Shown: positions 1 to 64,000, counted from the stretch's first letter. The stretch: 64,000 nucleotides of DNA from Natronobacterium texcoconense (GCF_900104065.1 NZ_FNLC01000006.1:62001-126000); one strand, 5' to 3'. Translations and numbers: made by a program. Notes: a model not told the origin generated them from the letters alone.

Positions 1-89
1 TCGAGTTCGTAGTCCCACTCGCGATCGTGTTTGAGACGCATTCCGGTGTTCCGAAGATCCCCTTCGGTGTACTCCGACTCCTGACTCAT
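1..89 (-). CDS. N-terminus of an unidentified protein, runs off the left edge
   Basis: An open frame starts at an ATG (complement of 87-89) and reads leftward without a stop to the window edge. The visible residues begin MSQESEYTEGDLRNTGMRLK and continue HDREWDYEL, acidic and haloarchaeal in style. It is divergent from the membrane-protein gene at 201, with about 110 bp between the two starts that must hold both promoters. With only 29 residues visible I cannot assign a family; a real gene is likely because the codon usage matches the neighbours and the frame stays open to the edge. Confidence 0.55.
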   Translation of the reverse strand, partial: MSQESEYTEGDLRNTGMRLKHDREWDYEL

Positions 90-200
90 TAACCGCGGTA
101 ACGGCCACGGACGTATAACGCCGACGCTTCACGATCCTTATTTTCGATCCTGGTACTGGCGACCCAACAGTCATAGTACTGGAGTCTAAACGAGGGTGTA

Positions 201-1103
201 ATGTCAGCTGAGGAGTCCACAGACGGGTATCTCTTCGACCTCTACCGCCAATATATCGGCGAACCGGAGGATCGGACCGACGTCTACGTCGGCTTCGGAC
301 TGTTCCTGGGCGGCATCGGTCTCGCCGTCGTCGCCCTGCTGCTCTTTCTCTGGAGTACGACGCTCGAGGCTCGCTCGTCGGCGTACTTCGCGTGGGTCGA
401 ACCGGCGTACATGGTCGCGATGCTGTCGGTGCCGCTGGCGCTTCTCGGCGTCGTCGTGTTGCTTCCGTCCGAACGACGCATGCTCTATACGTCGATCGCC
501 GGCGTCGCGATTACGTTCGGTGCCGTCGTCGGCTTCTACGTGGCCTACCCCGAAGACTGGCTGTACGGCGATGACTACACCGTCGAAATCGTCGCAACGT
601 ACGCGATCGGACTCGCTGGCGTCGCCGCCTCGACCGGCGCGGCGCTGATCGCCCACTACCTGGATATGGCCCAGACCGTCGACCGCCTCGAGGAAGCGAC
701 CGAGGAGACGGAGACCGAATCCTACACCGACGAGGAGATTCAACAGGACATCGACGACGCGATGGCCGACGTCGAACTCTCCTGGGGCGGCGTCGAGAAG
801 AACGACAACACCCGTCTGAGCTTCTCGGACCACGAGTTCGACGACGTCGAAGTCGACACGAGCGCCGGGACGACGACGACGCGTTCTTCCGGGATCGACG
901 CGCAGGTCAACAGCCTCAAGGGGCTCAAAAGCGGTGAATCGAAGACGACGACCTCGAGTGCAACTGTCGACGAACAGACCGAAAAGCTGCGAGAACTCCG
1001 CGAACAGAAGCGGGCAGAGGAGGAGACAGACGACGAGGGCGACGCGAAAGCGAAACTTACCTCGATCGTCGACCGATTCCGGGCATTCGTCGGCAAGAAG
1101 TAA
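201..1103 (+). CDS. Four-helix membrane protein with acidic coiled-coil tail (DUF7139-like)
   Basis: The 300-residue protein has four hydrophobic segments at roughly residues 27-51, 62-89, 94-117 and 126-154. A long, highly charged cytoplasmic tail follows, with coiled-coil potential around 155-185 and 255-285. I believe it matches the haloarchaeal family annotated DUF7139/permease, but I infer no transport function because no transporter motif is visible. It lies 97 bp upstream of the salactin-like gene in the same direction. That gene has its own TATA box, so co-transcription is possible but not required. A membrane protein with a coiled-coil tail next to a polymerising actin could be an anchor; that is inference only. 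Confidence 0.8.
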   Translation: MSAEESTDGYLFDLYRQYIGEPEDRTDVYVGFGLFLGGIGLAVVALLLFLWSTTLEARSSAYFAWVEPAYMVAMLSVPLALLGVVVLLPSERRMLYTSIAGVAITFGAVVGFYVAYPEDWLYGDDYTVEIVATYAIGLAGVAASTGAALIAHYLDMAQTVDRLEEATEETETESYTDEEIQQDIDDAMADVELSWGGVEKNDNTRLSFSDHEFDDVEVDTSAGTTTTRSSGIDAQVNSLKGLKSGESKTTTSSATVDEQTEKLRELREQKRAEEETDDEGDAKAKLTSIVDRFRAFVGKK

Positions 1104-1170
1104 TCCTCTCTTACTTTCAGGGAGATAGTATATTTACCATTAATTCGAGATTGAAATTAATAGACATAGA

Positions 1171-1177
1171 TTTATAA
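1171..1177 (+). promoter_or_regulatory. TATA box of the salactin-like gene
   Basis: TTTATAA lies in an AT-rich stretch and its centre is about 27 bases before the ATG at 1201. That spacing predicts a transcript beginning at or next to the start codon (leaderless), the common haloarchaeal arrangement. No Shine-Dalgarno sequence is present. Confidence 0.6.
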
Positions 1178-1200
1178 TCCGTCAGCCGCCTTGCTCAACT

Positions 1201-2253
1201 ATGGCCAAAGGCCTAGACGTCGGTACGATGAACATCCTGTCTGCACAGCAGGATGGGAACGACACGGTATTCGTGCAACAGCGCAACTCCTTCGTCGAGA
1301 TCGAGTACTCGGATATGGCCGAGCAGATGCTCTCGCGGAGCGAAGTCCTCCACATTCGCAAGGACGATAAGGTCTACGTCGTCGGCGACGACGCCTTGAA
1401 CTTCGCGAACATCTTCAACAAGGAGACTCGCCGGCCGATGAAACACGGGATCCTCTCGAACGACGAGCAGAGTGCGATCCCGATGATGAAGCTCATCATC
1501 GAACAGGTCGTCGGCGAACCCGGCTATCCCGACGAGAAACTCTACTTCTCGACGCCTGCCGACCCGATCGACTCGGATCTCTCGACGCTGTACCACCAGA
1601 AGACGATCGAATCGTTCCTCAACGACATGGGCTACGACGCAGAGCCCATCAACGAGGGGATGTCCGTCATTTACAGTGAACTCGCGGACAACAACTTCAC
1701 CGGACTGGGCATCTCCTTCGGTGCCGGTATGACCAACGTCTGTCTGTCCTACTACGCCGTCCCGGTCATGAAGTTCTCCGTCGCCCGCGGTGGCGACTGG
1801 GTCGACGAACAGGCCGCTCGCGCGACTGGCACGCCCGTCGACAAGGTGACCTCGATCAAGGAAGACGACTTCGAACTCGACTTCACGACCGACGTCGGTG
1901 GCGTCGAAGGGGCGCTGTCGATCTACTACGAGAACCTGCTCGATTACGTCATCGACAACATCGTCTCGGAAGTCGACGACGAAGACGTCGAGGAAGGACT
2001 GGACGTGCCCGTCGTCGTCACCGGCGGCACCTCGAGTCCGGACGGCTTCGAGGAACTGTTCCGTGACCACCTCGAGGAGGCGAACATTCCGTTCTCGATC
2101 AGCAGCGTGAGCCACGCGGACGAACCGCTTTACAGCGTCGCACGCGGTGGTCTCGTCGCCGCCCGCTCCGACGAGGACGTCGATACGGGAGAGGCGGTCG
2201 CCGAAGACGACAACGAAGAAGAGGAAGCGGAAGCCGCAGCTGCAAACGAGTAA
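1201..2253 (+). CDS. Salactin-like archaeal actin homologue (ASKHA ATPase)
   Basis: The 350-residue protein has the actin/Hsp70/hexokinase fold signatures: a phosphate-1 loop (GLDVGTMN, residues 4-11), a phosphate-2 loop ([11 protein letters not shown], 170-180) and an adenosine motif ([13 protein letters not shown], 271-283). The N-terminal half strongly resembles what I remember of Halobacterium salactin, a dynamically unstable actin-like filament protein. The C-terminus after about residue 325 is an acidic, low-complexity tail that is probably disordered. It would act in the cytoplasm as an ATP-driven filament. The assignment to salactin rather than another MreB/ParM-like branch is from memory of the sequence; the ATPase fold itself is clear. 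Confidence 0.85.
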
Positions 2254-2304
2254 CTACTCCGTTTTCCGTTCGTCACCGACGATTCGAAGGCGCCCGAACG
2301 CCGG

Positions 2305-2475
2305 TCACTCCTCGTAGAACCGATTGAAGGCGTCCCGCCAGGATTCGGCGTCTTCCTCGTCGGGTTCGTGTTCGACGGGGATGTCCGCGTACTCGCAATG
2401 TGGACAGGTAATGGTCGAGACCTCCCCGAGGGTGAGTTTCTCGAGCGAGCGCTGACATCGGGGGCACTCGTCCAT
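2305..2475 (-). CDS. Small zinc-ribbon protein, 56 residues
   Basis: Reading from the ATG at 2475, the frame encodes MDECPRCQRS... with Cys4, Cys7, Cys24 and Cys27 (CPRC and CPHC knuckles), then an acidic C-terminus ending FNRFYEE. The two CPxC pairs define a single zinc ribbon, a class of very small haloarchaeal proteins usually missed by length cut-offs. It is convergent with the salactin-like gene, with about 50 bp between stops. Function unknown; such proteins are often nucleic-acid or protein-interaction modules. Confidence 0.8.
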   Translation of the reverse strand: MDECPRCQRSLEKLTLGEVSTITCPHCEYADIPVEHEPDEEDAESWRDAFNRFYEE

Positions 2476-2633
2476 ACGTAGTCGTGCTCCGGACCGTCCT
2501 TAACTCTATATGAAATTGTTTTTTGGCTGAGTGTTTCGCTGCCGGATCCGGGTTCGAACCCGATCTGCCGGCCAGCCTATTACTACTGCGTATTCAACAA
2601 AGCTTTTGTATGCGGCCTATGTATGGGGTAGTA

Positions 2634-3035
2634 ATGAGTACCACTTCGTCCCCCGACCAGCCGTCACCGATCGAGTGTTGTGATCAGACCGACGTCACCC
2701 CCGTGAGCATCGACGCGGCCGCCCTCGAGTCGACCGCGCCTGGCTACCTCCGCGACCTCAAACGCGAACTGGCGGAAGCGAACCTCTCGCCGACCTCGCT
2801 GACCATCAACGCCTGTTTCGAGGAAGACTGCTCGCTGGCGACTCAGGAGGAAGTCGACCGCATCCGAAGTCACGTACGTGCAGGCGCGTTCCTCGGTGTC
2901 GGCTCCGTCGTCGTCTCCGTCGACGACGTCGAAAACCCCGAAAAAGTCCGTCCCGCGCTCGCGGCCTGTGCCGAACGAGCCCAGCGGGAAGGGATCGTCC
3001 TGGAACTCGAGGGGCCTATCACGCTCGAGGAGTAA
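2634..3035 (+). CDS. Conserved haloarchaeal hypothetical protein, 133 residues
   Basis: I chose the ATG at 2634 (MSTTSSPDQP...). The frame is open further upstream, but that extension crosses a palindromic intergenic stretch and does not look like protein. The protein is soluble and acidic and has a CC pair near residue 13 and C-x4-C near residue 64, possible metal or redox positions. The C-terminal half looks like an alternating alpha/beta domain (GVGSVVVSVDDVENPEKVRPALAA). It ends 10 bp before the METTL5-like methyltransferase and is probably co-transcribed with it, suggesting a role in ribosome or RNA maturation. I do not recognise a named family. Confidence 0.75.
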   Translation: MSTTSSPDQPSPIECCDQTDVTPVSIDAAALESTAPGYLRDLKRELAEANLSPTSLTINACFEEDCSLATQEEVDRIRSHVRAGAFLGVGSVVVSVDDVENPEKVRPALAACAERAQREGIVLELEGPITLEE

Positions 3036-3045
3036 CCTGGACGCG

Positions 3046-3663
3046 ATGGCACCGTCCCGGCGGACGCTCGCTCGCGAACTCGAGTCGATAGCTGACTTTT
3101 CCGATCCGTCTCCCGACCTCGAACAGTACCTCACACCGCCGGAGATCGCCGCCCACCTCTGTCACCTGGCCGGTTTGCAGGGAGACCTCGAGCGCCCCGT
3201 CGCCGACCTCGGAACGGGAACCGGAATGCTGGCAGTCGCAGCCTCGCTCGCAGGCGCACAACGGGTCGTCGGAGTCGACGTCGACCCGGACGCGCTCGCA
3301 GTCGCCCGCGACAACGCAGCCCAGGTCGGTGGCGACGTCGACTGGATCGTCGGCGACGTAACCCGACCGCCGCTGTCTCCTGACGCCGACGTAACCGTCG
3401 TCTCGAATCCCCCATTTGGCGCACAGCGCGGAAACCGACACGCCGATCGCGAGTTTCTCGAGACCGCCCGAACGATCGCCTCGGTCTCCTACACGATCCA
3501 CAACGAGGGGAGCCAGGAGTTCGTCGAATCCTACGCCGCAGACGAGGGCGGCGAGGTCACCCACGCGTTCCGGGCACCGTTCCCGATCGAACGGCGGTTC
3601 GAGTTCCACACCGAAGCACGCGAGACGCTCGAGGCGGAAGTGTTCCGGATCGAGTGGCGATAA
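3046..3663 (+). CDS. METTL5-type N6-adenine RNA methyltransferase
   Basis: This 205-residue class I SAM-dependent methyltransferase has motif I VADLGTGTG (residues 53-60), an acidic motif II (VVGVDVDP, 75-81) and motif IV NPPF (121-124), the signature of N6-adenine methyltransferases. The YLTPPEIAAHL segment near residue 28 and the overall length match the archaeal METTL5 family, whose eukaryotic member methylates an adenine in small-subunit rRNA. The likely substrate is therefore rRNA, though older annotations call it a DNA methylase. The start is the ATG at 3046, 10 bp after the preceding gene. Its stop abuts the palindromic element at 3665. Confidence 0.85.
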   Translation: MAPSRRTLARELESIADFSDPSPDLEQYLTPPEIAAHLCHLAGLQGDLERPVADLGTGTGMLAVAASLAGAQRVVGVDVDPDALAVARDNAAQVGGDVDWIVGDVTRPPLSPDADVTVVSNPPFGAQRGNRHADREFLETARTIASVSYTIHNEGSQEFVESYAADEGGEVTHAFRAPFPIERRFEFHTEARETLEAEVFRIEWR

Positions 3664-3664
3664 C

Positions 3665-3747
3665 GATACGGACTGCTGTGAGTCATCGACGGCGCAACCG
3701 CGACCCGTTTTGCGGTTGTACCGTAACTCGTTCCAGCAGACCGTTTC
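3665..3747. repeat. Palindromic intergenic element, copy 1
   Basis: This 83 bp imperfect inverted repeat fills exactly the space between two convergent genes. The left arm begins GATACGGACTGCTGT. The right arm, read on the other strand, begins GAAACGGTCTGCTG, and its preceding T makes the TGA stop of the permease gene. The centre contains a second short hairpin (CAACCGC/GCGGTTG). Copies of the same design occur at 14631, 19671, 30537, 42577 and, in weaker form, 47800. Position and symmetry fit a bidirectional terminator or a REP/MITE-like element. Confidence 0.75.
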
Positions 3748-4981
3748 ACCCCTCGAGGTGGCTGATCCGGGCATACCGGCCGGCCCGCCAGCCGGCGACG
3801 AGTGCGACGAGAGTGCCGACGACGAACGCGATGGCGAACCCGATCAGGTAGACGTCCGGCGGCGTCCGGACGAGGTCGTCGAAACTCACGACTTCGGCCC
3901 CGATCCGGTTCAGTCCGTTCGCGAGCAGTGGCGTCGCGGCGAGTCCGGCGAGACCGCCGAGGAGTCCGATCACGAGCCCCTGTGCGCCGATCGTTCCCGC
4001 GAGGAGCCACCGCGAGAGGCCGATCGCCCGGAGCGCGGCCAGTTGTTCGCGTTGCTGGGCGGCGACGAGCGCGAACAGGTTGACCGTCAGGACGACGCCG
4101 CCGACGATCGCGAGGCCGACCAGGGTCGCGCCGCTTGCGACCACGAGCGGCTGTTCGCCAATCATCGCCTCGACCTGCTCGTCGCTGGTGCGCACGTCGT
4201 ACTCCGGATACGATTCGTCCAGGTCGGCGGCGACTTCCTCCCGGTCGGCGTCGTCGGCTACGTCGGCCGTCAGGAAGGTCGCACGGTCGGTTCCGGAGGT
4301 GCCGGCGACCGCCTGCAGGTCGACGAGTGGCATCGTCACCGTCTCCGAGCCCAGATACTGCGAGTAGTAATCAGAGGTCCCGACGACGGTGAACTCGTAC
4401 TCCGGTGCCGTCTCCCGACTGGTGCCGACGTAGAGCGTGTCGCCAACCGAGACGTCGAGACTCTCCGCGACGCGGGGGTCGAGCACGATCTCGTCGGTCG
4501 CCGGTTCGTCCCGGCGGGGCTCGTCGCTCTCGTAGGCGTCGTCAGGCGTCTCGAACCCTTCTCCGTCCTGAAAGTCGAACCCCTCGTGAGTCTCCTGGAC
4601 GCCGACTGCGGGTCGTCGTTCCAGTTCGTCCGGCTCCGTCCCGACGTAGACGTCCTGAAGTGCGATCGGCGTCGCGAAGGTGACGTCGTCGCGGTCCGTC
4701 AGTTCCGCAGCAGTGCCGTGAGCGCCGACGATCGGATTCTCGGTCCCGCTGGCGGCTGGATCGACGGGCTCGCTCGAGATCCAGATGTCCTGATCGGCGT
4801 TCTCGAGTCCGTCCTCGCCAGTCTCGACGACGCCGATTCCGAGTCCGGCAAGCAGCGTCACCGAGAGTACCGCGAGTGCGACCGCGAACACGGCAAGGGC
4901 AGTCCGTCCGGGCGACCGGCGGAGCTGGGCGGCAGCGATACCGACGATCGCCCGCGCTCGAACGAGGCTGGTGGCGATCAT
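3746..4981 (-). CDS. ABC transporter permease, MacB/FtsX type (second permease)
   Basis: The 411-residue protein has an N-terminal transmembrane helix (about residues 27-49), a large extracytoplasmic domain, and three C-terminal helices including the conserved FtsX core (QQREQLAALRAIGLSRW, then a long hydrophobic run). This is the MacB/LolE layout. It starts with ATG at 4981 and overlaps the preceding permease by an ATGA, so translation is probably coupled. With the ATPase at 6224 it forms a two-permease, one-ATPase exporter or lipoprotein-handling transporter. Its stop codon lies within the palindromic element. Substrate unknown. Confidence 0.88.
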   Translation of the reverse strand: MIATSLVRARAIVGIAAAQLRRSPGRTALAVFAVALAVLSVTLLAGLGIGVVETGEDGLENADQDIWISSEPVDPAASGTENPIVGAHGTAAELTDRDDVTFATPIALQDVYVGTEPDELERRPAVGVQETHEGFDFQDGEGFETPDDAYESDEPRRDEPATDEIVLDPRVAESLDVSVGDTLYVGTSRETAPEYEFTVVGTSDYYSQYLGSETVTMPLVDLQAVAGTSGTDRATFLTADVADDADREEVAADLDESYPEYDVRTSDEQVEAMIGEQPLVVASGATLVGLAIVGGVVLTVNLFALVAAQQREQLAALRAIGLSRWLLAGTIGAQGLVIGLLGGLAGLAATPLLANGLNRIGAEVVSFDDLVRTPPDVYLIGFAIAFVVGTLVALVAGWRAGRYARISHLEG

Positions 4982-6234
4982 CGGCCCACCTCCTCGAGAA
5001 CGGACGTTCGCGCCGCGATCGCCATCGGATAGGGAACCGCGACGGCCCCAGACACGAGTCCGACGGCGACGGCGTAGGGGACGAAAAGCGGGTGTGCCTG
5101 GGCGATCGTGTCCGACGTAACGACGGCGTCGAGGAGTTCGATCCCGGCGATCCCCAGCGCAGCGCCCAGGAGTGCGCCACAGACGGTCGTCACGATCGTC
5201 GACAGCCCCACGACTGCGAGTCGGCTCGAGGTCGGAAAGCCGATCGACTCGAGGACCGCCAGCGTTCGCCGGTCCTCGTCGACGGTCATTCCCGCGGTCG
5301 TCGCGACGAACGACGTACAGATCGTCAGCCCGACGATCAGCGCGAGGAGGCTGGTCGCGAACGCGAGGCCGTCGTCGAACAGCGCCGAGGGGTCGGTGGC
5401 GTCGTCCGTCTCGATCGCAGCGTCGGGGTACTCCTCGCTCGCGGCGGCGGTCGCGGCCTCTTCGTCGCCCCACACCAGTACGTGATCGGCGAGTTCGCCG
5501 TCGGCCGCACCGGAGACGTCCTGGAGTTCGCTCAGGTGGACGAGCGCGACGGGGGCCTCGCTCTCCTCCGGCCCGTCCTCGACGGCAGTAACCTGTACCG
5601 TCGGCGTCGGCACTTCGTCGCCACCGGCACTCTCGAGTCCCGAGACGGCGAGATCGTCGCCGCTCGTGGCCTCGAGTCGCTCCGCCGCGGACGAGGAGAG
5701 GACGATCTCTCGCTCCCGCGGTCCGTCGTAGGCACCGTCGGCGTAGTGTGGATCGCCGGGCTCGAGCCCCCCGGTCGACAGACCGGCGACGGTTCTGTTC
5801 TCGTCGTCCGGAACGACGCCGACGACGAGAATCGTCCGTGGCTCGCCGTCGTCGCCAGCCGACTCGAGTCGAACCCTCTCGACAAGTACCGGCGACGCGT
5901 GGTCGACACCGTCGTCTTCGCGGATCGTCTCCGTGCGCTCGTTCGTCTCGCCGAGTCGCGGCCCTTCGACGCCGTCGACCGTCGAGATCGTTCCGGACCC
6001 TTCCGGGGCGACGGTGACGTCGGCGTCGTCTTCGTTCGTGACGCCGCCGTCGGCGAGCGCCAGCGCCATCCCCGTCACGATCAGCAAAAGCGCGATCGTC
6101 AGCGCGACGGCGGCCGTCATCGCCGCGATCCTGCCCGATCTGGTCCGTGTCGCGCGTTTCCACAGCCGACCTACCGAGAGCGAGACGACGCCAGCCCAGC
6201 GCGATCGGCGGCTCCCGTCGCCGTCAGTTCCCAT
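4978..6234 (-). CDS. ABC transporter permease, MacB/FtsX type (first permease)
   Basis: The 418-residue protein has a cytoplasmic N-terminus, one helix near residues 38-62 (AAMTAAVALTIALLLIVTG), a large external domain, and three C-terminal helices with the FtsX-type segment TLAVLESIGFPTSSRLAVVG. It is homologous in layout to the next permease, giving a heterodimeric MacB-like pair. It overlaps the ATPase gene upstream by 11 bp and the second permease downstream by 4 bp, so the three genes form one operon transcribed leftward. Confidence 0.87.
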   Translation of the reverse strand: MGTDGDGSRRSRWAGVVSLSVGRLWKRATRTRSGRIAAMTAAVALTIALLLIVTGMALALADGGVTNEDDADVTVAPEGSGTISTVDGVEGPRLGETNERTETIREDDGVDHASPVLVERVRLESAGDDGEPRTILVVGVVPDDENRTVAGLSTGGLEPGDPHYADGAYDGPREREIVLSSSAAERLEATSGDDLAVSGLESAGGDEVPTPTVQVTAVEDGPEESEAPVALVHLSELQDVSGAADGELADHVLVWGDEEAATAAASEEYPDAAIETDDATDPSALFDDGLAFATSLLALIVGLTICTSFVATTAGMTVDEDRRTLAVLESIGFPTSSRLAVVGLSTIVTTVCGALLGAALGIAGIELLDAVVTSDTIAQAHPLFVPYAVAVGLVSGAVAVPYPMAIAARTSVLEEVGR

Positions 6235-6973
6235 CCATCACCACCCGGCCGTCACGGAGCGAGATCACCCGATCGGCGACCGACAGCGTGGCCTCGTCGT
6301 GGGAGGCGACGAGCACAGCCCGGTCGCCGTCGCGACCGACGTCGGTCAACAGTTCGAGGACGTCTTCGCCTGTCGCGGTGTCGAGTTCGCCGGTCGGCTC
6401 GTCGGCGACGATGACGTCCGGGTCCGTTGCGAGCGCCCGTGCGAGAGCCACACGCTGACGCTCGCCGCCGCTCAACTCGCCGGGGAGGTGTGTGGTTCTG
6501 TCGCCGAGTCCGACCTCCTCGAGCAGCCGTTCGGCTCGCTCCCGGCGACTCGAGCGGCCGACGCCGGCCTGAACGAGCGGCAGGGCGACGTTTGCCCGCG
6601 CCGACAGCGACGGGAGCAGGTGAAACCGCTGGAAGACGATGCCGACGTGACGCCGGCGCAGTCGCGTTCGCTTCCGATCGGAGAGTTCGGTGACGTCGGT
6701 TCCCAGCAGTGAGACCGCCCCCTCGGACGGAACCAGCAGTCCCGCAACGGCGTGGAGAACCGTCGACTTGCCGCTCCCGCTTGGCCCTTTCAGGCCGACT
6801 ACTTCGCCGGTCTCGACCCTGAGTGAGACGTTTCTGAGCGCGGTGACCGACCGCTCGGCTCCCGCCCCGTACTCGTGGCTCACGCCCTCGAGACGGACGG
6901 CCGTCGTCCGTTCAGTACGGTCGCGTGTGCGAGACCCCGCTGTGGCCGTCTGCCGTCGTGATCGTTCGAACAT
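6224..6973 (-). CDS. ABC transporter ATP-binding protein, LolD/MacB type
   Basis: The ATPase has Walker A GPSGSGKS, a Q-loop (VGIVFQRFHLLPSLSARANV), the ABC signature LSGGERQRVALARAL, Walker B VIVADEPTGELD and the switch His (VASHDEATL). All catalytic motifs are intact. The FQ...LLPxLxxxxN and PTGxLD forms are typical of the LolD/MacB family, matching the two FtsX-like permeases downstream. I prefer the ATG at 6973 (249 residues) to a GTG at 7006 because the added 11 residues are not conserved-looking. It is the promoter-proximal gene of the operon. Confidence 0.88.
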   Translation of the reverse strand: MFERSRRQTATAGSRTRDRTERTTAVRLEGVSHEYGAGAERSVTALRNVSLRVETGEVVGLKGPSGSGKSTVLHAVAGLLVPSEGAVSLLGTDVTELSDRKRTRLRRRHVGIVFQRFHLLPSLSARANVALPLVQAGVGRSSRRERAERLLEEVGLGDRTTHLPGELSGGERQRVALARALATDPDVIVADEPTGELDTATGEDVLELLTDVGRDGDRAVLVASHDEATLSVADRVISLRDGRVVMDGN

Positions 6974-7127
6974 CGGTTCGGTCAGTTGCACGAGGAGACG
7001 GCCCACCGGGGCATTGTTTCACACTCGCTTCTCCCGGTTGGGTTCGGTTACAGCGCGTCGCAGGGCGACGCCGTCCGTCGAAACGTCCACGTACAGCCGA
7101 CTGTCCGGTGCAGTAACGAGACCGAAC

Positions 7128-8927
7128 TCAGCCGTCGTAGGTTTCTTCGCTCGCGACGGCGACGACCGTTTCGTCCGTCATCGCGTAGATCGTTCCGTCC
7201 TCGTGTTCGAACTGCACACCGGCGGCGGACGTCGACTCGTCGGTCTCAGGGATAGCCGCAGTCTCGGCGATGCCGGTCTCGGCCGAAGCGACCTCGAGAC
7301 GGAACTCGCCGTCCTCGGAGAGTACCGTGATCGTCCTGTTTTCGACCAGGACGTCGGCCTGCACCTCGCTGGACTCGTATACGACCTGCTGGTCTTCGCC
7401 GCGTTCGGCCATCCGAATCTGGTAGACGGGTTCGTTGCCGACCGGTTCCCAGCCCGCGCGTTCGACGACGACGCTCGAGCGCCAGCCCGGACCGCCGACC
7501 GTGACGGTTTCGTTACCCGTGTACGCGAGGTGCTGTTCGGTGACTGCCTCGATCCAGAGGTTCCGTTGCTCGCTCGCGACGATGACGCCGCTTGCCTCGA
7601 GTCCCTCGCCTAGCTGGTCGATACCGAAGTCGGAAACGAGTTCGTTCTCGACGTCCTCGGCGTACTCGATCGTGTAGTCCTCGATTTCGATCGCCGACTC
7701 GGGCGATTGTGGACTCGCGTCGACCGCGACGACGTTGACGGGGATAGCCATCCCGACGAGAGCGGCGAGAACCAGCAACACGACGAGCAACGCCCCGCCG
7801 CGGCGACTGTAGCTCGACAGATTCGTCGTCCGTTCGGTCCGGTAGCCGCCGGCTATCTCGTGGATTCGACCGAAGTCGGGACTGCTCGAGCGTGCAAGTT
7901 CGAGGGGGCGATCGACTGCCCACTCCGAGCCTCGCAGACGAACGAGGAAGCGTTCGACTCGCTTCGGGAAGAGAGAGCGTTCGGATGCGTAGAGCGCAAG
8001 CGTGATCACGAGCGCGAGCGCGACGACGAGTGCGACGCCGGGGCCCTGGAACAGGTAGAAGGAGTTGCCCTCTCCGAACCAGTAAATCTGCCAGAGGCCA
8101 CTCGAGATCGCATAGAGGACGAGCGCGAGCCAGAGGTGGAACGGATCGGGCCGGTTGTTCCGCCACTCGATGAGGGCAATTCCAAGCACGAGACCGATGA
8201 AGAAGCCGAGTGCGTGGCCCTGGATGGCGATACCGGCCCACGACGGCGGCGTCGGTGGAGCGGGTTCGGCGACGTAAACGTGGATCGGATTCTGTAACGC
8301 GCTGTAGACGGTATACAGCGCGCTCTGGACGCCAAGCGTTGCGATCAACGTCACGATCGGGTAGTGAACGAGCGCGAAGGCGGCGAACGCGAAGACCACG
8401 CCCGAGAAACCGATCACGGGACCGAGTGCGAAGAGACTGGTGAGCAGTCCGACGCCGATCACGACCAGTGGGAATACGACCAGCGCGCGAATCCAGGGTC
8501 GTCGCCACGGTGGGTCGGCTGTGTCGTCGGCGTCTCGTCCCTGTGGATAGTGTCCCCAGGCGAACTCGGCGATCGGTGCGGCGACGAGCGTCCCGACGAG
8601 ATTACTGATGAGATGGCCGGGACCGGCGTGGGAGAACGACGCCGTCGCGATCCCGAGCGGATAGAAGTACGACCAGGAGCGGTAGGGAAGCGTGACGGGA
8701 TCGGAGAAGTCCGAGATACCGTCCTGGACGAACAGGTAGACGGCGAGTACGAACGCGATCACGACGAGGGTTCCCCACGGGATGCCGAGGACGAACCGCG
8801 ACCGCGCCAGTTCCTGCCAGCGTCCCCCGTGTCCGTATTCTCTCTCCTGGAGTCGCTTGACGATCGCGACGGAGACGAGAAGCGTACCGAGGACGACAGC
8901 CGAAAGCAGTGTCGCGATCGAGAGCAT
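7128..8927 (-). CDS. Rhomboid-family intramembrane protease with large C-terminal external domain
   Basis: The 599-residue protein starts at ATG 8927 ([11 protein letters not shown]...). It has rhomboid motifs: H105xxxN109 (GHLISNLVG), the catalytic GFSG with Ser175, and His238 in GHALGFFIG, giving the Ser-His dyad. Eight or more helices precede residue 380. A further helix at about 395-420 is followed by about 180 residues of hydrophilic beta-rich sequence, predicted to be outside the cell. Most rhomboids lack such a domain, although an added exodomain is known in haloarchaeal homologues. It is divergent from rpoL. Substrates unknown; the tail might recognise or regulate substrate. Confidence 0.85.
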
Positions 8928-9057
8928 GTGGCTGTGGTTAGACCGGAGCCGTATAGGAATTACCCTCTCGGCACTCGAGTGCGAGGTCGACGATCGTACG
9001 GGAGTCCGTGGAACCGCCTTCGAAAGGTACAAGCGGCTGACGGCCGGATTCGGTGAC

Positions 9058-9342
9058 ATGGAACTGCGGGTCACCGATCGGACCGAGGACGAACTCTCGA
9101 TCGAAATCGCCGGCGAGGACCACACGTTCATGAACGTCCTCAAGGGGGCACTGCTCGAGAACGACGACGTGAGTGCGGCGACCTACGACGTCAATCCGGA
9201 ACAGTCGGGTGGCCAGACCGAGCCGATCCTGACGATCAAGACCGAAGGCGACGTCGATCCCATCGACGCCCTCGAGGCGTCGGCAGCGGACGTCCGCGAG
9301 AAGGCCGTTTCCTTCCGTGACGCGTTCGAAGCAGCAGCCTAA
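9058..9342 (+). CDS. rpoL: DNA-directed RNA polymerase subunit L (Rpo11)
   Basis: The 94-residue protein begins [20 protein letters not shown] and contains [24 protein letters not shown], the hallmark of the archaeal RPB11/AC19-like subunit. Rpo11 pairs with Rpo3 to form the alpha-like assembly platform of RNA polymerase. Full length for the family. The stop codon overlaps the stop of the convergent lipoprotein gene by a few bases, so the two transcripts must overlap at their 3' ends. Confidence 0.97.
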
Positions 9343-10067
9343 CTTCTTTCCTGCGGCGTCGCGACGCCATCGGTCGAGGCGTAGTGCACCCGCCGATCCT
9401 CGGCGACCGTCTGACTGACGCGAGCGACCTCGAGCGCACCACCGTCTGGACGGTCGACGATCAGTACCGAATGGCGAGGCGACGCGTCGGCAGTCTGTTC
9501 GTAGGGATTCGTCTCGTAGCCGTGGAGGTGAATCCCGTTCTCGAGCGGTTCGACGCGCACCCAGCGATGGGCAACCGAACTCGAGCCATACCCCGACTCG
9601 ACGACGATCACGATGCGCTCGTCGAAGTCGACTGACTCGAGTGCCGTTCGTGCGTCGCTATCCGTCTTCTCGAGGTCGACGACCGTCTCGAGGTCACGTT
9701 CGCTCGCGAGGAGGCGAACGCTGTAAACCCCACCCTCGAGTTCCGTCGCTCGGCCCGCGAGCATGGATTCGGCCAGGCGAACCCCCGAGACACGGTCGAA
9801 CTCGACTGTCGGTTCAGTCGCCATCCCTTCGCCGAGGTAATCGTCGTTCCACTCCTCCCAGGGCTCCTCGCCCGACGGATTCGGACGCTCGGGGTCGTGT
9901 GGTGGCTCGTCGACAACGGGCGTTTCGAGTGGCTCGTTCTTCCCTCGTTCGTCGCCGGGATTCGACGCGGCTGGCCCCTCGAGACAGCCGGCAGTCACGG
10001 CCACGAACGCGAGGGTCGTCTCTGTAAGAAGCGCCCGTCGAGACGTGACACTCGTCCGGTCGTCCAT
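9339..10067 (-). CDS. Tat-type lipoprotein of unknown function
   Basis: From the ATG at 10067 the 242-residue protein carries a twin-arginine segment ([21 protein letters not shown]). A lipobox ends at the first Cys, so it should be exported folded and lipid-anchored outside the membrane. The mature part is acidic with a Pro-rich linker (residues about 30-65), then one mixed alpha/beta domain. The 30s and 60s regions contain no recognisable catalytic motif. In-frame starts further upstream exist, but the Tat signal is best placed from this ATG. Convergent with rpoL. I do not recognise the family. Confidence 0.75.
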
Positions 10068-10126
10068 ACTGCTCGTTCCAGTAGCCGGACCAAGTGTCTT
10101 CATGAAGCTCAAAGAACGGTTTCAGC

Positions 10127-10951
10127 CTAACAGGTTGCGTAGACGACGTAGACTGTCCCGTCGACCTGGTGTAAGTCAACCCCTTCGATCGTGGCGGATC
10201 CACCGATAATCTCGTCGCCGACGTCGGACGCGAGCAACCGTTCGGCGACGGCGTCCCCAAGTGCCGCCTCGTCGGTGTACTGTTCGCCGGCGTCAGGGAC
10301 TGCTACTTGTCCCGCTTCCGGTTCGGCGGTACAGTCCACGTCGAACTCCGAAAGCGGTACACCATCGGGGTCGGCGTCGTCGTACTCGATCGCGATCAGC
10401 GCACGGTTCTGGTACTCCGCGAAGGCCGCGAGCCCTGCGTCGAGGGATCGCGGATCGTCGCGCTCGGCCTCGAGTCGTTCGTGAACCACTTCTTCGGTGT
10501 CCTCGAGGTCGATCCCTGCGACCGCACTGCCGTTTCCGGGTGCGTCGGGCGGCGTCGGCGTCCCGATCCCCGGCAGGATCGACGCCGGAATGATCCCTGT
10601 CGCGAACAGCAGGAAGACGATCCCGACGACGGCGAAGACGGGAAGATAGGGTTTCGCGACCTCGAGCCAGCCTGGTGTGTCGAGTTCCTGGTCGACGTCG
10701 TCGTAGGTCTGTTCGGTCTTCTCGAGGTCGGGGTTCCCACAGCGCGAGCAGGGTGGATTGTTCTTGACGTGCTCGCGCCCGCAGTTGGGGCACTTCCAGA
10801 CGTAGGTCGTCCCCGTGTCGACGGTCCTGGACGCGGCAGTGTCGTCGCTCTCGCGGACGATCGCCTCCTCGAACTTGTTGTGCCCGCAGTTGTCACAGGG
10901 TGGGTCGTTTTCCTCGTGTGGTTTTCCACACCACGTGCACCGCCACTTCAC
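10127..10951 (-). CDS. Membrane protein with two N-terminal zinc ribbons and an external domain
   Basis: The 274-residue protein opens with two consecutive zinc ribbons, each CxxC...CxxC (CTWCGKPHEENDPPCDNC and CPNCGREHVKNNPPCSRC). These are near repeats of one another and probably arose by duplication. One transmembrane helix follows at about residues 98-122, then an external C-terminal domain of about 150 residues. The ribbons would face the cytoplasm. The last domain looks compact and includes paired Cys positions (DVDC and the terminal TC) that might form a disulfide. It is a single gene about 40 bp before the hisF stop, same strand; function unknown. Confidence 0.78.
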   Translation of the reverse strand: MKWRCTWCGKPHEENDPPCDNCGHNKFEEAIVRESDDTAASRTVDTGTTYVWKCPNCGREHVKNNPPCSRCGNPDLEKTEQTYDDVDQELDTPGWLEVAKPYLPVFAVVGIVFLLFATGIIPASILPGIGTPTPPDAPGNGSAVAGIDLEDTEEVVHERLEAERDDPRSLDAGLAAFAEYQNRALIAIEYDDADPDGVPLSEFDVDCTAEPEAGQVAVPDAGEQYTDEAALGDAVAERLLASDVGDEIIGGSATIEGVDLHQVDGTVYVVYATC

Positions 10952-11017
10952 TGGTAGAAAGGCACGACTGCGACTGTATAAGCGTATTGGTAATTGAGGG
11001 GTGGTTCCCGGCTGTGT

Positions 11018-11833
11018 TCACAGGCGAACCGGCACGCCCTGCTCGTCGAGGTATTCCTTGGTTTCTTCGATCGAGTGTTCGTCGAAGTGGAAGATAGAGG
11101 CCGCAAGCCCCGCGTCCGCGCCGGCCTCGGTGAAGACATCGTACATGTCCTCGGGACCGCCACAGCCCGAGGAGGCGATGACGGGCGTGTCGACGGTTTC
11201 GCAGACGGCTTCGGTCAGCGGGAGGTCGTAGCCGTCCTTGGTGCCGTCCTTGTCGATCGAGTTGACGAACAGCTCGCCTGCGCCACGGGACTCGGCTTCG
11301 GCCGCCCACTCGAGGACGTCGATACCCGTTCCCTCGCGGCCGCCTTTCTTCGTACACTCGAACCAGCAGGACTCGCCGTCGACCTCGACGTAGTGCTCGC
11401 CTTCCTCGTCGAACCGCCGTCGAGCGTCGACGCTGATGACGATACACTGGCTGCCGAACGCTTTCGCGCCCTCGTTGACGAGTTCCGGACGCTCGAGCGC
11501 GCCCGTGGTGATCGAGACCTTGTCCGCGCCGGCCCGCAGCGTCTCCTTGATGTCGTCGGTCGTCCGAATGCCGCCGCCGACAGTGAGTGGGATGAACACC
11601 TCGTCGGCGACGCGTTCGACGACATCGAGCATCGTCTCCCGGCCTTCCGCGGATGCGGTGATGTCGAGGAAGACGAACTCGTCCGCGCCGGACTCGTTGT
11701 ACGCCTTGGCCATCTCGACCGGATCGCCGGTGTATTTCAGGTCCTCGAAGTTGACGCCCGTGTAGACCGCCGGGTTCCCGTCCTCGTCTAAGTCGACGTC
11801 GATACAGGGGATGATTCGCTTGGTCAGAGCCAT
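11018..11833 (-). CDS. hisF: Imidazole glycerol phosphate synthase, cyclase subunit HisF
   Basis: The 271-residue (beta/alpha)8 enzyme starts [20 protein letters not shown]. It has the catalytic Asp in ACIDV-like IPCIDVD, the phosphate site [10 protein letters not shown], the second half VISVDARRR and the C-terminal [10 protein letters not shown]. It closes the imidazole ring using ammonia from HisH, giving IGP and AICAR in histidine biosynthesis. The haloarchaeal form has an insertion near residues 145-170. I start at ATG 11833; an upstream in-frame start adds eight unlikely residues. No other his gene is nearby, as is usual for haloarchaea, where his genes are scattered. Confidence 0.96.
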
Positions 11834-11890
11834 GTGGTCGTTACCGGGAGTTCGCACCGAGGGTAGTAAAGGAGTCTGGATCGGGCGATC

Positions 11891-13273
11891 CTACGCGAGC
11901 AACCGACCGCGGACGGTCTCGACCGCCTCCGGCAGTGCCTCGAGGTGGCTCCGGTACCGAACGTAGTCCCGATACTGGCTGCTCAGCGAGACGTTCGCGT
12001 CCGGATCACCACCCGTGGCACGGCGGCGGACGCTGGCGTCGTTCCACTCGAGCGACCGAAGCGTCTCCGCGAGGAGGTAGGCACCGAGCGACGGATCGGT
12101 GATCGACCCACCTTCGAAGTCGGCTTCTCGTGCCTGCCGTGCTGCAGCGAGCGCTTCCTGCCGTTCGGCTCGAACGTCCTCGATCGACGGGGCGTGAAGG
12201 TCGCCGTCGGCGATCCGATCCCGGACCGTCTCGAACCCACGATACGTCATCTCGAACTCGAGTGCACTATAGAGACCCGTCGCCAGGTCGCCGTCTCGCA
12301 ATGCCTCTTTCATGCGGCTTTGGGCCCTGTCGACCGGCTGTCTGGCGCGATGAAGGACGAACTCGAGGTACTGGTCGTCGAGGTCACCGAGACCGACGTC
12401 CTCGAGCCACCCTTCCTGCTGGGCGGGAAATCCGATCTCGTCGGCGGCCTCGACGGAGTGTTCGAGGGCGTCCTCGAAGGTCGACTCGAGGTCGACATCG
12501 TCCTCGTCCTCGCGCCACCGATCCTCGAGGTGCTCCCAGACAGTGGCCGTCGCCGTCGCGGACTCGAGGGAACCGGCGGCTCCGCCGATGTCGAGGACGT
12601 CGTCCGTCTCGGAGACACTCCAGCGATCGATGCTCCGTTCGGAGCCCGTGAGATCATTCTCGAGCCGGTAGTAGTACAGCGCCGCCCGTAGAACGCCCGC
12701 ATCCGCGTCGGAACCACGGTACTCGATCGACTCGAGTCGGTCGGCTACCGCGTCGTCGGCGGCGTCGCGTTCGTCGCGGAGTTCGGCGACCAGCGACTCC
12801 CGGTCGGCGTCGACGGCGAGCCACGACGTCGCCGCGGTTCGTGCGGATTCGCGGGCGTCTCGGGAATCGTGTAGCGCATGGTACTGTGCCACGCCGGTCG
12901 CATCAGCGGCCTCGTCCCAGGTGGTCGCCGCCTCGTTGCGACTCTCGACGATCGACTCGCGAACGACGCCGTTGGGCACGTGTTCCGGCTCCAGCGGATC
13001 GGGGACCTCCGCTACCAGCGCGTCGACGCGCTCGAGCGCGTCCGCGAGTGCGCTCTCGTCGGGTCGAATCGGGACCGGCCACTCGATCGTGGGCTCGTCG
13101 GCCCCCTCGAGGACGCGCTCTGCCTCATCCTGGGAGAATACGAGAGACGACGACGTCCCGTCGTCTTCCCAGGGGAGGGCGCTACAGCCGGCGACGGCGA
13201 CGCCAGAGACGGCCCCGAGTCCGGCGAGGAGCTGGCGGCGTGTCCGCAGTCCGTCGTCGTTCGCTCCCGTCAT
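11891..13273 (-). CDS. Tat lipoprotein, largely alpha-helical, unknown function
   Basis: The 460-residue protein begins with a Tat lipoprotein signal (RTRRQLLAGLGAVSGVAVAGC, lipobox Cys at about residue 30). The rest is almost wholly predicted helix, acidic, with repeated Ala/Glu/Asp/Arg-rich helices reminiscent of helical-repeat proteins. Its ATG overlaps the stop of the preceding lipoprotein gene by ATGA, so the two are translationally coupled and may form a complex on the cell surface. Its architecture resembles the Tat protein at 55517, but I cannot establish homology by eye. No enzymatic motif seen. Confidence 0.75.
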   Translation of the reverse strand: MTGANDDGLRTRRQLLAGLGAVSGVAVAGCSALPWEDDGTSSSLVFSQDEAERVLEGADEPTIEWPVPIRPDESALADALERVDALVAEVPDPLEPEHVPNGVVRESIVESRNEAATTWDEAADATGVAQYHALHDSRDARESARTAATSWLAVDADRESLVAELRDERDAADDAVADRLESIEYRGSDADAGVLRAALYYYRLENDLTGSERSIDRWSVSETDDVLDIGGAAGSLESATATATVWEHLEDRWREDEDDVDLESTFEDALEHSVEAADEIGFPAQQEGWLEDVGLGDLDDQYLEFVLHRARQPVDRAQSRMKEALRDGDLATGLYSALEFEMTYRGFETVRDRIADGDLHAPSIEDVRAERQEALAAARQAREADFEGGSITDPSLGAYLLAETLRSLEWNDASVRRRATGGDPDANVSLSSQYRDYVRYRSHLEALPEAVETVRGRLLA

Positions 13274-13986
13274 TCGTCCTCACCCGTGCTCACGCTCGTG
13301 TTCAGGGTTATCGAACTCGAGTTCTCGTCGCCGTCGTCCTCGACCCGGTGAGCGACTGCGGAGTCGGGACACGCCGCGCTCTCGGAACTGCCGCCGCTCG
13401 AGGGCCGGTCGTCGTACGGTCGGTCGACGCGGATGACGGTCGCTTGCATCCGGTCTCTGTCGGCTTCACACGGTTCCGTCGGCGGCTTCAGTGGCCGGCA
13501 GAACGACGCCCGGAACTGGTCGTCGTCTGCCTGAACGCCGAGTAGCCGCCGTTCGTAGCAGTCCTCGATCGTCCGCTGGTGGACGACGACTGACTGGGTC
13601 TCGAAGTCGGTTTCCCCGAGGAAGTCACGAATCTCGTTTTCGTCGTCCCCGAGGCCGGGATCGATCCAGAGTGTGTCGGCGTCGTCTTCCGAGAGGACGA
13701 ACAGCCGCGAGCGCCTGTATATCGAGGGCCGAACGTCGTCTTCCGCTTTGGCCTCTCGAGCCTCGTCCTCGCTACGATACACGAAGTAGTCGGCGTCGTC
13801 CGCTCGGACGGACAGCGACTCGTACTCGTGGGTCGATTCCGGTCTCCGTCCTTCGGTTGTACCGTAGTCACTAGCAGAGTTGCTCCGGCTCTCGCTCTCG
13901 CCGACACAGCCAGCGAGGGCTATCGTGGCCCCTGTCGCGGCGGCGAGAAGGCGTCTGCGGGAGAACGCATCACGTCTGGAGGGCAT
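13270..13986 (-). CDS. Tat lipoprotein of unknown function
   Basis: The 238-residue protein has a clear Tat lipoprotein signal (FSRRRLLAAATGATIALAGC). The mature sequence is acidic and Ser-rich near the N-terminus. Three to four Cys residues lie in the second half (EDCYERR, SFCRPLK, EPCEAD, SAACPD), possibly two disulfides, fitting an extracytoplasmic protein. It is the first gene of a two-gene operon with the helical lipoprotein at 11891 (ATGA overlap). I do not recognise the family. Confidence 0.75.
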   Translation of the reverse strand: MPSRRDAFSRRRLLAAATGATIALAGCVGESESRSNSASDYGTTEGRRPESTHEYESLSVRADDADYFVYRSEDEAREAKAEDDVRPSIYRRSRLFVLSEDDADTLWIDPGLGDDENEIRDFLGETDFETQSVVVHQRTIEDCYERRLLGVQADDDQFRASFCRPLKPPTEPCEADRDRMQATVIRVDRPYDDRPSSGGSSESAACPDSAVAHRVEDDGDENSSSITLNTSVSTGEDE

Positions 13987-14100
13987 TGCAGCCTGCTTGT
14001 CGCCCGTTCAGTAAATATCTCTGGGTGATACGTTCACGCCGGTAGCGAGACACGCGTCGCGGTAGGTGTATTTAAGACGCCGAGGGAACAACGCCCGCAC

Positions 14101-14289
14101 ATGGCAGACGACACGGAGCACGACACGGATCACGACTCGGCCGCGGACGTCGGGCACGACCTCGAGGCCGAGCGAACGACTGCACCGATGAGTGACTACT
14201 CCTCGCGGGCCGTCGCTATCGGCTTTCTCGTCCTGGTCGTCGGAGCAGCGATCGCGTTCGGCATCCCGCTCGGCGCAATCGCGCTGTAA
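14101..14289 (+). CDS. Small single-helix membrane protein (DUF7550-like), 62 residues
   Basis: An acidic, His/Asp-rich N-terminus (MADDTEHDTDHDSAAD) precedes one hydrophobic helix at about residues 37-60 that ends the protein. A TATA-like sequence (tatttaag, around 14069-14076) lies about 28 bases before the ATG, so the message is probably leaderless. The sequence fits a widespread tiny haloarchaeal family that I recall as DUF7550; function unknown. It is convergent with the ribbon-helix-helix gene. Confidence 0.75.
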   Translation: MADDTEHDTDHDSAADVGHDLEAERTTAPMSDYSSRAVAIGFLVLVVGAAIAFGIPLGAIAL

Positions 14290-14304
14290 GCGTCGAAATA
14301 CGGG

Positions 14305-14535
14305 TTAGAAGACGTACTCGTCGTCGTGGCCCATCATACCGTCGTCTTCGAGGCCGGTGCCGCCACCGGTGGTTCCTTCCTCTTCGTCCATCGGCCCGCT
14401 GGTCTTGTAGGCCTTGATGCCCGTCGAGAGGAGGTCCTCGATCGCCTCCTCGCGGTTGACGAACTCACCGCGTTCGACCATCTGGGCGATCTGCATCTCG
14501 AGGTGCTCGGGGATAGTGATCTCTACTTTCGGCAT
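14305..14535 (-). CDS. Ribbon-helix-helix DNA-binding protein (CopG-like)
   Basis: The 76-residue protein starts MPKVEITIPEHLEMQIAQMV. A short beta strand (PKVEITIPEHL) is followed by two helices (EMQIAQMVERGEF and NREEAIEDLLSTGIKAY), the ribbon-helix-helix fold of dimeric repressors. The C-terminal 25 residues are acidic, Gly-rich and probably disordered. It likely acts as a small transcription factor; its target cannot be read from the window. No toxin partner is adjacent, so a toxin-antitoxin role is not supported. Confidence 0.8.
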   Translation of the reverse strand: MPKVEITIPEHLEMQIAQMVERGEFVNREEAIEDLLSTGIKAYKTSGPMDEEEGTTGGGTGLEDDGMMGHDDEYVF

Positions 14536-14630
14536 CTGATTCCGCTTTCGGCGAGGGGGTATTTAGGTTTGACGGGGAATATGCACGAACCGAAAAGCGA
14601 CGCTACCGACCCCTTCGACGTGGGGTGATC

Positions 14631-14711
14631 GATGCGGTCTCCTGTAACGAGCGGTCGGTGCACCACAGGGTGGTCGCGGGTGCACCGGCACTGACTACAG
14701 CAGTCCGTCCA
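14631..14711. repeat. Palindromic intergenic element, copy 2
   Basis: The left arm starts GATGCGGTCTCCTGTAAC. The right arm, read on the minus strand from 14711, starts TGGACGGACTGCTGTAGTC. An inner perfect stem CGGTGCACC/GGTGCACCG closes the centre. Length (81 bp) and design match the copies at 3665, 19671, 30537 and 42577. It lies between the ribbon-helix-helix gene and the two-helix membrane gene. Confidence 0.65.
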
Positions 14712-14732
14712 ACCGCCGCGTTCGCGGCGGTT
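14711..14732 (-). terminator. Perfect GC-rich hairpin at the 3' end of the two-helix membrane gene
   Basis: AACCGCCGCG followed by TT and its exact reverse complement gives a stable stem. It overlaps the TAA stop (14731-14733) of the minus-strand gene and abuts palindromic element copy 2. There is no following U-run, so terminator function is inferred from position and stability only. Confidence 0.4.
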
Positions 14733-15030
14733 ACCGACTTCCCATCATCGAGTCGATCGCGTTCTTCAGCGTCGTCCCAGGCTGGGTAATCGAGTCCAGT
14801 TGCTGGCGCATCTTGCGCTGGTTGAAGTAACTCGCGAACGCGAGGATCGTCGGCGGCCAGAGGCCGACGAACAGCCCCCGTTCTCGATCACCTCGCAGGA
14901 AGAAGTAGTACCACGCGAGGCCGACCGAGGCCGCTGACGCGAGGAACGCGGGGCCGATAGCCTGTTCGCCGACTTCTTCTGCTGCCTGTCCTGACATTTC
15001 CCGTTCCGTAATCTGCTGTCTACTCGCCAT
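14731..15030 (-). CDS. Two-helix membrane protein, 99 residues, unknown
   Basis: The protein begins MASRQQITEREMSGQAAEE and has two hydrophobic segments (about residues 27-45 and 52-66) separated by a short charged loop (LRGDRERG). An amphipathic C-terminal tail follows (NQRKMRQQLDSITQPGTTLKNAIDSMM). This resembles small haloarchaeal membrane proteins of unknown role. Its stop overlaps a strong hairpin. No functional motif visible. Confidence 0.72.
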   Translation of the reverse strand: MASRQQITEREMSGQAAEEVGEQAIGPAFLASAASVGLAWYYFFLRGDRERGLFVGLWPPTILAFASYFNQRKMRQQLDSITQPGTTLKNAIDSMMGSR

Positions 15031-15241
15031 GCGGTAACAGAGACGCCGAGACCCTACTAAGGGATGGCGAGGGTTTCGAGAGGTATCCTTCGACTTGTGA
15101 TGCTATCGTGACTGTTTCGAACCGTTTCGGGATCGACGCCGTCCAGCCAATACGGAGTTACTCGCGTCGATCGACCCGTTCGATCCGAGCGCGTCGACGC
15201 GTGGCGTCACACCTACGTAGCTCGCCACGTACTCCCCCTAT

Positions 15242-15841
15242 ATGACGAACGTAACCGACGTTACGGACCTCTATCAGGAGTTCGGCGACGAACGGCTGCC
15301 GCCGGGACAGCGCGAGACGTCGGCGTTTCCCGTCCTCTCGAAGAGCGGTACGCCGGAGTTCGACCCTGACACTTGGGAGTTTACCGTCACCGGTGCCGTC
15401 GACGAGGAACTTACCTTCTCCTGGGACGAGTTTCGTGACCTCCCCGCAGAGACCCAGCGACAGGACTTTCACTGCGTGACTGGCTGGAGCAAGTTCGACT
15501 GCGAGTTCACCGGCGTTTCCTTCCCCGAACTCGCCGAACGTGCCGGCGTTTCCGACGACGCCTGCCACGTCATGTTCTCCGCGCTGGACGACTACACGAC
15601 GGACCTGCCGCTCGAGGACTGCATGCGCGAGGAAGTCCTGTTCGCGTGGGCGTTCGACGGCGAGGAGCTCCCGCCGGACCACGGCGGCCCGCTTCGGGTC
15701 GTCACGCCCCACAGATACGCCTACAAGGGCGCGAAGTGGGTCGACGGCGTCGAGTTCCTCACCGAATCCGAGCCGGGCTACTGGGAACGGCGTGGCTACT
15801 CCCAGACTGCCAATCCGTGGCAAGAGGAGAGATATAGTTAG
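15242..15841 (+). CDS. Sulfite-oxidase-like molybdopterin oxidoreductase
   Basis: The 199-residue protein contains the molybdopterin-binding fold of the SUOX/YedY superfamily. Visible features are TFSWDEFRDLPAETQRQDFHCVTGWSKFD, where the Cys is the expected molybdenum ligand; VSFPELAERAGV; and PPDHGGPLRVVTPHRYAYKGAKWVDGVEF near the C-terminus. It has no signal peptide, so it is probably cytoplasmic. Family members reduce or oxidise S- or N-oxides, and the exact substrate is not predictable. It ends 33 bp before menF on the same strand and could be co-transcribed with it. Confidence 0.88.
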   Translation: MTNVTDVTDLYQEFGDERLPPGQRETSAFPVLSKSGTPEFDPDTWEFTVTGAVDEELTFSWDEFRDLPAETQRQDFHCVTGWSKFDCEFTGVSFPELAERAGVSDDACHVMFSALDDYTTDLPLEDCMREEVLFAWAFDGEELPPDHGGPLRVVTPHRYAYKGAKWVDGVEFLTESEPGYWERRGYSQTANPWQEERYS

Positions 15842-15873
15842 GCTGAAGGTCGGGCGGTCCCGAACTGTGCTCG

Positions 15874-17250
15874 ATGGACAGGACGTCGGGTGAGAGCGGG
15901 GATCGAAGTCGGCTCGCGACCGAGGTCGACGCCGGCACCGATCCCGGGTACGATACCAGTGGACTCGAGCTAGTGAGCCACAGTCGCCAGCTCGAGGATG
16001 TTTCCTTCGGTGCGGTCGTCGACGCGGACGGCGAGACGCGAATCCAGTGGGCGACGCCCGACGGCCTCGAGATCGTCGGCCGGGGCGAGGCCGTTCGAAT
16101 CGTCGCGACAGGTCCGGACCGTTTCGACGCCGTTCGCCGGCAGGCAAGCCGGGTTTTCGATCGGGTCGACCACGACGGACCGGACGTCGCTCGCCCCAGA
16201 GCGTTCGGCGGCTTCGCGTTCCACGACGGTCACGAACCGGACGACGAGCCCTGGAGCGGATTCGACGCGGCCTCGTTCGTGATCCCACGCGCGCTCGTCG
16301 TCAGAAGCGACGACGGAACGTGGCTGACGGCTGTCGGTGAAACCGAAACCGACGCCGAGGATCGACTCGAACGCTGGTCAGATCGGCTGGCCGACCTCCC
16401 TGCGATGCGCTCGAGCGGGTCGGGCCCCGGTGTCGACGAGACCACGAGAAGTACCACACCTGAGGAGTGGACCGACCAGGTCGAGTCCGCTCTCGAGCGA
16501 ATCGACGAGGGCCGACTCACCAAGGTCGTGCTCGCACAGGCGCTGTCGATCGACCTCGCGGACGACCTCGACGTCGCGGCGACGCTCGAGCGACTCCGAC
16601 GTCGATACCCGAACTGTTACCGGTTCCTGATCGGCCACGAGGTCGGCGGGACCTTCTTCGGCGCGCCGCCGGAGCGACTGGTCGCCAAACGTGGCGATCA
16701 CGTCGAGACCGAGGCACTGGCCGGCTCCGTCGCCCGGGGTGACACCCCCGAAGCCGACGAGGAGTACGCCAGCACGCTGTTCGACAGCGACAAGGTCCAG
16801 CGCGAGCACGGTCTCGTCGCCGACGCCATTTGCAACCAACTCGAGCCGGTCACGCGGGAACTGACCGTCGCCGATCAGTCGGTCCGGAAACTGGCGACGA
16901 TCCAGCACCTCTGGACGCCGATCGAGGCGACGCTCGAAACCGATCGGCACGTCCTCGAACTCGTCGAGGCGCTGCATCCGACACCGGCAGTCGGCGGCGT
17001 TCCACCGGCCGCAGCCTGGGAGACAATCCACGAGACCGAGACGTTCGATCGCGGCTGGTACGCCGCTCCCGTCGGCTGGTTCGACGGACACGGCGACGGC
17101 GAGTTCGCGGTCGGCATCCGCTCTGGTGTCGCACGCGGGGACGCGATCACTCTCTTTGCGGGCAACGGCATCGTCGCCGACAGCGACCCCGACGACGAGT
17201 GGGAGGAAGTACAGCTGAAACTGCGCTCGATTCTCGACGAACTACGATGA
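15874..17250 (+). CDS. menF: Isochorismate synthase MenF
   Basis: The 458-residue enzyme belongs to the chorismate-utilising family. The C-terminal half carries the diagnostic motifs: RLTKVVLAQALSID, NCYRFLIGHEVGGTFFGAPPERLVAKRGDHVETEALAGS, and HPTPAVGGVPPAAAWETIHETETFDRGWYAAPVGW. It converts chorismate to isochorismate, the entry to menaquinone synthesis. The N-terminal 180 residues are more variable, as usual. Its TGA overlaps the menD ATG, so MenF and MenD are translationally coupled. Confidence 0.95.
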   Translation: MDRTSGESGDRSRLATEVDAGTDPGYDTSGLELVSHSRQLEDVSFGAVVDADGETRIQWATPDGLEIVGRGEAVRIVATGPDRFDAVRRQASRVFDRVDHDGPDVARPRAFGGFAFHDGHEPDDEPWSGFDAASFVIPRALVVRSDDGTWLTAVGETETDAEDRLERWSDRLADLPAMRSSGSGPGVDETTRSTTPEEWTDQVESALERIDEGRLTKVVLAQALSIDLADDLDVAATLERLRRRYPNCYRFLIGHEVGGTFFGAPPERLVAKRGDHVETEALAGSVARGDTPEADEEYASTLFDSDKVQREHGLVADAICNQLEPVTRELTVADQSVRKLATIQHLWTPIEATLETDRHVLELVEALHPTPAVGGVPPAAAWETIHETETFDRGWYAAPVGWFDGHGDGEFAVGIRSGVARGDAITLFAGNGIVADSDPDDEWEEVQLKLRSILDELR

Positions 17251-19043
17251 CCGATCCACGCTCGAGTCCGAACCGTGCGACCCTCTGGGGGCGCGTTCTC
17301 GTCGACGAACTCGCAAGCGGCGGCCTCGAGGCCGTCTGTATCGCCCCTGGCAGCCGTTCGACGCCGCTGACGGTCGCCTTCGCGGAACACCCCGACGTCG
17401 ACGTGTATTCCCACCTCGACGAACGGTCCGCGGCCTTTTTCGCGCTCGGCCGTGCCCGGAGAACCGGCGAGCCGACGGCGCTGGTCTGTACCTCCGGGAC
17501 GGCGGCCGCGAACTTCCACCCCGCCGTCCTCGAGGCTGACCAGGCCCGCGTCCCGCTGCTCGTTCTCACGGCCGACCGACCGGCCGAACTGCGCGACAGC
17601 GGCGCGAACCAGACGATCGACCAGGTCAAACTCTACGGCGACGCCGTCCGATGGTTCGCCGAACTACCCGAACCCGAGGCCGACGAACGGAAGGTCCGGA
17701 GCCTCCGGACGACCGCCGCACGCGCACTCTCGGAAACCGGCGGCTCTGAACTGGGGCCAGTCCACCTCAACTGTCCGTTCCGGAAACCCCTCGAGCCGAT
17801 CGACGTACCGGATGCGGTTCCGGAGTCGTTCGCCGAGACGACGGCCGCTCGAGGACGGGACGGCCCCTTCGTCGATACCGAACAGGGAACGGTCGGTCTC
17901 GAGACCGAGTCGGCCCGTTCGATCGCGACGGCGCTTGCGGAGGCGGATCGACCGCTGCTCGTCGCTGGACCTGCTGATCCAGCCGATTTACAGCACGTCG
18001 ACCGCGAACGCGTCGTCTCGCTGGCCGAGCGAATCGGCGCACCAGTACTCGCGGACCCGCTTTCGGGGCTCCGGTTCGGTTCACACGTCGAACGTGGCGG
18101 CCCGATATACGGCGGCTACGACGTCTACGCCGGGGAACTCCCCGATCCCGACGTCGTCCTCCGGTTCGGTGCGTCGCCGACCTCGAAATCCCTGCGTCAC
18201 GCGTTGCGGGACGCCGACGCGAGACAGTTCGTAGTTGACCCCGCGGGCGCGTGGCGCGAGGCGACGTTCACGGCGACCGATCTGATCGCCGCCAGGCCGG
18301 AATCGGTCGTCGACGGAGTCCTCGAGGCGCTCGAGGGAGAGACAGAGACGGACGACGACTGGCGTGCCCGGTTCGACGAGGCCGAACGGAGCCACTGGGA
18401 CCTGCGGGACGAGGCCCGAACTGACCTCGCGGACGACCCCTTTGAGGGGGCTGTTCTCGCGTCGGTTTTCGAACGCGCGCCGGATCCGACGACCGTCTTC
18501 GTCTCGAACAGCATGCCGATCCGGGACGCAGACCGGTTCGGTCGCCCTCGAGACGCCGAACTGACGGTGCTCGCGAACCGCGGTGCCAGCGGTATCGACG
18601 GCATCACGAGCACGGCCCTCGGTGCCGGAAGTGCGACCGGCGAAGACGAACCGCTCGTGCTCGTGACCGGCGATCTCGCCTTCTACCACGACTCGAACGG
18701 CCTGCTCGCGATCGACCGCTGTGACGTCGACGCGACGATCGTCCTGCTGGACAACGACGGCGGCGGTATCTTCCACAAACTCCCGATCGAGGAGTTCGAT
18801 CCACCGTTTACGGACCAGTTCAAGACGCCACACAGCCTCGAGTTCGATCGGCTCGCAGACCTGTACGACCTCGAGTTCGACGCCGTTTCCCCCGCGGAGT
18901 TTGCGGACGCCTACGAACGCTCGCTCGAGACCGACGGAACGCAGGTGCTCTCGGTGTCGTTCGACGCCGAAGCGAGTCATCGACGGCGCGAGACACTCGA
19001 GCGGGCGGTTATAGATGGCATCGAGAGCGAATTCGAGGAGTAA
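17247..19043 (+). CDS. menD: SEPHCHC synthase MenD (ThDP-dependent)
   Basis: The 598-residue thiamine-diphosphate enzyme starts at an ATG that overlaps the menF stop. It has CIAPGSRSTPLTVAFAEH at the N-terminus, the conserved glutamate segment HLDERSAAFFALG, GTAAANFHPAVLEA, and a C-terminal ThDP/Mg site (VTGDLAFYHDSNGLLA...IVLLDNDGGGIF). It joins 2-oxoglutarate to isochorismate in the second menaquinone step. Full length for the family. Downstream is a ~700 bp gene-poor gap. Confidence 0.96.
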   Translation: MTDPRSSPNRATLWGRVLVDELASGGLEAVCIAPGSRSTPLTVAFAEHPDVDVYSHLDERSAAFFALGRARRTGEPTALVCTSGTAAANFHPAVLEADQARVPLLVLTADRPAELRDSGANQTIDQVKLYGDAVRWFAELPEPEADERKVRSLRTTAARALSETGGSELGPVHLNCPFRKPLEPIDVPDAVPESFAETTAARGRDGPFVDTEQGTVGLETESARSIATALAEADRPLLVAGPADPADLQHVDRERVVSLAERIGAPVLADPLSGLRFGSHVERGGPIYGGYDVYAGELPDPDVVLRFGASPTSKSLRHALRDADARQFVVDPAGAWREATFTATDLIAARPESVVDGVLEALEGETETDDDWRARFDEAERSHWDLRDEARTDLADDPFEGAVLASVFERAPDPTTVFVSNSMPIRDADRFGRPRDAELTVLANRGASGIDGITSTALGAGSATGEDEPLVLVTGDLAFYHDSNGLLAIDRCDVDATIVLLDNDGGGIFHKLPIEEFDPPFTDQFKTPHSLEFDRLADLYDLEFDAVSPAEFADAYERSLETDGTQVLSVSFDAEASHRRRETLERAVIDGIESEFEE

Positions 19044-19670
19044 CGTATTCAGCTGGTTGTCCTCGACTGGTGGTGGCTGTCGCGCTGACGCTGCGAGTTT
19101 TTGGTGGTGAGTATCGGTAGAGTAAGGCTGTTGCTGTACTCTGAGTCCAGTGGCCAGCATCGTTATCGATCATTGCACAGTGCAGCGGTGAGGTCAGTTT
19201 CGGCGCTCGATCTCGAGCAGTGGCCTGCAGGCGTCGCTGGTCGTGTCCTGTGATCGGATGAATTTAGCGCCGCGGCCATTCTCGAAGATATTTTCTTGTC
19301 TGAGTGAGTTTCATTTTCTTCCAGATATGGTGCATGCCAACCTGATAAATTACATAATGCTATACAAAATGTCTCGTTCGTCGGTGAGTGAATTACGGTA
19401 GCTGCCAGTCGTCAGATCCAGCGTACTGCCGGAAAACGAATCGGGCGTCCGCTGACGCCGCTGTTGCAGTCGATCACTTCGGTCTCGACACCCGAGGATG
19501 ACCTGTTGGTCGTCGACGGAACATTACGCAGGATCGATCGGCCGGTGCTTCCCTCTGCCCTGACTCGCTGGCACTGATCACATCGTAGACCGCCGGCTCT
19601 CTGGAACGAAGTATCGACGGACCAGGGGTCGCGCCGTTCGATATCAACCGTTACTACAGAATCGAGTGCT
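19044..19670. other. Gene-poor interval downstream of menD
   Basis: No convincing gene is present. The middle (about 19260-19380) is AT-rich relative to its surroundings. A stretch near 19450-19570 translates in one frame to a short peptide containing LLVVDGTLR before a stop, weakly reminiscent of a transposase core. It is too short and broken to call. The interval ends at palindromic element copy 3. Confidence 0.4.
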
Positions 19671-19753
19671 CATACGGTCTGCTGTAGTCAATTACCGACG
19701 AGCACCGATCCCGGTCTGGCGATCGGCGGTAAATAGTTACAGCAAACCGTGTC
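19671..19753. repeat. Palindromic intergenic element, copy 3
   Basis: The left arm begins CATACGGTCTGCTGTAGTCA. The right arm, read on the minus strand, begins GACACGGTTTGCTGTAACTA. The preceding base completes TGA, the stop codon of the minus-strand lipoprotein gene. The two arms align over about 40 bases including ATTACCG and CGATC. Its spacer-proximal part (tctggcgatcggc) is shared almost word for word with copy 4 at 30537. Confidence 0.78.
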
Positions 19754-21185
19754 AGTAGCCGGGCCAGGCGTCGCTGATGTCGACGAGTTCGAGGTCCTCG
19801 TTGCCGGGGTATGCTGCACCCAGTGGACCGGGATACGTGATTTCGATGTAGCTGTAGCCATCGTCGTCGCTGACCTGTGGCCCGCCGAGATCGGTCGTGA
19901 AGATATCGCTCTCGATGGTGAGCCCGATATGCTCCGTCTGGGTCTGGAAAATACCGCCTCTGTACGGGTTGCGGAAAATGTAGTACTTGTCCATCACGTA
20001 GTCCGGGAACGGATCCTGGTAGAGCAGGGAGGTTGCGGCGACGACCTTGTCGATGCAGTCACCACGACCGCGAGAGAAGAAGTTCACCGGGTGTTGCACC
20101 TCGGGAAGATCACGCCACCGCCGTTCCTCGTCGGTTTCGTACTCCATCCACTGGATGATGTCCGCGACGAACCGAACCTTCTCCTCGGGGGTTTCGAACC
20201 CGAGGAGTTCCGCTTTCTCCGCGAACTGTTCGGCGAGGCGTTCGATCGGCTCGAGGGTGTCGTGTGTGACCCCCCACTCTTCGCCGCCGTCCAGATAGTA
20301 CCGCCACATCACGTCTAGCTGGTCTTCGTCACCGCCGCTGTGTTTGTAGCGCATCTTCCAGTGGCGGAGGGCGGCGTCGTGTTCGTCCTCGCTAATTTCG
20401 TACTCGATCCCCCACGGTCGTTCGAACGCACCCCGTTTGTAGTCCTCGAAGCCGAATTCGTCGTTCCGATTGGGGATTCCCGACTGCGAGGGCGCGTGAT
20501 AGCGCGTATCGTTTGTTCCTGCGGCCATCCGGATGCGGTAGCCGTCGTCGGTGGCGTCCCGATCCAGGAAGACGTCACTTTTCGAGGAGTACTCGAGCGG
20601 TTCGTAGCCGTTGTTCGACCGCTCTATGGTGATTGCGTTGTCTTCCCCGGGGATGATCGTGAACGGTTGCGTCGTTCCGAGGTTGTACGTCCGTCCGTCT
20701 TCTGTGTCTTCCACCGCTTGCAGGGTAAACTGCAGTGGGATTCCGTCGGGAAGATCCTCGTCTAGTTCGAAATCGATCCGCATACCATCGGTCTGAGAGT
20801 CGAACGCGTCCGTTTCGTCGGTTCGCTGGTCGATCGTCGCGTCGAGTGGCTCGTCCGCGACCGGGAGTTCTAGTGTCGGTCGGGCGACGATATTTTTCTC
20901 GATGTTCCAGTCACCAGCAGGGTCGTCGGCCGTCGGAGCGTTGAGGTAGAGTTTCAGGGTCGTCCGGCGGGGCAGGTCGAGATCGGCGACGAGCAGGCTG
21001 GCTGATTCGGGGGTGACCGCAGTCATGGTCTCGAGGGCTCCTTCCCCGGAACCCGAGTCTGCGGTTTCGCCATCGCTCGATAGCCAACCGTCTGCGAGAG
21101 GTCCTGCCCCACCCAGACACCCGGCGAGGCCAATAGAGGTGGTGGCTGCCAGAGAAGAGAGAAGTGCCCGCCGATTCGTGGTCAT
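19752..21185 (-). CDS. Tat/Sec lipoprotein with transglutaminase-like domain
   Basis: The 477-residue protein has a lipoprotein signal (TNRRALLSSLAATTSIGLAGC, Cys23). The C-terminal third contains a transglutaminase-like core: FFSRGRGDCIDKVVAATSLLY with the candidate nucleophile Cys377, then TEHIGLTIE with a candidate His, and an acidic YSYIEITYPGP segment. The middle is beta-rich. It is probably an extracytoplasmic papain-like protein (protease, amidase or binding role), anchored to the membrane. It stands alone between menD and menB on the opposite strand. The stop codon is part of palindromic element copy 3. The fold assignment is by motif; activity is not certain. Confidence 0.78.
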   Translation of the reverse strand: MTTNRRALLSSLAATTSIGLAGCLGGAGPLADGWLSSDGETADSGSGEGALETMTAVTPESASLLVADLDLPRRTTLKLYLNAPTADDPAGDWNIEKNIVARPTLELPVADEPLDATIDQRTDETDAFDSQTDGMRIDFELDEDLPDGIPLQFTLQAVEDTEDGRTYNLGTTQPFTIIPGEDNAITIERSNNGYEPLEYSSKSDVFLDRDATDDGYRIRMAAGTNDTRYHAPSQSGIPNRNDEFGFEDYKRGAFERPWGIEYEISEDEHDAALRHWKMRYKHSGGDEDQLDVMWRYYLDGGEEWGVTHDTLEPIERLAEQFAEKAELLGFETPEEKVRFVADIIQWMEYETDEERRWRDLPEVQHPVNFFSRGRGDCIDKVVAATSLLYQDPFPDYVMDKYYIFRNPYRGGIFQTQTEHIGLTIESDIFTTDLGGPQVSDDDGYSYIEITYPGPLGAAYPGNEDLELVDISDAWPGY

Positions 21186-21427
21186 AGGGGGCTTTACGAA
21201 CGTATCCTATATAATATCCCTGCCATATCGCATATAAGACTGGACCTATTTCGACGATCGATGAGTCCGTGACGAATCGGATCCGGAACCTATTGACGTT
21301 AGAAGAGCCGTTGAACTTCTGGAATCCGCCCAGACAGACTCGAAACCCTCGGACAGCCGCTGGCTCGAGTGGCGTTGTCGTCAGCCGACGAGAACCTATT
21401 TCACGCCTCCTCTCCGACACTCGGACG

Positions 21428-22318
21428 ATGGTTTCGGAACTCTTCGACGACGAACAGTGGACGGAAATAACGGATGTCCGCGAGTTTCAGGACATCACGT
21501 ATCACCGGGCCGTCGACTCGGGAACCGTCCGAATCGCGTTCGATCGGCCCGAAGTGCGCAACGCCTTCCGACCGGGGACCGTCGACGAACTGTACGACGC
21601 ACTCGAGCACGCGAAACGCCAGACTGACGTCGGCTGTGTGTTACTGACCGGGAACGGCCCGTCGCCGAAAGACGGCGGCTGGGCGTTCTGTTCCGGCGGC
21701 GACCAGACGATTCGCGGCGAGGACGGCTATCAGTACGACGGCGACGAAGAACGAGCATCCGAACAAGGACGGCTCCACATCCTCGAGGTACAGCGTCTCA
21801 TTCGTCACATTCCGAAAGTCGTCGTCTGTGTCGTTCCCGGCTGGGCGGTCGGCGGTGGACACTCGCTGCACGTCGTCTGTGACATGACGCTTGCGAGCGA
21901 GGAACACGCGAAGTTCCTCCAGACGGATCCCGACGTAGCAAGCTACGACGCCGGCTTCGGTTCGGCCTACCTCGCGAAACAGATCGGCCAGAAGAAGGCC
22001 CGCGAAGTGTTTTTCCTCGGGAAGACCTACGACGCCGAGGAAGCCGAGGAGATGGGGATGGTCAACGAGGCCGTTCCTCACGAAGAACTCGAGGAGACCG
22101 CTCTCGAGTGGGGCGAGCGTATCAATGCCAAGAGCCCGACGGCGATGCGGATGCTCAAGTACGCGTTCAACATGACTGACGACGGCATGGTCGGCCAGCA
22201 GGTGTTCGCCGGCGAAGCGACGCGGCTGGGGTACATGACCGACGAGGCCAAAGAGGGACGCGACGCCTTCGTCGAGGGGCGAGATCCGGATTTCGACGAC
22301 TACCCGTGGCACTACTGA
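21428..22318 (+). CDS. menB: 1,4-dihydroxy-2-naphthoyl-CoA synthase MenB
   Basis: From the ATG at 21428 the protein has 296 residues of the crotonase fold. Visible are FDRPEVRNAFRPGTVDELYDALEHA, TGNGPSPKDGGWAFCSGGDQ (oxyanion loop), VPGWAVGGGHSLHVVCDMTLASEEHAKF, DPDVASYDAGFGSAYLAKQIGQKKAREVFFLG and the MenB-specific C-terminus DFDDYPWHY. It closes the naphthoquinone ring from o-succinylbenzoyl-CoA. The upstream open frame to 21269 is not protein-like. It stands apart from menF-menD and menA-menC-menE. Confidence 0.96.
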   Translation: MVSELFDDEQWTEITDVREFQDITYHRAVDSGTVRIAFDRPEVRNAFRPGTVDELYDALEHAKRQTDVGCVLLTGNGPSPKDGGWAFCSGGDQTIRGEDGYQYDGDEERASEQGRLHILEVQRLIRHIPKVVVCVVPGWAVGGGHSLHVVCDMTLASEEHAKFLQTDPDVASYDAGFGSAYLAKQIGQKKAREVFFLGKTYDAEEAEEMGMVNEAVPHEELEETALEWGERINAKSPTAMRMLKYAFNMTDDGMVGQQVFAGEATRLGYMTDEAKEGRDAFVEGRDPDFDDYPWHY

Positions 22319-22366
22319 CGTCTCCATCGGAACGCTGACGTGTCTCGAAGTCGACCAACTATTCAA

Positions 22367-22885
22367 ATGACTGACTCGATGCGGCGGCGACAGTTCGTCG
22401 GCAGTAGCGTTCTTGCGGTCGGGACGGCTGGCTGTCTCGAGACCGTCGCCGATGCCGGAAGTGGCGAGGAGACCGACGATAGCGACGGACAGAGTCGGAC
22501 CGAGCCGGTCTCGGTCGAATCCGACACCGTCTTGCTCTCCGTCGAGCGGGACGGTGAGATGCGGGACGCTGTGACCGCCCAGCAGGTAGCAGAAGTCGGC
22601 ACGTACGAGTACGACGACCGTTACGGGACCTACTATGTTCCACTCCTGCTCACCGAAGATGGGACCGAATCGTTCGTCGATGCACTCGAGGCGGTCGACG
22701 CGTTCGACGAGCCGACGTCGACGGAGATTCATACGCATCTCGAGGGAGAACCGGTCGATAGCCATGCGCTCGGCCCGGACCTGGCCGACGCGATGCAGTC
22801 GGGGGAGTTCGACGGACAGTTCCGGCCGATGTTCCCTGACGAGGAAAGCGCAGCGTCGTTTCACGAGACGTTAGCCGATGCCTGA
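22367..22885 (+). CDS. Lipoprotein resembling a SecD/SecDF P1 head domain
   Basis: From the ATG at 22367 the 172-residue protein has a lipoprotein signal (MRRRQFVGSSVLAVGTAGC). The mature part contains YVPLLLTEDGTESFVDALEAVDA and an ending FRPMFPDEESAASFHETLADA. This pattern (result strand, helix, long loop, then G-x-F-x-x-x-A-xx-LA) resembles the P1 head subdomain found in SecD and SecDF, here as a free-standing lipoprotein without membrane channel. The resemblance is by eye and moderate. It lies between menB and the DyP-like gene and may belong to either unit. Confidence 0.7.
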   Translation: MTDSMRRRQFVGSSVLAVGTAGCLETVADAGSGEETDDSDGQSRTEPVSVESDTVLLSVERDGEMRDAVTAQQVAEVGTYEYDDRYGTYYVPLLLTEDGTESFVDALEAVDAFDEPTSTEIHTHLEGEPVDSHALGPDLADAMQSGEFDGQFRPMFPDEESAASFHETLADA

Positions 22886-22978
22886 CCAGTTTGAACGCTA
22901 CGCACTCGGCGTCGGAGACGCCAGTAGTATTTTCGACGAGAGAAAACCATTTGAACCTCTCTCCCCGACTCTCGAGCA

Positions 22979-24277
22979 GTGACACTTCCCGACCGGTCCA
23001 CGCTTCCACGTCGTGACTATCTTCGGACGCTCGTGGCCGTCGGCGGTGCGGGCGCACTCGCTGCCTGCCTCGAGACGGTCCGTAACGACGCAGAGCGGAC
23101 GATCCCGGCGGGAACCGACGATCCGGACTCGCTGCCGGAACGCCAGCACGCCTGGAACGACGCGCTGCCGACCGACGATCACGGCAATGTGATCCCGCCA
23201 GAACACCACGTGCTGGTCGCCGTATCGCTCGCAGACGACGTCGATCCTGCGGGCGACGCGAGCAAGCCACGAGAGACCGTCGAATCCGCGCTTCGGACCC
23301 TCGAGCGCGCCTACGAGTGGAGCAACGAGGGACTGCTCTTCACGCTGGGCTACACGCCGGCGTACTTCGCCCGATTCGACGAGTCGCTGCCCGAGTCGGT
23401 CGACCTCCCCGATCCGGAGCCGCTGATCCGCGGCGGCAACCCCGAGTTCGACGAGTACGACGCCGTCCTGCACCTCGCGAGTGACGAACCGGACGTCGTC
23501 CTCGAGGTCGAAGAAGCACTGTTCGGCGACCGAGAGACGGTCAACGGGGTCGACCTCGAGCGAGACCTGACAGAGGTCTTCGAACCGCTCGAGGACCACC
23601 GTCGAACGGGATTCGTCGGCGAGGGATTACCCGCCGAACACACGGACGTGCCGGGCGTCCCCGACTCGATTCCGGAGGAAGCGCCCTTTTTCATGGGCTT
23701 TCGGTCCGGGTTCCGCCGCAGTCAGGCGACCGAGGACCGCGTGACGATCGAATCGGGGCCGTTCGCCGGCGGGACGACCCAGCAACTCTCCTCGATGGAC
23801 CTGCAACTCGAGGTCTGGTTCGAACAGGACAACCACTTCCAGCGGGTCTCGAAGCTGTTCAGCCGGGAACACGCCGAAGAAGAGTTAGTCGGTGACTACG
23901 GCGAGGCGCTCGCGGACTCGAGCGGCCTGACCGACGAGCGAATCGAGTCGACGACGGCGGATGCCCGCCAGTACGGTGTCGTCGGTCACGCACAGAAGAC
24001 CGCGCGGGCGCGAGTCGACGGTGAACCACCGCTGTTGCGCCGGGACTTCAACACCGTCGACGGGGACCGGCCGGGGCTGCACTTCCTCTCGCTACAGCGG
24101 GACATCGACGACTTCGTCCGGGTCCGGGAGGCGATGAACGGCGAGAACCTCGACGTGCCGTCGGCGAACAACGGCATCCTCCACTACGTCTTCGTCGACC
24201 GGCGCGGGAACTACCTGCTTCCGCCGCGGTCGCTGCGGGCGCTCCCGACGCCCGATCCGGACGCAGATTCGGAGTAG
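22979..24277 (+). CDS. DyP-type peroxidase-like Tat lipoprotein (DUF7405-like)
   Basis: The 432-residue protein starts with GTG at 22979 and carries a Tat signal with a lipobox (RRDYLRTLVAVGGAGALAAC, Cys30). The C-terminal part is DyP-like: His337 in VVGHAQKTARAR as a candidate haem ligand, then LLRRDFNTVDGDRPGLHFLSLQRDIDDFV. The usual catalytic GFxDG motif reads GFRSG (residues 240-244), so the acid/base Asp is replaced by Ser. It may therefore bind haem without normal peroxidase activity, as suggested for iron release by EfeB-like proteins. The P19-like gene follows 33 bp downstream. Confidence 0.8.
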   Translation: MTLPDRSTLPRRDYLRTLVAVGGAGALAACLETVRNDAERTIPAGTDDPDSLPERQHAWNDALPTDDHGNVIPPEHHVLVAVSLADDVDPAGDASKPRETVESALRTLERAYEWSNEGLLFTLGYTPAYFARFDESLPESVDLPDPEPLIRGGNPEFDEYDAVLHLASDEPDVVLEVEEALFGDRETVNGVDLERDLTEVFEPLEDHRRTGFVGEGLPAEHTDVPGVPDSIPEEAPFFMGFRSGFRRSQATEDRVTIESGPFAGGTTQQLSSMDLQLEVWFEQDNHFQRVSKLFSREHAEEELVGDYGEALADSSGLTDERIESTTADARQYGVVGHAQKTARARVDGEPPLLRRDFNTVDGDRPGLHFLSLQRDIDDFVRVREAMNGENLDVPSANNGILHYVFVDRRGNYLLPPRSLRALPTPDPDADSE

Positions 24278-24310
24278 GAACGAACGACTGACCAACGAAA
24301 CACGAAACCC

Positions 24311-25672
24311 ATGCACGAGACAGACTCCAACCGCCGTATCGACCGCCGAACGTTTTTGACGGGCACCGCTGCGGGCACGCTCGCGCTCGCAGGATGCACT
24401 GGCACCGACGGGGACGACGATGACGAAACCGGGACCGACGAAGACGACGACCTCGAGGATCTCGAGATCGGTCCCGAACTCCTCGAGGTCGAGGATCCGC
24501 CGGACGCGGTGTACTTGCCGACCCACCGGGAGGCGATGCGGATGTACGATCCCGTCGAGGCCGGCGACTACACCCTCGCACCGATGCTCTCGTACCCACA
24601 TCAGTTCTGGATCGTCACGGGTGGTGCGGGTGAGGAGGACGTCTCACGAGAGCTTCCCGACGACGGTCGGGGCGTCCACATGATGTTCACGCTCTGGGAC
24701 GAGGAGACTGGCGTCGTCCTCCCCGTTGACGACGGGGCACAGCTCCGTGTCTATCAGGACGGCGAACAGGTCGATTCGCCGCGGTCGCCCTGGACGATGA
24801 TCTCCCAGGAGATGGGCTTTCACTTCGGCGACAACGTCACCCTGCCGGGAGACGGCACCTACACCGTCGAGGTCGACCTCCCGCCGCTTGCGACGCGGAC
24901 GACCGGCGATCTCGAGGGGCGGTTCGACGAGAGCGCGACCGCGAGTTTCGAGTTCGTCTACGACGACGAGTTCCGCCACGAGGTCGTCGGCGGTGTCGAC
25001 TACCTCGACGAGGAAGAGTGGGGACGACGGGACGCACTCGAGCCGATGGATCACGAGGACGGCCACGGAGAGGAACACGAGAATGGCCACGAGGACGGCC
25101 ACGGCGAGGAACACGAGAATGGCCACGAAGACGACCACGGCGAAGAGCACGAAGACGAGAGTGACCACGACGGGCACGAGGAGAGTCACGATGACCACGA
25201 CGATCACGCTCACGTCCCCTATTCCGCGCTCCCATCGATCGGCGACTACCCCGGAACGCTCCTCGTCGATCCCGACGACGGGACTCCGGACGCACACGAG
25301 GACCTCCCGCGAAGCGGCGACGCCGCCGTTCTCGCGACGCTGTTCGAGTCCGACTTCCGACTCGCCGACGACGACGAGCGATACCTGCTCGTCTCGCCTC
25401 GTACCCCCTACAACCGCGTGCCGCTCGCGGACGCGTCGCTCTCGGTGACGATCGAACGCGACGGCGAAACGGTTGCCGACGTCGACCTCGAGCAGACCAT
25501 CGACGGCGAGTACGACCACCACTACGGCACGTCGGTCGCCGACGTCGAACCGGGCGATTCGGTGACGGTCACGTTCGAGTCGCCGCCCCAGGTCGCACGC
25601 CACCAGGGGTACGAGACGGCGTTTCTCGAGATGCCGCCGCTGGAACTCGCAATTCCGACCGGGGAGGACTGA
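24311..25672 (+). CDS. P19/Tpd-like iron-binding lipoprotein with His-rich insert (DUF7350-like)
   Basis: The 453-residue protein has a Tat lipoprotein signal (RIDRRTFLTGTAAGTLALAGC). The N-terminal domain (about 55-230) has MLSYPHQFWIVTG and HMMFTLWDEETG, consistent with the immunoglobulin-like P19/Tpd iron-binding family. Residues 248-300 are a His/Glu/Asp repeat likely to bind metal. A second beta domain follows (YSALPSIGDYPGTLLVDP...). It would hold ferrous or ferric iron or copper outside the cell. Two bases separate its stop from the next ATG, so the cohesin-like gene is co-transcribed. No FTR1-type permease is in the window, so the transport partner is missing here. Confidence 0.8.
   Translation: MHETDSNRRIDRRTFLTGTAAGTLALAGCTGTDGDDDDETGTDEDDDLEDLEIGPELLEVEDPPDAVYLPTHREAMRMYDPVEAGDYTLAPMLSYPHQFWIVTGGAGEEDVSRELPDDGRGVHMMFTLWDEETGVVLPVDDGAQLRVYQDGEQVDSPRSPWTMISQEMGFHFGDNVTLPGDGTYTVEVDLPPLATRTTGDLEGRFDESATASFEFVYDDEFRHEVVGGVDYLDEEEWGRRDALEPMDHEDGHGEEHENGHEDGHGEEHENGHEDDHGEEHEDESDHDGHEESHDDHDDHAHVPYSALPSIGDYPGTLLVDPDDGTPDAHEDLPRSGDAAVLATLFESDFRLADDDERYLLVSPRTPYNRVPLADASLSVTIERDGETVADVDLEQTIDGEYDHHYGTSVADVEPGDSVTVTFESPPQVARHQGYETAFLEMPPLELAIPTGED
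25055..25156 (+). repeat. In-frame 36 bp tandem repeat encoding a His-rich segment
   Basis: Two nearly identical 36 bp units (25055-25090 and 25091-25126) encode EDGHGEEHENGH twice, followed by a diverged third unit (EDDHGEEHEDES). The array adds about ten His and twenty acidic residues to the P19-like protein and probably varies in copy number between strains. Confidence 0.85.
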
Positions 25673-25674
25673 CG

Positions 25675-26340
25675 ATGTCCACACGGGTCCGATCTGTCAC
25701 ACTGGTGCTCGCGTTCGTGGGTTTCGTCGTCGTCGCAACGGCTGGAATGGCCGCTCCCGCCGTGGCCGGTGACAACATCGCGATCTTCACTCTCAACCCC
25801 TCCGAGGCCGACGCGGAGACGGGTGAAACGATCGAGATAGACCTCGTGGTGAGTACTCACGGCGATCTCGTCGGTGACGGGATCGACGAACTGTCGGCGA
25901 CGCTTTCCTACGACGCCGACGTCTTCTCGGTTGCCGAGGTGACTCACGACGAGATGCTCGCTGCCGGCAATCCCGACGCGGAGGTCGTCGGATCAGCCGA
26001 TGTCGACGACGATGACGGCCAGGTAACGATCAGTCAGGAACGCGATCCGCCAGGAGACGGTGCGACGACGGCCGCACCCGCGGCGACCATTGCGTTCGAG
26101 GTCGCTCCGGACGCGCCGACGGCAAACGAGACGATCGAGATCACGGACGCGTCCGCGTTCCTCGTCAGTGACTATCCACAGGGAACACTCGAGCGGGACG
26201 CGACCATCAGTATCGAGGCTGTAGAGAATCCCGACAACTCGAGTGCTATTGCCGACGCCGTTCCCGGATTCGGGTCCTCCGCAGCGGTCGTCGCCGGACT
26301 CGCGGCTGTCGCTCTCTACGTGGTCCGCCGGGAGAAGTAG
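25675..26340 (+). CDS. Cohesin-like surface protein with PGF-CTERM sorting signal
   Basis: The 221-residue protein has a Sec signal peptide (residues 1-31). A single beta-sandwich cohesin-type domain follows (AETGETIEIDLVVSTHGDLVGDGIDELSATLSYDADVFSV... DGQVTISQERDPP). The C-terminus is VPGFGSSAAVVAGLAAVALYVVRREK-like, which is a PGF motif, hydrophobic helix and basic end: the signal processed by archaeosortase ArtA with lipid attachment. It follows the P19-like gene by 2 bp. A cohesin-like module next to metal-binding lipoproteins suggests a scaffold or docking role at the surface; that is inference. Confidence 0.82.
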   Translation: MSTRVRSVTLVLAFVGFVVVATAGMAAPAVAGDNIAIFTLNPSEADAETGETIEIDLVVSTHGDLVGDGIDELSATLSYDADVFSVAEVTHDEMLAAGNPDAEVVGSADVDDDDGQVTISQERDPPGDGATTAAPAATIAFEVAPDAPTANETIEITDASAFLVSDYPQGTLERDATISIEAVENPDNSSAIADAVPGFGSSAAVVAGLAAVALYVVRREK

Positions 26341-26406
26341 CGACACGATAGGAATTCATGCTGCCGTTCCGACCGATTTATAGTTGGAAAACAGACAGTC
26401 TGGGGT

Positions 26407-26712
26407 ATGCTCCCTGAATCACCCCGCGATCGCCTCGAGTGGGCGATAACCGAGTCGGTTGTCATCTTCGGCATCCTCCTGTTCTGGGTCGGCGTCGCTG
26501 CAGTCGTTACTATCGTGGCGAGATTGCTGACGCTGCCGCTCGAGTTGCTCGACATTCACCTCCTGTTACTACACGCCGAGTTCGGACGGGCAATCACCGG
26601 TCTCTGGGGCGTCGTCGTCCCACTGACGATAGTGACCGCGACGCTGTACGTTATCGTGCGGGCGGGCGGACTCCTCATCGACTACTATCGCCGGGAACCC
26701 CAGCGACAGTAG
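26407..26712 (+). CDS. Two-helix membrane protein, 101 residues, unknown
   Basis: The protein begins MLPESPRDRLEWAITESVV and has hydrophobic segments at about residues 17-50 (possibly two helices) and 62-88, ending in a basic YYRREPQRQ tail. A TATA-like sequence (gatttatagttgg, around 26374-26386) precedes the ATG by about 27 bases. No family recognised. It precedes menA by 93 bp on the same strand but has its own promoter signal. Confidence 0.7.
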   Translation: MLPESPRDRLEWAITESVVIFGILLFWVGVAAVVTIVARLLTLPLELLDIHLLLLHAEFGRAITGLWGVVVPLTIVTATLYVIVRAGGLLIDYYRREPQRQ

Positions 26713-26805
26713 CTGTCGCTCCCGTCTCCCGCCTGCGATTGGGGCCACACCCGCCCTCGGTCGCAATGCCAACGTTGACACTCTCTCGAGTGGGACACTC
26801 GAGGC

Positions 26806-27744
26806 ATGACCGAGGTCGAGACGTCACGGACGAAGGCGTGGTTGATGGCGGCACGCCCACAGACCTTACCTGCGGCTGCAGCGCCCGTCATCGTCGGAAC
26901 CGGACTCGCGGTCCACGAAGAGGTGTTCGCGCTGTTGCCGGCAGTGATGGCGTTCGTCGGCGCGGCGCTAATCCAGATCGGGACGAACTTCGCGAACGAC
27001 TACTACGACGCGATCAAGGGGGCCGACACGGAGGATCGGGAAGGATTCACTCGAGTCACGCAGGCCGGCATTATCTCCCCGGAACAGGTGAAACTCGCGA
27101 CGATCGTCACGTTCGCGCTGGCGATCCTCTCGGGGACCTACCTGGTCTACGTCGGCGGCGTCCCGATCCTCGCGATCGGACTCGTGAGCGTGCTCTGTGG
27201 CTGGGCCTACACGGGTGGACCCTATCCGCTGGGCTATCACGGCTTGGGCGACCTCTTCGTCTTCGTCTTCTTCGGAATCGTGGCGGTGATGGGCACCTTC
27301 TACGTCCAGGCGACTGCAGTGCTCGCGGAACCACTGACGACGACCGTTCCCGCCGGAACCGTCACGCTCGCGGCATTCGTCGCCAGCCTCCCCGTCGCCG
27401 CCATCTCGACGTGCATCATCATCGTGAACAATGTCCGAGACAGGGAGACCGACGCCGAGGCCGGCAAGCGGACGCTGGCAGTGCGACTCGGCTACCGGTG
27501 GAGTCGCATCGAGTTCGTCGCACTGCTCGCGCTCGCGTATCTCGCGCCGCTGTGGTTCTGGCCCATCTCCGGCGAGTTCGGCCCCGCCGTCCTGTTGCCG
27601 CTGGTGACGCTTCCCTACGCTGCCGTCATTGCCCGTACCGTCTGTACACGAACCGGCGGCGAGGCGCTGAACCCGGCGCTCGAGGGAACTGGCAAACTGC
27701 TCGCGCTCTACGCCGTCCTCTTCGCAGTGGGGCTCTCGATATGA
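26806..27744 (+). CDS. menA: 1,4-dihydroxy-2-naphthoate polyprenyltransferase MenA
   Basis: The 312-residue integral membrane enzyme of the UbiA superfamily has both Asp-rich motifs, NFANDYYDAIKGAD (about residues 62-75) and NNVRDRETDAEAGKRTLAVRLG (about 207-228), and eight to nine helices. It attaches the polyprenyl tail to DHNA to give demethylmenaquinone. The start MTEVETSRTKAWLMAARPQTLPAA is typical of MenA. The gene overlaps menC by ATGA, so menA-menC-menE form one operon. Confidence 0.95.
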   Translation: MTEVETSRTKAWLMAARPQTLPAAAAPVIVGTGLAVHEEVFALLPAVMAFVGAALIQIGTNFANDYYDAIKGADTEDREGFTRVTQAGIISPEQVKLATIVTFALAILSGTYLVYVGGVPILAIGLVSVLCGWAYTGGPYPLGYHGLGDLFVFVFFGIVAVMGTFYVQATAVLAEPLTTTVPAGTVTLAAFVASLPVAAISTCIIIVNNVRDRETDAEAGKRTLAVRLGYRWSRIEFVALLALAYLAPLWFWPISGEFGPAVLLPLVTLPYAAVIARTVCTRTGGEALNPALEGTGKLLALYAVLFAVGLSI

Positions 27745-28841
27745 GTTCGAACACGGACGACCACGAACTGCCGGAGCTTACCCTCGATATCCGCCCGTTC
27801 TCTTTGCCTCTCGAGAGCCCGCTCGAGACGGCCGGCGGCTCGATCGAGTCGCGAGAGGGATTTCTGGTTCGCGTCCTCGAGCGGTCGGCCGACGAGCCGA
27901 CGGAGTCGACCGTCGGCTTCGGCGAAGCGACGCCGCTTGCCGGCTGGACCGAGTCGTACGACGACTGCGAGGCCGCCCTCGAGCGTGCGCGGACGGCGAT
28001 TCGGTCGGACGGGCCGCAGGGGGCGCTCGCGGCCGTCGACGAACAGGTCGCGGCTCGCCACGCGGTCTCGCTCGCACTCGCTGACTTCGAGGCCTCGCAG
28101 TCGGCGACGCCGCTGTACCGACACCTCGGCCAGGAGTCGATGGTCGGTCGCGTTCCGGTGAACGCGACGATCGGTGACGGGGAGACCGACGAAACCGCGA
28201 AGAAAGCGATGGAAGCAGTCGACCGCGGCTTTACGTGTTGCAAGCTGAAAGCCGGGCTGCGAGACCTCGAGGCGGACATCGATCGCGTCCGTCGCGTTCG
28301 TGAGATGGTCGGCCCCGACGTCGAACTCCGGGTCGACGCGAACGAGGGCTGGACCTACGCCGAGGCCAAACGCGCACTCGAGGCGTTCGACGAACTGGAC
28401 GTCTCGATCCTCGAGCAGCCGCTTCCTGCGGGCGCGCTCGAAGGGTACGCGGACCTCCGTGAAGCGGCCGGCGAGGTCGAAATCGCGCTCGACGAGGGTG
28501 TCCTCGAGCACGGGATCGACGGGATCTGTGGCGCCGATGCCGCCGACGTCGTGGTCCTGAAGCCGATGGCACTGGGTGGCGTCGACGTCGCTCGCGAGAT
28601 CGCAGCGTGGGTGAGCCAACTCGATATTACGCCGCTGGTGACGACGACGATCGACGGCGTCGTCGCGCGAACGGGTGCCGTCCACCTCGCGGCGGCGATC
28701 CCTGACGTCCCCGCCTGTGGGCTCGCGACCGCGGAGTTGCTCGCCCAGGACCTCGGGCGCGACCCGGTTTTCCTGGAGAAGGGATCGGCAGTGGTTCCGC
28801 AGGCGAAAGGGCTGGGCGTCGAGGGGGTGTGGCCGGAGTGA
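27741..28841 (+). CDS. menC: o-Succinylbenzoate synthase MenC
   Basis: The 366-residue member of the enolase superfamily has catalytic Lys in CCKLKAG, metal ligands in LRVDANEGW and SILEQPLP, the following DEG (IALDEGV) and the second-half Lys in VVLKPMALGG. This is the complete MLE-subgroup set. It dehydrates SHCHC to o-succinylbenzoate in the menaquinone pathway. It starts within the menA stop (ATGA) and ends within the menE start (GTGA), a chain of coupled genes. Confidence 0.95.
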   Translation: MSSNTDDHELPELTLDIRPFSLPLESPLETAGGSIESREGFLVRVLERSADEPTESTVGFGEATPLAGWTESYDDCEAALERARTAIRSDGPQGALAAVDEQVAARHAVSLALADFEASQSATPLYRHLGQESMVGRVPVNATIGDGETDETAKKAMEAVDRGFTCCKLKAGLRDLEADIDRVRRVREMVGPDVELRVDANEGWTYAEAKRALEAFDELDVSILEQPLPAGALEGYADLREAAGEVEIALDEGVLEHGIDGICGADAADVVVLKPMALGGVDVAREIAAWVSQLDITPLVTTTIDGVVARTGAVHLAAAIPDVPACGLATAELLAQDLGRDPVFLEKGSAVVPQAKGLGVEGVWPE

Positions 28842-30373
28842 TCCCCGGACTCGAAGCGTCGCCGCCGGACCTCCTCGCTTCTCGCGCGGCCGCGACCCCC
28901 GAAACGACCGCGATGATCGACGTCGAAACGGGCCATGAGTGGACCTACACCGAGTTCGACGAACGCGTAGCGGCGGTCGCTCGAGCGTTCGCTCCCGATT
29001 CCTCACGAATCGGTATCCTGATGGATACCCGGCCGGCCTTTGCCGTCGTCTTCTTCGCCGCGATGCGGACGGGGACGACTGTCGTCCCGCTGAACGTCCG
29101 CGAGACGACCGAGACGCTCGCAGGGAAGGTCGAACGAACCGGTTGCGAGACGATCGTCTGTGAGCGTGAAACCGAGGGAACGGCGCTCGAGATCAGCGAT
29201 CGGACGAACGCCGGACCAGTCGTCTCGGTCGACGAGCCCGAGGCGGGAACCGTCGAGTATCTCTCCGATCGGACGGAAGACGGCGTCTCGAGCGCGTCGG
29301 ATCGCGAAATCGATCCCGACGACACCCAGCTGATCATGTTCACGTCGGGTACCTCCGGCGAGCCGAAAGGCGTCCGTCTGACCGTCGGGAACCTGCTCGC
29401 CAGTGCGACGGCGTCGGCGTTCCGGCTCGGCGTCGATCCCGACGATCGGTGGCTCTGCTGTCTCCCGATGTACCACATGGGTGGGCTCGCGCCCGTCCTC
29501 CGGTCGACGCTGTACGGAACGACCGTCGTGATCCAGCGCGAGTTCGACCCCCTGGAGACGGCCCGCGTCCTCGAGGAGTACGACGTCACCGGCGTCTCAC
29601 TCGTCCCGACGATGTGCAAGCGACTGCTGGAGGCCGGCTGGGAACCCGCCGACTCGCTGCGGTTCGTCCTGCTCGGCGGCGCGCCTGCAACCGAGGACTT
29701 GCTCGAGCGCTGTCTCGAGGCCGGCGTGCCCGTCCACCCGACTTATGGGATGACCGAGACGGCCTCCCAGATCGCGACGGCGACGCCCGAAGAGATACGG
29801 TCACACGAGGGAACTGTCGGCCGGCCACTCGTCGGCACCGAAGTGACGGTCGTCGACGACGACGGCGAGCGGGTTCCGCCCGGCGAACCCGGCGAACTGG
29901 TCGTCTCGGGGCCGACGGTGACGCCGGGCTATCTCGAGGACGAGCAGACCGCTGCAGCCATCGGAGAACGAGGGCTACACACGGGCGATATCGGCTACCG
30001 CGACGAGGGCGGTCGACTCTGGATTCTCAACCGCCGCAGCGACCGCATCGTCACGGGCGGGGAGAACGTCGACCCCGGCGAGGTAATCGACGCCTTGCGG
30101 TCTCATCCCGACGTCGACGACGCCTCTGTCGTCGGTCTCCCCGACGAAGAGTGGGGCGAACGGGTCGCCGCCGCGGTCGTACCGGCGGGCGACGGCCTCG
30201 AGTACGCATCGGTGTTCGAGCACTGCGACGAGCGACTCGCGGGGTTCAAACGACCGAAGACGCTCGCGGCCGTCGACGAACTCCCCCGGACTGCGTCGGG
30301 GACGGTCGATCGCGAGGGGGTTCGAGAGCGATTGCTCGAGGACGGCGTCGGCGTAAGTGACGCCCGTCGATAA
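28838..30373 (+). CDS. menE: o-Succinylbenzoate-CoA ligase MenE
   Basis: This acyl-adenylate-forming enzyme has motif A3 LIMFTSGTSGEPKGVRLT, MYHMGGLAPVLRS, the A5 region PTYGMTETASQIAT, A7 LHTGDIGYRDEGGRLWILNRRSDRI and the C-terminal catalytic Lys in PRTASGTVDREG context (FKRPKTL). It activates o-succinylbenzoate with ATP and CoA. I prefer the GTG at 28838, which overlaps the menC TGA (GTGA), giving 511 residues; a GTG at 28829 would add three. It is the last gene of the menA-menC-menE operon. Confidence 0.94.
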   Translation: MIPGLEASPPDLLASRAAATPETTAMIDVETGHEWTYTEFDERVAAVARAFAPDSSRIGILMDTRPAFAVVFFAAMRTGTTVVPLNVRETTETLAGKVERTGCETIVCERETEGTALEISDRTNAGPVVSVDEPEAGTVEYLSDRTEDGVSSASDREIDPDDTQLIMFTSGTSGEPKGVRLTVGNLLASATASAFRLGVDPDDRWLCCLPMYHMGGLAPVLRSTLYGTTVVIQREFDPLETARVLEEYDVTGVSLVPTMCKRLLEAGWEPADSLRFVLLGGAPATEDLLERCLEAGVPVHPTYGMTETASQIATATPEEIRSHEGTVGRPLVGTEVTVVDDDGERVPPGEPGELVVSGPTVTPGYLEDEQTAAAIGERGLHTGDIGYRDEGGRLWILNRRSDRIVTGGENVDPGEVIDALRSHPDVDDASVVGLPDEEWGERVAAAVVPAGDGLEYASVFEHCDERLAGFKRPKTLAAVDELPRTASGTVDREGVRERLLEDGVGVSDARR

Positions 30374-30675
30374 CCCTCGGCCGACTGAAACTTGCGGAAG
30401 ACGACGTCGGCTCGTCGAACGCACTTACCGCACGACCTTCGAGAGGGCTGGCTGTTTGGGCGTGAACTCGTGCTGTTTCGTTCCACTACTACGGTCCGTG
30501 GGGTACTGACGTTGCAGCGACAGCTGCGAAGCCCCTGATTCGGATCGCTGTAACTATCTACCGTCGATCACCGGCTCCGTATCTGGCGATCGGCAGTAAT
30601 TGCATACAGCGGTCCATATGACAGCGACAACCGATAGAATCTGAGGCGGCTAAACCGGCCGCGATGGAACGAGTG
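30374..30675. other. Intergenic region between convergent menE and a membrane-protein gene
   Basis: No gene is seen. The right half is palindromic element copy 4 (30537-30620). The left part (30374-30536) has ordinary GC and no recognisable RNA or ORF. Confidence 0.5.
30537..30620. repeat. Palindromic intergenic element, copy 4
   Basis: The left arm reads GATTCGGATCGCTGTAACTA. The right arm, on the minus strand, reads CATATGGACCGCTGTATGCA. Both continue through TACCG/TACTG and CGATCACC/CGATCGCC. The element is 84 bp, and its inner part is nearly identical to copy 3. It lies between convergent genes, about 165 bp after menE and 56 bp before the other stop. Confidence 0.75.
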
Positions 30676-31224
30676 TCAGGCTGTGGTCGAACTGTTGACC
30701 GTGTAGACTACGCCCACGAGACAGCCAACCGGAATGGTGAGCCACCACGTGAGGGCGAACCCGACGGCGACGACGATACCGGCCAACTCGAGCGCGTTCG
30801 CCAGCGCCGACCCCGCCGCAGCTGACCCTGCTCCTGTAACGAAGAACATTGCCGCGATGGGGACGAACGCCGCGACGTACGTCGCTACCGCACCGACGAC
30901 ACCTCTCAACGCACCGCTGAAAGCCGTCTGCGTTTGGATGGCTCGCCATCCGGCCACTCCGATGAGAAACGCTGTCGGTGCGGCAATAACCGATCCGACC
31001 GTCGAGAAGTAGACGACCCAGTGGAACTCGAGCGCTGCAAAGTACGGCGACCAATCGAGACCGAGATGACCGGAATCGACGAGCCAGACTGAGAAAATGT
31101 ACAGTGCGGCCGCAAGGACGGCACCGATCGCGGCTGCGTATCCTGCAGCGATATCGTCTCGGTCCGTTCCGGGGCCGTATTGGTCGTAGGTCGTTCGGAG
31201 GGCGTCCTGGTTGGAGGGCAGCAT
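30676..31224 (-). CDS. Four- to five-helix membrane protein, 182 residues, unknown
   Basis: The protein begins MLPSNQDALRTTYDQYGPGT and is mostly hydrophobic, with segments at about residues 25-48, 66-92, 103-131 and 140-178. Small residues (Ala/Gly) are abundant. No transport motif or charged residue pattern points to a family. An AT-rich promoter region (tatttatgatt near 31250) precedes the ATG. It is divergent from the NRDE gene. Confidence 0.72.
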   Translation of the reverse strand: MLPSNQDALRTTYDQYGPGTDRDDIAAGYAAAIGAVLAAALYIFSVWLVDSGHLGLDWSPYFAALEFHWVVYFSTVGSVIAAPTAFLIGVAGWRAIQTQTAFSGALRGVVGAVATYVAAFVPIAAMFFVTGAGSAAAGSALANALELAGIVVAVGFALTWWLTIPVGCLVGVVYTVNSSTTA

Positions 31225-31410
31225 ACGATATATTACTATTCTAACTAATCATAAATACTTTCTTCGGTTGAAACGAGCGAAGTGTACCGACCCGTGGAGA
31301 CTGCGACTGCTGTGGCTGGGAGTTTGCAAGTTGCGTTCGTCCGATTACGTCCGTTCGATTCGACCGTCGTCCACAGTCAAGTTAAGAGTCTGCCATCCGT
31401 ACCACGAGTC

Positions 31411-32238
31411 GTGTGTACGCTCACGCTCGCGTGGCAGGTTTTCGACGACGCACCGGTCGCGGTCGCAGCGAACCGAGACGAGCGCCTCGAGCGCGACTCG
31501 CTCTCGCCCGGCATCTACAGTGAGGAGCCGACGGTGGTCGCGCCGCAGGACGCCGAGGCTGGCGGCACCTGGATCGGCTACAACGAGTTCGGCGTCTTCG
31601 CAGGGATCACGAACCGCTGGATCGACCACGACCTGGCCGGCGACCGCTCCCGTGGACTGCTGGTGGCGGACGTCCTCGAGGCGCGTTCGGCTGGTGAAGC
31701 AGCCGCAATCGTCGAGGATGCGACGGCAGCCGCCGAGTACGACGGCTTCCATCTGGTCATCGCCGACGCCGAGGACGCGTACTGCTACCAGTGGGACGGT
31801 GACCTCGAGGTCACGGCGTTCGATCCCGGCGTCCACGTCGTGGTCAACGTCGCGGTCGACGACGACGCGGACGTCCCGTCCGCTCGGGCGGACGCGGCTC
31901 GAGCGCAGGCCGAAAACGCTCGCGGGGTCCGCGAGGAACTGTCCGTCGAGAAGGACGAGAGCGGCGAGCCGACGGAAACGGTCGAGGAGTGGCTCGAGCG
32001 CGCTGGCAACGTACTCGGCGATCACGAGTACGGCGTCTGCATCCACGGAGACGGCTTCGGAACTCGATCGTCGTCGCTGATCGCGATCGGTCCCGAGCAG
32101 TCACCGCCCGCCGTTCGATACTCGTATGCCTCGGGTCCGCCGTGCCGGACTGAGTACGATCGCATTGGGGTTTCGCTCGAGGCAGGTAGAGCAGAAATGG
32201 ACGCCACGAGCGAGGTCGACGACGAAAGGCACATTTAA
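31411..32238 (+). CDS. NRDE-family protein (TANGO2-like, probable Ntn-hydrolase)
   Basis: Starting at GTG 31411 the protein reads MCTLTLAW, placing Cys at position 2 as in NRDE/TANGO2 proteins, where it may become the N-terminal nucleophile. The family signature AANRDERLERDS appears at about residues 19-30, followed by GGTWIGYNEFGVFAGITNRW. The length of 275 residues fits. TANGO2-like proteins are linked to lipid or haem homeostasis, and the exact reaction is not settled. The frame is open further upstream, but that part contains no protein-like sequence and would bury the Cys. Confidence 0.88.
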   Translation: MCTLTLAWQVFDDAPVAVAANRDERLERDSLSPGIYSEEPTVVAPQDAEAGGTWIGYNEFGVFAGITNRWIDHDLAGDRSRGLLVADVLEARSAGEAAAIVEDATAAAEYDGFHLVIADAEDAYCYQWDGDLEVTAFDPGVHVVVNVAVDDDADVPSARADAARAQAENARGVREELSVEKDESGEPTETVEEWLERAGNVLGDHEYGVCIHGDGFGTRSSSLIAIGPEQSPPAVRYSYASGPPCRTEYDRIGVSLEAGRAEMDATSEVDDERHI

Positions 32239-32264
32239 GCGGCTCCCCCAATTCTGTTGTGGAC

Positions 32265-32315
32265 ATGGACGAACTCCTGCCTGTCGCGGCGAGCACGGAG
32301 GGGTGGTCACCGTGA
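32265..32315 (+). CDS. 16-codon leader ORF upstream of a winged-helix regulator
   Basis: An ATG at 32265 opens MDELLPVAASTEGWSP and then a TGA, which overlaps the GTG start of the regulator (GTGA). A TATA-like TTTAAG sits about 30 bases before this ATG, so the transcript should start at or near it and no room is left for a ribosome-binding site at the regulator. The regulator would then be reached by translational coupling. It could instead be simply an untranslated leader; ribosome data would decide. Confidence 0.45.
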   Translation: MDELLPVAASTEGWSP

Positions 32316-32662
32316 GCGTTTCCGCGGTCGAAGAAGAACTGTCCGAGGACGAGCGTGCCGGGCTCGAGCTCGTTCGCGAGACCGGGGGAATCCACCAGAG
32401 CGACTTCTGGAAGGAACTGGACGTTTCCTCGCGCAAGGGGAGCCGAATCGTCGAGTCACTCGTCGAGAAGGGGCTGGTCGACCGCGAGGAGACGGTCTAC
32501 GACGGACACAACACTTACTACATCAGCCCGACGGCGCGGGACCTGGATTTCACACTCTTGATGGCCGGCGACATGCTCTCGCCGTTTATCGGCGAGGAGG
32601 AGGTCGATCCCAACAGCGACGCCTTCTCGCAATGGATCATGAACCTCGCCTACGAGGAGTAA
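32312..32662 (+). CDS. Winged-helix transcriptional regulator
   Basis: The 116-residue protein from GTG 32312 contains a MarR/TrmB-style winged helix: LSEDERAGLELVRETGGIHQSDFWKELDVSSRKGSRIVESLVEKGLVDREETVYDGHNTYYISP, that is three helices, then a beta wing, followed by an amphipathic C-terminal helix with the conserved-looking DAFSQWIMNLAYEE. I recognise it as a common haloarchaeal helix-turn-helix family without known ligand. Upstream is the short leader ORF. An alternative GTG lies 9 bases further upstream. Confidence 0.8.
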   Translation: MSVSAVEEELSEDERAGLELVRETGGIHQSDFWKELDVSSRKGSRIVESLVEKGLVDREETVYDGHNTYYISPTARDLDFTLLMAGDMLSPFIGEEEVDPNSDAFSQWIMNLAYEE

Positions 32663-32820
32663 CGAGTTTCTTTTCGAGGATTTGGTCGGTATCGTCGTCG
32701 TCGTGATCGAGTAGACTCGTCTCCAGCAAACCCACTGAACACCTCGATACGGACGTTCCGACAGTCCCGGCAACCCCAATAACCTAACCCTCTTTACATT
32801 CAGCTGTTTATCATAATGCG

Positions 32821-33216
32821 ATGCGCTCGAGGGTGCCAAAACCACACGTTCTCGTTGTGTTCGTCTGTTTTGTTTTCGTGGTTAGTCTGAGTACGATACG
32901 TCTCGTAGAACATAGTACGAACTGGAGTTCGTGGCTCTGGGCAGGAACAGTTTCTATCGGTGTTTTCCTTATTACTGGACCGTTCGCGTGGCATATTCGT
33001 GACCGGATATCAGCGAATCGGTACGGGAAACTCCGAATTATTGGATTTGGACTCCTGTTTGTCGTTACACTCGTACTCAGTGTCGAACTGCCGCTCCGGG
33101 GTCTTTCGCAGTTCCTCTATGCGACGGTTCTTGGCGGTACTCTCGGATACGTCACGACAGTCGTCGTTGAACAGGGAGTCGTTTCTGACCACCGCCAGTC
33201 TATGACGGGCAAGTAA
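32821..33216 (+). CDS. Small membrane protein in an AT-rich pocket, 131 residues
   Basis: The protein has four hydrophobic segments (about residues 8-27, 38-55, 70-90 and 95-116) and basic loops. Base composition is visibly lower in GC than neighbouring genes, and the protein is much less acidic, suggesting transfer. The next gene on the other side of a short gap is also a small AT-rich membrane protein. No family recognised. Confidence 0.6.
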   Translation: MRSRVPKPHVLVVFVCFVFVVSLSTIRLVEHSTNWSSWLWAGTVSIGVFLITGPFAWHIRDRISANRYGKLRIIGFGLLFVVTLVLSVELPLRGLSQFLYATVLGGTLGYVTTVVVEQGVVSDHRQSMTGK

Positions 33217-33272
33217 CGAGAACGACTTTCTCCTTCGACGGGTCTGTCAGAGTCGACATACGCCGTTTCCAT

Positions 33273-33368
33273 CTATAGATTCCACGCAGTGTCGGTAGTG
33301 TCGAGAAACTCTCGTCCGAAGAGGACGATCTCGTCATCGACCTCGAGCGGTCCGGTTTCGTCGCCCAT
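33273..33368 (-). pseudogene. Short ORF, possibly a gene remnant
   Basis: From ATG at 33368 a 31-codon frame reads MGDETGPLEVDDEIVLFGRE... and ends at TAG. The codon usage is typical of the genome rather than of the AT-rich pocket around it, so it may be the truncated start of a former gene. It is too short to identify. Confidence 0.3.
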
Positions 33369-33390
33369 TGGCCACTGATGAGATATTACA

Positions 33391-33768
33391 CTAGTGGAGA
33401 CGGGGGAATACTCCAATTTGAGTGCGGACACTGTACTCTATGACAGCAAGGACTGCTAATCCACCAATCAATAGTCCCTGAATGACTGGTGAAAAATAAA
33501 GAACGATGGAGGGTTCCATACTGTATCCAGAGATAATTTCGCTCACCACGCCGAATTGTACGTACAAACTAAACAGGAGTGGTAGTATGATACTGTACTG
33601 CAGAAGCATATATACAGGTGCTGCAGCAACAATAAAAATTGGGGTTGCCAAAACTATGATCTCCAGTCTGATACTGCCAGAGATGGAAAATATTCCATAG
33701 ACGGCAGTAGCTACATGAAGCAGTCCGAAAATAATAGATACTCCTAGTACTGTTATTCCTCTCCTCAT
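33391..33768 (-). CDS. Small membrane protein in an AT-rich pocket, 125 residues
   Basis: The protein is almost wholly hydrophobic, with about four helices (residues 5-27, 35-58, 60-82 and 92-115) and few charges. GC content is clearly low (many A/T third positions, ATA codons), unlike the genome norm. It faces the membrane protein at 32821 across a gap. No function visible; the pair may be recently acquired. Confidence 0.6.
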   Translation of the reverse strand: MRRGITVLGVSIIFGLLHVATAVYGIFSISGSIRLEIIVLATPIFIVAAAPVYMLLQYSIILPLLFSLYVQFGVVSEIISGYSMEPSIVLYFSPVIQGLLIGGLAVLAVIEYSVRTQIGVFPRLH

Positions 33769-34116
33769 AATAACAATTCTACAATATATTCTACGTGGTT
33801 TTCACCAGACATTTCCTTGCCTTGGTATTGTCTTCTATGACTCATTAGGCTTTTTCTAGACGTTTAGTCGCGACTATAGACTAGATAGTGCCACACGAAT
33901 CGTCGCGCTCTTCGATCGAGTTCTCGAGAGCTATCTCTTCCTCGAGTGCCGAGTAACCGCCGGGGAAACCGTCAGGCACGACTGCGGTTGTAGTGAGATG
34001 CAGTCTCCGGTTCACAGTTTACTGCAGCTCTCTACCTGTTATCTGTTTTGTTGAAATAATAGGTGATCCTGGAACGCTGTTCGGTTCGATGGCAGTCCCG
34101 GGCGATCGAAACCGGT
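33769..34116. other. AT-rich intergenic stretch with a short candidate ORF
   Basis: On the minus strand a GTG at 34015 opens a 44-codon frame ending at TAG (33881-33883) and containing VVPDGFPGGYSALEEEIALEN. It has genome-typical codons and may be a small protein or the 3' remnant of a gene. A perfect 12 bp palindrome, TAGTCGCGACTA, lies at 33865-33876. Nothing else is recognised. Confidence 0.35.
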
Positions 34117-35388
34117 TTACTCGAGCGCGCTCGCCGCCTGAATAATCCGCTCTTCGCCGAACGCGGGACCGATTAGCTGCAGGCCGACGGGAAGTCCGTC
34201 GGTTTCACCGGCGGGAACCGAAATCGCGGGCAGGTCCGCGAGGTTCACTGGAACGGTGTTCGCGTCCGCGAGGTACATCTGGAGGGGGTCCTCGAGGCTC
34301 TCGCCGAGTTCGAACGGCGGCACGGGCATCGTCGGCGAGGCCAGCACGTCGGCTTCCGAGAGGGCCTCGTCGAAGTCCTGTTTGACCCACGCTCGGGCGT
34401 CCTGGGCTTTCTTGTAGTACTTGTCGTGGTAGCCGGCAGAGAGCGCGTACGTGCCGAGCAGGATGCGGCGTTTGACCTCGTCGCCAAAGCCTTCCTTTCG
34501 GGCCTCCGAGAACGCCTCGTTCCAGTTGCCGTCGTAGCCGCCGGAGTTGCCGTATCGGACGCCGTCGAACCGCGCGAGGTTCGAGGACGCCTCGGACATG
34601 GCGATCACGTAGTAGGCTTCGACGGCGTGTTCGACCGACGGCAGGGAGACCTCGTGGTACTCTGCACCCTTGTCCTCGAGGTCGGCGATGGCGTCCCAGA
34701 ACGTCTCGACGACGTCCTCGTCTGCACCCTCGAGCAGTTCCGTGGGGACGCCGATGGTGAGGCCGTCGACGTCGCCGGTGGCGGCGTCGGCGTAGCTCTC
34801 GCCCTCGAGTTGTGGCTCGCGCGTGGTTGCGTCCCGTTCGTCGCTCCCCGCGATCACGTCCAGCAGTGCAGCGGCGTCCTCGACGGTGTTCGCGAAGGGA
34901 CCGATCTGCTCTAGGCTGTTGGCGTAAGCGACGAGTCCGTATCGGGAGACCAGCCCGTAGGTGGGCTTGATCCCGACGACGCCACAGAACGCGGCTGGAC
35001 AGCGGATCGAGCCGCCGGTGTCGGAGCCGAGCGCGACGTCTGCCTCGCCTGCGGCGACTGCGGCGGCCGATCCGCCGGAAGAGCCACCGGGAACGCGGCC
35101 AGGCGCGGCAGGGTTGTCCACGGCACCGAAGTTCGAGGTCTCGTTGGTCGTCCCCATCCCGAACTCGTCCATGTTGGCCTTACCGACGATGGTTGCGCCT
35201 GCGTCTTTCAGGCGGGAGACGACCGTCGCGTCGTAGGGCGGGACGTACTCCTCTAGCATCGCCGACCCGCAGGTCGTTCGGACGCCCTCGGTCGAGATGT
35301 TGTCCTTGACGGCGACGGTCGTGTCGGCCAGCGGGCCGTCCTCGTCGCCTTCGATTCGGTCTTCCGTGATGAAGATGTTTGCCGACAT
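34117..35388 (-). CDS. gatA: Glutamyl-tRNA(Gln) amidotransferase subunit A
   Basis: The 423-residue amidase-signature enzyme has the catalytic triad Lys28 (VAVKDN), Ser103 (PGGSSGGSAA) and Ser127 (LGSDTGGSIR), plus the C-terminal NLADLPAISVPAG and GLPVGLQLIGPAFGE. It releases ammonia from glutamine to amidate Glu-tRNA(Gln) or Asp-tRNA(Asn). Length is a little shorter than bacterial GatA at the N-terminus, as usual in haloarchaea. It follows gatC by 2 bp; gatB is not in the window. Confidence 0.96.
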   Translation of the reverse strand: MSANIFITEDRIEGDEDGPLADTTVAVKDNISTEGVRTTCGSAMLEEYVPPYDATVVSRLKDAGATIVGKANMDEFGMGTTNETSNFGAVDNPAAPGRVPGGSSGGSAAAVAAGEADVALGSDTGGSIRCPAAFCGVVGIKPTYGLVSRYGLVAYANSLEQIGPFANTVEDAAALLDVIAGSDERDATTREPQLEGESYADAATGDVDGLTIGVPTELLEGADEDVVETFWDAIADLEDKGAEYHEVSLPSVEHAVEAYYVIAMSEASSNLARFDGVRYGNSGGYDGNWNEAFSEARKEGFGDEVKRRILLGTYALSAGYHDKYYKKAQDARAWVKQDFDEALSEADVLASPTMPVPPFELGESLEDPLQMYLADANTVPVNLADLPAISVPAGETDGLPVGLQLIGPAFGEERIIQAASALE

Positions 35389-35390
35389 GA

Positions 35391-35669
35391 TCAGGAAACG
35401 TTCGGGCCCTTGAAGTAGCCGTCCTCGGTTTCGGGCGCGTTCCGGAGCGCCTCCTCGCTATCCAGCGACTCACGTTCCTCGTCCGGCCGCATCACGTTCA
35501 CCAGGTCGGCCTCGCGGTCGACCTCGGGAACCTCGTCCAGCGTCTCGAAGTACTCGAGGATGTCCGCGAACTGTCGGGTGAACTGGTCGACCTCGTCGTC
35601 TGCGAGGTCGACGCGGGCCAGCTCCGCGACGTGGCGGACTTCCTCGGGGCTGACGGCGTCGTCGCTCAT
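35391..35669 (-). CDS. gatC: Glutamyl-tRNA(Gln) amidotransferase subunit C
   Basis: The 92-residue protein has VSPEEVRHVAELARVDLADDEVDQFTRQFADILEYFETLDEVPEVD and the C-terminal LRNAPETEDGYFKGPNVS, matching GatC throughout. It wraps around GatA and GatB to stabilise the complex. The stop is 2 bp before the gatA ATG, forming an operon. It is divergent from tfb. Confidence 0.95.
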   Translation of the reverse strand: MSDDAVSPEEVRHVAELARVDLADDEVDQFTRQFADILEYFETLDEVPEVDREADLVNVMRPDEERESLDSEEALRNAPETEDGYFKGPNVS

Positions 35670-35861
35670 ACGTGTCCGAACCCGCTTCCGGGGAGTAAGG
35701 GTTTCGATACGTGGGAACTGCCCCGGTTGCTCGAGCGGTCACGGATATCGTCGCAACCACCCGAGGTTACGCCAGCCGTCACCGAAGTTTTTAAGTAACC
35801 GACGTTCGTTACTAGGATCACTACAGAGCGTTTTATCGACGTTTCGATCGGTCCCAACACA

Positions 35862-36839
35862 ATGACTGACTCCAGCATTCGAACTCGCAGCGACCAGCGA
35901 CGTCAGGCCGACCGAGTGGAGTCGAACGAAGAGACGAGCGAACGCGAGCAGTGCCCGGAGTGTGACGGACGGCTGATATCGGATACCGAACACGCCGAGA
36001 CCGTCTGTGCCGACTGCGGCCTCGTCGTCGACGAAGGAGAGATCGACCGCGGCCCCGAGTGGCGCGCGTTCGACGCAGCCGAGAAAGACGAGAAGTCCCG
36101 CGTCGGCGCCCCCACGACGAACATGATGCACGACCAGGGGCTGTCGACCAACATCGGCTGGCAGGACAAGGACGCCTACGGCCGATCGCTCTCGAGTCGG
36201 CAGCGCCAGAAGATGCAGCGCCTGCGAACGTGGAACGAGCGGTTCCGCACCCGCGACTCGAAGGAACGCAACCTCAAGCAGGCGCTCGGAGAGATCGATC
36301 GGATGGCCTCCGCACTGGGACTTCCCGACAACGTCCGCGAGACTGCGTCGGTCATCTACCGGCGCGCACTCGAGGAAGACCTGCTCCCGGGACGCTCGAT
36401 CGAGGGCGTCTCGACGGCGTCGCTGTACGCCGCTGCACGTCAGGCAGGCACGCCGCGCAGCCTCGACGAAATCTCGGCGGTCTCCCGCGTCGAAAAAGAC
36501 GAGATCGCCCGCACCTACCGTTACGTCATTCGAGAACTGGGGTTGGAGGTCCAGCCGGCCGACCCCGAAAGTTACGTGCCGCGGTTCGCGAGCGACCTCG
36601 ACCTCCCCGACGAGACCGAACGCCGCGCCCGACAGCTACTCAAGACCGCCAAAGACGCCGAGATCCACAGCGGGAAATCACCCGTCGGACTGGCCGCCGC
36701 CGCGGTGTACGCCGCCGCCCTGCTGACCAACGAGAAGGTCACCCAGAACGACGTCAGCGAGGTCGCGAGTATCTCCGAAGTGACGATCCGCAACCGGTAT
36801 CACGAACTCCTCGAGGCCGAGGAGGGCGCGCCGGTCTGA
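35862..36839 (+). CDS. tfb: Transcription initiation factor TFB
   Basis: The 325-residue protein has the N-terminal zinc ribbon (CPECDGRLISDTEHAETVCADCGLVV), the B-finger/linker (GPEWRAFDAAEKDEKSRVGAPTT) and two cyclin-like repeats in the C-terminal core (from about 125 and 220), ending in SEVASISEVTIRNRYHEL. It bridges TBP-bound promoters and RNA polymerase. Haloarchaea have several tfb paralogues; which one this is cannot be told from sequence alone. A TATA-like TTTTATC about 27 bases before the ATG suggests a leaderless message. Confidence 0.96.
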   Translation: MTDSSIRTRSDQRRQADRVESNEETSEREQCPECDGRLISDTEHAETVCADCGLVVDEGEIDRGPEWRAFDAAEKDEKSRVGAPTTNMMHDQGLSTNIGWQDKDAYGRSLSSRQRQKMQRLRTWNERFRTRDSKERNLKQALGEIDRMASALGLPDNVRETASVIYRRALEEDLLPGRSIEGVSTASLYAAARQAGTPRSLDEISAVSRVEKDEIARTYRYVIRELGLEVQPADPESYVPRFASDLDLPDETERRARQLLKTAKDAEIHSGKSPVGLAAAAVYAAALLTNEKVTQNDVSEVASISEVTIRNRYHELLEAEEGAPV

Positions 36840-36952
36840 TCGATTTCTGCGGCGAGAAAATTCCATATTAACTCGAGATCGCTTCCTCCTGGTCGCTCGT
36901 TCACGTATTTAGTCAGGTCATACTGAACTGGTAGTCACCCGTCGACGACAGT

Positions 36953-37078
36953 ATGGAATGCGATAACTGTCGTTCGGAGGAGGTTGCGTACACGCTCAGG
37001 ACGCATCCGGAGACGAACGCTGGCGACCACGTCGACCTGCACTTCTGTTCGTCGGACTGTCTCAGCGTGTGGACGTAA
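36953..37078 (+). CDS. Small TRASH-like zinc-finger protein, 41 residues
   Basis: The frame encodes MECDNCRSEEVAYTLRTHPE and ends HFCSSDCLSVWT. The C-x2-C ... H-F-C-x3-C pattern is that of TRASH/DUF7576-type treble-clef fingers, often linked to metal handling. It lies 4 bp from the stop of the convergent ccdA-like gene. The copper/thiol genes next door make a metal-related role plausible, but this is inference. Confidence 0.7.
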   Translation: MECDNCRSEEVAYTLRTHPETNAGDHVDLHFCSSDCLSVWT

Positions 37079-37082
37079 GTGG

Positions 37083-37745
37083 TCAGTACGCTCCGACGAC
37101 GTACAGCTGGCCGATCCCGGCGAGGATCAGGACGAGACCGCCGAGACGAACGATGCGGTCGACGTGGCCGGCCAGCCGCCCTGCGCTGACGGCGTAGCCG
37201 ACCGCCGTCGCCACGGTCACCGCGAGCAAGAGGACGCCGAAGCCGACGACGTAGGCACCGAGGACCACGGCACCGGCGGCCGTCGACAGCGTCAACGACT
37301 GGAAGACGATCCCCAGGAACAGCGGCAACACACACCCCGTCGCGGCGATCGCGTACATGCCGCCAAAGATCGCGAACCCCCAGATACTCGAGCGGCGCTT
37401 CGGCAGGACGGCGTGGACCGCGCCGGGGCCGCCGTAGAGGATCCAGCCACCCACCGCGATCAGTGCGATGCCGACGCCGTACTCGAGGGCGGGCAGTATC
37501 CCCTGGAGCGTCTCGCCGGCGAGTAGCGCGACGACCGAGAGGACGCCGAGGACGACGACGGCACCGGCGGCAGCAGCCAGTCCACGGACGATCGTGCCAC
37601 CAAGTGGCGGTTGCTCCTCACCGGTCGCGGAGACGTAGTAGCCGACGTAGCCGGGCAACAGCGCGTACGAACACGGCGAGAAAAACGCCGCGATGCCCGC
37701 GGCGAGCGCGAACGCGGCAGCGCCGAGCAGTTCGCCCGAGAACAC
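37083..37745 (-). CDS. CcdA/DsbD-like thiol-disulfide membrane transporter
   Basis: The 220-residue protein has six predicted helices with the two hallmark cysteines in FSPCSYALLPGY (helix 1) and AATGCVLPLFLG (helix 4). It shuttles reducing equivalents across the membrane to external thioredoxin-like proteins, here most likely the TlpA-like protein immediately upstream (6 bp gap) and the SCO protein. It is the last gene of the nirK-halocyanin-SCO-TlpA-CcdA operon, a set suited to copper-site assembly in the exported nitrite reductase and cupredoxin. Confidence 0.9.
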   Translation of the reverse strand: MFSGELLGAAAFALAAGIAAFFSPCSYALLPGYVGYYVSATGEEQPPLGGTIVRGLAAAAGAVVVLGVLSVVALLAGETLQGILPALEYGVGIALIAVGGWILYGGPGAVHAVLPKRRSSIWGFAIFGGMYAIAATGCVLPLFLGIVFQSLTLSTAAGAVVLGAYVVGFGVLLLAVTVATAVGYAVSAGRLAGHVDRIVRLGGLVLILAGIGQLYVVGAY

Positions 37746-37751
37746 GGCCGC

Positions 37752-38288
37752 TCACACTCCGTCCAATTGTGCTGCGATCGGCTCGCGGAGCTCCTCGAGG
37801 GACTTACTCCCTCGGTCGGACCAGGTCACGACGTTGTCCTCGTCGAGGACGAAGCTGTAGGGGACGCCCGAGGCGTTCAGTTCGCTGGTGAGTTCGAGGT
37901 CGTCGTCGATCGCGACGGCCCATCGGCCGTCGTGGGCGTCCCACCAGTCGGCGACGTCCTCGCGGGTGACGCTGCGGCCGATCGGCTCGTTGGAAACCGA
38001 GACGAACTGGATCCGGTCGCCGAACTCGTCGTAGAGTTCGCCGGTCGGCTCCATCATCCGCTCGCAGACGTCACACCAGGTCGCAAATAGCTCGAGGAAG
38101 GTGACCCGTCCCGGCTCGGGGACGATGGCCGTTCCAGCGTCGCTCCCGGGAGCCTCGAGCGTCTCGAGTTCGATCGGCTCGATCGCGTCGTCGCTCTCAA
38201 GGGGGTCGACGCCGCCCAGTGCGTACGCTGCTCCCGCTCCTGTGGCTGCGAGTGCTGCGGCTCCAGCGATGACTTCGCGACGGCGCAT
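37752..38288 (-). CDS. TlpA-like thioredoxin-fold protein
   Basis: From ATG 38288 (MRRREVIAGAAALAATGAG) the 178-residue protein has a Tat-like signal or N-terminal anchor. Its thioredoxin domain has the active site WCDVC (FLELFATWCDVCERMM) and the cis-Pro region ASGVPYSFVLDEDN. It should be an external thiol reductase that keeps the SCO or copper-protein cysteines reduced, fed by CcdA. A GTG at 38297 is an alternative start overlapping the SCO gene. Gaps are 2 bp to SCO and 6 bp to ccdA. Confidence 0.88.
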   Translation of the reverse strand: MRRREVIAGAAALAATGAGAAYALGGVDPLESDDAIEPIELETLEAPGSDAGTAIVPEPGRVTFLELFATWCDVCERMMEPTGELYDEFGDRIQFVSVSNEPIGRSVTREDVADWWDAHDGRWAVAIDDDLELTSELNASGVPYSFVLDEDNVVTWSDRGSKSLEELREPIAAQLDGV

Positions 38289-38290
38289 CG

Positions 38291-39073
38291 TCACCACCCC
38301 TCGACGACGGCCCTCGTGTCTTCGACGACGTCGCCGGGCGTCGGTACTTCGCCGGAGTAGGCCCGCTCGACGTAGCCGTCCTTGTTGACCAGCAGGAGGA
38401 GGACGTGGTGGACGAAGGCCATCTCGTGGCCACCTTCGTCTTCCTCGTCGTGGCCATTCCCGTCGTCGTGCCCCATCTCTTCGTCGTGCCCGTTTTCGCC
38501 GTCGTCATCCGGTTCGGCTGGATCGAACGCACAGCCGAACTCCTCTTCGACGACGGCCTTGGCGTCGGTCTCGTCCTCCGGGCGGAGGGTGTACCAGTGG
38601 CCGGGCTCGTGCTCGATGCCATAGGTCTCCTCGTACTCGGCGAGCACCTCGGGGGTGTCGTGTGCCGGATCGAACGTGATCGGGAGGAACGCGACCTCGT
38701 CGGCGTACCCCTCCTCGATGGCGTCGTCCTGGACGTGACGGAGCGTCCCCATCAGTCCCGGACAGGCACCCGGACACCGCGTGAAGACGAACGTGTAGAA
38801 GGCGTGGCGTTCGCCGTGGAATTCGGTCGTCGTTACCTCTCTGTTCTGCAGCGGCGCGGGAACGGTGACGTCGGGAATGGGCTCGCCGTAGATCGGGTAC
38901 TGGACTCGGTCCGGGTCGGCACGGTCGTGGCCTTCCGGCGGTCCCAGGACGACGTTCTCGTCGGCCCCGTCCCGACCCGTCATCGCGTCGGCACAGCCGG
39001 CGACCGTCGCCGAGAGCGCCGCCGCTCCAGTTACCTGTAGGAATCGGCGTCTGTCGATTGGTTGTATAGGCAT
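38291..39073 (-). CDS. SCO1/SenC-family copper chaperone lipoprotein
   Basis: The 260-residue protein has a lipoprotein signal (DRRRFLQVTGAAALSATVAGC). The SCO domain has CxxxC in FVFTRCPGACPGLMGTL, LPITFDPAHDTPEVLAEY and the copper His in AFVHHVLLLLVNKDG. An insert between about residues 185 and 215 is rich in His, Asp and Glu (GHDEEMGHDDGNGHDEE), an unusual extra metal-binding loop for SCO. It delivers copper to external cuproproteins; here the likely clients are NirK and halocyanin. It lies 22 bp after the halocyanin gene. Confidence 0.92.
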   Translation of the reverse strand: MPIQPIDRRRFLQVTGAAALSATVAGCADAMTGRDGADENVVLGPPEGHDRADPDRVQYPIYGEPIPDVTVPAPLQNREVTTTEFHGERHAFYTFVFTRCPGACPGLMGTLRHVQDDAIEEGYADEVAFLPITFDPAHDTPEVLAEYEETYGIEHEPGHWYTLRPEDETDAKAVVEEEFGCAFDPAEPDDDGENGHDEEMGHDDGNGHDEEDEGGHEMAFVHHVLLLLVNKDGYVERAYSGEVPTPGDVVEDTRAVVEGW

Positions 39074-39095
39074 GATTGTGTGGATCGGGTGGGCG

Positions 39096-39680
39096 TTACG
39101 GCCCCGCCTCGATGACGGGGCGAGTCTCTTCGTTCAGCGTCTCGAACGCGTTCTGAGCCTGCGTCGGTAACGCAGGCTGGGGCTCCTCGAGCGCCGGTTC
39201 GTCGTCCGGATCCGGCCAGCCGACGACGACGCGACCGACCGCGCCGACGTGTTCGTGGGACGTACAGACGTGTCGCGTGTCGGCGTAGTCGTAGACGCCT
39301 TCGCGGTCGAACGTCCGTTCGAAGCTGTCTCCCTCACGGGAGAGCTGGTCGCTGGCCCACGGCTCGGCCTCGTCGGGGATCCGCTGGGGGCCGTGCGTGT
39401 CTGGATGGTACGAGGTGACGTCGTGTCGTCCGTCCTCGTTGATCCAGGTGACGGTCCCGCCGACCGTGACGTGGACAAGCCACGGATCGAACTGGGGGTA
39501 CGGCGTCGAGGTCGTCACGACCTCGGCTCCGCCAGTCGGCGAACCGAGTTCGCCGGTTCCGTCGTCTTCGTCGTCGGAACGGTCGTCACTCGGCCTCGAG
39601 AGACACCCTGCGAGCGCGAGCGTCGTACCGGCAGCTGTCGTCTGCAGCAGGCGGCGGCGCGTGATGGGTGTCGTTGTCAT
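39096..39680 (-). CDS. Halocyanin-like cupredoxin lipoprotein
   Basis: The 194-residue protein has a Tat lipoprotein signal (ITRRRLLQTTAAGTTLALAGC) and a plastocyanin-type domain: DGRHDVTSYH supplies the first His, and TRHVCTSHEHVGAVGRVVVG supplies the Cys and second His of a type 1 copper site. The usual Met after the second His is not obvious (the segment reads HVGAVG), so the axial ligand may differ. It is probably the electron donor to the nitrite reductase encoded 39 bp upstream. A C-terminal ~45-residue extension is acidic. Confidence 0.87.
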   Translation of the reverse strand: MTTTPITRRRLLQTTAAGTTLALAGCLSRPSDDRSDDEDDGTGELGSPTGGAEVVTTSTPYPQFDPWLVHVTVGGTVTWINEDGRHDVTSYHPDTHGPQRIPDEAEPWASDQLSREGDSFERTFDREGVYDYADTRHVCTSHEHVGAVGRVVVGWPDPDDEPALEEPQPALPTQAQNAFETLNEETRPVIEAGP

Positions 39681-39719
39681 GGCTCTGGTTGGGGGAGAGC
39701 CCGAGTTTCCTCGAGCGTC

Positions 39720-40817
39720 TCAGGGATCTTCGTCGTAGATGTCCGGGTTCTCCTCGCCCTCGACGTCGATCACGCCGAGCATGCCCTTGCGGACGACTCG
39801 CGAGAGGGCGTGGTCGACGATCTTGACGGGGCCGGGGACGTGCATCTCCATGTCCCCTGCGACGACCGTCCCGGGTGCGACCGGTGCGGTTTCGACGTTT
39901 TGACCGGGCTCCGAGAGCAGGTCGCCGTCGCGGTAGTATTTCGACCAGACGTTCCCGATCGGGTGCAAGGCGCTGGTGAGGTTCGGTCCGCCGTTGGCGA
40001 AGTACACTCGAACGGTTTCGCCGACTTCGGCTTTGACGGGACCGTGCTGGCCGTCCGGCGTGAAGCCGTAGGCCTCGCCGTTCAGGAGGACGTACGTCGG
40101 GTCCTCGTCGGCCGTCGCGTCGAAGTCGTAGGTGTGGTGGCCTTCCTCGCCGGCCTCGCCGTCGGTGTAGACCTCGTGCTGTCCGAAGTAGAACTCGCGG
40201 TCCACTTCGGGCAGTCCCTCTTCGGGTTCGACCAGGATCGCGCCGAACATCCCCAGGCTGATGTGCTGGTCCATGTTCGGGACCGCACAGTGGTAGATGT
40301 GGACGCCGGCGTACTTCGGCTGGAATCGTAGTCGAGCGGGTTCGTCGCCGGGAGCGATCGTCGTCGCCTCGGCACCGCCACCGGGCCCGTAGACCGCGTG
40401 GAAGTCGACGTTGTGCATGTCGACGTTGTGCTCGTCGGGCACCTCGAAGGTGAGGTCGATCGTGTCACCTTCGCGAACCCGGATCATCGGTCCTGGGATC
40501 TGCCCGTCGTAGGTCATGTAGTTGAGGGTGACGCCGGGTTCGATTTCGGCGGTGACCTCGATCGTCTCCATCGTGATCTCGTGGGTCCTGGGCTCGTCCC
40601 AGTCTACCGGGGGCGGAAGGTCTGCTGGATCGGCCGCGATAGCGTCGACGTCGACGGGTTCGGCCGCTGGAAGACCCTGTTCACCGTCATCAGCCGACGG
40701 TTCGGGGTCTGCATCTGTCTCCGAGGGAGTTCCCTCGAGGCAGCCGGCAACTGCCACGACGCCGGTCGCTCCGATGCCTTTCATGAAGGTTCGTCGGTTT
40801 GCGGTGTATTGGGTCAT
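39720..40817 (-). CDS. nirK: Copper-containing nitrite reductase NirK
   Basis: From ATG 40817 the 365-residue protein has a Tat signal with lipobox (NRRTFMKGIGATGVVAVAGC) and two cupredoxin domains. Type 1 copper ligands are His135, Cys177, His185 and Met190. Type 2 ligands are His140, His176 and His285. The catalytic Asp is Asp104 (TYDGQIPGP). It reduces nitrite to nitric oxide outside the membrane. Alternative starts at 40832 and 40844 exist. A CGAACATGTTCG operator 78 bp upstream points to anaerobic control. It leads a five-gene operon with halocyanin, SCO, TlpA and CcdA. No norB or nosZ is in the window. Confidence 0.95.
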   Translation of the reverse strand: MTQYTANRRTFMKGIGATGVVAVAGCLEGTPSETDADPEPSADDGEQGLPAAEPVDVDAIAADPADLPPPVDWDEPRTHEITMETIEVTAEIEPGVTLNYMTYDGQIPGPMIRVREGDTIDLTFEVPDEHNVDMHNVDFHAVYGPGGGAEATTIAPGDEPARLRFQPKYAGVHIYHCAVPNMDQHISLGMFGAILVEPEEGLPEVDREFYFGQHEVYTDGEAGEEGHHTYDFDATADEDPTYVLLNGEAYGFTPDGQHGPVKAEVGETVRVYFANGGPNLTSALHPIGNVWSKYYRDGDLLSEPGQNVETAPVAPGTVVAGDMEMHVPGPVKIVDHALSRVVRKGMLGVIDVEGEENPDIYDEDP

Positions 40818-40894
40818 TGTGGTTCTCCTCATCTGAATAAACACCCCTCATATGTAGAACGGTATCGGGAATTCTACAAAAGAGGGAATACCAT

Positions 40895-40906
40895 CGAACA
40901 TGTTCG
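40895..40906. promoter_or_regulatory. Palindromic operator, copy 1 (perfect)
   Basis: CGAACATGTTCG is a perfect 12 bp palindrome between divergent nirK and the hydrolase gene. A T-rich TATA candidate (cttttgtag on the minus strand, about 40875-40884) lies 11-20 bp on the nirK side, the spacing expected for an activator site. Related sites occur at 42563, 42923, 42969 and 43760. Confidence 0.75.
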
Positions 40907-40978
40907 TCTGAGGGGTGGCGTTCTCGAGAGTCCGTTCACCGGTCGGCTTTGAAGCCGAGTCAGCACGTAGACGACGGT

Positions 40979-41878
40979 ATGGACGCCACAAAACCGGCAG
41001 TCGACTCGGCCTCACTCTCGACCACCGTGGGGAACTCGACGTTCAGGTCAGTAAACGGCCTCCAGCTACACGCACGGGTCGCCGGTGATCCGGACGATCC
41101 GCTCGTGGTGTTGCTCCATGGCTTTCCCGAGTTCTGGTACGGCTGGCACGAGATGATCGAACCGCTCGTCGAGGACGGGTTTCGCGTGCTGGCCCCCGAC
41201 CAGCGAGGGTACAACCGCAGCGAAAAGCCGGAGTCGGTACGTGCCTATCGCCGGCCCGAACTCGCACGCGACGTGGTCGAACTGATCGCTACCGAGAGTC
41301 GGGACACCGCCGCCGTCGTCGGCCACGACTGGGGTGGAATCGTCGCGTGGGAGCTTGCACTTCGATACCCCCAGGTCGTCGACCGACTCGCAGTCGTCAA
41401 CGCACCGCATCCGACCGCGTTCCGCCGACAACTCCTCTCGAACCCCGACCAGATCCGACGAAGCTGGTACGCGTACACCTTCCAGCTCCCATGGCTTCCC
41501 GAACGGGTCTGCCGCTACGACGATTTCCGCGTCCTCGAGCGAGCGCTTCGTGGAACGGCGGATTCGGAGGCGTTCTCCGATGCAGACCTCGAGCGCTATC
41601 GTCGGGCGTGGCGTCGAGAGGGTGCTCTCACCGGAATGCTGAACTGGTACCGGGCGAACGCGCGGTATCCGTCACCGCCGCCGAGGGATCGGGTCGACGC
41701 ACCCACGCTCGTCGCCTGGGGTGAGGAAGATACCGCGCTCGTCCCCGAACTGGCAATCGACAGCTACGACCACTGTACGGACGGCCGCCTCGAGTTGTTC
41801 CCGGACGCGAGTCACTGGCTCCCGCGAGAAAAACCGGATCGGTTGGCGGAACTACTGTGTGAGCACCTGGACGGTTAG
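40979..41878 (+). CDS. Alpha/beta hydrolase, epoxide-hydrolase type
   Basis: The 299-residue protein has the oxyanion motif LHGFPEFWYGWHE (HGxP), nucleophile Asp in VVGHDWGGIVAW, the acidic member near WGEEDTAL and the catalytic His in DASHWLPREKPD. An Asp nucleophile with HGFPEFWYGW is typical of epoxide hydrolases and haloacetate dehalogenases. It is probably cytoplasmic. It is divergent from nirK with the shared operator between them; whether it is under the same control is uncertain. Its stop overlaps that of the convergent DUF2249 gene. Confidence 0.88.
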   Translation: MDATKPAVDSASLSTTVGNSTFRSVNGLQLHARVAGDPDDPLVVLLHGFPEFWYGWHEMIEPLVEDGFRVLAPDQRGYNRSEKPESVRAYRRPELARDVVELIATESRDTAAVVGHDWGGIVAWELALRYPQVVDRLAVVNAPHPTAFRRQLLSNPDQIRRSWYAYTFQLPWLPERVCRYDDFRVLERALRGTADSEAFSDADLERYRRAWRREGALTGMLNWYRANARYPSPPPRDRVDAPTLVAWGEEDTALVPELAIDSYDHCTDGRLELFPDASHWLPREKPDRLAELLCEHLDG

Positions 41879-42144
41879 GTGTCCGGGTCCCAGATGACGG
41901 TCACGACCTCGTCCTCGAGTTCGACGGTGTCGTGGGCGTAGCCCCGGTCCTCGAGTTTAGGGAAGAGAAACTGCGGGACGCGGTCGTTTCGCTGGACGAG
42001 GACCGTCTCGTCGGAGAGGTCGACGAGCGTCTCGAGAGTGGTTTTCAGCGGCTCCGGTGGACCGAGCGTGCGGACGTCGATCGTCTCCCGGGGGTGGTCG
42101 GTCGGTGCGTCGGTGCGTTCGACGACGGAACGATGCGACTGCAT
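41875..42144 (-). CDS. DUF2249-family protein, copy 1
   Basis: The 89-residue protein contains ETIDVRTLGPPEPLKTTLETLVDLSDETVLVQRNDRVPQFLFPKLEDRGY, the DUF2249/SirA-like fold with a small beta-alpha-beta domain. DUF2249 genes recur in archaeal and bacterial denitrification clusters, but their function is unsettled. It is the most distal of three copies lying in a row between the nirK divergon and the regulator. Confidence 0.82.
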   Translation of the reverse strand: MQSHRSVVERTDAPTDHPRETIDVRTLGPPEPLKTTLETLVDLSDETVLVQRNDRVPQFLFPKLEDRGYAHDTVELEDEVVTVIWDPDT

Positions 42145-42288
42145 ACGCGTATCGACGGGCTCAGTGTGTGTAGATTCCGTGCCGTACGTGTTCGGATCGA
42201 AATGCGGGCTGGGGTGGTACCGTTTCGAGCGTCGATTGATGGGCCGAACCGATCTGTACCGGCCCGCCGGATCAGGCCTGGACCGCCA

Positions 42289-42522
42289 CTAGACCTCCTG
42301 TTTCGGGAATCTGGCGACGAACTCGTCTGTGGCGACCTGTTCGACCTCGTAGGAATCGGCATCGAAGCTGTCGACTTCGGCCTGGAACTCGTAGAACAGC
42401 GGCTTCGGTTCGTGGTCGTTGACGATGGTCAACGTCTCGCCAGGCTCGAGTTCCTCGAATTTTTCGTGGATAGTTGGATGGCGGTTTACCGGTGGAATGT
42501 CCCTGACGTCGAGTCGTGTCAT
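42289..42522 (-). CDS. DUF2249-family protein, copy 2
   Basis: The 77-residue protein reads MTRLDVRDIPPVNRHPTIHE and then FEELEPGETLTIVNDHEPKPLFYEFQAEVDSF. LDVRxxPPxxRHxxIxxxFxxLxxGExLxLVNDHxPxPL is the classic DUF2249 consensus, and this copy fits it best of the three. A CGAACACGTTCG operator ends 41 bp before its ATG, so it probably has its own anaerobically controlled promoter. Confidence 0.88.
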   Translation of the reverse strand: MTRLDVRDIPPVNRHPTIHEKFEELEPGETLTIVNDHEPKPLFYEFQAEVDSFDADSYEVEQVATDEFVARFPKQEV

Positions 42523-42562
42523 GCAGATGGATGTGGGTCGTGGAGGTTCGTTTCGGTTTGGC

Positions 42563-42574
42563 CGAACACGTTCG
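42563..42574. promoter_or_regulatory. Palindromic operator, copy 2
   Basis: CGAACACGTTCG keeps both CGAAC/GTTCG half-sites of copy 1 with a different central dinucleotide. It is 41 bp upstream of the start of DUF2249 copy 2, nearly the same spacing as at 42923 and 42969. Confidence 0.6.
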
Positions 42575-42576
42575 CG

Positions 42577-42658
42577 TTCGGTCGGCTGCTGTCCGTCAGT
42601 GACGGTGCAACCACTGGGGTCCGGTTGCCCCAGTAAATCGTCACAGCAGGCCGTATCA
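42577..42658. repeat. Palindromic intergenic element, copy 5
   Basis: The right arm on the minus strand reads TGATACGGCCTGCTGTGACG, its TGA being the stop of DUF2249 copy 3. The left arm contains TCGGCTGCTGTCCGTC. A strong inner hairpin ACTGGGG/CCCCAGT with an 8-base loop closes the centre. Total length is about 82 bp. Confidence 0.7.
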
Positions 42659-42883
42659 GGCGTGTTCGACGTAGACGTACCAGAGGCCGCCGTCTTGCTG
42701 GTGGCTCTCGTGTGCGTAGCCGCGCGCGTCGAGTACCTCGTAGAGCGGTTCGGGTTCGAACGGTGCGATCAACTGGAGTCGTTCTCCGTCTTCGAGGGAT
42801 TCGAGTGCGGCCATGATGTCGTCGAACGGCGGGCCCTCGATCTCGCGTACGTCGATCGTCCGGTCAACTTGTTCGGTCGTCAT
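42656..42883 (-). CDS. DUF2249-family protein, copy 3
   Basis: The 75-residue protein contains RTIDVREIEGPPFDDIMAALESLEDGERLQLIAPFEPEPLYEVLDARGYAHES, a clear DUF2249 sequence. Its ATG is divergent from the Bat-type regulator at 43019, and each gene has one palindromic operator 39-40 bp from its start codon. Its TGA is part of palindromic element copy 5. Confidence 0.86.
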   Translation of the reverse strand: MTTEQVDRTIDVREIEGPPFDDIMAALESLEDGERLQLIAPFEPEPLYEVLDARGYAHESHQQDGGLWYVYVEHA

Positions 42884-42922
42884 CGGCTATCGTTTCGCCC
42901 CCATGCAGGTTGGATGTTCACT

Positions 42923-42934
42923 CGAACATATTCG
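42923..42934. promoter_or_regulatory. Palindromic operator, copy 3
   Basis: CGAACATATTCG lies 40 bp from the start of DUF2249 copy 3. With copy 4 it forms a symmetrical pair, centres 46 bp apart, in the 135 bp between two divergent genes. Both half-sites are intact apart from one base. Confidence 0.65.
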
Positions 42935-42968
42935 ACCTGCCCGAATTCCCACGCCGTAGGAACTACGC

Positions 42969-42980
42969 CGAACATATTCG
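42969..42980. promoter_or_regulatory. Palindromic operator, copy 4
   Basis: CGAACATATTCG is identical to copy 3 and 39 bp from the regulator start. A TATA-like TTTATG at 42991-42996 follows, itself about 26 bases before the ATG at 43019. The operator is thus just upstream of BRE/TATA, where an activator binds, or an autoregulator could act. Confidence 0.65.
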
Positions 42981-43018
42981 TGGGTATGGGTTTATGAGTC
43001 CATCTAGAACACCAAACC

Positions 43019-43690
43019 ATGGTTCAAGCGACTCTCACGGTCACGCTGCCGGAACAGGTCTGGGTCGAGCAGGTCTCGACCGACTATCCGGATGCGACGT
43101 TTCGCGTCCTCGGCGCGGTCCCGGGCTCCGAGAGCGGGTTCGCTCTCGTCCGAGTGACAGGCTCGGACGTCCCGGACGTCGTCGACGACATGAACGACCA
43201 TCCCCAGATCACGGAGCTCACACTGGCCCAGTGGAGCGAGAACGAAGCGACGGTCCACTTCGAGACGACGGCCCCACTGTTGCTGTTCTCCTCGAGAGAT
43301 TCGGGAATGCCGATCGAGCTTCCCGTCGAAATCAAGGACGGCGAGGCGACGATCGAGGTCACCGGCTCGCGCGACCGACTCGCCGAACTCGCAGAACAGC
43401 TCGAGAGCTTCGGGCTCCAGTATCGCATCGAGAACGTCCGTGAGCGACTCCACGAGAGCCAGCTCCTCTCGGATCGCCAGCTCGAGGTACTCACTGCTGC
43501 CGTCGAGGAAGGGTACTACGACACGCCACGCCGATGTTCGCTGACCGACCTCGCGGGCCACCTCGACATCGCCAAGTCGACGTGTAGCGAGACGCTTCAC
43601 CGTGCCGAGGAAGCGATCATTAAACGGTTCGTCGAGGACCTGCCGATGACCGGCGAAGACTCACTCGAGGAACAGCTCGTTTCGAACTGA
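43019..43690 (+). CDS. Bacterio-opsin-activator type helix-turn-helix regulator
   Basis: The 223-residue protein has an N-terminal alpha/beta sensor-like domain (MVQATLTVTLPEQVWVEQVSTDYPD..., residues 1-150) and a C-terminal HTH_10 domain (LLSDRQLEVLTAAVEEGYYDTPRRCSLTDLAGHLDIAKSTCSETLHRAEE) as in Bat, NarO and DmsR. It lacks the N-terminal cysteine cluster I associate with NarO, so it may sense something else or act downstream. Its position beside DUF2249 genes and the FeS/NrfD operon, and the operators around it, make it the best candidate to bind the CGAAC-N2-RTTCG sites, or to be controlled by them. Confidence 0.88.
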   Translation: MVQATLTVTLPEQVWVEQVSTDYPDATFRVLGAVPGSESGFALVRVTGSDVPDVVDDMNDHPQITELTLAQWSENEATVHFETTAPLLLFSSRDSGMPIELPVEIKDGEATIEVTGSRDRLAELAEQLESFGLQYRIENVRERLHESQLLSDRQLEVLTAAVEEGYYDTPRRCSLTDLAGHLDIAKSTCSETLHRAEEAIIKRFVEDLPMTGEDSLEEQLVSN

Positions 43691-43759
43691 CCGTAACGTG
43701 TCTCGATACCGTGTGGCAGTATACGTAACCGGTTTTCGCCGACATCATACTTAAATACC

Positions 43760-43771
43760 CGAACTTGTTCG
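43760..43771. promoter_or_regulatory. Palindromic operator, copy 5
   Basis: CGAACTTGTTCG lies directly after a strong TATA-like CTTAAATAC (43750-43758), 150 bp before the FeS subunit ATG. A second promoter candidate is TATTAAAG at 43857-43864, preceded by the half-site GAACAT. Here the operator follows the TATA box, so its effect could differ from the other copies. Confidence 0.6.
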
Positions 43772-43921
43772 CGTCGATTCTCATCGGCTGGAAATCGGGA
43801 GTATACTTCAACAAGATCTAGTTGCGAGTCCTCGCCTAGAGGACACAGATGAACATATTAAAGTGGGTGCCGGCAAGTTACTGCTCTACGAAAACGCCGT
43901 GTACAGAGGTGTTCTAACCAG

Positions 43922-45610
43922 ATGAGTACGGACGACGAATCTTTCCACCCACTCGGAAGCGAGTGGGAAAACGACCTCGAGTCGATGCTCGACGATACCG
44001 AGTACGATACGGAACTCGGTATGAAAATGGCCCAGGACGCGATGCGCGTCACCAAGGGCGAACTCTCCGAGGCCGAATTCCACGAGAAATATCACGACGA
44101 CGTGATGGAGGAGTTCGGCGAGGACGAGCGACCGACGAAAGCGGCCTACGAGGAGGCACAGGCCGCCGAGGAAGGAACCGTCTCCCGGATGCTCTCGAAG
44201 TTCGAGGGCGACGGCGAAGAAAGCCGCCGCGACGCCATGAAGAAGATGGGCGCTGGCGCTGCTGCCGTCGGTCTCGGCGCGTGGGGAACTGTCGACGACG
44301 GCCCCAGCGAACCCGAGCCCGAAGCCAACGTCGCGGCTGCCCAGGACGAGCCAGACGAGGACGAAGGCGTCCAGTGGGGGATGGCCATCGACCTCGACCG
44401 CTGTGACGGCTGTCTCACCTGTGTCTCCGGTTGTTCACAGGAGAACCAGCTCGACTCGGGTGTCAACTGGATGTACGTCCTCCAGTACGACGATCCGAGC
44501 GCGAGCGGAGAAGGATCCGAACTCGCCCGTAACGCTGGCGCCGCCGCCAACCGACTCGTTCGCCCGTGCCAGCACTGTACCGACGCGCCGTGTGAGAAGG
44601 TCTGTCCGACGACGGCCCGTCACACGCGAGATTCGGACGGTCTCGTGCTGACCGACTACGACGTCTGTATCGGCTGCCGATACTGCCAGGTCGCCTGTCC
44701 GTACGGTGTCAACTACTTCCAGTGGGACGAACCGACCGTCCCCACGGACGCCATCGAAGAACACCACGAGGACATGGACATGGGCGATCACATGACCGAC
44801 GACCGCGGGCGCTGGGTCGACAGCCGCGCGCCGCGTGGGGTCATGAGCAAGTGTACGATGTGTCCGACCCGGCAGGACGGCCAGATGGGTGAGGAGTACG
44901 TCGGAACGACGGCCTGTGAAGAGGTCTGTCCGACGGGCGCCATCCAGTTCGGGAACATGAACGATCCCGACAGCGACCCCCAGAAGTACGCCGACAACCC
45001 CGCCCGCGGCCGTACCCTCTGGCGGGTCAACCCGCCGAGCGTGGACGACCTCGAGGAGGACCTCGACGGCGTCGACGACGACCTCGAGTCCGTTCTCGAC
45101 GCGACGGATCTCGAGGAAGACGAGCTGACGCTGATCAAGGCCGTCGACATCGTCTCCGACGACCTGTACGACGGCGACGACGAACTCCACAGCCACGACC
45201 TGGCCTACCACGAGCGCAGCTTCCGCGAAACGCTCGACACGCTCGAAGACCACGGCCTCGACCACGATAGCGAAGAGGTCCTCGTCGAACTCGGCCTCGC
45301 CGACGAGACCGACGACGACGAGGAGTTCGACGGGCCGGACGAGCGAGACGCCCAGATCGAACTGGAATCGTTCACCGGAAGCCCCGATTCGAACTTCCGG
45401 CTGCTCGAGGAGTACGGCACGAACCCGAACGTCGTCTACATGGGTCAGGAACCCGGTCCGAACGCCGAACAGGTGGAGCCGACCGGGACCGCACTCCAGT
45501 ACGAACAGCTCGGAAGTTACACGGCGATCAACGGCGAGGAGATCGATTTCGTCGACAACCGCAAGGAAGTGCTTGACGAGGATACCGTCGACGGAGGGCT
45601 GTTCTCATGA
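43922..45610 (+). CDS. Four-cluster iron-sulfur subunit (NrfC/PsrB/DmsB type) with long extensions
   Basis: The 562-residue protein has sixteen cysteines in four [4Fe-4S] motifs: C161/164/167/171, C216/219/224/228, C249/252/255/259 and C311/314/332/336. Residues 1-100 are an acidic N-terminal domain. At 101-122 (SRRDAMKKMGAGAAAVGLGAW) a Tat-like twin-arginine segment lies inside the chain. The C-terminal 200 residues are acidic and unique. It should pass electrons to or from the NrfD-like membrane subunit encoded next (ATGA overlap). No molybdopterin catalytic subunit is encoded nearby. Confidence 0.9.
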   Translation: MSTDDESFHPLGSEWENDLESMLDDTEYDTELGMKMAQDAMRVTKGELSEAEFHEKYHDDVMEEFGEDERPTKAAYEEAQAAEEGTVSRMLSKFEGDGEESRRDAMKKMGAGAAAVGLGAWGTVDDGPSEPEPEANVAAAQDEPDEDEGVQWGMAIDLDRCDGCLTCVSGCSQENQLDSGVNWMYVLQYDDPSASGEGSELARNAGAAANRLVRPCQHCTDAPCEKVCPTTARHTRDSDGLVLTDYDVCIGCRYCQVACPYGVNYFQWDEPTVPTDAIEEHHEDMDMGDHMTDDRGRWVDSRAPRGVMSKCTMCPTRQDGQMGEEYVGTTACEEVCPTGAIQFGNMNDPDSDPQKYADNPARGRTLWRVNPPSVDDLEEDLDGVDDDLESVLDATDLEEDELTLIKAVDIVSDDLYDGDDELHSHDLAYHERSFRETLDTLEDHGLDHDSEEVLVELGLADETDDDEEFDGPDERDAQIELESFTGSPDSNFRLLEEYGTNPNVVYMGQEPGPNAEQVEPTGTALQYEQLGSYTAINGEEIDFVDNRKEVLDEDTVDGGLFS

Positions 45611-47013
45611 GCACGAAGACCCCAACCGAGTCCGACATTCTGCGGCCGGTCGGGATCGAGACCATCTCGAAGAAGTACCTCGCCGTGTTCGGAGCCGCGG
45701 CAGCGGCGTTCGGTATCTTCCTGATCGGCTGGTTCTACCAGCTCTACGTCGGGATGAGCGTCACCGGCCTCTCTGACTGGGGGTCCGGTGGCGGCGTCAC
45801 CTGGGGACTGTACATTGGCGCGTTCATCTGGTGGGTCGGGATCGCTCACGGCGGTATCATCCTCTCTGCGGCAGTCCGACTGCTCGGGATGGACCGATAC
45901 ATGCCGGTCGCTCGACTCGCCGAGATGCTGACGCTTGCCGGCCTCTCCGCGGCTGGCTTCTACATTATCGTCCACATGGGCCGTCCGGACCGGATGGTCA
46001 CGAGCGTCATCGGCCACTACCACATTACGGTGAACAACTCGCCGCTGGTGTGGGACGTGACGGTCATTACGGCCTACTTCGTGCTGACTGCGACCTACCT
46101 CGGCCTGACGCTCCGGTACGACATCTCGCGTCTGCGCGACGACCTGCCGTCGTTTGCACCGAAGGTCGGTAGCTTCCAGGCGCCCGACCTGCTCGCGCCG
46201 GTCTACAACCTCATGACCCTCGGCTACAGCGAGAAAGAAGACAAGGTCATCGAACGGATGGTCTGGTGGGTCGCGCTGGCGATCATCATTATGGCACCCC
46301 TTCTGCTTCACGGCGGTGTCATTCCGTGGCTGTTCGCCCTGCTGCCGACGTACCCCGGCTGGTTCGGTGCGATCCAGGGGCCGCAGTTCCTCACTATCGC
46401 ACTGACTTCGGCGATCAGCGGCGTGATCCTGGTCTCGTACGCGTTCCGTCGCGCCTACGACTGGGACCACATCATCACTGACGACATCTTCCGTGGCCTG
46501 CTGCTGTGGCTCGGGTTCTTCTGTCTGCTGTTCCTGTGGCTGCAGCTCCAGCAGCTCGTCTCCGGCAGCTTCTCGCCGACGGTCGATCACGCGGCTGCGA
46601 CGGCCTCGAAGCTCTCGCATCCGGCCTACATCGTGCCGATGCTGATGGTGCTGGGCGTCCTCGCGTACATCTTCGCGACGACGCTGCGACCGTCGCTGTT
46701 CAACAAGAAGCGCGCGATCGGTGCGGCCGTGCTGGTGCTGATCGCGACGCTCGTCGAGAAGACGTACTTCGTCGTCGCCGGTCTCTGGTACCCGGCGTTT
46801 AGCATCTACGACGCCACGCCCGGCGAGTACTACCCGAGCCTGATCGAAATGTCGTCCGTGCTCGGAACGATCGGGATGGTGACGCTGTTCTTCCTCGTCA
46901 TCTCGAAGCTCGTTCCGGTCGTCGAACTCCACGCGATCGAACACCTGCGTGGCGACCACGGCCACGGTCACGACGAACACGAAACTGAAACCGAACCGGA
47001 GGTGAAAGCATGA
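45607..47013 (+). CDS. NrfD/PsrC-family quinone-interacting membrane subunit
   Basis: The 468-residue protein has about ten transmembrane helices and NrfD-type features such as the N-terminal WFYQLYVGMSVTGLSDW and GLYIGAFIWWVGIAHGGIILSAAVRLLGMDRY. The C-terminus is His-rich (GDHGHGHDEHETETE). It probably oxidises menaquinol or reduces menaquinone, exchanging electrons with the FeS subunit. It overlaps both neighbours by ATGA, so the three genes are translationally coupled. Confidence 0.92.
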   Translation: MSTKTPTESDILRPVGIETISKKYLAVFGAAAAAFGIFLIGWFYQLYVGMSVTGLSDWGSGGGVTWGLYIGAFIWWVGIAHGGIILSAAVRLLGMDRYMPVARLAEMLTLAGLSAAGFYIIVHMGRPDRMVTSVIGHYHITVNNSPLVWDVTVITAYFVLTATYLGLTLRYDISRLRDDLPSFAPKVGSFQAPDLLAPVYNLMTLGYSEKEDKVIERMVWWVALAIIIMAPLLLHGGVIPWLFALLPTYPGWFGAIQGPQFLTIALTSAISGVILVSYAFRRAYDWDHIITDDIFRGLLLWLGFFCLLFLWLQLQQLVSGSFSPTVDHAAATASKLSHPAYIVPMLMVLGVLAYIFATTLRPSLFNKKRAIGAAVLVLIATLVEKTYFVVAGLWYPAFSIYDATPGEYYPSLIEMSSVLGTIGMVTLFFLVISKLVPVVELHAIEHLRGDHGHGHDEHETETEPEVKA

Positions 47014-47324
47014 GCACACTCGCAACCGCACTCGCGAACCTGCCGCTTTACGCCGGCGTCGGTGGTACCGAAGGCGTGACCGGCTTCCCGAACATCGGGA
47101 CGTACGTCATCTTTGGCGTCATCCTGGTTCCGGTCTACGTCATGATCGCCGCGTGGTTCCTCGGCGAACCCCGCAACGTAAAAACGGGCCTGATGGGTGT
47201 CGGCTACCTCGTCGGGATTACGGCCGCGATGTGGGTCCCGATGCTGTTCTTCACCGCACTGCTCGGGATCATCTTCTTCGGAGGCATCCCCGAACCGCTG
47301 CCGTTCAGCGACCCCGGCCCGTAA
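47010..47324 (+). CDS. Small membrane subunit of the NrfD complex, 104 residues
   Basis: The protein has two clear helices (GTYVIFGVILVPVYVMIAAWF and GITAAMWVPMLFFTALLGIIFF) and a conserved GGTEGVTGFPN segment before the first. It starts inside the NrfD stop codon. Its paralogue of exactly the same length lies 162 bp downstream. It is probably a structural subunit of the membrane complex; no cofactor ligand is obvious. Confidence 0.82.
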   Translation: MSTLATALANLPLYAGVGGTEGVTGFPNIGTYVIFGVILVPVYVMIAAWFLGEPRNVKTGLMGVGYLVGITAAMWVPMLFFTALLGIIFFGGIPEPLPFSDPGP

Positions 47325-47486
47325 CTCGAGTCGCTACCCAACTCGATCACTCGTTTTTTCGGACGCAGTCTTCTCGAGCCGTGCGGTTACGCTGACGTCT
47401 CTCACGCTTCGTCTCGAGCGGTATCCTTTCCGTGACCATGCACTCGCATGCACTACCGAAACCCCCGTGGGGGTGATGCTTCGAGT

Positions 47487-47801
47487 ATGACGGCGATAGC
47501 GGACATCGTCCTCGAGCTGTCGGCGGTGCTGTATCACGACTACGGGGGTACTGAAGGGCTGACCGGCTTCCCGAACACCGGAAGCTGGCTCATCTTCGGA
47601 GTTATTCTGGTCCCGATTTACGTCATGGTGACCGCGTGGTTCGTCGGGTCGCCACGCGAAACCTCGACTGGACTGCTCGGCGTCGTCTACCTCGTCGGAC
47701 TGACGTCGGGAATGTGGGTCAGTATGTTCGTGCTGACCGTCATCATCGGCATCGTCTTCTTCGGCGGCGCTCCGGAACCGATCGGGTCGGTCGGCCCCTG
47801 A
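47487..47801 (+). CDS. Paralogue of the small NrfD-complex subunit, 104 residues
   Basis: From ATG 47487 the protein aligns end to end with its neighbour: GGTEGLTGFPNTGSWLIFGVILVPIYVMVTAWFVGSPRETSTGLLGVVYLVGLTSGMWV against GGTEGVTGFPNIGTYVIFGVILVPVYVMIAAWF and so on. Length is identical and two helices are shared. It is a recent tandem duplicate or an alternative subunit; the upstream gap means it may be separately expressed. Its TGA opens a palindromic element. Confidence 0.8.
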   Translation: MTAIADIVLELSAVLYHDYGGTEGLTGFPNTGSWLIFGVILVPIYVMVTAWFVGSPRETSTGLLGVVYLVGLTSGMWVSMFVLTVIIGIVFFGGAPEPIGSVGP

Positions 47802-47867
47802 TACGGACCGCTGTACTCCCGTCGCGTCGAGTCGCCCGCCCGAAACCCGTCCGACAGTGCCCGTAGC
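47800..47867. repeat. Palindromic intergenic element, copy 6 (short, diverged)
   Basis: The left arm GATACGGACCGCTGTACTC overlaps the TGA stop of the preceding gene and matches the family closely. A right arm (minus strand GCTACGGGCACTGTC) is weaker and the element is shorter, about 68 bp. Confidence 0.5.
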
Positions 47868-47929
47868 GGGCGAACCATCACACGTATCCCTGTCCGAACC
47901 GTCGATTAGCGTACGCACATCGATCCACT

Positions 47930-49021
47930 ATGAGCATCACCGAACACGAACTCAAGATCAAACTCGAGGATGTCGAGGACCCCGACATCGGTCAGGACAT
48001 CGTCACGCTCGGGTTGGTCAACGACGTCACCATCGACGACGAGACTGCTCGCATCTCTCTCGCGCTCAACGCCCCTTACGCACCCTCGGAGATGGAACTC
48101 GGGAACCGAATCCGAGAAATCTGTGACGAGGTCGGCCTCGAGGCCGACCTGCGGGCCCACGCCGGCGAAGAACACGGTTTCGACGACCAGGTCCTCCCCA
48201 ACGTTCGCAACGTCATCGCCGTCTCCTCCGGGAAAGGTGGCGTCGGCAAGACGACGGTCGCAGCCAACCTCGCGGCCGGCCTCGAGAAACGCGGTGCGAT
48301 GGTCGGCCTGCTCGACGCCGACATCCACGGACCGAACATTCCCAAAATCCTGCCCATAGAGGGTGAACCCGGCGTGATGCCCAACGAGGACATCGTCCCA
48401 CCCCGTTCGGACGGCGTTCGGGTCATCAGCATGGGCTTCATGATGGAAGAAGACGACGACCCAGCGATTCTGCGCGGTCCGATGGTCAACAAGTTCATGA
48501 TGAAGTTCCTCGAGGGCGTCGAGTGGGGACGCCTCGACTACCTGATCGTCGACCTGCCGCCGGGAACGGGTGACGCAACGTTGAACCTGCTGCAGTCGAT
48601 GCCGGTTACGGGATCGGTCGTCGTCACGACGCCCCAGGAGATGGCACTCGAGGACACCAGCAAGGGGATCCAGATGTTCAACAAACACGACACGCCGGTG
48701 CTGGGCGTCGTCGAGAACATGAGTTCGTTCGTCTGTCCGTCCTGTGGCGACCAGCACGGTCTGTTCGGTACCGACGGCGCGGACGACATCGTCGACCGGT
48801 ACGACGTGCCGCTGATCGGCAAGATCCCAATCCACCCGGACTTCGGCGCCGACGGGAGCAAGGGACCGATCGTCAAGGACGACGAGAGCCCGGTCCAAGA
48901 GCCCGTTTCGGACGTCGTCGCCGAAATCGCCGACCGCGTCGGCGAGACGAACCGTCGGACGGTCGCCGAGAACACCTCCGACGAACCCGCCGACGTGTTG
49001 CCGACCGAGACCGAAGACTGA
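47930..49021 (+). CDS. Mrp/NBP35-family iron-sulfur cluster carrier ATPase
   Basis: The 363-residue protein has an N-terminal MIP18/DUF59 domain (residues 5-85). A P-loop ParA-like ATPase follows with deviant Walker A SSGKGGVGKTTVA (99-111), switch I LLDADIHGPNIP, Walker B LIVDLPPGTGD and the CPSC pair (FVCPSCGDQHG), which holds a bridging [4Fe-4S] cluster. It delivers clusters to apo-proteins; the multi-cluster FeS subunit encoded just upstream is one likely client. The family is usually named Mrp or ApbC. Confidence 0.95.
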   Translation: MSITEHELKIKLEDVEDPDIGQDIVTLGLVNDVTIDDETARISLALNAPYAPSEMELGNRIREICDEVGLEADLRAHAGEEHGFDDQVLPNVRNVIAVSSGKGGVGKTTVAANLAAGLEKRGAMVGLLDADIHGPNIPKILPIEGEPGVMPNEDIVPPRSDGVRVISMGFMMEEDDDPAILRGPMVNKFMMKFLEGVEWGRLDYLIVDLPPGTGDATLNLLQSMPVTGSVVVTTPQEMALEDTSKGIQMFNKHDTPVLGVVENMSSFVCPSCGDQHGLFGTDGADDIVDRYDVPLIGKIPIHPDFGADGSKGPIVKDDESPVQEPVSDVVAEIADRVGETNRRTVAENTSDEPADVLPTETED

Positions 49022-49070
49022 GCGTCTCTCTTTCCCTAGCGTTTACCTCTTTCCCGTCGAACGGGCGATC

Positions 49071-49400
49071 ATGTCACTCGACAGCTACGCCGACGCGATA
49101 GCGGACCTCGAGCCCGACGAGGGCGACGTCGAAACCGCGGAACTGGTCGTGACCGACGACGTGCTCGTGAAAGTGTTCGCACTCGGCCCGGGTGCAGAAC
49201 TCGAGTCCCACGATCATCCCGACAGTACGAACGTGTTCCACGTCCTCGAGGGAACGGTGACGGTAGTCCAGGACGGCGAGAGCGAACAGGTGGCGGCACC
49301 GGGCGTCGTCCAGCACGCCCGCGGCGTCGACCACGGCGCCCGAAACGAGACCGACGAGACGGTGATCTTCACGGCGAGTCTGTGTCCGTTGCCGTCCTGA
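49071..49400 (+). CDS. Single-domain cupin protein
   Basis: The 109-residue protein carries both cupin motifs: LGPGAELESHDHPDSTNVFHVLEGTVTVVQDG (G-x5-HxH...E...G) and GVVQHARGVDHGARNETDETVIF. The His and Glu ligands are present, so a metal ion is probably bound. Substrate unknown; many such proteins are mannose-6-phosphate isomerase-like or quercetinase-like binders. It lies 50 bp after the Mrp gene on the same strand. Confidence 0.88.
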   Translation: MSLDSYADAIADLEPDEGDVETAELVVTDDVLVKVFALGPGAELESHDHPDSTNVFHVLEGTVTVVQDGESEQVAAPGVVQHARGVDHGARNETDETVIFTASLCPLPS

Positions 49401-49515
49401 GGCGGTACTCTGTGTGGGGGCTTTTCCCGCACCTACCGGCGACGGTGCGTGCAGGACTGTTGTCTTGCCACAATGAAGGGTTTCTTTACTGGCGTGGGAG
49501 AACATCCGACAATCT

Positions 49516-51741
49516 ATGCCTCGTGGATCGGACGCTGACCTGAGTCGCGACCTCGGCGTATTCGCGGTCTTTACTATCGCGTCGGGCACCATGATCGGTG
49601 CCGGCATCTTCGTCCTCCCGGGGCCGGCAGCGGAAGGGGCAGGCCCAGCCTCGGCGCTGTCGTTCGGGATCGCCGGGTTGATCGCGCTCGTCGCGACGAT
49701 GTGTGCGGTCGAACTCGCGACGGCCATGCCCAAGGCCGGCGGACCGTACTACTTCACGAGTCGGGCGATGGGGCCGCTGGTCGGCACCGTCGTCGGCTTC
49801 GGCGCGTGGCTCGCACTCATCTTCAAGGGGTCGTTCGCGCTCGAGGGACTGGGCTGGTACGTCACCGAGTTCTCTGCAGTGCCAGTCCTCGGCGTCGCCA
49901 TCGTTGGCGGTCTCCTGTTGATCCTCATTAACTGGGTCGGCGCCGAAGAAACCGGTCACCTTCAGAACTTCGTGGTGATCGGTCTCGTCGCGATTCTCGC
50001 GGTCTTTGCTGGTGGCGGCCTGTTCGCGGCGAACGCGGAGCTGTGGTCGCCGTTCGCGACCACGGGTGTCGAAGGGGTAATCACGACGACCGGCCTCGTG
50101 TTCATCTCCTATCTGGGGATCGTGAAGGCGACAGCGGTCGCCGAAGAGGTCGAGGATCCGGGCCGGACGCTGCCGCGGGCGCTGTTCGGTGCTGTCGTCT
50201 TCGTCACGCTGCTGTACGTCGGCGTTATGCTGATCGTCACCGGCGTCATGCCGATCGAGGCAATCGCCGGAAGCGACGCGCCCGTCGCCGAGGCAGGCCG
50301 CCTGTTCCTCGGTGGTCTCGGCGGCGCCGTCATCGCACTCGCGGGGATTTTCGCGACCGTTTCGACCGCCAACGCAGCGATCCTCTCGTCCTCGCGATTC
50401 CCCTTCGCGATGTCTCGGGACGGCCTCGTCACACGGAAACTCGGGAAACCGTCACCACGGTTCGGGACGCCGGCCCGATCCATCTGGCTGACAGGCGGCG
50501 TGATGATCGCCCTCGTGTTGATTCTCGAGGTCGAGGATCTGGCGAAACTCGGCGGCACGTTCGGCATCCTCGTGTTCGCCTTGCTCAACGTCACGGTCGT
50601 TCTGCTCCGTCGGTCCCGGCCGGAGTGGTACGACCCTGACTACAGAGTGCCGTTCTCACCGGTGTTGCCGATCCTCGGTTCGGTCGCCGCGCTAGCGCTG
50701 ATCCCGTTCATGGGTGTGCTCTCTCAGGTGAGCGCCGTCGCGTTCGTCCTCGCCGGCGTCGGCTGGTACTACGTTCAGACGCAGCGAGGGGAGCCCGTAA
50801 AGCCGGATCACGACGTCCGTGACCAGGTGCTTGGCGCACAGTACCGACAGTCGATCGAGGAAAAACGATCCCGGATCGGAAACGTGGCGACCGGTGGCCC
50901 ACACGTCCTCGTCGAGACGGCAGAAGGCGAGACCAACCCCCACCTGCTGACCGCGATGCGGTCGTTCGTCGATCGGTTCGACGCCGACCTGGACGTACTC
51001 ACGATCACCGAGGTTCCACCCCAGATCCCGCTGTCGGAAGCGGACCACGAGGTCGACGACGACTGGATCGGCCGGATCGAACGGGAACTCGCCCTGCAAA
51101 ACCACGCCGTCGTCTTCGATCACGTCCGAACCCGTGACCGAACCGACGCACTCCTCGAGAGCGTCAACGAGCGAACCGAACTGGTCCTGGTCGACTGGCA
51201 CGATCCGATCCGGAAACACCACCTGCAGGAGAGCCACGTCGACGAGATCCTGCGTTCGGAGTTTCCCGTCCGACTGGCCGTGTTGAAACACCGCGGGACG
51301 GGTGGAATCGGCGAAATCGTGGTCGCGACCGACTCCGGACCGTACGACCGTGCCGAAGTCGAACTGGCCGACGCGATCGCAACCGTCACGGGCGCGACGC
51401 TCACGCTGGTTACGGCTCTCCCACAGGATGCCTCCGAGGAGGCGACGACGTCGGCGCGGTCGTACCTCGAGGAGCTAACGGACGTGCTCTCGAGTCCGGC
51501 GGAGACGGAGGTACTCGAGGCTGCCGACGCGGACCGCGCACTCGTGCGGCGAGCGAACGAGGCGGATCTGCTGGTCATGGGTGCGCCGACCCACCCCGAC
51601 CGGGTGCGCGAGTTCTTCGGCCAGACCACGGACTTCGTCGCGGCCGAGACGGAGACGTCCGTGCTCGTGGTCAAAGAACCGGGAGAACAGGTGCCGTTCT
51701 CTCGGCGACTGTGGCGGCGACTCCAGCGGTTCGGCGACTAA
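49516..51741 (+). CDS. APC-family amino acid permease fused to USP domains
   Basis: The 741-residue protein has an N-terminal APC transporter of about 12 helices (residues 15-420; GTMIGAGIFVLPGPAAEGAGPA is the unwound helix 1 motif). A soluble C-terminal part with two universal-stress-protein-like domains follows (about 455-580 and 590-720). The last has a nucleotide-binding pattern VMGAPTHPDRVREFFGQTTDFVAAETETSVLVVKEP (G-x2-G-x9-G-S/T like). It probably imports amino acids or cations under control of a nucleotide. Its stop is next to the convergent CysD-like gene with no gap. Confidence 0.9.
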   Translation: MPRGSDADLSRDLGVFAVFTIASGTMIGAGIFVLPGPAAEGAGPASALSFGIAGLIALVATMCAVELATAMPKAGGPYYFTSRAMGPLVGTVVGFGAWLALIFKGSFALEGLGWYVTEFSAVPVLGVAIVGGLLLILINWVGAEETGHLQNFVVIGLVAILAVFAGGGLFAANAELWSPFATTGVEGVITTTGLVFISYLGIVKATAVAEEVEDPGRTLPRALFGAVVFVTLLYVGVMLIVTGVMPIEAIAGSDAPVAEAGRLFLGGLGGAVIALAGIFATVSTANAAILSSSRFPFAMSRDGLVTRKLGKPSPRFGTPARSIWLTGGVMIALVLILEVEDLAKLGGTFGILVFALLNVTVVLLRRSRPEWYDPDYRVPFSPVLPILGSVAALALIPFMGVLSQVSAVAFVLAGVGWYYVQTQRGEPVKPDHDVRDQVLGAQYRQSIEEKRSRIGNVATGGPHVLVETAEGETNPHLLTAMRSFVDRFDADLDVLTITEVPPQIPLSEADHEVDDDWIGRIERELALQNHAVVFDHVRTRDRTDALLESVNERTELVLVDWHDPIRKHHLQESHVDEILRSEFPVRLAVLKHRGTGGIGEIVVATDSGPYDRAEVELADAIATVTGATLTLVTALPQDASEEATTSARSYLEELTDVLSSPAETEVLEAADADRALVRRANEADLLVMGAPTHPDRVREFFGQTTDFVAAETETSVLVVKEPGEQVPFSRRLWRRLQRFGD

Positions 51742-52713
51742 TTACATGTAGCCGAGGTCGCGCAGCCGTTCCATCAGATCCTCTTTGTCCTGGGCACGGC
51801 CCGCTCGTTCGGTCGTCCCCTCGAGGTCCTGCAGCCAGGCGGGGTCGTCTTCAGTCTTCTCGGTGCTGATCTCGCTGCCGAGCGACCGGAACCCTTCCCA
51901 GTACTTCGGTGAGACGGGGGTGTCGAAAGGCTCGAGGTCGTCCGGCAGGTCGCCTTTGCCCTCGGGGACGTAGCCGTCGTCCGGGAACTCCTCGACGGTG
52001 TCCGGGACGACGAAGTTCCAGAAGGTCTCCCAGACGGCAGCCTCCTCGAACTGCAGGATGGGCTGGACGCGGTCGTGGGGCGGGTAGATGTCGGGGTCGT
52101 GACGCGGCGAGAAGAACGTCTCGTCCGCGCGGGCCTCCTGTTCGTCCCAGCGGACACCCGAGATGATGCCGTCGGTCTCGTACTCCTCGATCGCGTCGTT
52201 GAGTGCGACGGTCTTCAGCAGGTGGTTGCCGACGTAGGTATCGAGCAGGAACGGGAAGGTATCCTCCTCGTACTCGAGGATGTCCCGGACGTGGCGGCGG
52301 TTGTGCTCGGAGAGGTCCGAAATCTCGATTTCGTCGCCCGGTTCGAGGTCGTGTTCGTCGACGTAGTCGCCGATGTCCTCGTTGCGCGCGTAGATGACCT
52401 CGAGGCCCCATTTGTCGGCCCAGTGGTCGACGAAGTCGTGGATCTCGTCGAAGTGCTGGTAGTGGTCGATGAAGATGGCGGGCGGCACCTCGAGGTCGTA
52501 CCGGTCGGCGACCTGGGTGACGAAATAGAGGACGAGCGTCGAGTCCTTCCCACCGGTCCACATGACGGCGGGGTTGTCGTACTGCTCGAGTCCCTGTCGG
52601 GTGACCTCGACTGCTTTCTCTATCTTGTCGTTGACGTGGGGGTAGTCGTCGGGGTCTTCACCGGTTCCATCGTCGTAGTCGACGTCGGCGTACTGGGGAG
52701 GTTTCTGGCTCAT
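51742..52713 (-). CDS. CysD/PAPS-reductase-family ATP pyrophosphatase
   Basis: The 323-residue protein has the PP-loop TGGKDST (residues 53-59, AVMWTGGKDSTLVLYF), FIDHYQHFDEIHDFVDHWADKWG, GVRWDEQEARADETFFSPRHD and a C-terminus TTERAGRAQDKEDLMERLRDLGYM that matches CysD (sulfate adenylyltransferase small subunit) more than PAPS reductase. CysN is absent here, so the reaction may be adenylation of another substrate. Expression probably begins leaderless from a TATA box at 52741-52747. Confidence 0.85.
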   Translation of the reverse strand: MSQKPPQYADVDYDDGTGEDPDDYPHVNDKIEKAVEVTRQGLEQYDNPAVMWTGGKDSTLVLYFVTQVADRYDLEVPPAIFIDHYQHFDEIHDFVDHWADKWGLEVIYARNEDIGDYVDEHDLEPGDEIEISDLSEHNRRHVRDILEYEEDTFPFLLDTYVGNHLLKTVALNDAIEEYETDGIISGVRWDEQEARADETFFSPRHDPDIYPPHDRVQPILQFEEAAVWETFWNFVVPDTVEEFPDDGYVPEGKGDLPDDLEPFDTPVSPKYWEGFRSLGSEISTEKTEDDPAWLQDLEGTTERAGRAQDKEDLMERLRDLGYM

Positions 52714-52740
52714 CGCTCGTAATTAGATATAATTACCTCA

Positions 52741-52747
52741 TTTAAAT
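52741..52747 (-). promoter_or_regulatory. TATA box of the CysD-like gene
   Basis: TTTAAAT lies in an AT-rich patch 28-34 bases from the ATG at 52713 on the minus strand, the spacing for a leaderless haloarchaeal transcript. Confidence 0.55.
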
Positions 52748-52918
52748 CGTTTTGGGGGACGGAAACCTCTGACGGAACTTTCCGCGAGGGCGAAGTCGAA
52801 ATACGCTGTAAAGTGGGTGTAGGGCCAAAATTCGGCGTTCAGGAAATCACACTGTGATCGGCGAGGGCAGCAATATTCGCCCATACAACTAACTTTTAGA
52901 GAGTTTCATCGAATCGGA

Positions 52919-54028
52919 TCAGTCGAGCGGGGCCGCCTCGAGTCGTCGATCCGGATCCGCCACGTCGAGTTCCCGCTGGAGCAGGCTGACGATGCGTCGG
53001 CTGGCCAGTCCGTCGCCGTAGGGTCGGGGATGGGAGTTGGGGTACCAGTCCGCCGCGAGCGCCGCGCGAATTCGGGCGGGATCCGAACCGACCAGCTGAT
53101 TCCAGCCGGCGTCGACGGTCTCCTCCCACTCGGTTTCCTCCCGCAAGGTGACACATCGCGTCTCGAGGAAGAACGCTTCCTTCTGGACGCCACCCGAATC
53201 CGTCGCGACGCGTTCGGCCGCGTCGAGCAGTCGAACGAAGTCGAGGTAGCCCTGGGGTTCGATCACCTCGAGTTCCTCGGTCGCTCGCTCCCAGAGTCCG
53301 TACGCCTGAAGTCGGTCGACCGTCCGCGGGTGAGCCGGGAAGACGACCGGGAGCGGGGCGTCGACCAGCGCGTCGACGATCGACGCCAGGTTCGACCTGA
53401 CGTCGGTGTTTCGCTGGCGATGGACCGTCGCGAGGACGAACTCGCCCTCGCGGAGGCCGAGTTCCGAGAGGATCGACGACGCCTCGCTCGAGCGGTCGCG
53501 GGCCTCGAGTAAGGCGTCGTACATCACGTCGCCGGTCCAGAAGACGCCCTCGGAGATGCCCTCCGCGGCGAGGTTGCCGACGGCGGCCTCGCTCGGCGCG
53601 AAACAGAGTTCGGAGGCGTGGTCCGTCAAGATACGATTGATCTCCTCGGGCATCTCGCGATTCCCACTGCGGAGGCCGGCCTCGACGTGGGCGACCGTGG
53701 CGTCGCGTTTCGAACCGACGATAGCGCCCGCAAGCGTCGAGTTGGTGTCGCCGTACAGCAAGATTGCGTCGGGCTGGACCGACTCGAGTACCGGCTCGAG
53801 TCGCGTTATCATCGCCGCCGTCTGGCGACCGTGGGTGTCGGAAGCGACCCCAAGGTTGTACTCGGGTTCGGGGATGTCCAGTTCCTCGAAGAAGACGTCC
53901 GACATCTCCTCGTCGTAGTGTTGGCCTGTGTGGACGAGGGTCTCCTCGCCGACGTCACGGATCTTTCTCGAGACGACCGCGGCCTTGACGAACTGCGGTC
54001 GCGCACCGACGATCGAGCAGACCCGCAT
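52919..54028 (-). CDS. wecB: UDP-N-acetylglucosamine 2-epimerase WecB
   Basis: The 369-residue GT-B-fold enzyme starts MRVCSIVGARPQFVKAAVVS. It has VHTGQHYDEEMSDVFFEELDIPEPEYNLGV, AILLYGDTNSTLAGA, VAHVEAGLRSGNREMPEEINR and the C-terminal VATDSGGVQKEAFFL, all diagnostic of non-hydrolysing WecB. It makes UDP-ManNAc for surface polysaccharide or N-glycan synthesis. The reading frame is open upstream, but that sequence is not protein-like. No wecC or glycosyltransferase lies next to it in the window. Confidence 0.95.
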   Translation of the reverse strand: MRVCSIVGARPQFVKAAVVSRKIRDVGEETLVHTGQHYDEEMSDVFFEELDIPEPEYNLGVASDTHGRQTAAMITRLEPVLESVQPDAILLYGDTNSTLAGAIVGSKRDATVAHVEAGLRSGNREMPEEINRILTDHASELCFAPSEAAVGNLAAEGISEGVFWTGDVMYDALLEARDRSSEASSILSELGLREGEFVLATVHRQRNTDVRSNLASIVDALVDAPLPVVFPAHPRTVDRLQAYGLWERATEELEVIEPQGYLDFVRLLDAAERVATDSGGVQKEAFFLETRCVTLREETEWEETVDAGWNQLVGSDPARIRAALAADWYPNSHPRPYGDGLASRRIVSLLQRELDVADPDRRLEAAPLD

Positions 54029-54417
54029 CAGTTCACCTCCCCGGATCCGTGGAACCGAACGTCCTGGCTGGCCGATCCGACGCACGAACCGCAGCGAGCG
54101 CGGGTGCCCGTCGGACTGCTGTGGAGGGACGATTTGAGTCGAAAGACGTTCACCTCGGATATCATGTAGCGACCCTTCCAGAATGTGGTATATCGTTATC
54201 AGCGCACTAATCGTCGGAAGTGAAACGATGACGCCGATCCGACGGCACAGGCCGGGATCGAGTCGGCCGAACCCGTTCCGACGGTCGCGGTGACACAACT
54301 GAAGCAACACGTTTCGGCGCGACATCCGCTCCGTACGGGTTCGTCCGCCCGCTCGTCTTCAAAGACGGAGTAATTAACCTCAACGCAAATTCCCGACTAC
54401 TTCCAAGACCGGCCATC
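54029..54417. other. Intergenic region with a 45-codon ORF coupled to wecB
   Basis: On the minus strand ATG 54165 opens a 45-codon frame (MISEVNVFRLKSSLHSSPTG..., with one CGSC pair) whose TGA (54028-54030) overlaps the wecB ATG as TGATG. It might be a small upstream gene or a leader peptide, or chance. The remaining 54170-54417 contains the divergent promoters (AT-rich patch at 54365-54395) and nothing else I recognise. Confidence 0.35.
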
Positions 54418-54729
54418 GTGACCGAACGGCCACCCTCCCCACCGACGGCCGGCACCGGACCCGCTCTCTCCGGCACGGGCGGCGGTTCCGAGGACCGCGT
54501 CGTCGTGACGACCGCACAGCTAGCCACACAACTCGAGGAGTGGACCGACTACCGCCCGGACGAGCAACTCCTCGAGAACGTTCTGCTCGAACTGGATCGT
54601 CGTGACTACCTCGAGTGGGAGACGATCACGCGCAACGGCGACTACTGCTGGGACCTCACCGATACCCCCGAGCGACTCGGGAAAGCGATCGCCGCAGTCG
54701 TTACCGCCCTCCTCCAGGCGGATCCGTGA
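54418..54729 (+). CDS. Small protein with winged-helix-like core, 103 residues
   Basis: A GTG at 54418 opens MTERPPSPPTAGTGPALSGT, a disordered Pro/Gly-rich start. A compact region follows, TAQLATQLEEWTDYRPDEQLLENVLLELDRRDYLEWETITRNGDYCWDLTDTPERLGKAIA, resembling the helix-helix-wing pattern of small DNA-binding winged helices. No named family recognised. It is divergent from wecB. Confidence 0.65.
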   Translation: MTERPPSPPTAGTGPALSGTGGGSEDRVVVTTAQLATQLEEWTDYRPDEQLLENVLLELDRRDYLEWETITRNGDYCWDLTDTPERLGKAIAAVVTALLQADP

Positions 54730-54941
54730 CGGTTCGGGGATGAATACCGCGAGAAAGGACGTATTGAGTCGAGATACTGTCGGCATACACGGACGGACAG
54801 GTGACAGAGACTGTTCTGCGTTGCCGTCTGTTCAGTAGTTCGGCTCGAGACCGTCAGCCGCGACGGATTGGAACCGCCGTTCTCGAGCGGACGTGATAGT
54901 CGAGTGATTTAATTGACGGATACGAGTATCGAGGAGTGAGA

Positions 54942-55454
54942 ATGCCGGACAAACGCGATCGGTTGATCCTGAGCAAAGCGACGACGTTCGCGAGTCAGGA
55001 CTCGTACGCCGTTCGAGAGACCGACATGGAGTACCTCGAGTCGCTCCGGACGGACCTGGAGCTACACAAGTCCGAGGTCGACGACCTGCTGGACGAACCG
55101 ACCAACTGGTACACGAACCACCAGCGGTCGGGTGGCACACACGAGTTCACGCGACTGGACTTCTTCCGAATCAAGGACATGCTCGAGGTCGAGTACCTCC
55201 GCGAACTCGCCGACATCGACGAGAACGAGGTCTCCCGCGCGCTCAACAACTCCCGGGGCTGGTACGAGGAGCAACTCGAGGACGGGTTCAAGATCGACGA
55301 CTTCAACGAGGTCGTCGTGTTCCTCGTGACGGTTGCAATCTTACAATACGAGGCCGACGCCCTGAACGGGGACCTCGAGGACCTCCATCGAGTCGACATC
55401 GTCGAGGCGGAGTTCGTCGAGGACGTTCAGGAGTCGGTTTCCCTCGAGTTCTAA
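54942..55454 (+). CDS. Conserved haloarchaeal protein, 170 residues, unknown
   Basis: I use ATG 54942 (MPDKRDRLILSKATTFASQDSYAV); a GTG six bases upstream is an alternative. The protein is acidic and nearly all helical, with motifs NWYTNHQRSGGTHEFTRLDFFRIKDMLEVEYLRELADIDENEV and RGWYEEQLEDGFKIDDFNEVVVFLVTVAILQYEADAL. A TATA-like TTTAAT about 27 bases upstream supports transcription starting near the ATG. No function visible; codon usage is ordinary. Confidence 0.75.
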   Translation: MPDKRDRLILSKATTFASQDSYAVRETDMEYLESLRTDLELHKSEVDDLLDEPTNWYTNHQRSGGTHEFTRLDFFRIKDMLEVEYLRELADIDENEVSRALNNSRGWYEEQLEDGFKIDDFNEVVVFLVTVAILQYEADALNGDLEDLHRVDIVEAEFVEDVQESVSLEF

Positions 55455-55516
55455 TAGCAGTCGGTTTCTTCTGGCGGAGAGAAAGTTATTTCGTCGCTGA
55501 CTCGTCACCGAACAAT

Positions 55517-56848
55517 ATGGTTCCCGACCCGTCGTCGATCAGCCGACGACAGCTTCTCGGTGGGCTCGCCGGCGGTGCGACGCTCGGAAGCGGTGCCCTC
55601 GTCGCCACCGGCGTGACCCGACCGACAGCCCTCCCGAACGTACTGACCGACTGGGCGACCAACTACTATCCGACGCCGCCCGCGCCGAGTTCGCTCTGGC
55701 AGCCGACGGTAACCGAAGCCCACGCTCGCGAGGCCGTCGAACTGCTCGCCGAAACCGAAGACGAGGCCCTCGAACGCTGGGACGACATAGAGGACGACGA
55801 CGGTCGGTTCGTCACCGGCTCCGGCGGCTGGCTCTCGAGCGCCGAGGAATCGCTCGAGGACGGCGAGTACGAGGACGCCCTCTCCCGGGCCAGATACGGG
55901 ATGCGATTCGCCGGCGAAGACCTGGGACGAGTGCGCGCGGAACACGGTGAGGAAGACCTCGAGGCGCTCGCAGGTCGCGCCGACGCCCTGCTCGAGCGGG
56001 TCGACACAGTGGTCGACGACATAGAGGGTCGGCCAGTGGCCGATCCGGAACGCGACCTGGCGTGGTACGTCCACGTCGAGTCGGAACTGCAGCGCGGACG
56101 CCACCTCGCGCAGTTCCGCGGACTCGAGGAGATCCACGACGACGACTCCGACCCACCGAACTACGACTCACGAAATATCGGTGAGATCACGTCGGAACTC
56201 CTGCGGGCGGAGATAGCAGTCGAGACCGGCGAACAGTACCGAGATCGACTGTGGGAACTGTTCGACAGCACGGAAGCACCCTACGACGACCACCTTCGGG
56301 GCCTCCTCGAGGAGTTCGGCACCGAACTCGAGCCGATGCCGACTCGAGACGAGGTCGAAGACGAGTACATCGGCGACCCCGAGGAGTACGGCCCCTACGA
56401 GTTCGCTCACTCTCGGCTCGCACAGTGGTGTTTCCCGACGTCGTTCTCCCCGCCCTGGCGACGGGACATCGACGAGGAGTTTCTCGTCCTCGAGGTGCTC
56501 GCGCTAGCGCGTGGACTCGTCGACTGGCGGGCCCACGAGTACGCGGTGGCGCAACTCGAGGTCGAACCAGACGACGAGGCGTTCGATCCCGGCCACATTC
56601 TCGCGGAAAAGCGCCGCGGGAAGTCGACCTACGACGACGTGATCGGCTCGGATCCTGCCCCGTTCATGGTCGTCCTCTCGGAGGAAGGGATCGGAAACCT
56701 TCGAATCGCGGACGTCCGTCGGGATTCGTGGGACGACAGGTGGCGGCCTTGGAACGAGCGCATCCAGGCCTACCTCAACGCGTTGCTCGGCCGGGCGAGG
56801 TTACAGGAGTATCCGGCGCCATACAAAGCTATTACCAATAAAAGATGA
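55517..56848 (+). CDS. Tat-signal helical protein, 443 residues, unknown
   Basis: The protein has a Tat signal (SRRQLLGGLAGGATLGSGALVATG) without a lipobox Cys, so it may be secreted or anchored by the uncleaved helix. The rest is predicted helical (EAHAREAVELLAETEDEALERWDDIEDDDGRFV..., DRLWELFDSTEAPYDDHLRGLLEEFG). It is reminiscent in layout of the lipoprotein at 11891. The last ten codons (PYKAITNKR) become AT-rich just before the low-GC island, so the 3' end may mark the island boundary or have been altered by the insertion. Confidence 0.75.
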   Translation: MVPDPSSISRRQLLGGLAGGATLGSGALVATGVTRPTALPNVLTDWATNYYPTPPAPSSLWQPTVTEAHAREAVELLAETEDEALERWDDIEDDDGRFVTGSGGWLSSAEESLEDGEYEDALSRARYGMRFAGEDLGRVRAEHGEEDLEALAGRADALLERVDTVVDDIEGRPVADPERDLAWYVHVESELQRGRHLAQFRGLEEIHDDDSDPPNYDSRNIGEITSELLRAEIAVETGEQYRDRLWELFDSTEAPYDDHLRGLLEEFGTELEPMPTRDEVEDEYIGDPEEYGPYEFAHSRLAQWCFPTSFSPPWRRDIDEEFLVLEVLALARGLVDWRAHEYAVAQLEVEPDDEAFDPGHILAEKRRGKSTYDDVIGSDPAPFMVVLSEEGIGNLRIADVRRDSWDDRWRPWNERIQAYLNALLGRARLQEYPAPYKAITNKR

Positions 56849-56959
56849 TTTTCATACCTTACTTAGCCTCAGTGCTATACAAGTGCTTTTAAAATAAGCA
56901 AATAAACAAATTAATGGCAATGAAAAAGAATCAAATCCTTCGAGGGAAATGCTTAGGTA

Positions 56960-57973
56960 ATGAGCAATTGGTCTCCTCCAGAGGATACACAGGTGGGAGA
57001 AGGGAATATATCGGCTCTGGAGGCAAGTCTACCGTTTGACCCCCACGACCTGGAGATTCAGCGGACCGAGTACGTGCCCCAGACCTACCAGCGACTATCC
57101 AAGAAGCAACGAAAACGCTTTGAAAAGTATTTGAACCGAAATAACGACTACGAGTTTGACCAAGTATATTCGTATCTTCTCAAGTGGAAAAACCCTGATA
57201 AGTACGATGATGGAATTGCACAGTCGTACGAGCGGTTAGCAAAAGAAGCACTTGGAATTCCGACGCAGATACGGAACGGAGGTGAAGAGGCGGTTTACCC
57301 CAACGATCAGCAGATCCAAACTTTCAAAGAACTCTACGTAGCAAGCCAGTGTTTTCTTGAAATCCATTTTGGAACCACTGACGAATCAGCAACTAAAACC
57401 GTGTATCGGGGAATCCGCGAAAATTCAATGGCCAAGATCGTGGCACAAGCAATTGATTTCCCTGATTCTGATCGGTATTATTTCAAAACGTCAACAGTAG
57501 CTAACTTCACTGGAATTGAGGGTATTGGTCACTATCATTCGGATGGTATCTTAGTCAAATGGCGTGTCCCACGTGAAAAAATCATACTCGCGGCTGATCG
57601 GCTATTCAACACACCAGCCCACGAAGATGAACTTCAGATAGCCGGCGGTACTATTCTCGTGGAGGGCAACGGTGTTATTCACGAAGGAACTACATCTGGA
57701 ACAACACGTCGTCTACAAACGGTGATCCAAGGGATGGACTCGCCTGAATCACTGAACGACGTTGATCACAAAGATATTGCAGATTTAGTAGAACTGATGT
57801 ATCATCATGATGAACCAGTGACGACAACAGAAGGAGCAGAACGGCTTGAAGAATGGTTCTATGAAGTGAACTCGAGGGAGCTATATTCTGCGATGAAGAC
57901 AGAAGCACTAAACGCACAAGTGCAGTACCTCATGGAAGCAGGACAAGGAAATGAAAGAGATGTTTTAAGATAA
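56960..57973 (+). CDS. ADP-ribosyltransferase-like protein with R-S-E triad
   Basis: The 337-residue protein carries the three ART motifs in order: Arg150 in TVYRGIR, the S/T-S-T strand at 177-179 in YYFKTSTVANF, and E222-D-E224 in HEDELQIAGGTILV, the ExE active site of R-S-E toxins and effectors. The spacing (about 28 and 45 residues) fits the fold. The N-terminal 130 residues are charged and helical, possibly a targeting or inhibitory domain. It would transfer ADP-ribose from NAD+ to a protein or nucleic acid. It is the first gene of the low-GC island, with a TATA-like TTTTAAAATAAG at 56887-56898. Toxin, antiviral effector or modification enzyme all remain possible. Confidence 0.75.
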   Translation: MSNWSPPEDTQVGEGNISALEASLPFDPHDLEIQRTEYVPQTYQRLSKKQRKRFEKYLNRNNDYEFDQVYSYLLKWKNPDKYDDGIAQSYERLAKEALGIPTQIRNGGEEAVYPNDQQIQTFKELYVASQCFLEIHFGTTDESATKTVYRGIRENSMAKIVAQAIDFPDSDRYYFKTSTVANFTGIEGIGHYHSDGILVKWRVPREKIILAADRLFNTPAHEDELQIAGGTILVEGNGVIHEGTTSGTTRRLQTVIQGMDSPESLNDVDHKDIADLVELMYHHDEPVTTTEGAERLEEWFYEVNSRELYSAMKTEALNAQVQYLMEAGQGNERDVLR

Positions 57974-58083
57974 CTCAGCACCCTATTCACGGGAACGTGG
58001 CGTAACTTTTCTCCTATTTGGTCCTACCCACCTGAAATCAATGCCACAGTATTAAGTGCAGGGCTGTCTACTAATTCACAAGG

Positions 58084-58350
58084 ATGCCTATTCGGCGAGG
58101 AACGCTTCGGGACGACGATGGCGATTCAGCCGACGGGAGAGTATTCTATAACCAAATTAGTGATACCCCAGACGATGCTATTGTCGTAGATCTTCGAAAA
58201 GACGAAGAGAGCCTCAACTGGACGAAATATGGACCAGAAGATTCGAGGATTCGATTTAGTAATTGGTCGGATGAAATGGCACACGAACGGCTTGTTGATG
58301 CGCGAGAGCGCCTGAGGGAAATTCGGAGCCAAGACTCAGATTCTGCGTAG
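58084..58350 (+). CDS. Small acidic protein in the defence island, 88 residues
   Basis: The protein starts MPIRRGTLRDDDGDSADGRV and has a central strand-rich part (DAIVVDLRKDEESLNWTKYGPEDSRIRFSNWSD), then a C-terminal helix (AHERLVDARERLREIRS). A TATA-like tattaag about 27 bases before the ATG suggests its own leaderless transcript. It follows the ART gene by 110 bp. It could be an immunity or antitoxin partner, but nothing in the sequence proves it, and I recognise no family. Confidence 0.6.
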   Translation: MPIRRGTLRDDDGDSADGRVFYNQISDTPDDAIVVDLRKDEESLNWTKYGPEDSRIRFSNWSDEMAHERLVDARERLREIRSQDSDSA

Positions 58351-58706
58351 AACGATATTATCTGTTCTTTTCGGCAGAAATATAATTTCCTTCAAATATA
58401 TTGTTCATATGGTGCTCTGTTGGATAGCAATGTTAGCCGGTGCAGTCAGAATTTGAGTTATCTTATTATTGACTGACGAAGATAATTTTAAGATCGGTAC
58501 CACCCCATTTAACTCGAAAATCACTATTCAATCAGCAGAATTTGGAAAGCTTGCTACTCTCGATGTAGAGTAGAACAGGCTGAAATCGCAGGCCAAGTTA
58601 ATGCCAGAGGTACCCCATAAGAAGTGGATCTATTTAATAACCGAAGTTCAAATTCAGGATAGATTTTTGAAGGATGAGTTACTTGATTCTTTTAGAATAC
58701 TGTTAG
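58351..58706. other. AT-rich spacer within the defence island
   Basis: This is very AT-rich with no convincing gene. A TATA-like tatttaataa at 58631-58640 could drive the operon beginning at 58707 with a leader of about 45 bases. A 51-codon frame at 58601-58756 overlaps that gene in another frame and is not favoured. Confidence 0.4.
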
Positions 58707-59330
58707 ATGCCGTCATCAGATATTCCACAAGGTGTCCTACACAAGTTTTCAAGTAACCAGAGACTTGTTGTTGGCACTGCGATTACGTTCGTTCATGCGT
58801 CTATAGTAGTCATTCTTTTTCTCGATAATGTACCAAAATGGCGGTTCTTAGTGTACACAGGGACTCCGAGTCTGATCATCGCTATCATACCGTTTTTGAT
58901 CACACGCTCGGTGATCGAACGGATATATGAGGATGAAAGCCTGATCTCGTACTTGGAGACCTTATCCGACACCACAGGTGATTCGACTTCGGTCGCCGCT
59001 GAAATCGAATTAACGCCAGAGGTCCGTCAACAACTCCCTGAAGAGGTGGCTGATCCTGACTCGGTGAAAGTCATCGATGGAGAGTTGCTTGATCACGTTG
59101 ATGGTGAAGAATTTGACTCAGTAGATGCGGATACTCGAGGAGTCGTTGCGATTGCGTTTTCCAGCCTGCTAATTGTAGTCTCAGCTCCTATCGTAGGGGT
59201 GTTGATAGACGGAATGATTTCTACATTGATCGGATTTCTGTGTGGGATGGTAGCATTATGGATAGTTTTACAACAACACCGCGACATGATTGGCCTGATC
59301 GAATACACGCCCAAATCGATTAATCCATGA
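58707..59330 (+). CDS. Four-helix membrane protein, first gene of the SMC-like operon
   Basis: The 207-residue protein has two helical hairpins (about residues 20-40/46-66 and 144-166/170-190). They flank a soluble, acidic middle domain (75-140) containing ELTPEVRQQLPEEVADPDSVKVIDGEL. N- and C-termini should both be cytoplasmic. It overlaps the SMC-like gene by ATGA, so the two are made together. In defence operons a small membrane protein next to a DNA-sensing ATPase is often the killing effector; that reading is inference. No known family recognised. Confidence 0.78.
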   Translation: MPSSDIPQGVLHKFSSNQRLVVGTAITFVHASIVVILFLDNVPKWRFLVYTGTPSLIIAIIPFLITRSVIERIYEDESLISYLETLSDTTGDSTSVAAEIELTPEVRQQLPEEVADPDSVKVIDGELLDHVDGEEFDSVDADTRGVVAIAFSSLLIVVSAPIVGVLIDGMISTLIGFLCGMVALWIVLQQHRDMIGLIEYTPKSINP

Positions 59331-61042
59331 AAGTACAAGAATTCCAGATCGATAAATTCGCCCGCCCTGAACTGACATCAGGTGGCTCGATCAAGTTAGA
59401 CGGCGTCTCAGGTACCGACATTCTTATTCAAGGTGAAAATCAAAGTGGTAAAACACATACCTTCAACGCATTACTATATGCCCTTCTCGGAGAAACGATC
59501 GCATTGCAGAGGGGCCATGGAAACGCTGTTGAACTACAGTTGAGCAATGACCTGGAGATATTCCGCGGTGAGCCTGGGAAGACAGTTCGAACTGACGAGC
59601 AGGAATTCGGTCCTGACGAAGCTGAAGAAATCGTCCGTCGTCAAGTAGGTTCACGAGATTTAGTTCATGCACATTTTCTTCATTCACGATTAAGCGAACT
59701 GCCGCTTGAGAGTCTACCTCAACCGAAACGAGTCACTCGAGTGCTCGATGCTACGAATGACGATTTGAGTGAACGGATTGCGAATCTCCAAGACCAAGTA
59801 GAAGAACTTGAAGCCGAGGCTGAACGAAAGATAGCAGAACGGAATTCCAAAGAACGAGATCAAAGTCGACGTCAGCGACAACTTTCCGATATCCGTTCAC
59901 AAGTGAAAAAATGGTCTACTGTAGAGGAGTTGGCTGAAAGCGGACGCTTAGAGGAAATCAGTAACGCCCTCCAACGTGATCCTGAACTTGAAAACCAAAT
60001 TGACAATCTCACCTCAGAGAAGCGTTCACTCATAACCGATATTCGAGAGAAACAGAACGAACGAACTCGGGCTAAGGAATTAGAGGAAGAAACCCGGGAA
60101 ATCATTATCAAAGCTCTTGAGGAATTTATCTGTCCGGTTTGCGACGAACGCGTCAACAGAAGTGAGGCAACTACCCGACTCGATAACAAGCAGTGCCCCT
60201 TCTGTAATCAATCAACTGATATCAGAGATACGTTCAGCCATTTGGAGACGGAGAAACAGCAATCGGAGGGGAAATTAGATGAAATCGACCACGAGCTCGA
60301 GGAGCTAAGAGAGCGAAAAAACGAAGTCGAGTCTGAAATACAGTCGCTCAAAGAAGAGAGGCCGGAGATAGCGGATCTCAATAGCTATGCGGTCGACCAG
60401 CTCAAGGAATTTGACCACGACATTCAGAGTATCCACGCCAAAGCGAAGGAAAAGAGAGTAGAGGCCGAAGAAGCCCTCGAAAAATACGATGTGAAACTGA
60501 AGAACATAGAAGACAAGGTCACAGAACTGGACGAAGATATCTCTGATCTGGAAGAGGAACAGGAAGCCAAAAAGGAAGTCATTGCAAAGCTGGAGGACGA
60601 GGATGTTTCGACCAAATTATCAAACTTTGAGGAGCGGTGGAACCACCACTACCAACAAATCGCCCCCCAGATAGCAGAAAACATTCATCTACAGCGTAAC
60701 GGTGAAATCGTCCTTGTCAACGAGGACGGTCGAAGACGCGAATATGATCGCCGAGGTGATTTGGCTGATGCAGAGGTCGTTCTCCTCAACATCTCATTTG
60801 TCATTGCCCTCAATCAAATCGCATTGGACCGGGGTAGTATTGACTGGGAGACCATAGTATTAGACGAACCCTTTGCACACCTTGATCGAGGCATCAAAGA
60901 AGACGCCATTGCGTACATGAGGAATTTGGATATTCAATTTATATTAACCTCATCGGACGAGTACATCTGGCAAGAGTTCAACCACGCAACGACCCTAAGC
61001 CTTGAGAGACAATACAAACTGACGGACTTCACAAATGAGTAA
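59327..61042 (+). CDS. Short SMC/Rad50-like ATPase with zinc-binding hinge
   Basis: The 571-residue protein has Walker A GENQSGKT (36-43) and a Q-loop-like region near 110-125. A first coiled coil (about 140-265) leads to a four-Cys zinc site C269-P-V-C272 ... C290-P-F-C293 at the apex, then a second coiled coil (300-430). The C-terminal head has Walker B TIVLDEP (509-515), D-loop AHLD and a switch region LTSSDE. The expected LSGGE signature is replaced by DLADAEVVLLN (478-488). The arms are about 120 residues, far shorter than SMC or Rad50. It probably binds DNA as a dimer. Coupled upstream to the membrane gene and downstream (8 bp overlap) to the winged-helix gene. Confidence 0.85.
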   Translation: MKVQEFQIDKFARPELTSGGSIKLDGVSGTDILIQGENQSGKTHTFNALLYALLGETIALQRGHGNAVELQLSNDLEIFRGEPGKTVRTDEQEFGPDEAEEIVRRQVGSRDLVHAHFLHSRLSELPLESLPQPKRVTRVLDATNDDLSERIANLQDQVEELEAEAERKIAERNSKERDQSRRQRQLSDIRSQVKKWSTVEELAESGRLEEISNALQRDPELENQIDNLTSEKRSLITDIREKQNERTRAKELEEETREIIIKALEEFICPVCDERVNRSEATTRLDNKQCPFCNQSTDIRDTFSHLETEKQQSEGKLDEIDHELEELRERKNEVESEIQSLKEERPEIADLNSYAVDQLKEFDHDIQSIHAKAKEKRVEAEEALEKYDVKLKNIEDKVTELDEDISDLEEEQEAKKEVIAKLEDEDVSTKLSNFEERWNHHYQQIAPQIAENIHLQRNGEIVLVNEDGRRREYDRRGDLADAEVVLLNISFVIALNQIALDRGSIDWETIVLDEPFAHLDRGIKEDAIAYMRNLDIQFILTSSDEYIWQEFNHATTLSLERQYKLTDFTNE

Positions 61043-61511
61043 CGACGAACCTGACCCTCTTGACCCGGAAGAAGGCCGATACCACCCCCGATTATTGTTA
61101 CTTGATGAATTCGATGGTGAAATCCAAGGCCGAAAGAAGTTTTTTAAATCCTTATTTCATCTCCGGGAAGAGATCGACGGAGTGGGGAAAGACGAGTGGA
61201 CTTTTGAACATGACAGCTTCGGTCCCACCGATCAGGGGCTTTCCAATCTCTTTAGAGCGTACGATAAACTTGGTCTTGTGGTCGTCGAGAAGGATGGGAA
61301 GCTGTGGCTCTATAAACAGACGAATAAAGGTTCGAAGTTTGCTAAGGGGATTCGACGCGGTCTCAGGATACTTCGAAAAAAAGACACTGAAGAACGAGAA
61401 AGGTCCCTGGAACTGGTCGCTGTGGTCAATAAAGATCGATCAGGAAGCGAGATTGAAGAAGACTGGGAGATCGCAAAGCGGAAGGCAGAGATATTCGGAA
61501 TTGACCAATAA
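61035..61511 (+). CDS. YwgA-like winged-helix protein, third gene of the SMC-like operon
   Basis: The 158-residue protein contains a helix-helix-wing segment at about 20-105: RLLLLDEFDGEIQGRKKFFKSLFHLREEI, then WTFEHDSFGPTDQGLSNLFRAYDKLGLVVVEKDGKLWLYKQTNKGSKFAKGIRR. The pattern (kLxfL ... F..yxyGPfs..l...l..L...GLv ... Y.LT.KG) is that of YwgA/DUF4065-like winged helices found in mobile defence loci. The C-terminal helical tail is charged. It overlaps the SMC-like gene by 8 bp, so the proteins probably act as a complex, with this one as DNA-binding or kite-like subunit. Assignment is by pattern only. Confidence 0.72.
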   Translation: MSNDEPDPLDPEEGRYHPRLLLLDEFDGEIQGRKKFFKSLFHLREEIDGVGKDEWTFEHDSFGPTDQGLSNLFRAYDKLGLVVVEKDGKLWLYKQTNKGSKFAKGIRRGLRILRKKDTEERERSLELVAVVNKDRSGSEIEEDWEIAKRKAEIFGIDQ

Positions 61512-61647
61512 ACCGCCTGGCTCTCTTCGCTCTAACACTAATGAAATACAACTTATTAATACTAATTAACCTTCCTATACCATTTTGAGTTCCGTTGACT
61601 GAAGATGTCACTACCGTCGTGAACAAATATAGAACGCTTCTATACGC

Positions 61648-62232
61648 TCAGTCGCTGATGAACTTGTTGTCCCGCCAGTTGACGCCCGACTCGCCGGAGC
61701 CGTGGTCTCGAGGTCCTTCCACGACCTCGACGTCGGCCGGCCGCGGTTCGCCGTCGACGATCCGGGTGGCATCGAGTTCGCCGTCGTGCTCGGAGATTGC
61801 GGTCAGCGTGCCTTTCTCGGCGGCTTCGGCGATGCCACAGAGGACGAGGAACATCTCGTACTGCAGCAGCGAGTTCTGGAGGACCGTCTCTCGGTCGCCC
61901 TTGAACGCGGCGAACTCGACGAGTTCGGATTCGATCTCCTCTTCTTCCTCCTCGTCCCAGCTAAAGGACTGCTGGCGGCGCTCTTCGGGGTCTTCCTCGT
62001 ACACCCGGTTTTCGGTGACGCTGGCCTTGAGCTGGGCGGTCGGCGTGTACTTGCTGACCGACTGATCCTTGGCGACTGCCTTGAGGATGAGCGTGTTGTT
62101 CCGTCGTGTGATCTCTACGTCGTCTACCCCGTCGGGGAACGTCGCTTCGTCGATGTGATCGTGAAGATCTTCGAGGGGGAGTTCGAGCGTCGAATGCAAC
62201 CGATAAACGTGTCTGGATTCCTCTGATGACAT
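61648..62232 (-). CDS. Conserved haloarchaeal protein (DUF7110-like)
   Basis: The 194-residue acidic protein starts MSSEESRHVYRLHSTLELPLEDLHDHI and contains VEITRRNNTLILKAVAKDQSVSKYTPTAQLKASVTENRVYEEDP. A strongly acidic helix and a C-terminal domain ending GVNWRDNKFISD follow. I recall this as a widespread haloarchaeal family named DUF7110; no function is known. Base composition returns to the genome norm here, marking the right boundary of the island. Confidence 0.78.
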   Translation of the reverse strand: MSSEESRHVYRLHSTLELPLEDLHDHIDEATFPDGVDDVEITRRNNTLILKAVAKDQSVSKYTPTAQLKASVTENRVYEEDPEERRQQSFSWDEEEEEEIESELVEFAAFKGDRETVLQNSLLQYEMFLVLCGIAEAAEKGTLTAISEHDGELDATRIVDGEPRPADVEVVEGPRDHGSGESGVNWRDNKFISD

Positions 62233-62337
62233 AGTGGGGGGAGTACGAGAGTCTTGTATGCCACTACGCGTGGGTCACTTATATGATCTGCTATTAAATG
62301 CGTGAGATACCAGTACGGACAAATTTAAGTTTGGGGT

Positions 62338-62682
62338 TTACTCTGCGTCGAGCGTCTCGGCCAGTTCGCCACGTTCCTGTAGCTCTTCTAAGATGTCCGA
62401 GCCGCCGACGAACTCGCCGTCGACGAACGTCTGCGGGATCGTCTCCCAGCCGCTGTACTCCTCGAGTGCGACGCGGTACTCGTCTAACGACTCGAGAACG
62501 TCGACGGTCTCGTACTCGTCGCGGTGGTGGTCGATCAGGCCGAGTGCCTTCCGCGAGTAGCCACACTGGGGCATGAGTTCGGTCCCTTTCATGAAGAGGA
62601 CGACCTCGTTTTCCTCGATGACGTCGGCGACCTGTTCGTTTACCTCCTCCTGATCGAGACCCTGGTTCGGCGGGAAGTCCAT
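62338..62682 (-). CDS. Monothiol glutaredoxin (CGYS type)
   Basis: The 114-residue protein has ENEVVLFMKGTELMPQCGYSRKALGLI with Cys40 in a C-G-Y-S site, close to the CGFS motif of Grx4/Grx5. It also has VDVLESLDEYRVALEEYSGWETIPQTFVDGEFVGGSDILEELQERGEL with the cis-Pro TIPQTFV and GG glutathione-site elements. CGFS glutaredoxins carry [2Fe-2S] clusters. Haloarchaea lack glutathione and use gamma-glutamylcysteine, so the ligand thiol is likely that. Full length. Confidence 0.93.
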   Translation of the reverse strand: MDFPPNQGLDQEEVNEQVADVIEENEVVLFMKGTELMPQCGYSRKALGLIDHHRDEYETVDVLESLDEYRVALEEYSGWETIPQTFVDGEFVGGSDILEELQERGELAETLDAE

Positions 62683-62754
62683 ACACCGCAGTATGGCGGT
62701 GAGAGGGATAGGTTTTGCGTCATTGCCTCTCCGGTAAAACGGCCACAGTTCCCA

Positions 62755-64000
62755 TCAAACCGACTCGAGTCGAACGATCCGGTCGTCGTCCTCGAGCGGG
62801 AACTCGCCTCCGGCGCGGCCGTCGCGGTTGGAGGTCAGCAGGTACAGCGAGCCCTCGGGACCGGGTTCGACGTGCCGAAGTCTCCCGTAGGTACTCTCGA
62901 AGAGCCTGCTGACGGTCGCGGTGAAGCGGTCGTCGAGCCAGGGGTCGTCGTAGACGGCGTCCGCGTCGTCATCCTCGACACCATCATCGTCTTCGCTCCG
63001 CAGCGTCACCCCGTACAGCGTTTCCGAAACGAGCCCACAGACGAAGAGCCGATTTTGCCACGCCTCGAGCGCGTCGCCCTCGTAGAACGTCAGTCCCGAC
63101 GGCGCCCACGTCGTCTCCGGACCGGTGTTGACTAGCGGCGGTGTCACTGCCTCGTACTCGTCGTAGTTCTCGTACTCCGGGTCGTCCGGCCCGCCGCGCG
63201 TGACGTTCCAGCCGTAGTTGCCGCCCGGCCGGAGCATCGCCACCTCGTCTCGAGCCGCGGGTCCGTGTTCGGCGATCACCGGCGTCCCCTGCGGTGTGAA
63301 GTCGATTCCCTGGGGATTCCGGTGGCCGAGCGTGTAGGTTCTCGACTCGCCGTCGCCCCAGTCGGGATTGTCCGGTGCAGGGTCGCCGTCGGTATCGATC
63401 CGCAACACGGCACCCGCGAGCGAGCCCGGATTCTGCGTGAGCGCTGGCTCCTCCGCATCGCCGGTCAGCACCCACAGGTAGCCATCGGGGCCGAACGCGA
63501 TCCGGCCGCCGTTGTGGGTCGTCGCGCCCGGAATTCCGTCGAGGATCGGCTCGAGGTCGCCGCTCTCGAGGTCGTATCGAACCACCCGGTTCCCGACGCC
63601 GTCGTCGTCGACGGTGTAGTAGACGAACAGCACGGATTCTTCGGGGTAGTCGGGGTGGGCCGCGACGCCCAGCGTTCCACCCTCGCCGGGTGCAGACCGA
63701 TCCGGGAGGTCCGCACCCTCGAGGATGGCTTCCGCATCCCCTGGCCCGAGATCCGAGCCCGTCTCGAGGTCGTCCGCGTCGAACCGGAGCAGACCGCCGT
63801 CTCGCTCGGTGACGAACGCGTCCTCGCCCGCGAACGTGAGGTCCCAGGGGATCTCGAGGCCGGAGACGACCGTCGTCGGCTCCACGTCGTCCTCGGTCGG
63901 TTCGCCGTCCGCGGGTTCCCAGTCGGGCGCTGTCCAGTCGTCTTCGGGGGTCTCTTCGGGGGTGGCGAGCTCGAGGGAGTTCGAAGCGACCCCCTCGAGA
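62755..64000 (-). CDS. PQQ-dependent sugar dehydrogenase family protein, N-terminus beyond the window
   Basis: The frame is open from the stop at 62755 to the window edge (at least 414 residues). A GTG at 63885 is not the start, because coding-like acidic, Pro-rich sequence (TPEETPEDDWTAPDWEPADG) continues upstream. Beta-propeller motifs of the GSDH/sorbosone dehydrogenase family are visible: GLEIPWDLTFAGEDAFVTERDG, TTHNGGRIAFGPDGYLWVLTGD, TYTLGHRNPQGIDFTPQG and GGNYGWNVTRGG. It should be an extracytoplasmic sugar or aldose dehydrogenase, with the missing N-terminus likely a lipoprotein signal plus linker. Cofactor use is unproven. Confidence 0.9.
   Translation of the reverse strand, partial: LEGVASNSLELATPEETPEDDWTAPDWEPADGEPTEDDVEPTTVVSGLEIPWDLTFAGEDAFVTERDGGLLRFDADDLETGSDLGPGDAEAILEGADLPDRSAPGEGGTLGVAAHPDYPEESVLFVYYTVDDDGVGNRVVRYDLESGDLEPILDGIPGATTHNGGRIAFGPDGYLWVLTGDAEEPALTQNPGSLAGAVLRIDTDGDPAPDNPDWGDGESRTYTLGHRNPQGIDFTPQGTPVIAEHGPAARDEVAMLRPGGNYGWNVTRGGPDDPEYENYDEYEAVTPPLVNTGPETTWAPSGLTFYEGDALEAWQNRLFVCGLVSETLYGVTLRSEDDDGVEDDDADAVYDDPWLDDRFTATVSRLFESTYGRLRHVEPGPEGSLYLLTSNRDGRAGGEFPLEDDDRIVRLESV

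Follow-up and report, generated by a model that had tools for sequence, protein, structure and literature searches.

About one third of haloarchaea, and especially the Natrialbales, have no equivalent of complex III, and the route by which their electrons reach halocyanin has not been resolved (PMC8305020, PMC3403918). The genome of Natronobacterium texcoconense contains neither cytochrome b (PF00033, PF00032) nor cydA and encodes several heme-copper oxidases, and those of its oxidase subunits II that we examined bear the CuA site. The electron donors of CuA enzymes are one-electron carriers. With CuA-type oxidases and without cytochrome b or a bd oxidase, something in this organism must reduce halocyanin. 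Which protein could do so? A candidate lies in the window (the whole stretch of 64,000 nucleotides that was analyzed). The relevant genes are:

39096..39680, - strand: halocyanin-like cupredoxin with a Tat-type signal, a candidate acceptor of electrons (PF00127, 30.1 bits, above the cut-off)
39720..40844, - strand: NirK, copper nitrite reductase (TIGR02376, 362.9 bits, cut-off 296.3)
43019..43690, + strand: regulator of the HTH_10 (bacterio-opsin-activator) type, immediately 5' of the FeS gene (PF04967, 67.7 bits)
43922..45610, + strand: FeS subunit, 562 amino acids, from reading-frame analysis
45607..47013, + strand: NrfD, 468 amino acids with 10 hydrophobic segments
47010..47324, + strand: small two-TM subunit 1, 104 amino acids with 2 hydrophobic segments, of no known family
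47487..47801, + strand: small two-TM subunit 2, a tandem paralogue of subunit 1
47930..49021, + strand: ApbC/Mrp-type Fe-S carrier ATPase (PF10609, 302 bits)

We consider it likely that this operon encodes a quinol:cupredoxin oxidoreductase with neither heme nor molybdenum, a minimal alternative complex III (ACIII), and that it replaces the cytochrome bc complex where that has been lost, including in N. texcoconense.

The genes for the FeS subunit and NrfD overlap at an ATGA, as do those for NrfD and small subunit 1. Small subunit 2 is identical to subunit 1 at 59 of 106 aligned columns and its gene is not coupled in this way. The original prediction of a four-cluster FeS protein, an NrfD protein, and a 104-residue membrane protein with ATGA-coupled genes is borne out by the reading frames, the cysteines, and the domains. 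(That prediction covered 43922-47801, a range that takes in the second small-subunit paralogue and stops short of the conserved downstream gene for the ApbC/Mrp Fe-S carrier at 47930-49021.) It also correctly stated that no molybdopterin reductase or cytochrome c is encoded: no protein of the operon has a CxxCH heme motif by sequence inspection, and we found no MopB gene near the operon and no molybdopterin subunit in the conserved neighborhoods described below. The genes for halocyanin and NirK are nearby, as had been noted, at about 3-4 kb from the operon and on the opposite strand. The halocyanin-like protein scores 35 bits against TIGR03102, which is below that model's cut-off.

The cysteines of the FeS subunit number exactly 16 and fall into four 4-Cys motifs (C161/164/167/171, C216/219/224/228, C249/252/255/259, and C311/314/332/336). 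Its domains, from Pfam and NCBIfam, are an N-terminal PF16947 and 4Fe-4S dicluster domains. The pair R102-R103 is invariant in 72 of 72 homologues and is followed by a small hydrophobic stretch, and we read it as a putative internal Tat signal behind a cytoplasmic N-terminal domain. On this reading, the clusters, the quinol site, and halocyanin would all be on the same side of the membrane. Among solved structures, it is best matched by ActB of ACIII, in the FeS domain of that protein (6lod, E = 2.4e-26). We set aside the AlphaFold and Foldseek results for this subunit because confidence was low around the clusters (the matches were to ArrB and PsrB only). A homologue of 766 amino acids, at locus L076, looked like a possible fusion to halocyanin, which we rejected because its extra stretch, inspected by eye, has no cupredoxin-like sequence.

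NrfD (PF03916, 73.8 bits, cut-off 25.8) also points to ACIII. Its closest solved relatives are ActC proteins (E = 6e-15 to 3e-11). In an AlphaFold model with a mean pLDDT of 76, the only Foldseek matches with E < 0.001 were ActC and ActF of ACIII, and the TM score against ActC was 0.72-0.77. The residues His139, Ser164, Asp169, and Asp253 of ActC are among those of the ACIII quinol site (PMC8076601, PMC5928083), which is on the P side near the first FeS cluster (PMC5928083). The first three align with H123, S145, and D150 of NrfD, and these are invariant in 69 of 69 homologues; Asp253 is not retained, and the aligned position is an invariant leucine (L242). The match in fold and in quinol-site residues agrees with the ACIII-type logic that had been proposed for the operon. 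NrfD also scores against the model for DsrP, but below the cut-off.

The public annotation of this protein is "NrfD/PsrC family molybdoenzyme membrane anchor subunit." We rejected a molybdoenzyme partner, whether linked or unlinked, because the sole candidate in the genome, the only gene with PF00384, encodes the alpha subunit of formate dehydrogenase (TIGR01591, 730.6 bits, cut-off 666) and is on another contig. For this NrfD, the term "molybdoenzyme anchor" is misleading.

To describe the surroundings of the operon, we used 80 neighborhoods, each some 20 kb long, from haloarchaeal genomes, of which 60 were centered on FeS-linked NrfD genes; genes were called with a codon model and then clustered into families. 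The invariant core is FeS-NrfD-small subunit-ApbC, and since this block recurs in most of the 60 neighborhoods, the arrangement is not due to chance. The small-subunit family has 67 members at 55 loci, immediately 3' of NrfD. The ApbC family adjoins the block at 59 loci, and ApbC is probably a factor for the insertion of clusters. Around this core, the gene content varies. The Natrialbaceae have the HTH_10 regulator, DUF2249, and nirK (the regulator family occurs at 31 loci, and its position is kept in most Natrialbaceae loci), while in most other families the neighbors of the block have no relation to denitrification. In G020 (locus L056), the FeS-NrfD operon itself is near coxAC-coxB. Many genomes have a lone NrfD paralogue elsewhere, which is missing from G020, G043, G071, G101, and G207, all without cytochrome b. 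We rejected the idea that the lone paralogues of NrfD and FeS form a second linked complex, since we saw no linkage between them in any genome that we examined.

If the complex replaces cytochrome bc, then the two should be distributed accordingly. We searched 292 haloarchaeal genomes (at least 90% complete) for NrfD, FeS, nirK, cytochrome b, and cydA, and we considered the complex to be present if NrfD of the window's type was found with E below 1e-100. By this definition, 96 of the 292 genomes have it. Among the 69 genomes without cytochrome b, all but two (67) have the complex, as compared to just 29 of the 223 genomes with cytochrome b (Fisher exact test, p = 5e-40 across all 292 genomes, which are not independent of each other). 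The same association is seen within the home family (57 genomes with the complex only, 8 with both, 0 with neither, and 10 with cytochrome b only; p = 5e-8) and outside it (10, 21, 2, and 184, respectively; p = 5e-8). All 10 of the Natrialbaceae without the complex keep cytochrome b. The C-terminal domain of cytochrome b (PF00032) is absent from 67 of 67 carriers that lack cytochrome b and present in 8 of 8 controls. Neither nirK (p = 0.13) nor cydA (p = 0.21) shows such an association with the loss of cytochrome b.

Of COX1, COX2, and cydA, the two genomes with neither cytochrome b nor the complex (G007 and G093) have only cydA, so they have no need of a complex III. Conversely, the complex is present in all 32 of the genomes in which cytochrome b and cydA are both missing. 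Because the genomes are not independent, we also used a tree of rpoB', on which cytochrome b requires about nine changes, and well-supported branches force a minimum of four of these. A sign test on independent pairs from this tree had too few informative pairs for significance, and when pairs were taken on cytochrome b, they were never in the opposite direction. We take the co-occurrence as four or more separate cases with no contrary one, and not as p = 5e-40. The 29 genomes with both the complex and cytochrome b imply that replacement is not its whole role. One genome, G129, has the complex and neither a heme-copper nor a bd oxidase.

Which protein would accept the electrons? At 10 loci in two families (in G047, G104, G223, G045, G253, G250, and G277; and in G267, G117, and G179), the FeS gene is preceded, on its own strand and at a distance of 49-131 bp, by a halocyanin gene. 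Three of the four of these halocyanins that we tested exceed the cut-off of TIGR03102, with confirmation from Pfam and NCBIfam. These loci are scattered over several separate positions of the NrfD tree, including that of g57, an early-branching group without cytochrome b. In a third family, a halocyanin-like gene is divergent from the FeS gene (G129, locus L074). In G043, G101, and G180, a gene for a HiPIP (PF01355, above the cut-off) adjoins a lone FeS paralogue, and in G043 and G101 this pair is beside coxAC-coxB. In the home genome, the halocyanin gene is 4 kb away and outside the operon, which is a point against our explanation.

The presence of nirK in the window raises the question of whether the complex serves nitrite respiration only, as a menaquinol:halocyanin oxidoreductase dedicated to NirK. 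Across the 292 genomes, nirK is found in 54 of the 96 genomes with the complex versus 101 of the 196 without it (p = 0.46). The original prediction would be undermined if the complex occurred mainly in non-denitrifiers, and for its nitrite-specific part this is what we found: 36 of the 67 carriers without cytochrome b have no nirK above the cut-off. A close relative, G052, whose NrfD is 96% identical, has no nirK-like gene at all. These results outweigh the proximity of the genes at many Natrialbaceae loci, where some 3-8 kb at most separate nirK from the complex, and in G138 and G281, where nirK is divergent from the FeS gene at 161-308 bp with a nor gene downstream, and also the resemblance of the upstream HTH_10 and DUF2249 to the denitrification cluster reported in Haloferax mediterranei (PMC11218638). 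A connection to nitrite is thus present in some lineages, but we think that a role dedicated to NirK is highly improbable. In our view, the halocyanin pool has several clients, and NirK is one of them. For the proposal of a menaquinol:halocyanin oxidoreductase that replaces bc in nitrite respiration, the restriction to nitrite is not supported. The replacement of bc is strongly supported, by the co-occurrence with loss of cytochrome b, the halocyanin genes next to FeS genes, the ActC-like fold and quinol residues, and the CuA oxidases of the home genome, which has no bd. In this form, the idea is more general and more interesting than the version restricted to nitrite.

Species without cytochrome b might instead oxidize quinol directly at their oxidases and have no complex III, with the FeS/NrfD pair unrelated to this (it might feed an unlinked reductase, for example). 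A bd quinol oxidase is present in about half of the carriers that lack cytochrome b (35 of 67), and quinol-type ba3 and bo3 oxidases have been proposed for natronoarchaea without complex III (PMC6176080). Judging from sequence, that proposal does not fit the motif CxxxCxxxHxxM of the CuA site, which we saw in strains other than those of that paper: it is in 24 of 24 COX2-type sequences examined from nine genomes without cytochrome b (two are NosZ-like), as expected if the donor carries one electron. The other 32 carriers have no bd oxidase, and there is no candidate for the reductase, as the home genome encodes a single MopB protein, which is a formate dehydrogenase. We consider this explanation very unlikely. 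Even less probable is a reversed direction, in which the complex would be a quinone reductase fed by a donor on the P side, by the logic of QrcCD or HybAB. Although QrcABCD was found experimentally to be a quinone reductase (PMC6303296), and the FeS subunit does score against the models for QrcC, DsrO, and HybA (every one below the cut-off), the fold and residues of NrfD match those of ActC, which oxidizes quinol. Also, the presence of the complex tracks the loss of bc, and no dehydrogenase of the P side is linked to it; the neighbors are cupredoxins, HiPIP, oxygen reductases, NirK, and Nor.

We prefer a quinol:cupredoxin oxidoreductase. From the gene content, synteny, motifs, fold, and co-occurrence, we infer its redox direction, acceptor, membrane side, and proton coupling as follows. 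NrfD would oxidize menaquinol at an outward-facing site on the P side. The electrons would pass to the four FeS clusters of the Tat-exported FeS subunit, on the same side of the membrane, and then to a membrane-anchored halocyanin, or to another cupredoxin or a HiPIP. Halocyanin would reduce the CuA-type oxygen reductases and, where present, NirK or NosZ. The small two-helix proteins are probably packed against NrfD, and ApbC would supply the clusters. Energy might be conserved by the release of protons on the P side or via proton channels in NrfD, and there would be no heme path back.

How does this complex compare to known systems? ACIII (ActABCDEF) is a bacterial quinol:cytochrome c/HiPIP oxidoreductase, and HiPIP is already known as an acceptor for it. 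Both have a 10-TM NrfD like ActC (in sequence, predicted fold, and three quinol-site residues) and an FeS subunit with a Tat-type motif that is nearest to the ActB2 domain, and both stand in for the bc complex, which for ours is judged by gene content only. Unlike ACIII, the complex is archaeal and linked to halocyanin, and it lacks the MopB-like ActB1 domain (the FeS protein is just PF16947 and FeS domains), the c-type heme subunits ActA and ActE, and, within the operon, a second NrfD (ActF). It has four 4-Cys motifs, whereas ACIII has a [3Fe-4S] cluster. Only the two-TM protein is a possible counterpart of ActD. The complex would work like ACIII but is outside ACIII by definition: it is a stand-alone FeS-NrfD module. 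The same FeS and NrfD pairing is found in QrcCD, NrfCD, and DsrOP, but those are built into larger assemblies, together with multiheme cytochromes or catalytic subunits of other kinds. For NrfABCD in particular, we found no NrfA or NrfB multiheme cytochrome in the operon or among the conserved neighbors that were identified. The CISM molybdoenzymes (DmsABC and PsrABC) have homologous FeS and membrane subunits, but their molybdopterin subunit is missing here. The haloarchaeal cytochrome bc complex (petABD) would catalyze the same step, from menaquinol to halocyanin, with unrelated proteins, and it is absent where the FeS-NrfD complex is the sole option.

In the open-access literature, which leaves out most subscription journals, we found no paper that names an FeS-NrfD complex as the haloarchaeal complex III. 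Based on its sequence, we rate it as a putative new variant of ACIII, free of heme and of the molybdopterin domain. Its most likely role is as the link from menaquinol to halocyanin in roughly a quarter to a third of haloarchaea, those that lack bc. It is likely that the FeS protein, NrfD, and the two-helix protein are the main menaquinol:halocyanin oxidoreductase of these many organisms, and that acquiring it allowed cytochrome b to be lost repeatedly. This locus offers a concrete and testable answer to the missing complex III of the Natrialbales, and it corrects the annotation as a molybdoenzyme anchor. If we are correct, then the complex would have, to our knowledge, the simplest subunit make-up of any analogue of complex III, and the step of aerobic respiration from quinol to a carrier would be possible without any heme, by way of FeS clusters and copper proteins.

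The gene for an ApbC/Mrp Fe-S carrier (47930-49021 in the window) lies 3' of the FeS-NrfD complex in nearly all loci. Because this placement is kept even at loci where every other neighbour is different, we suggest that the carrier is a maturation factor dedicated to the complex. At L067 (contig C12 of G253, a haloarchaeal genome that retains cytochrome b), a second, divergent FeS-NrfD-ApbC copy lies next to genes for one HiPIP-like and one COX1-like protein.

The home genome (G000) contains lone paralogues as well:

C2:994807 (L003), lone NrfD paralogue, 78% identical
C1:1195270 (L095), lone FeS paralogue, 59% identical

These are separate from one another in most Natrialbaceae, and they possibly represent a second, split complex.

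L074, in genome G129, has the FeS-NrfD pair and a halocyanin-like gene in divergent orientation, and we did not find a heme-copper oxidase or a bd oxidase in this genome. A further locus encodes an FeS homologue in which an extra domain (about 250 residues) follows the cluster domain, ahead of the C terminus:

L076:6788-9088, FeS homologue, 766 aa

On the nirK side, the window contains:

37083-40844 and 41875-42883, (-) strand, genes for NirK, a cupredoxin, SCO1, a thioredoxin-like protein and a CcdA-like protein in series, then three small DUF2249-type genes

This row is similar to operons of Haloferax mediterranei whose expression is reported to be raised during denitrification (PMC11218638). 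G000 has a NosZ-like CuA sequence (contig C1:76898, L224), but the one molybdopterin protein that it encodes is a formate dehydrogenase. On this gene content, it would appear to be a partial denitrifier that lacks a nitrate reductase.
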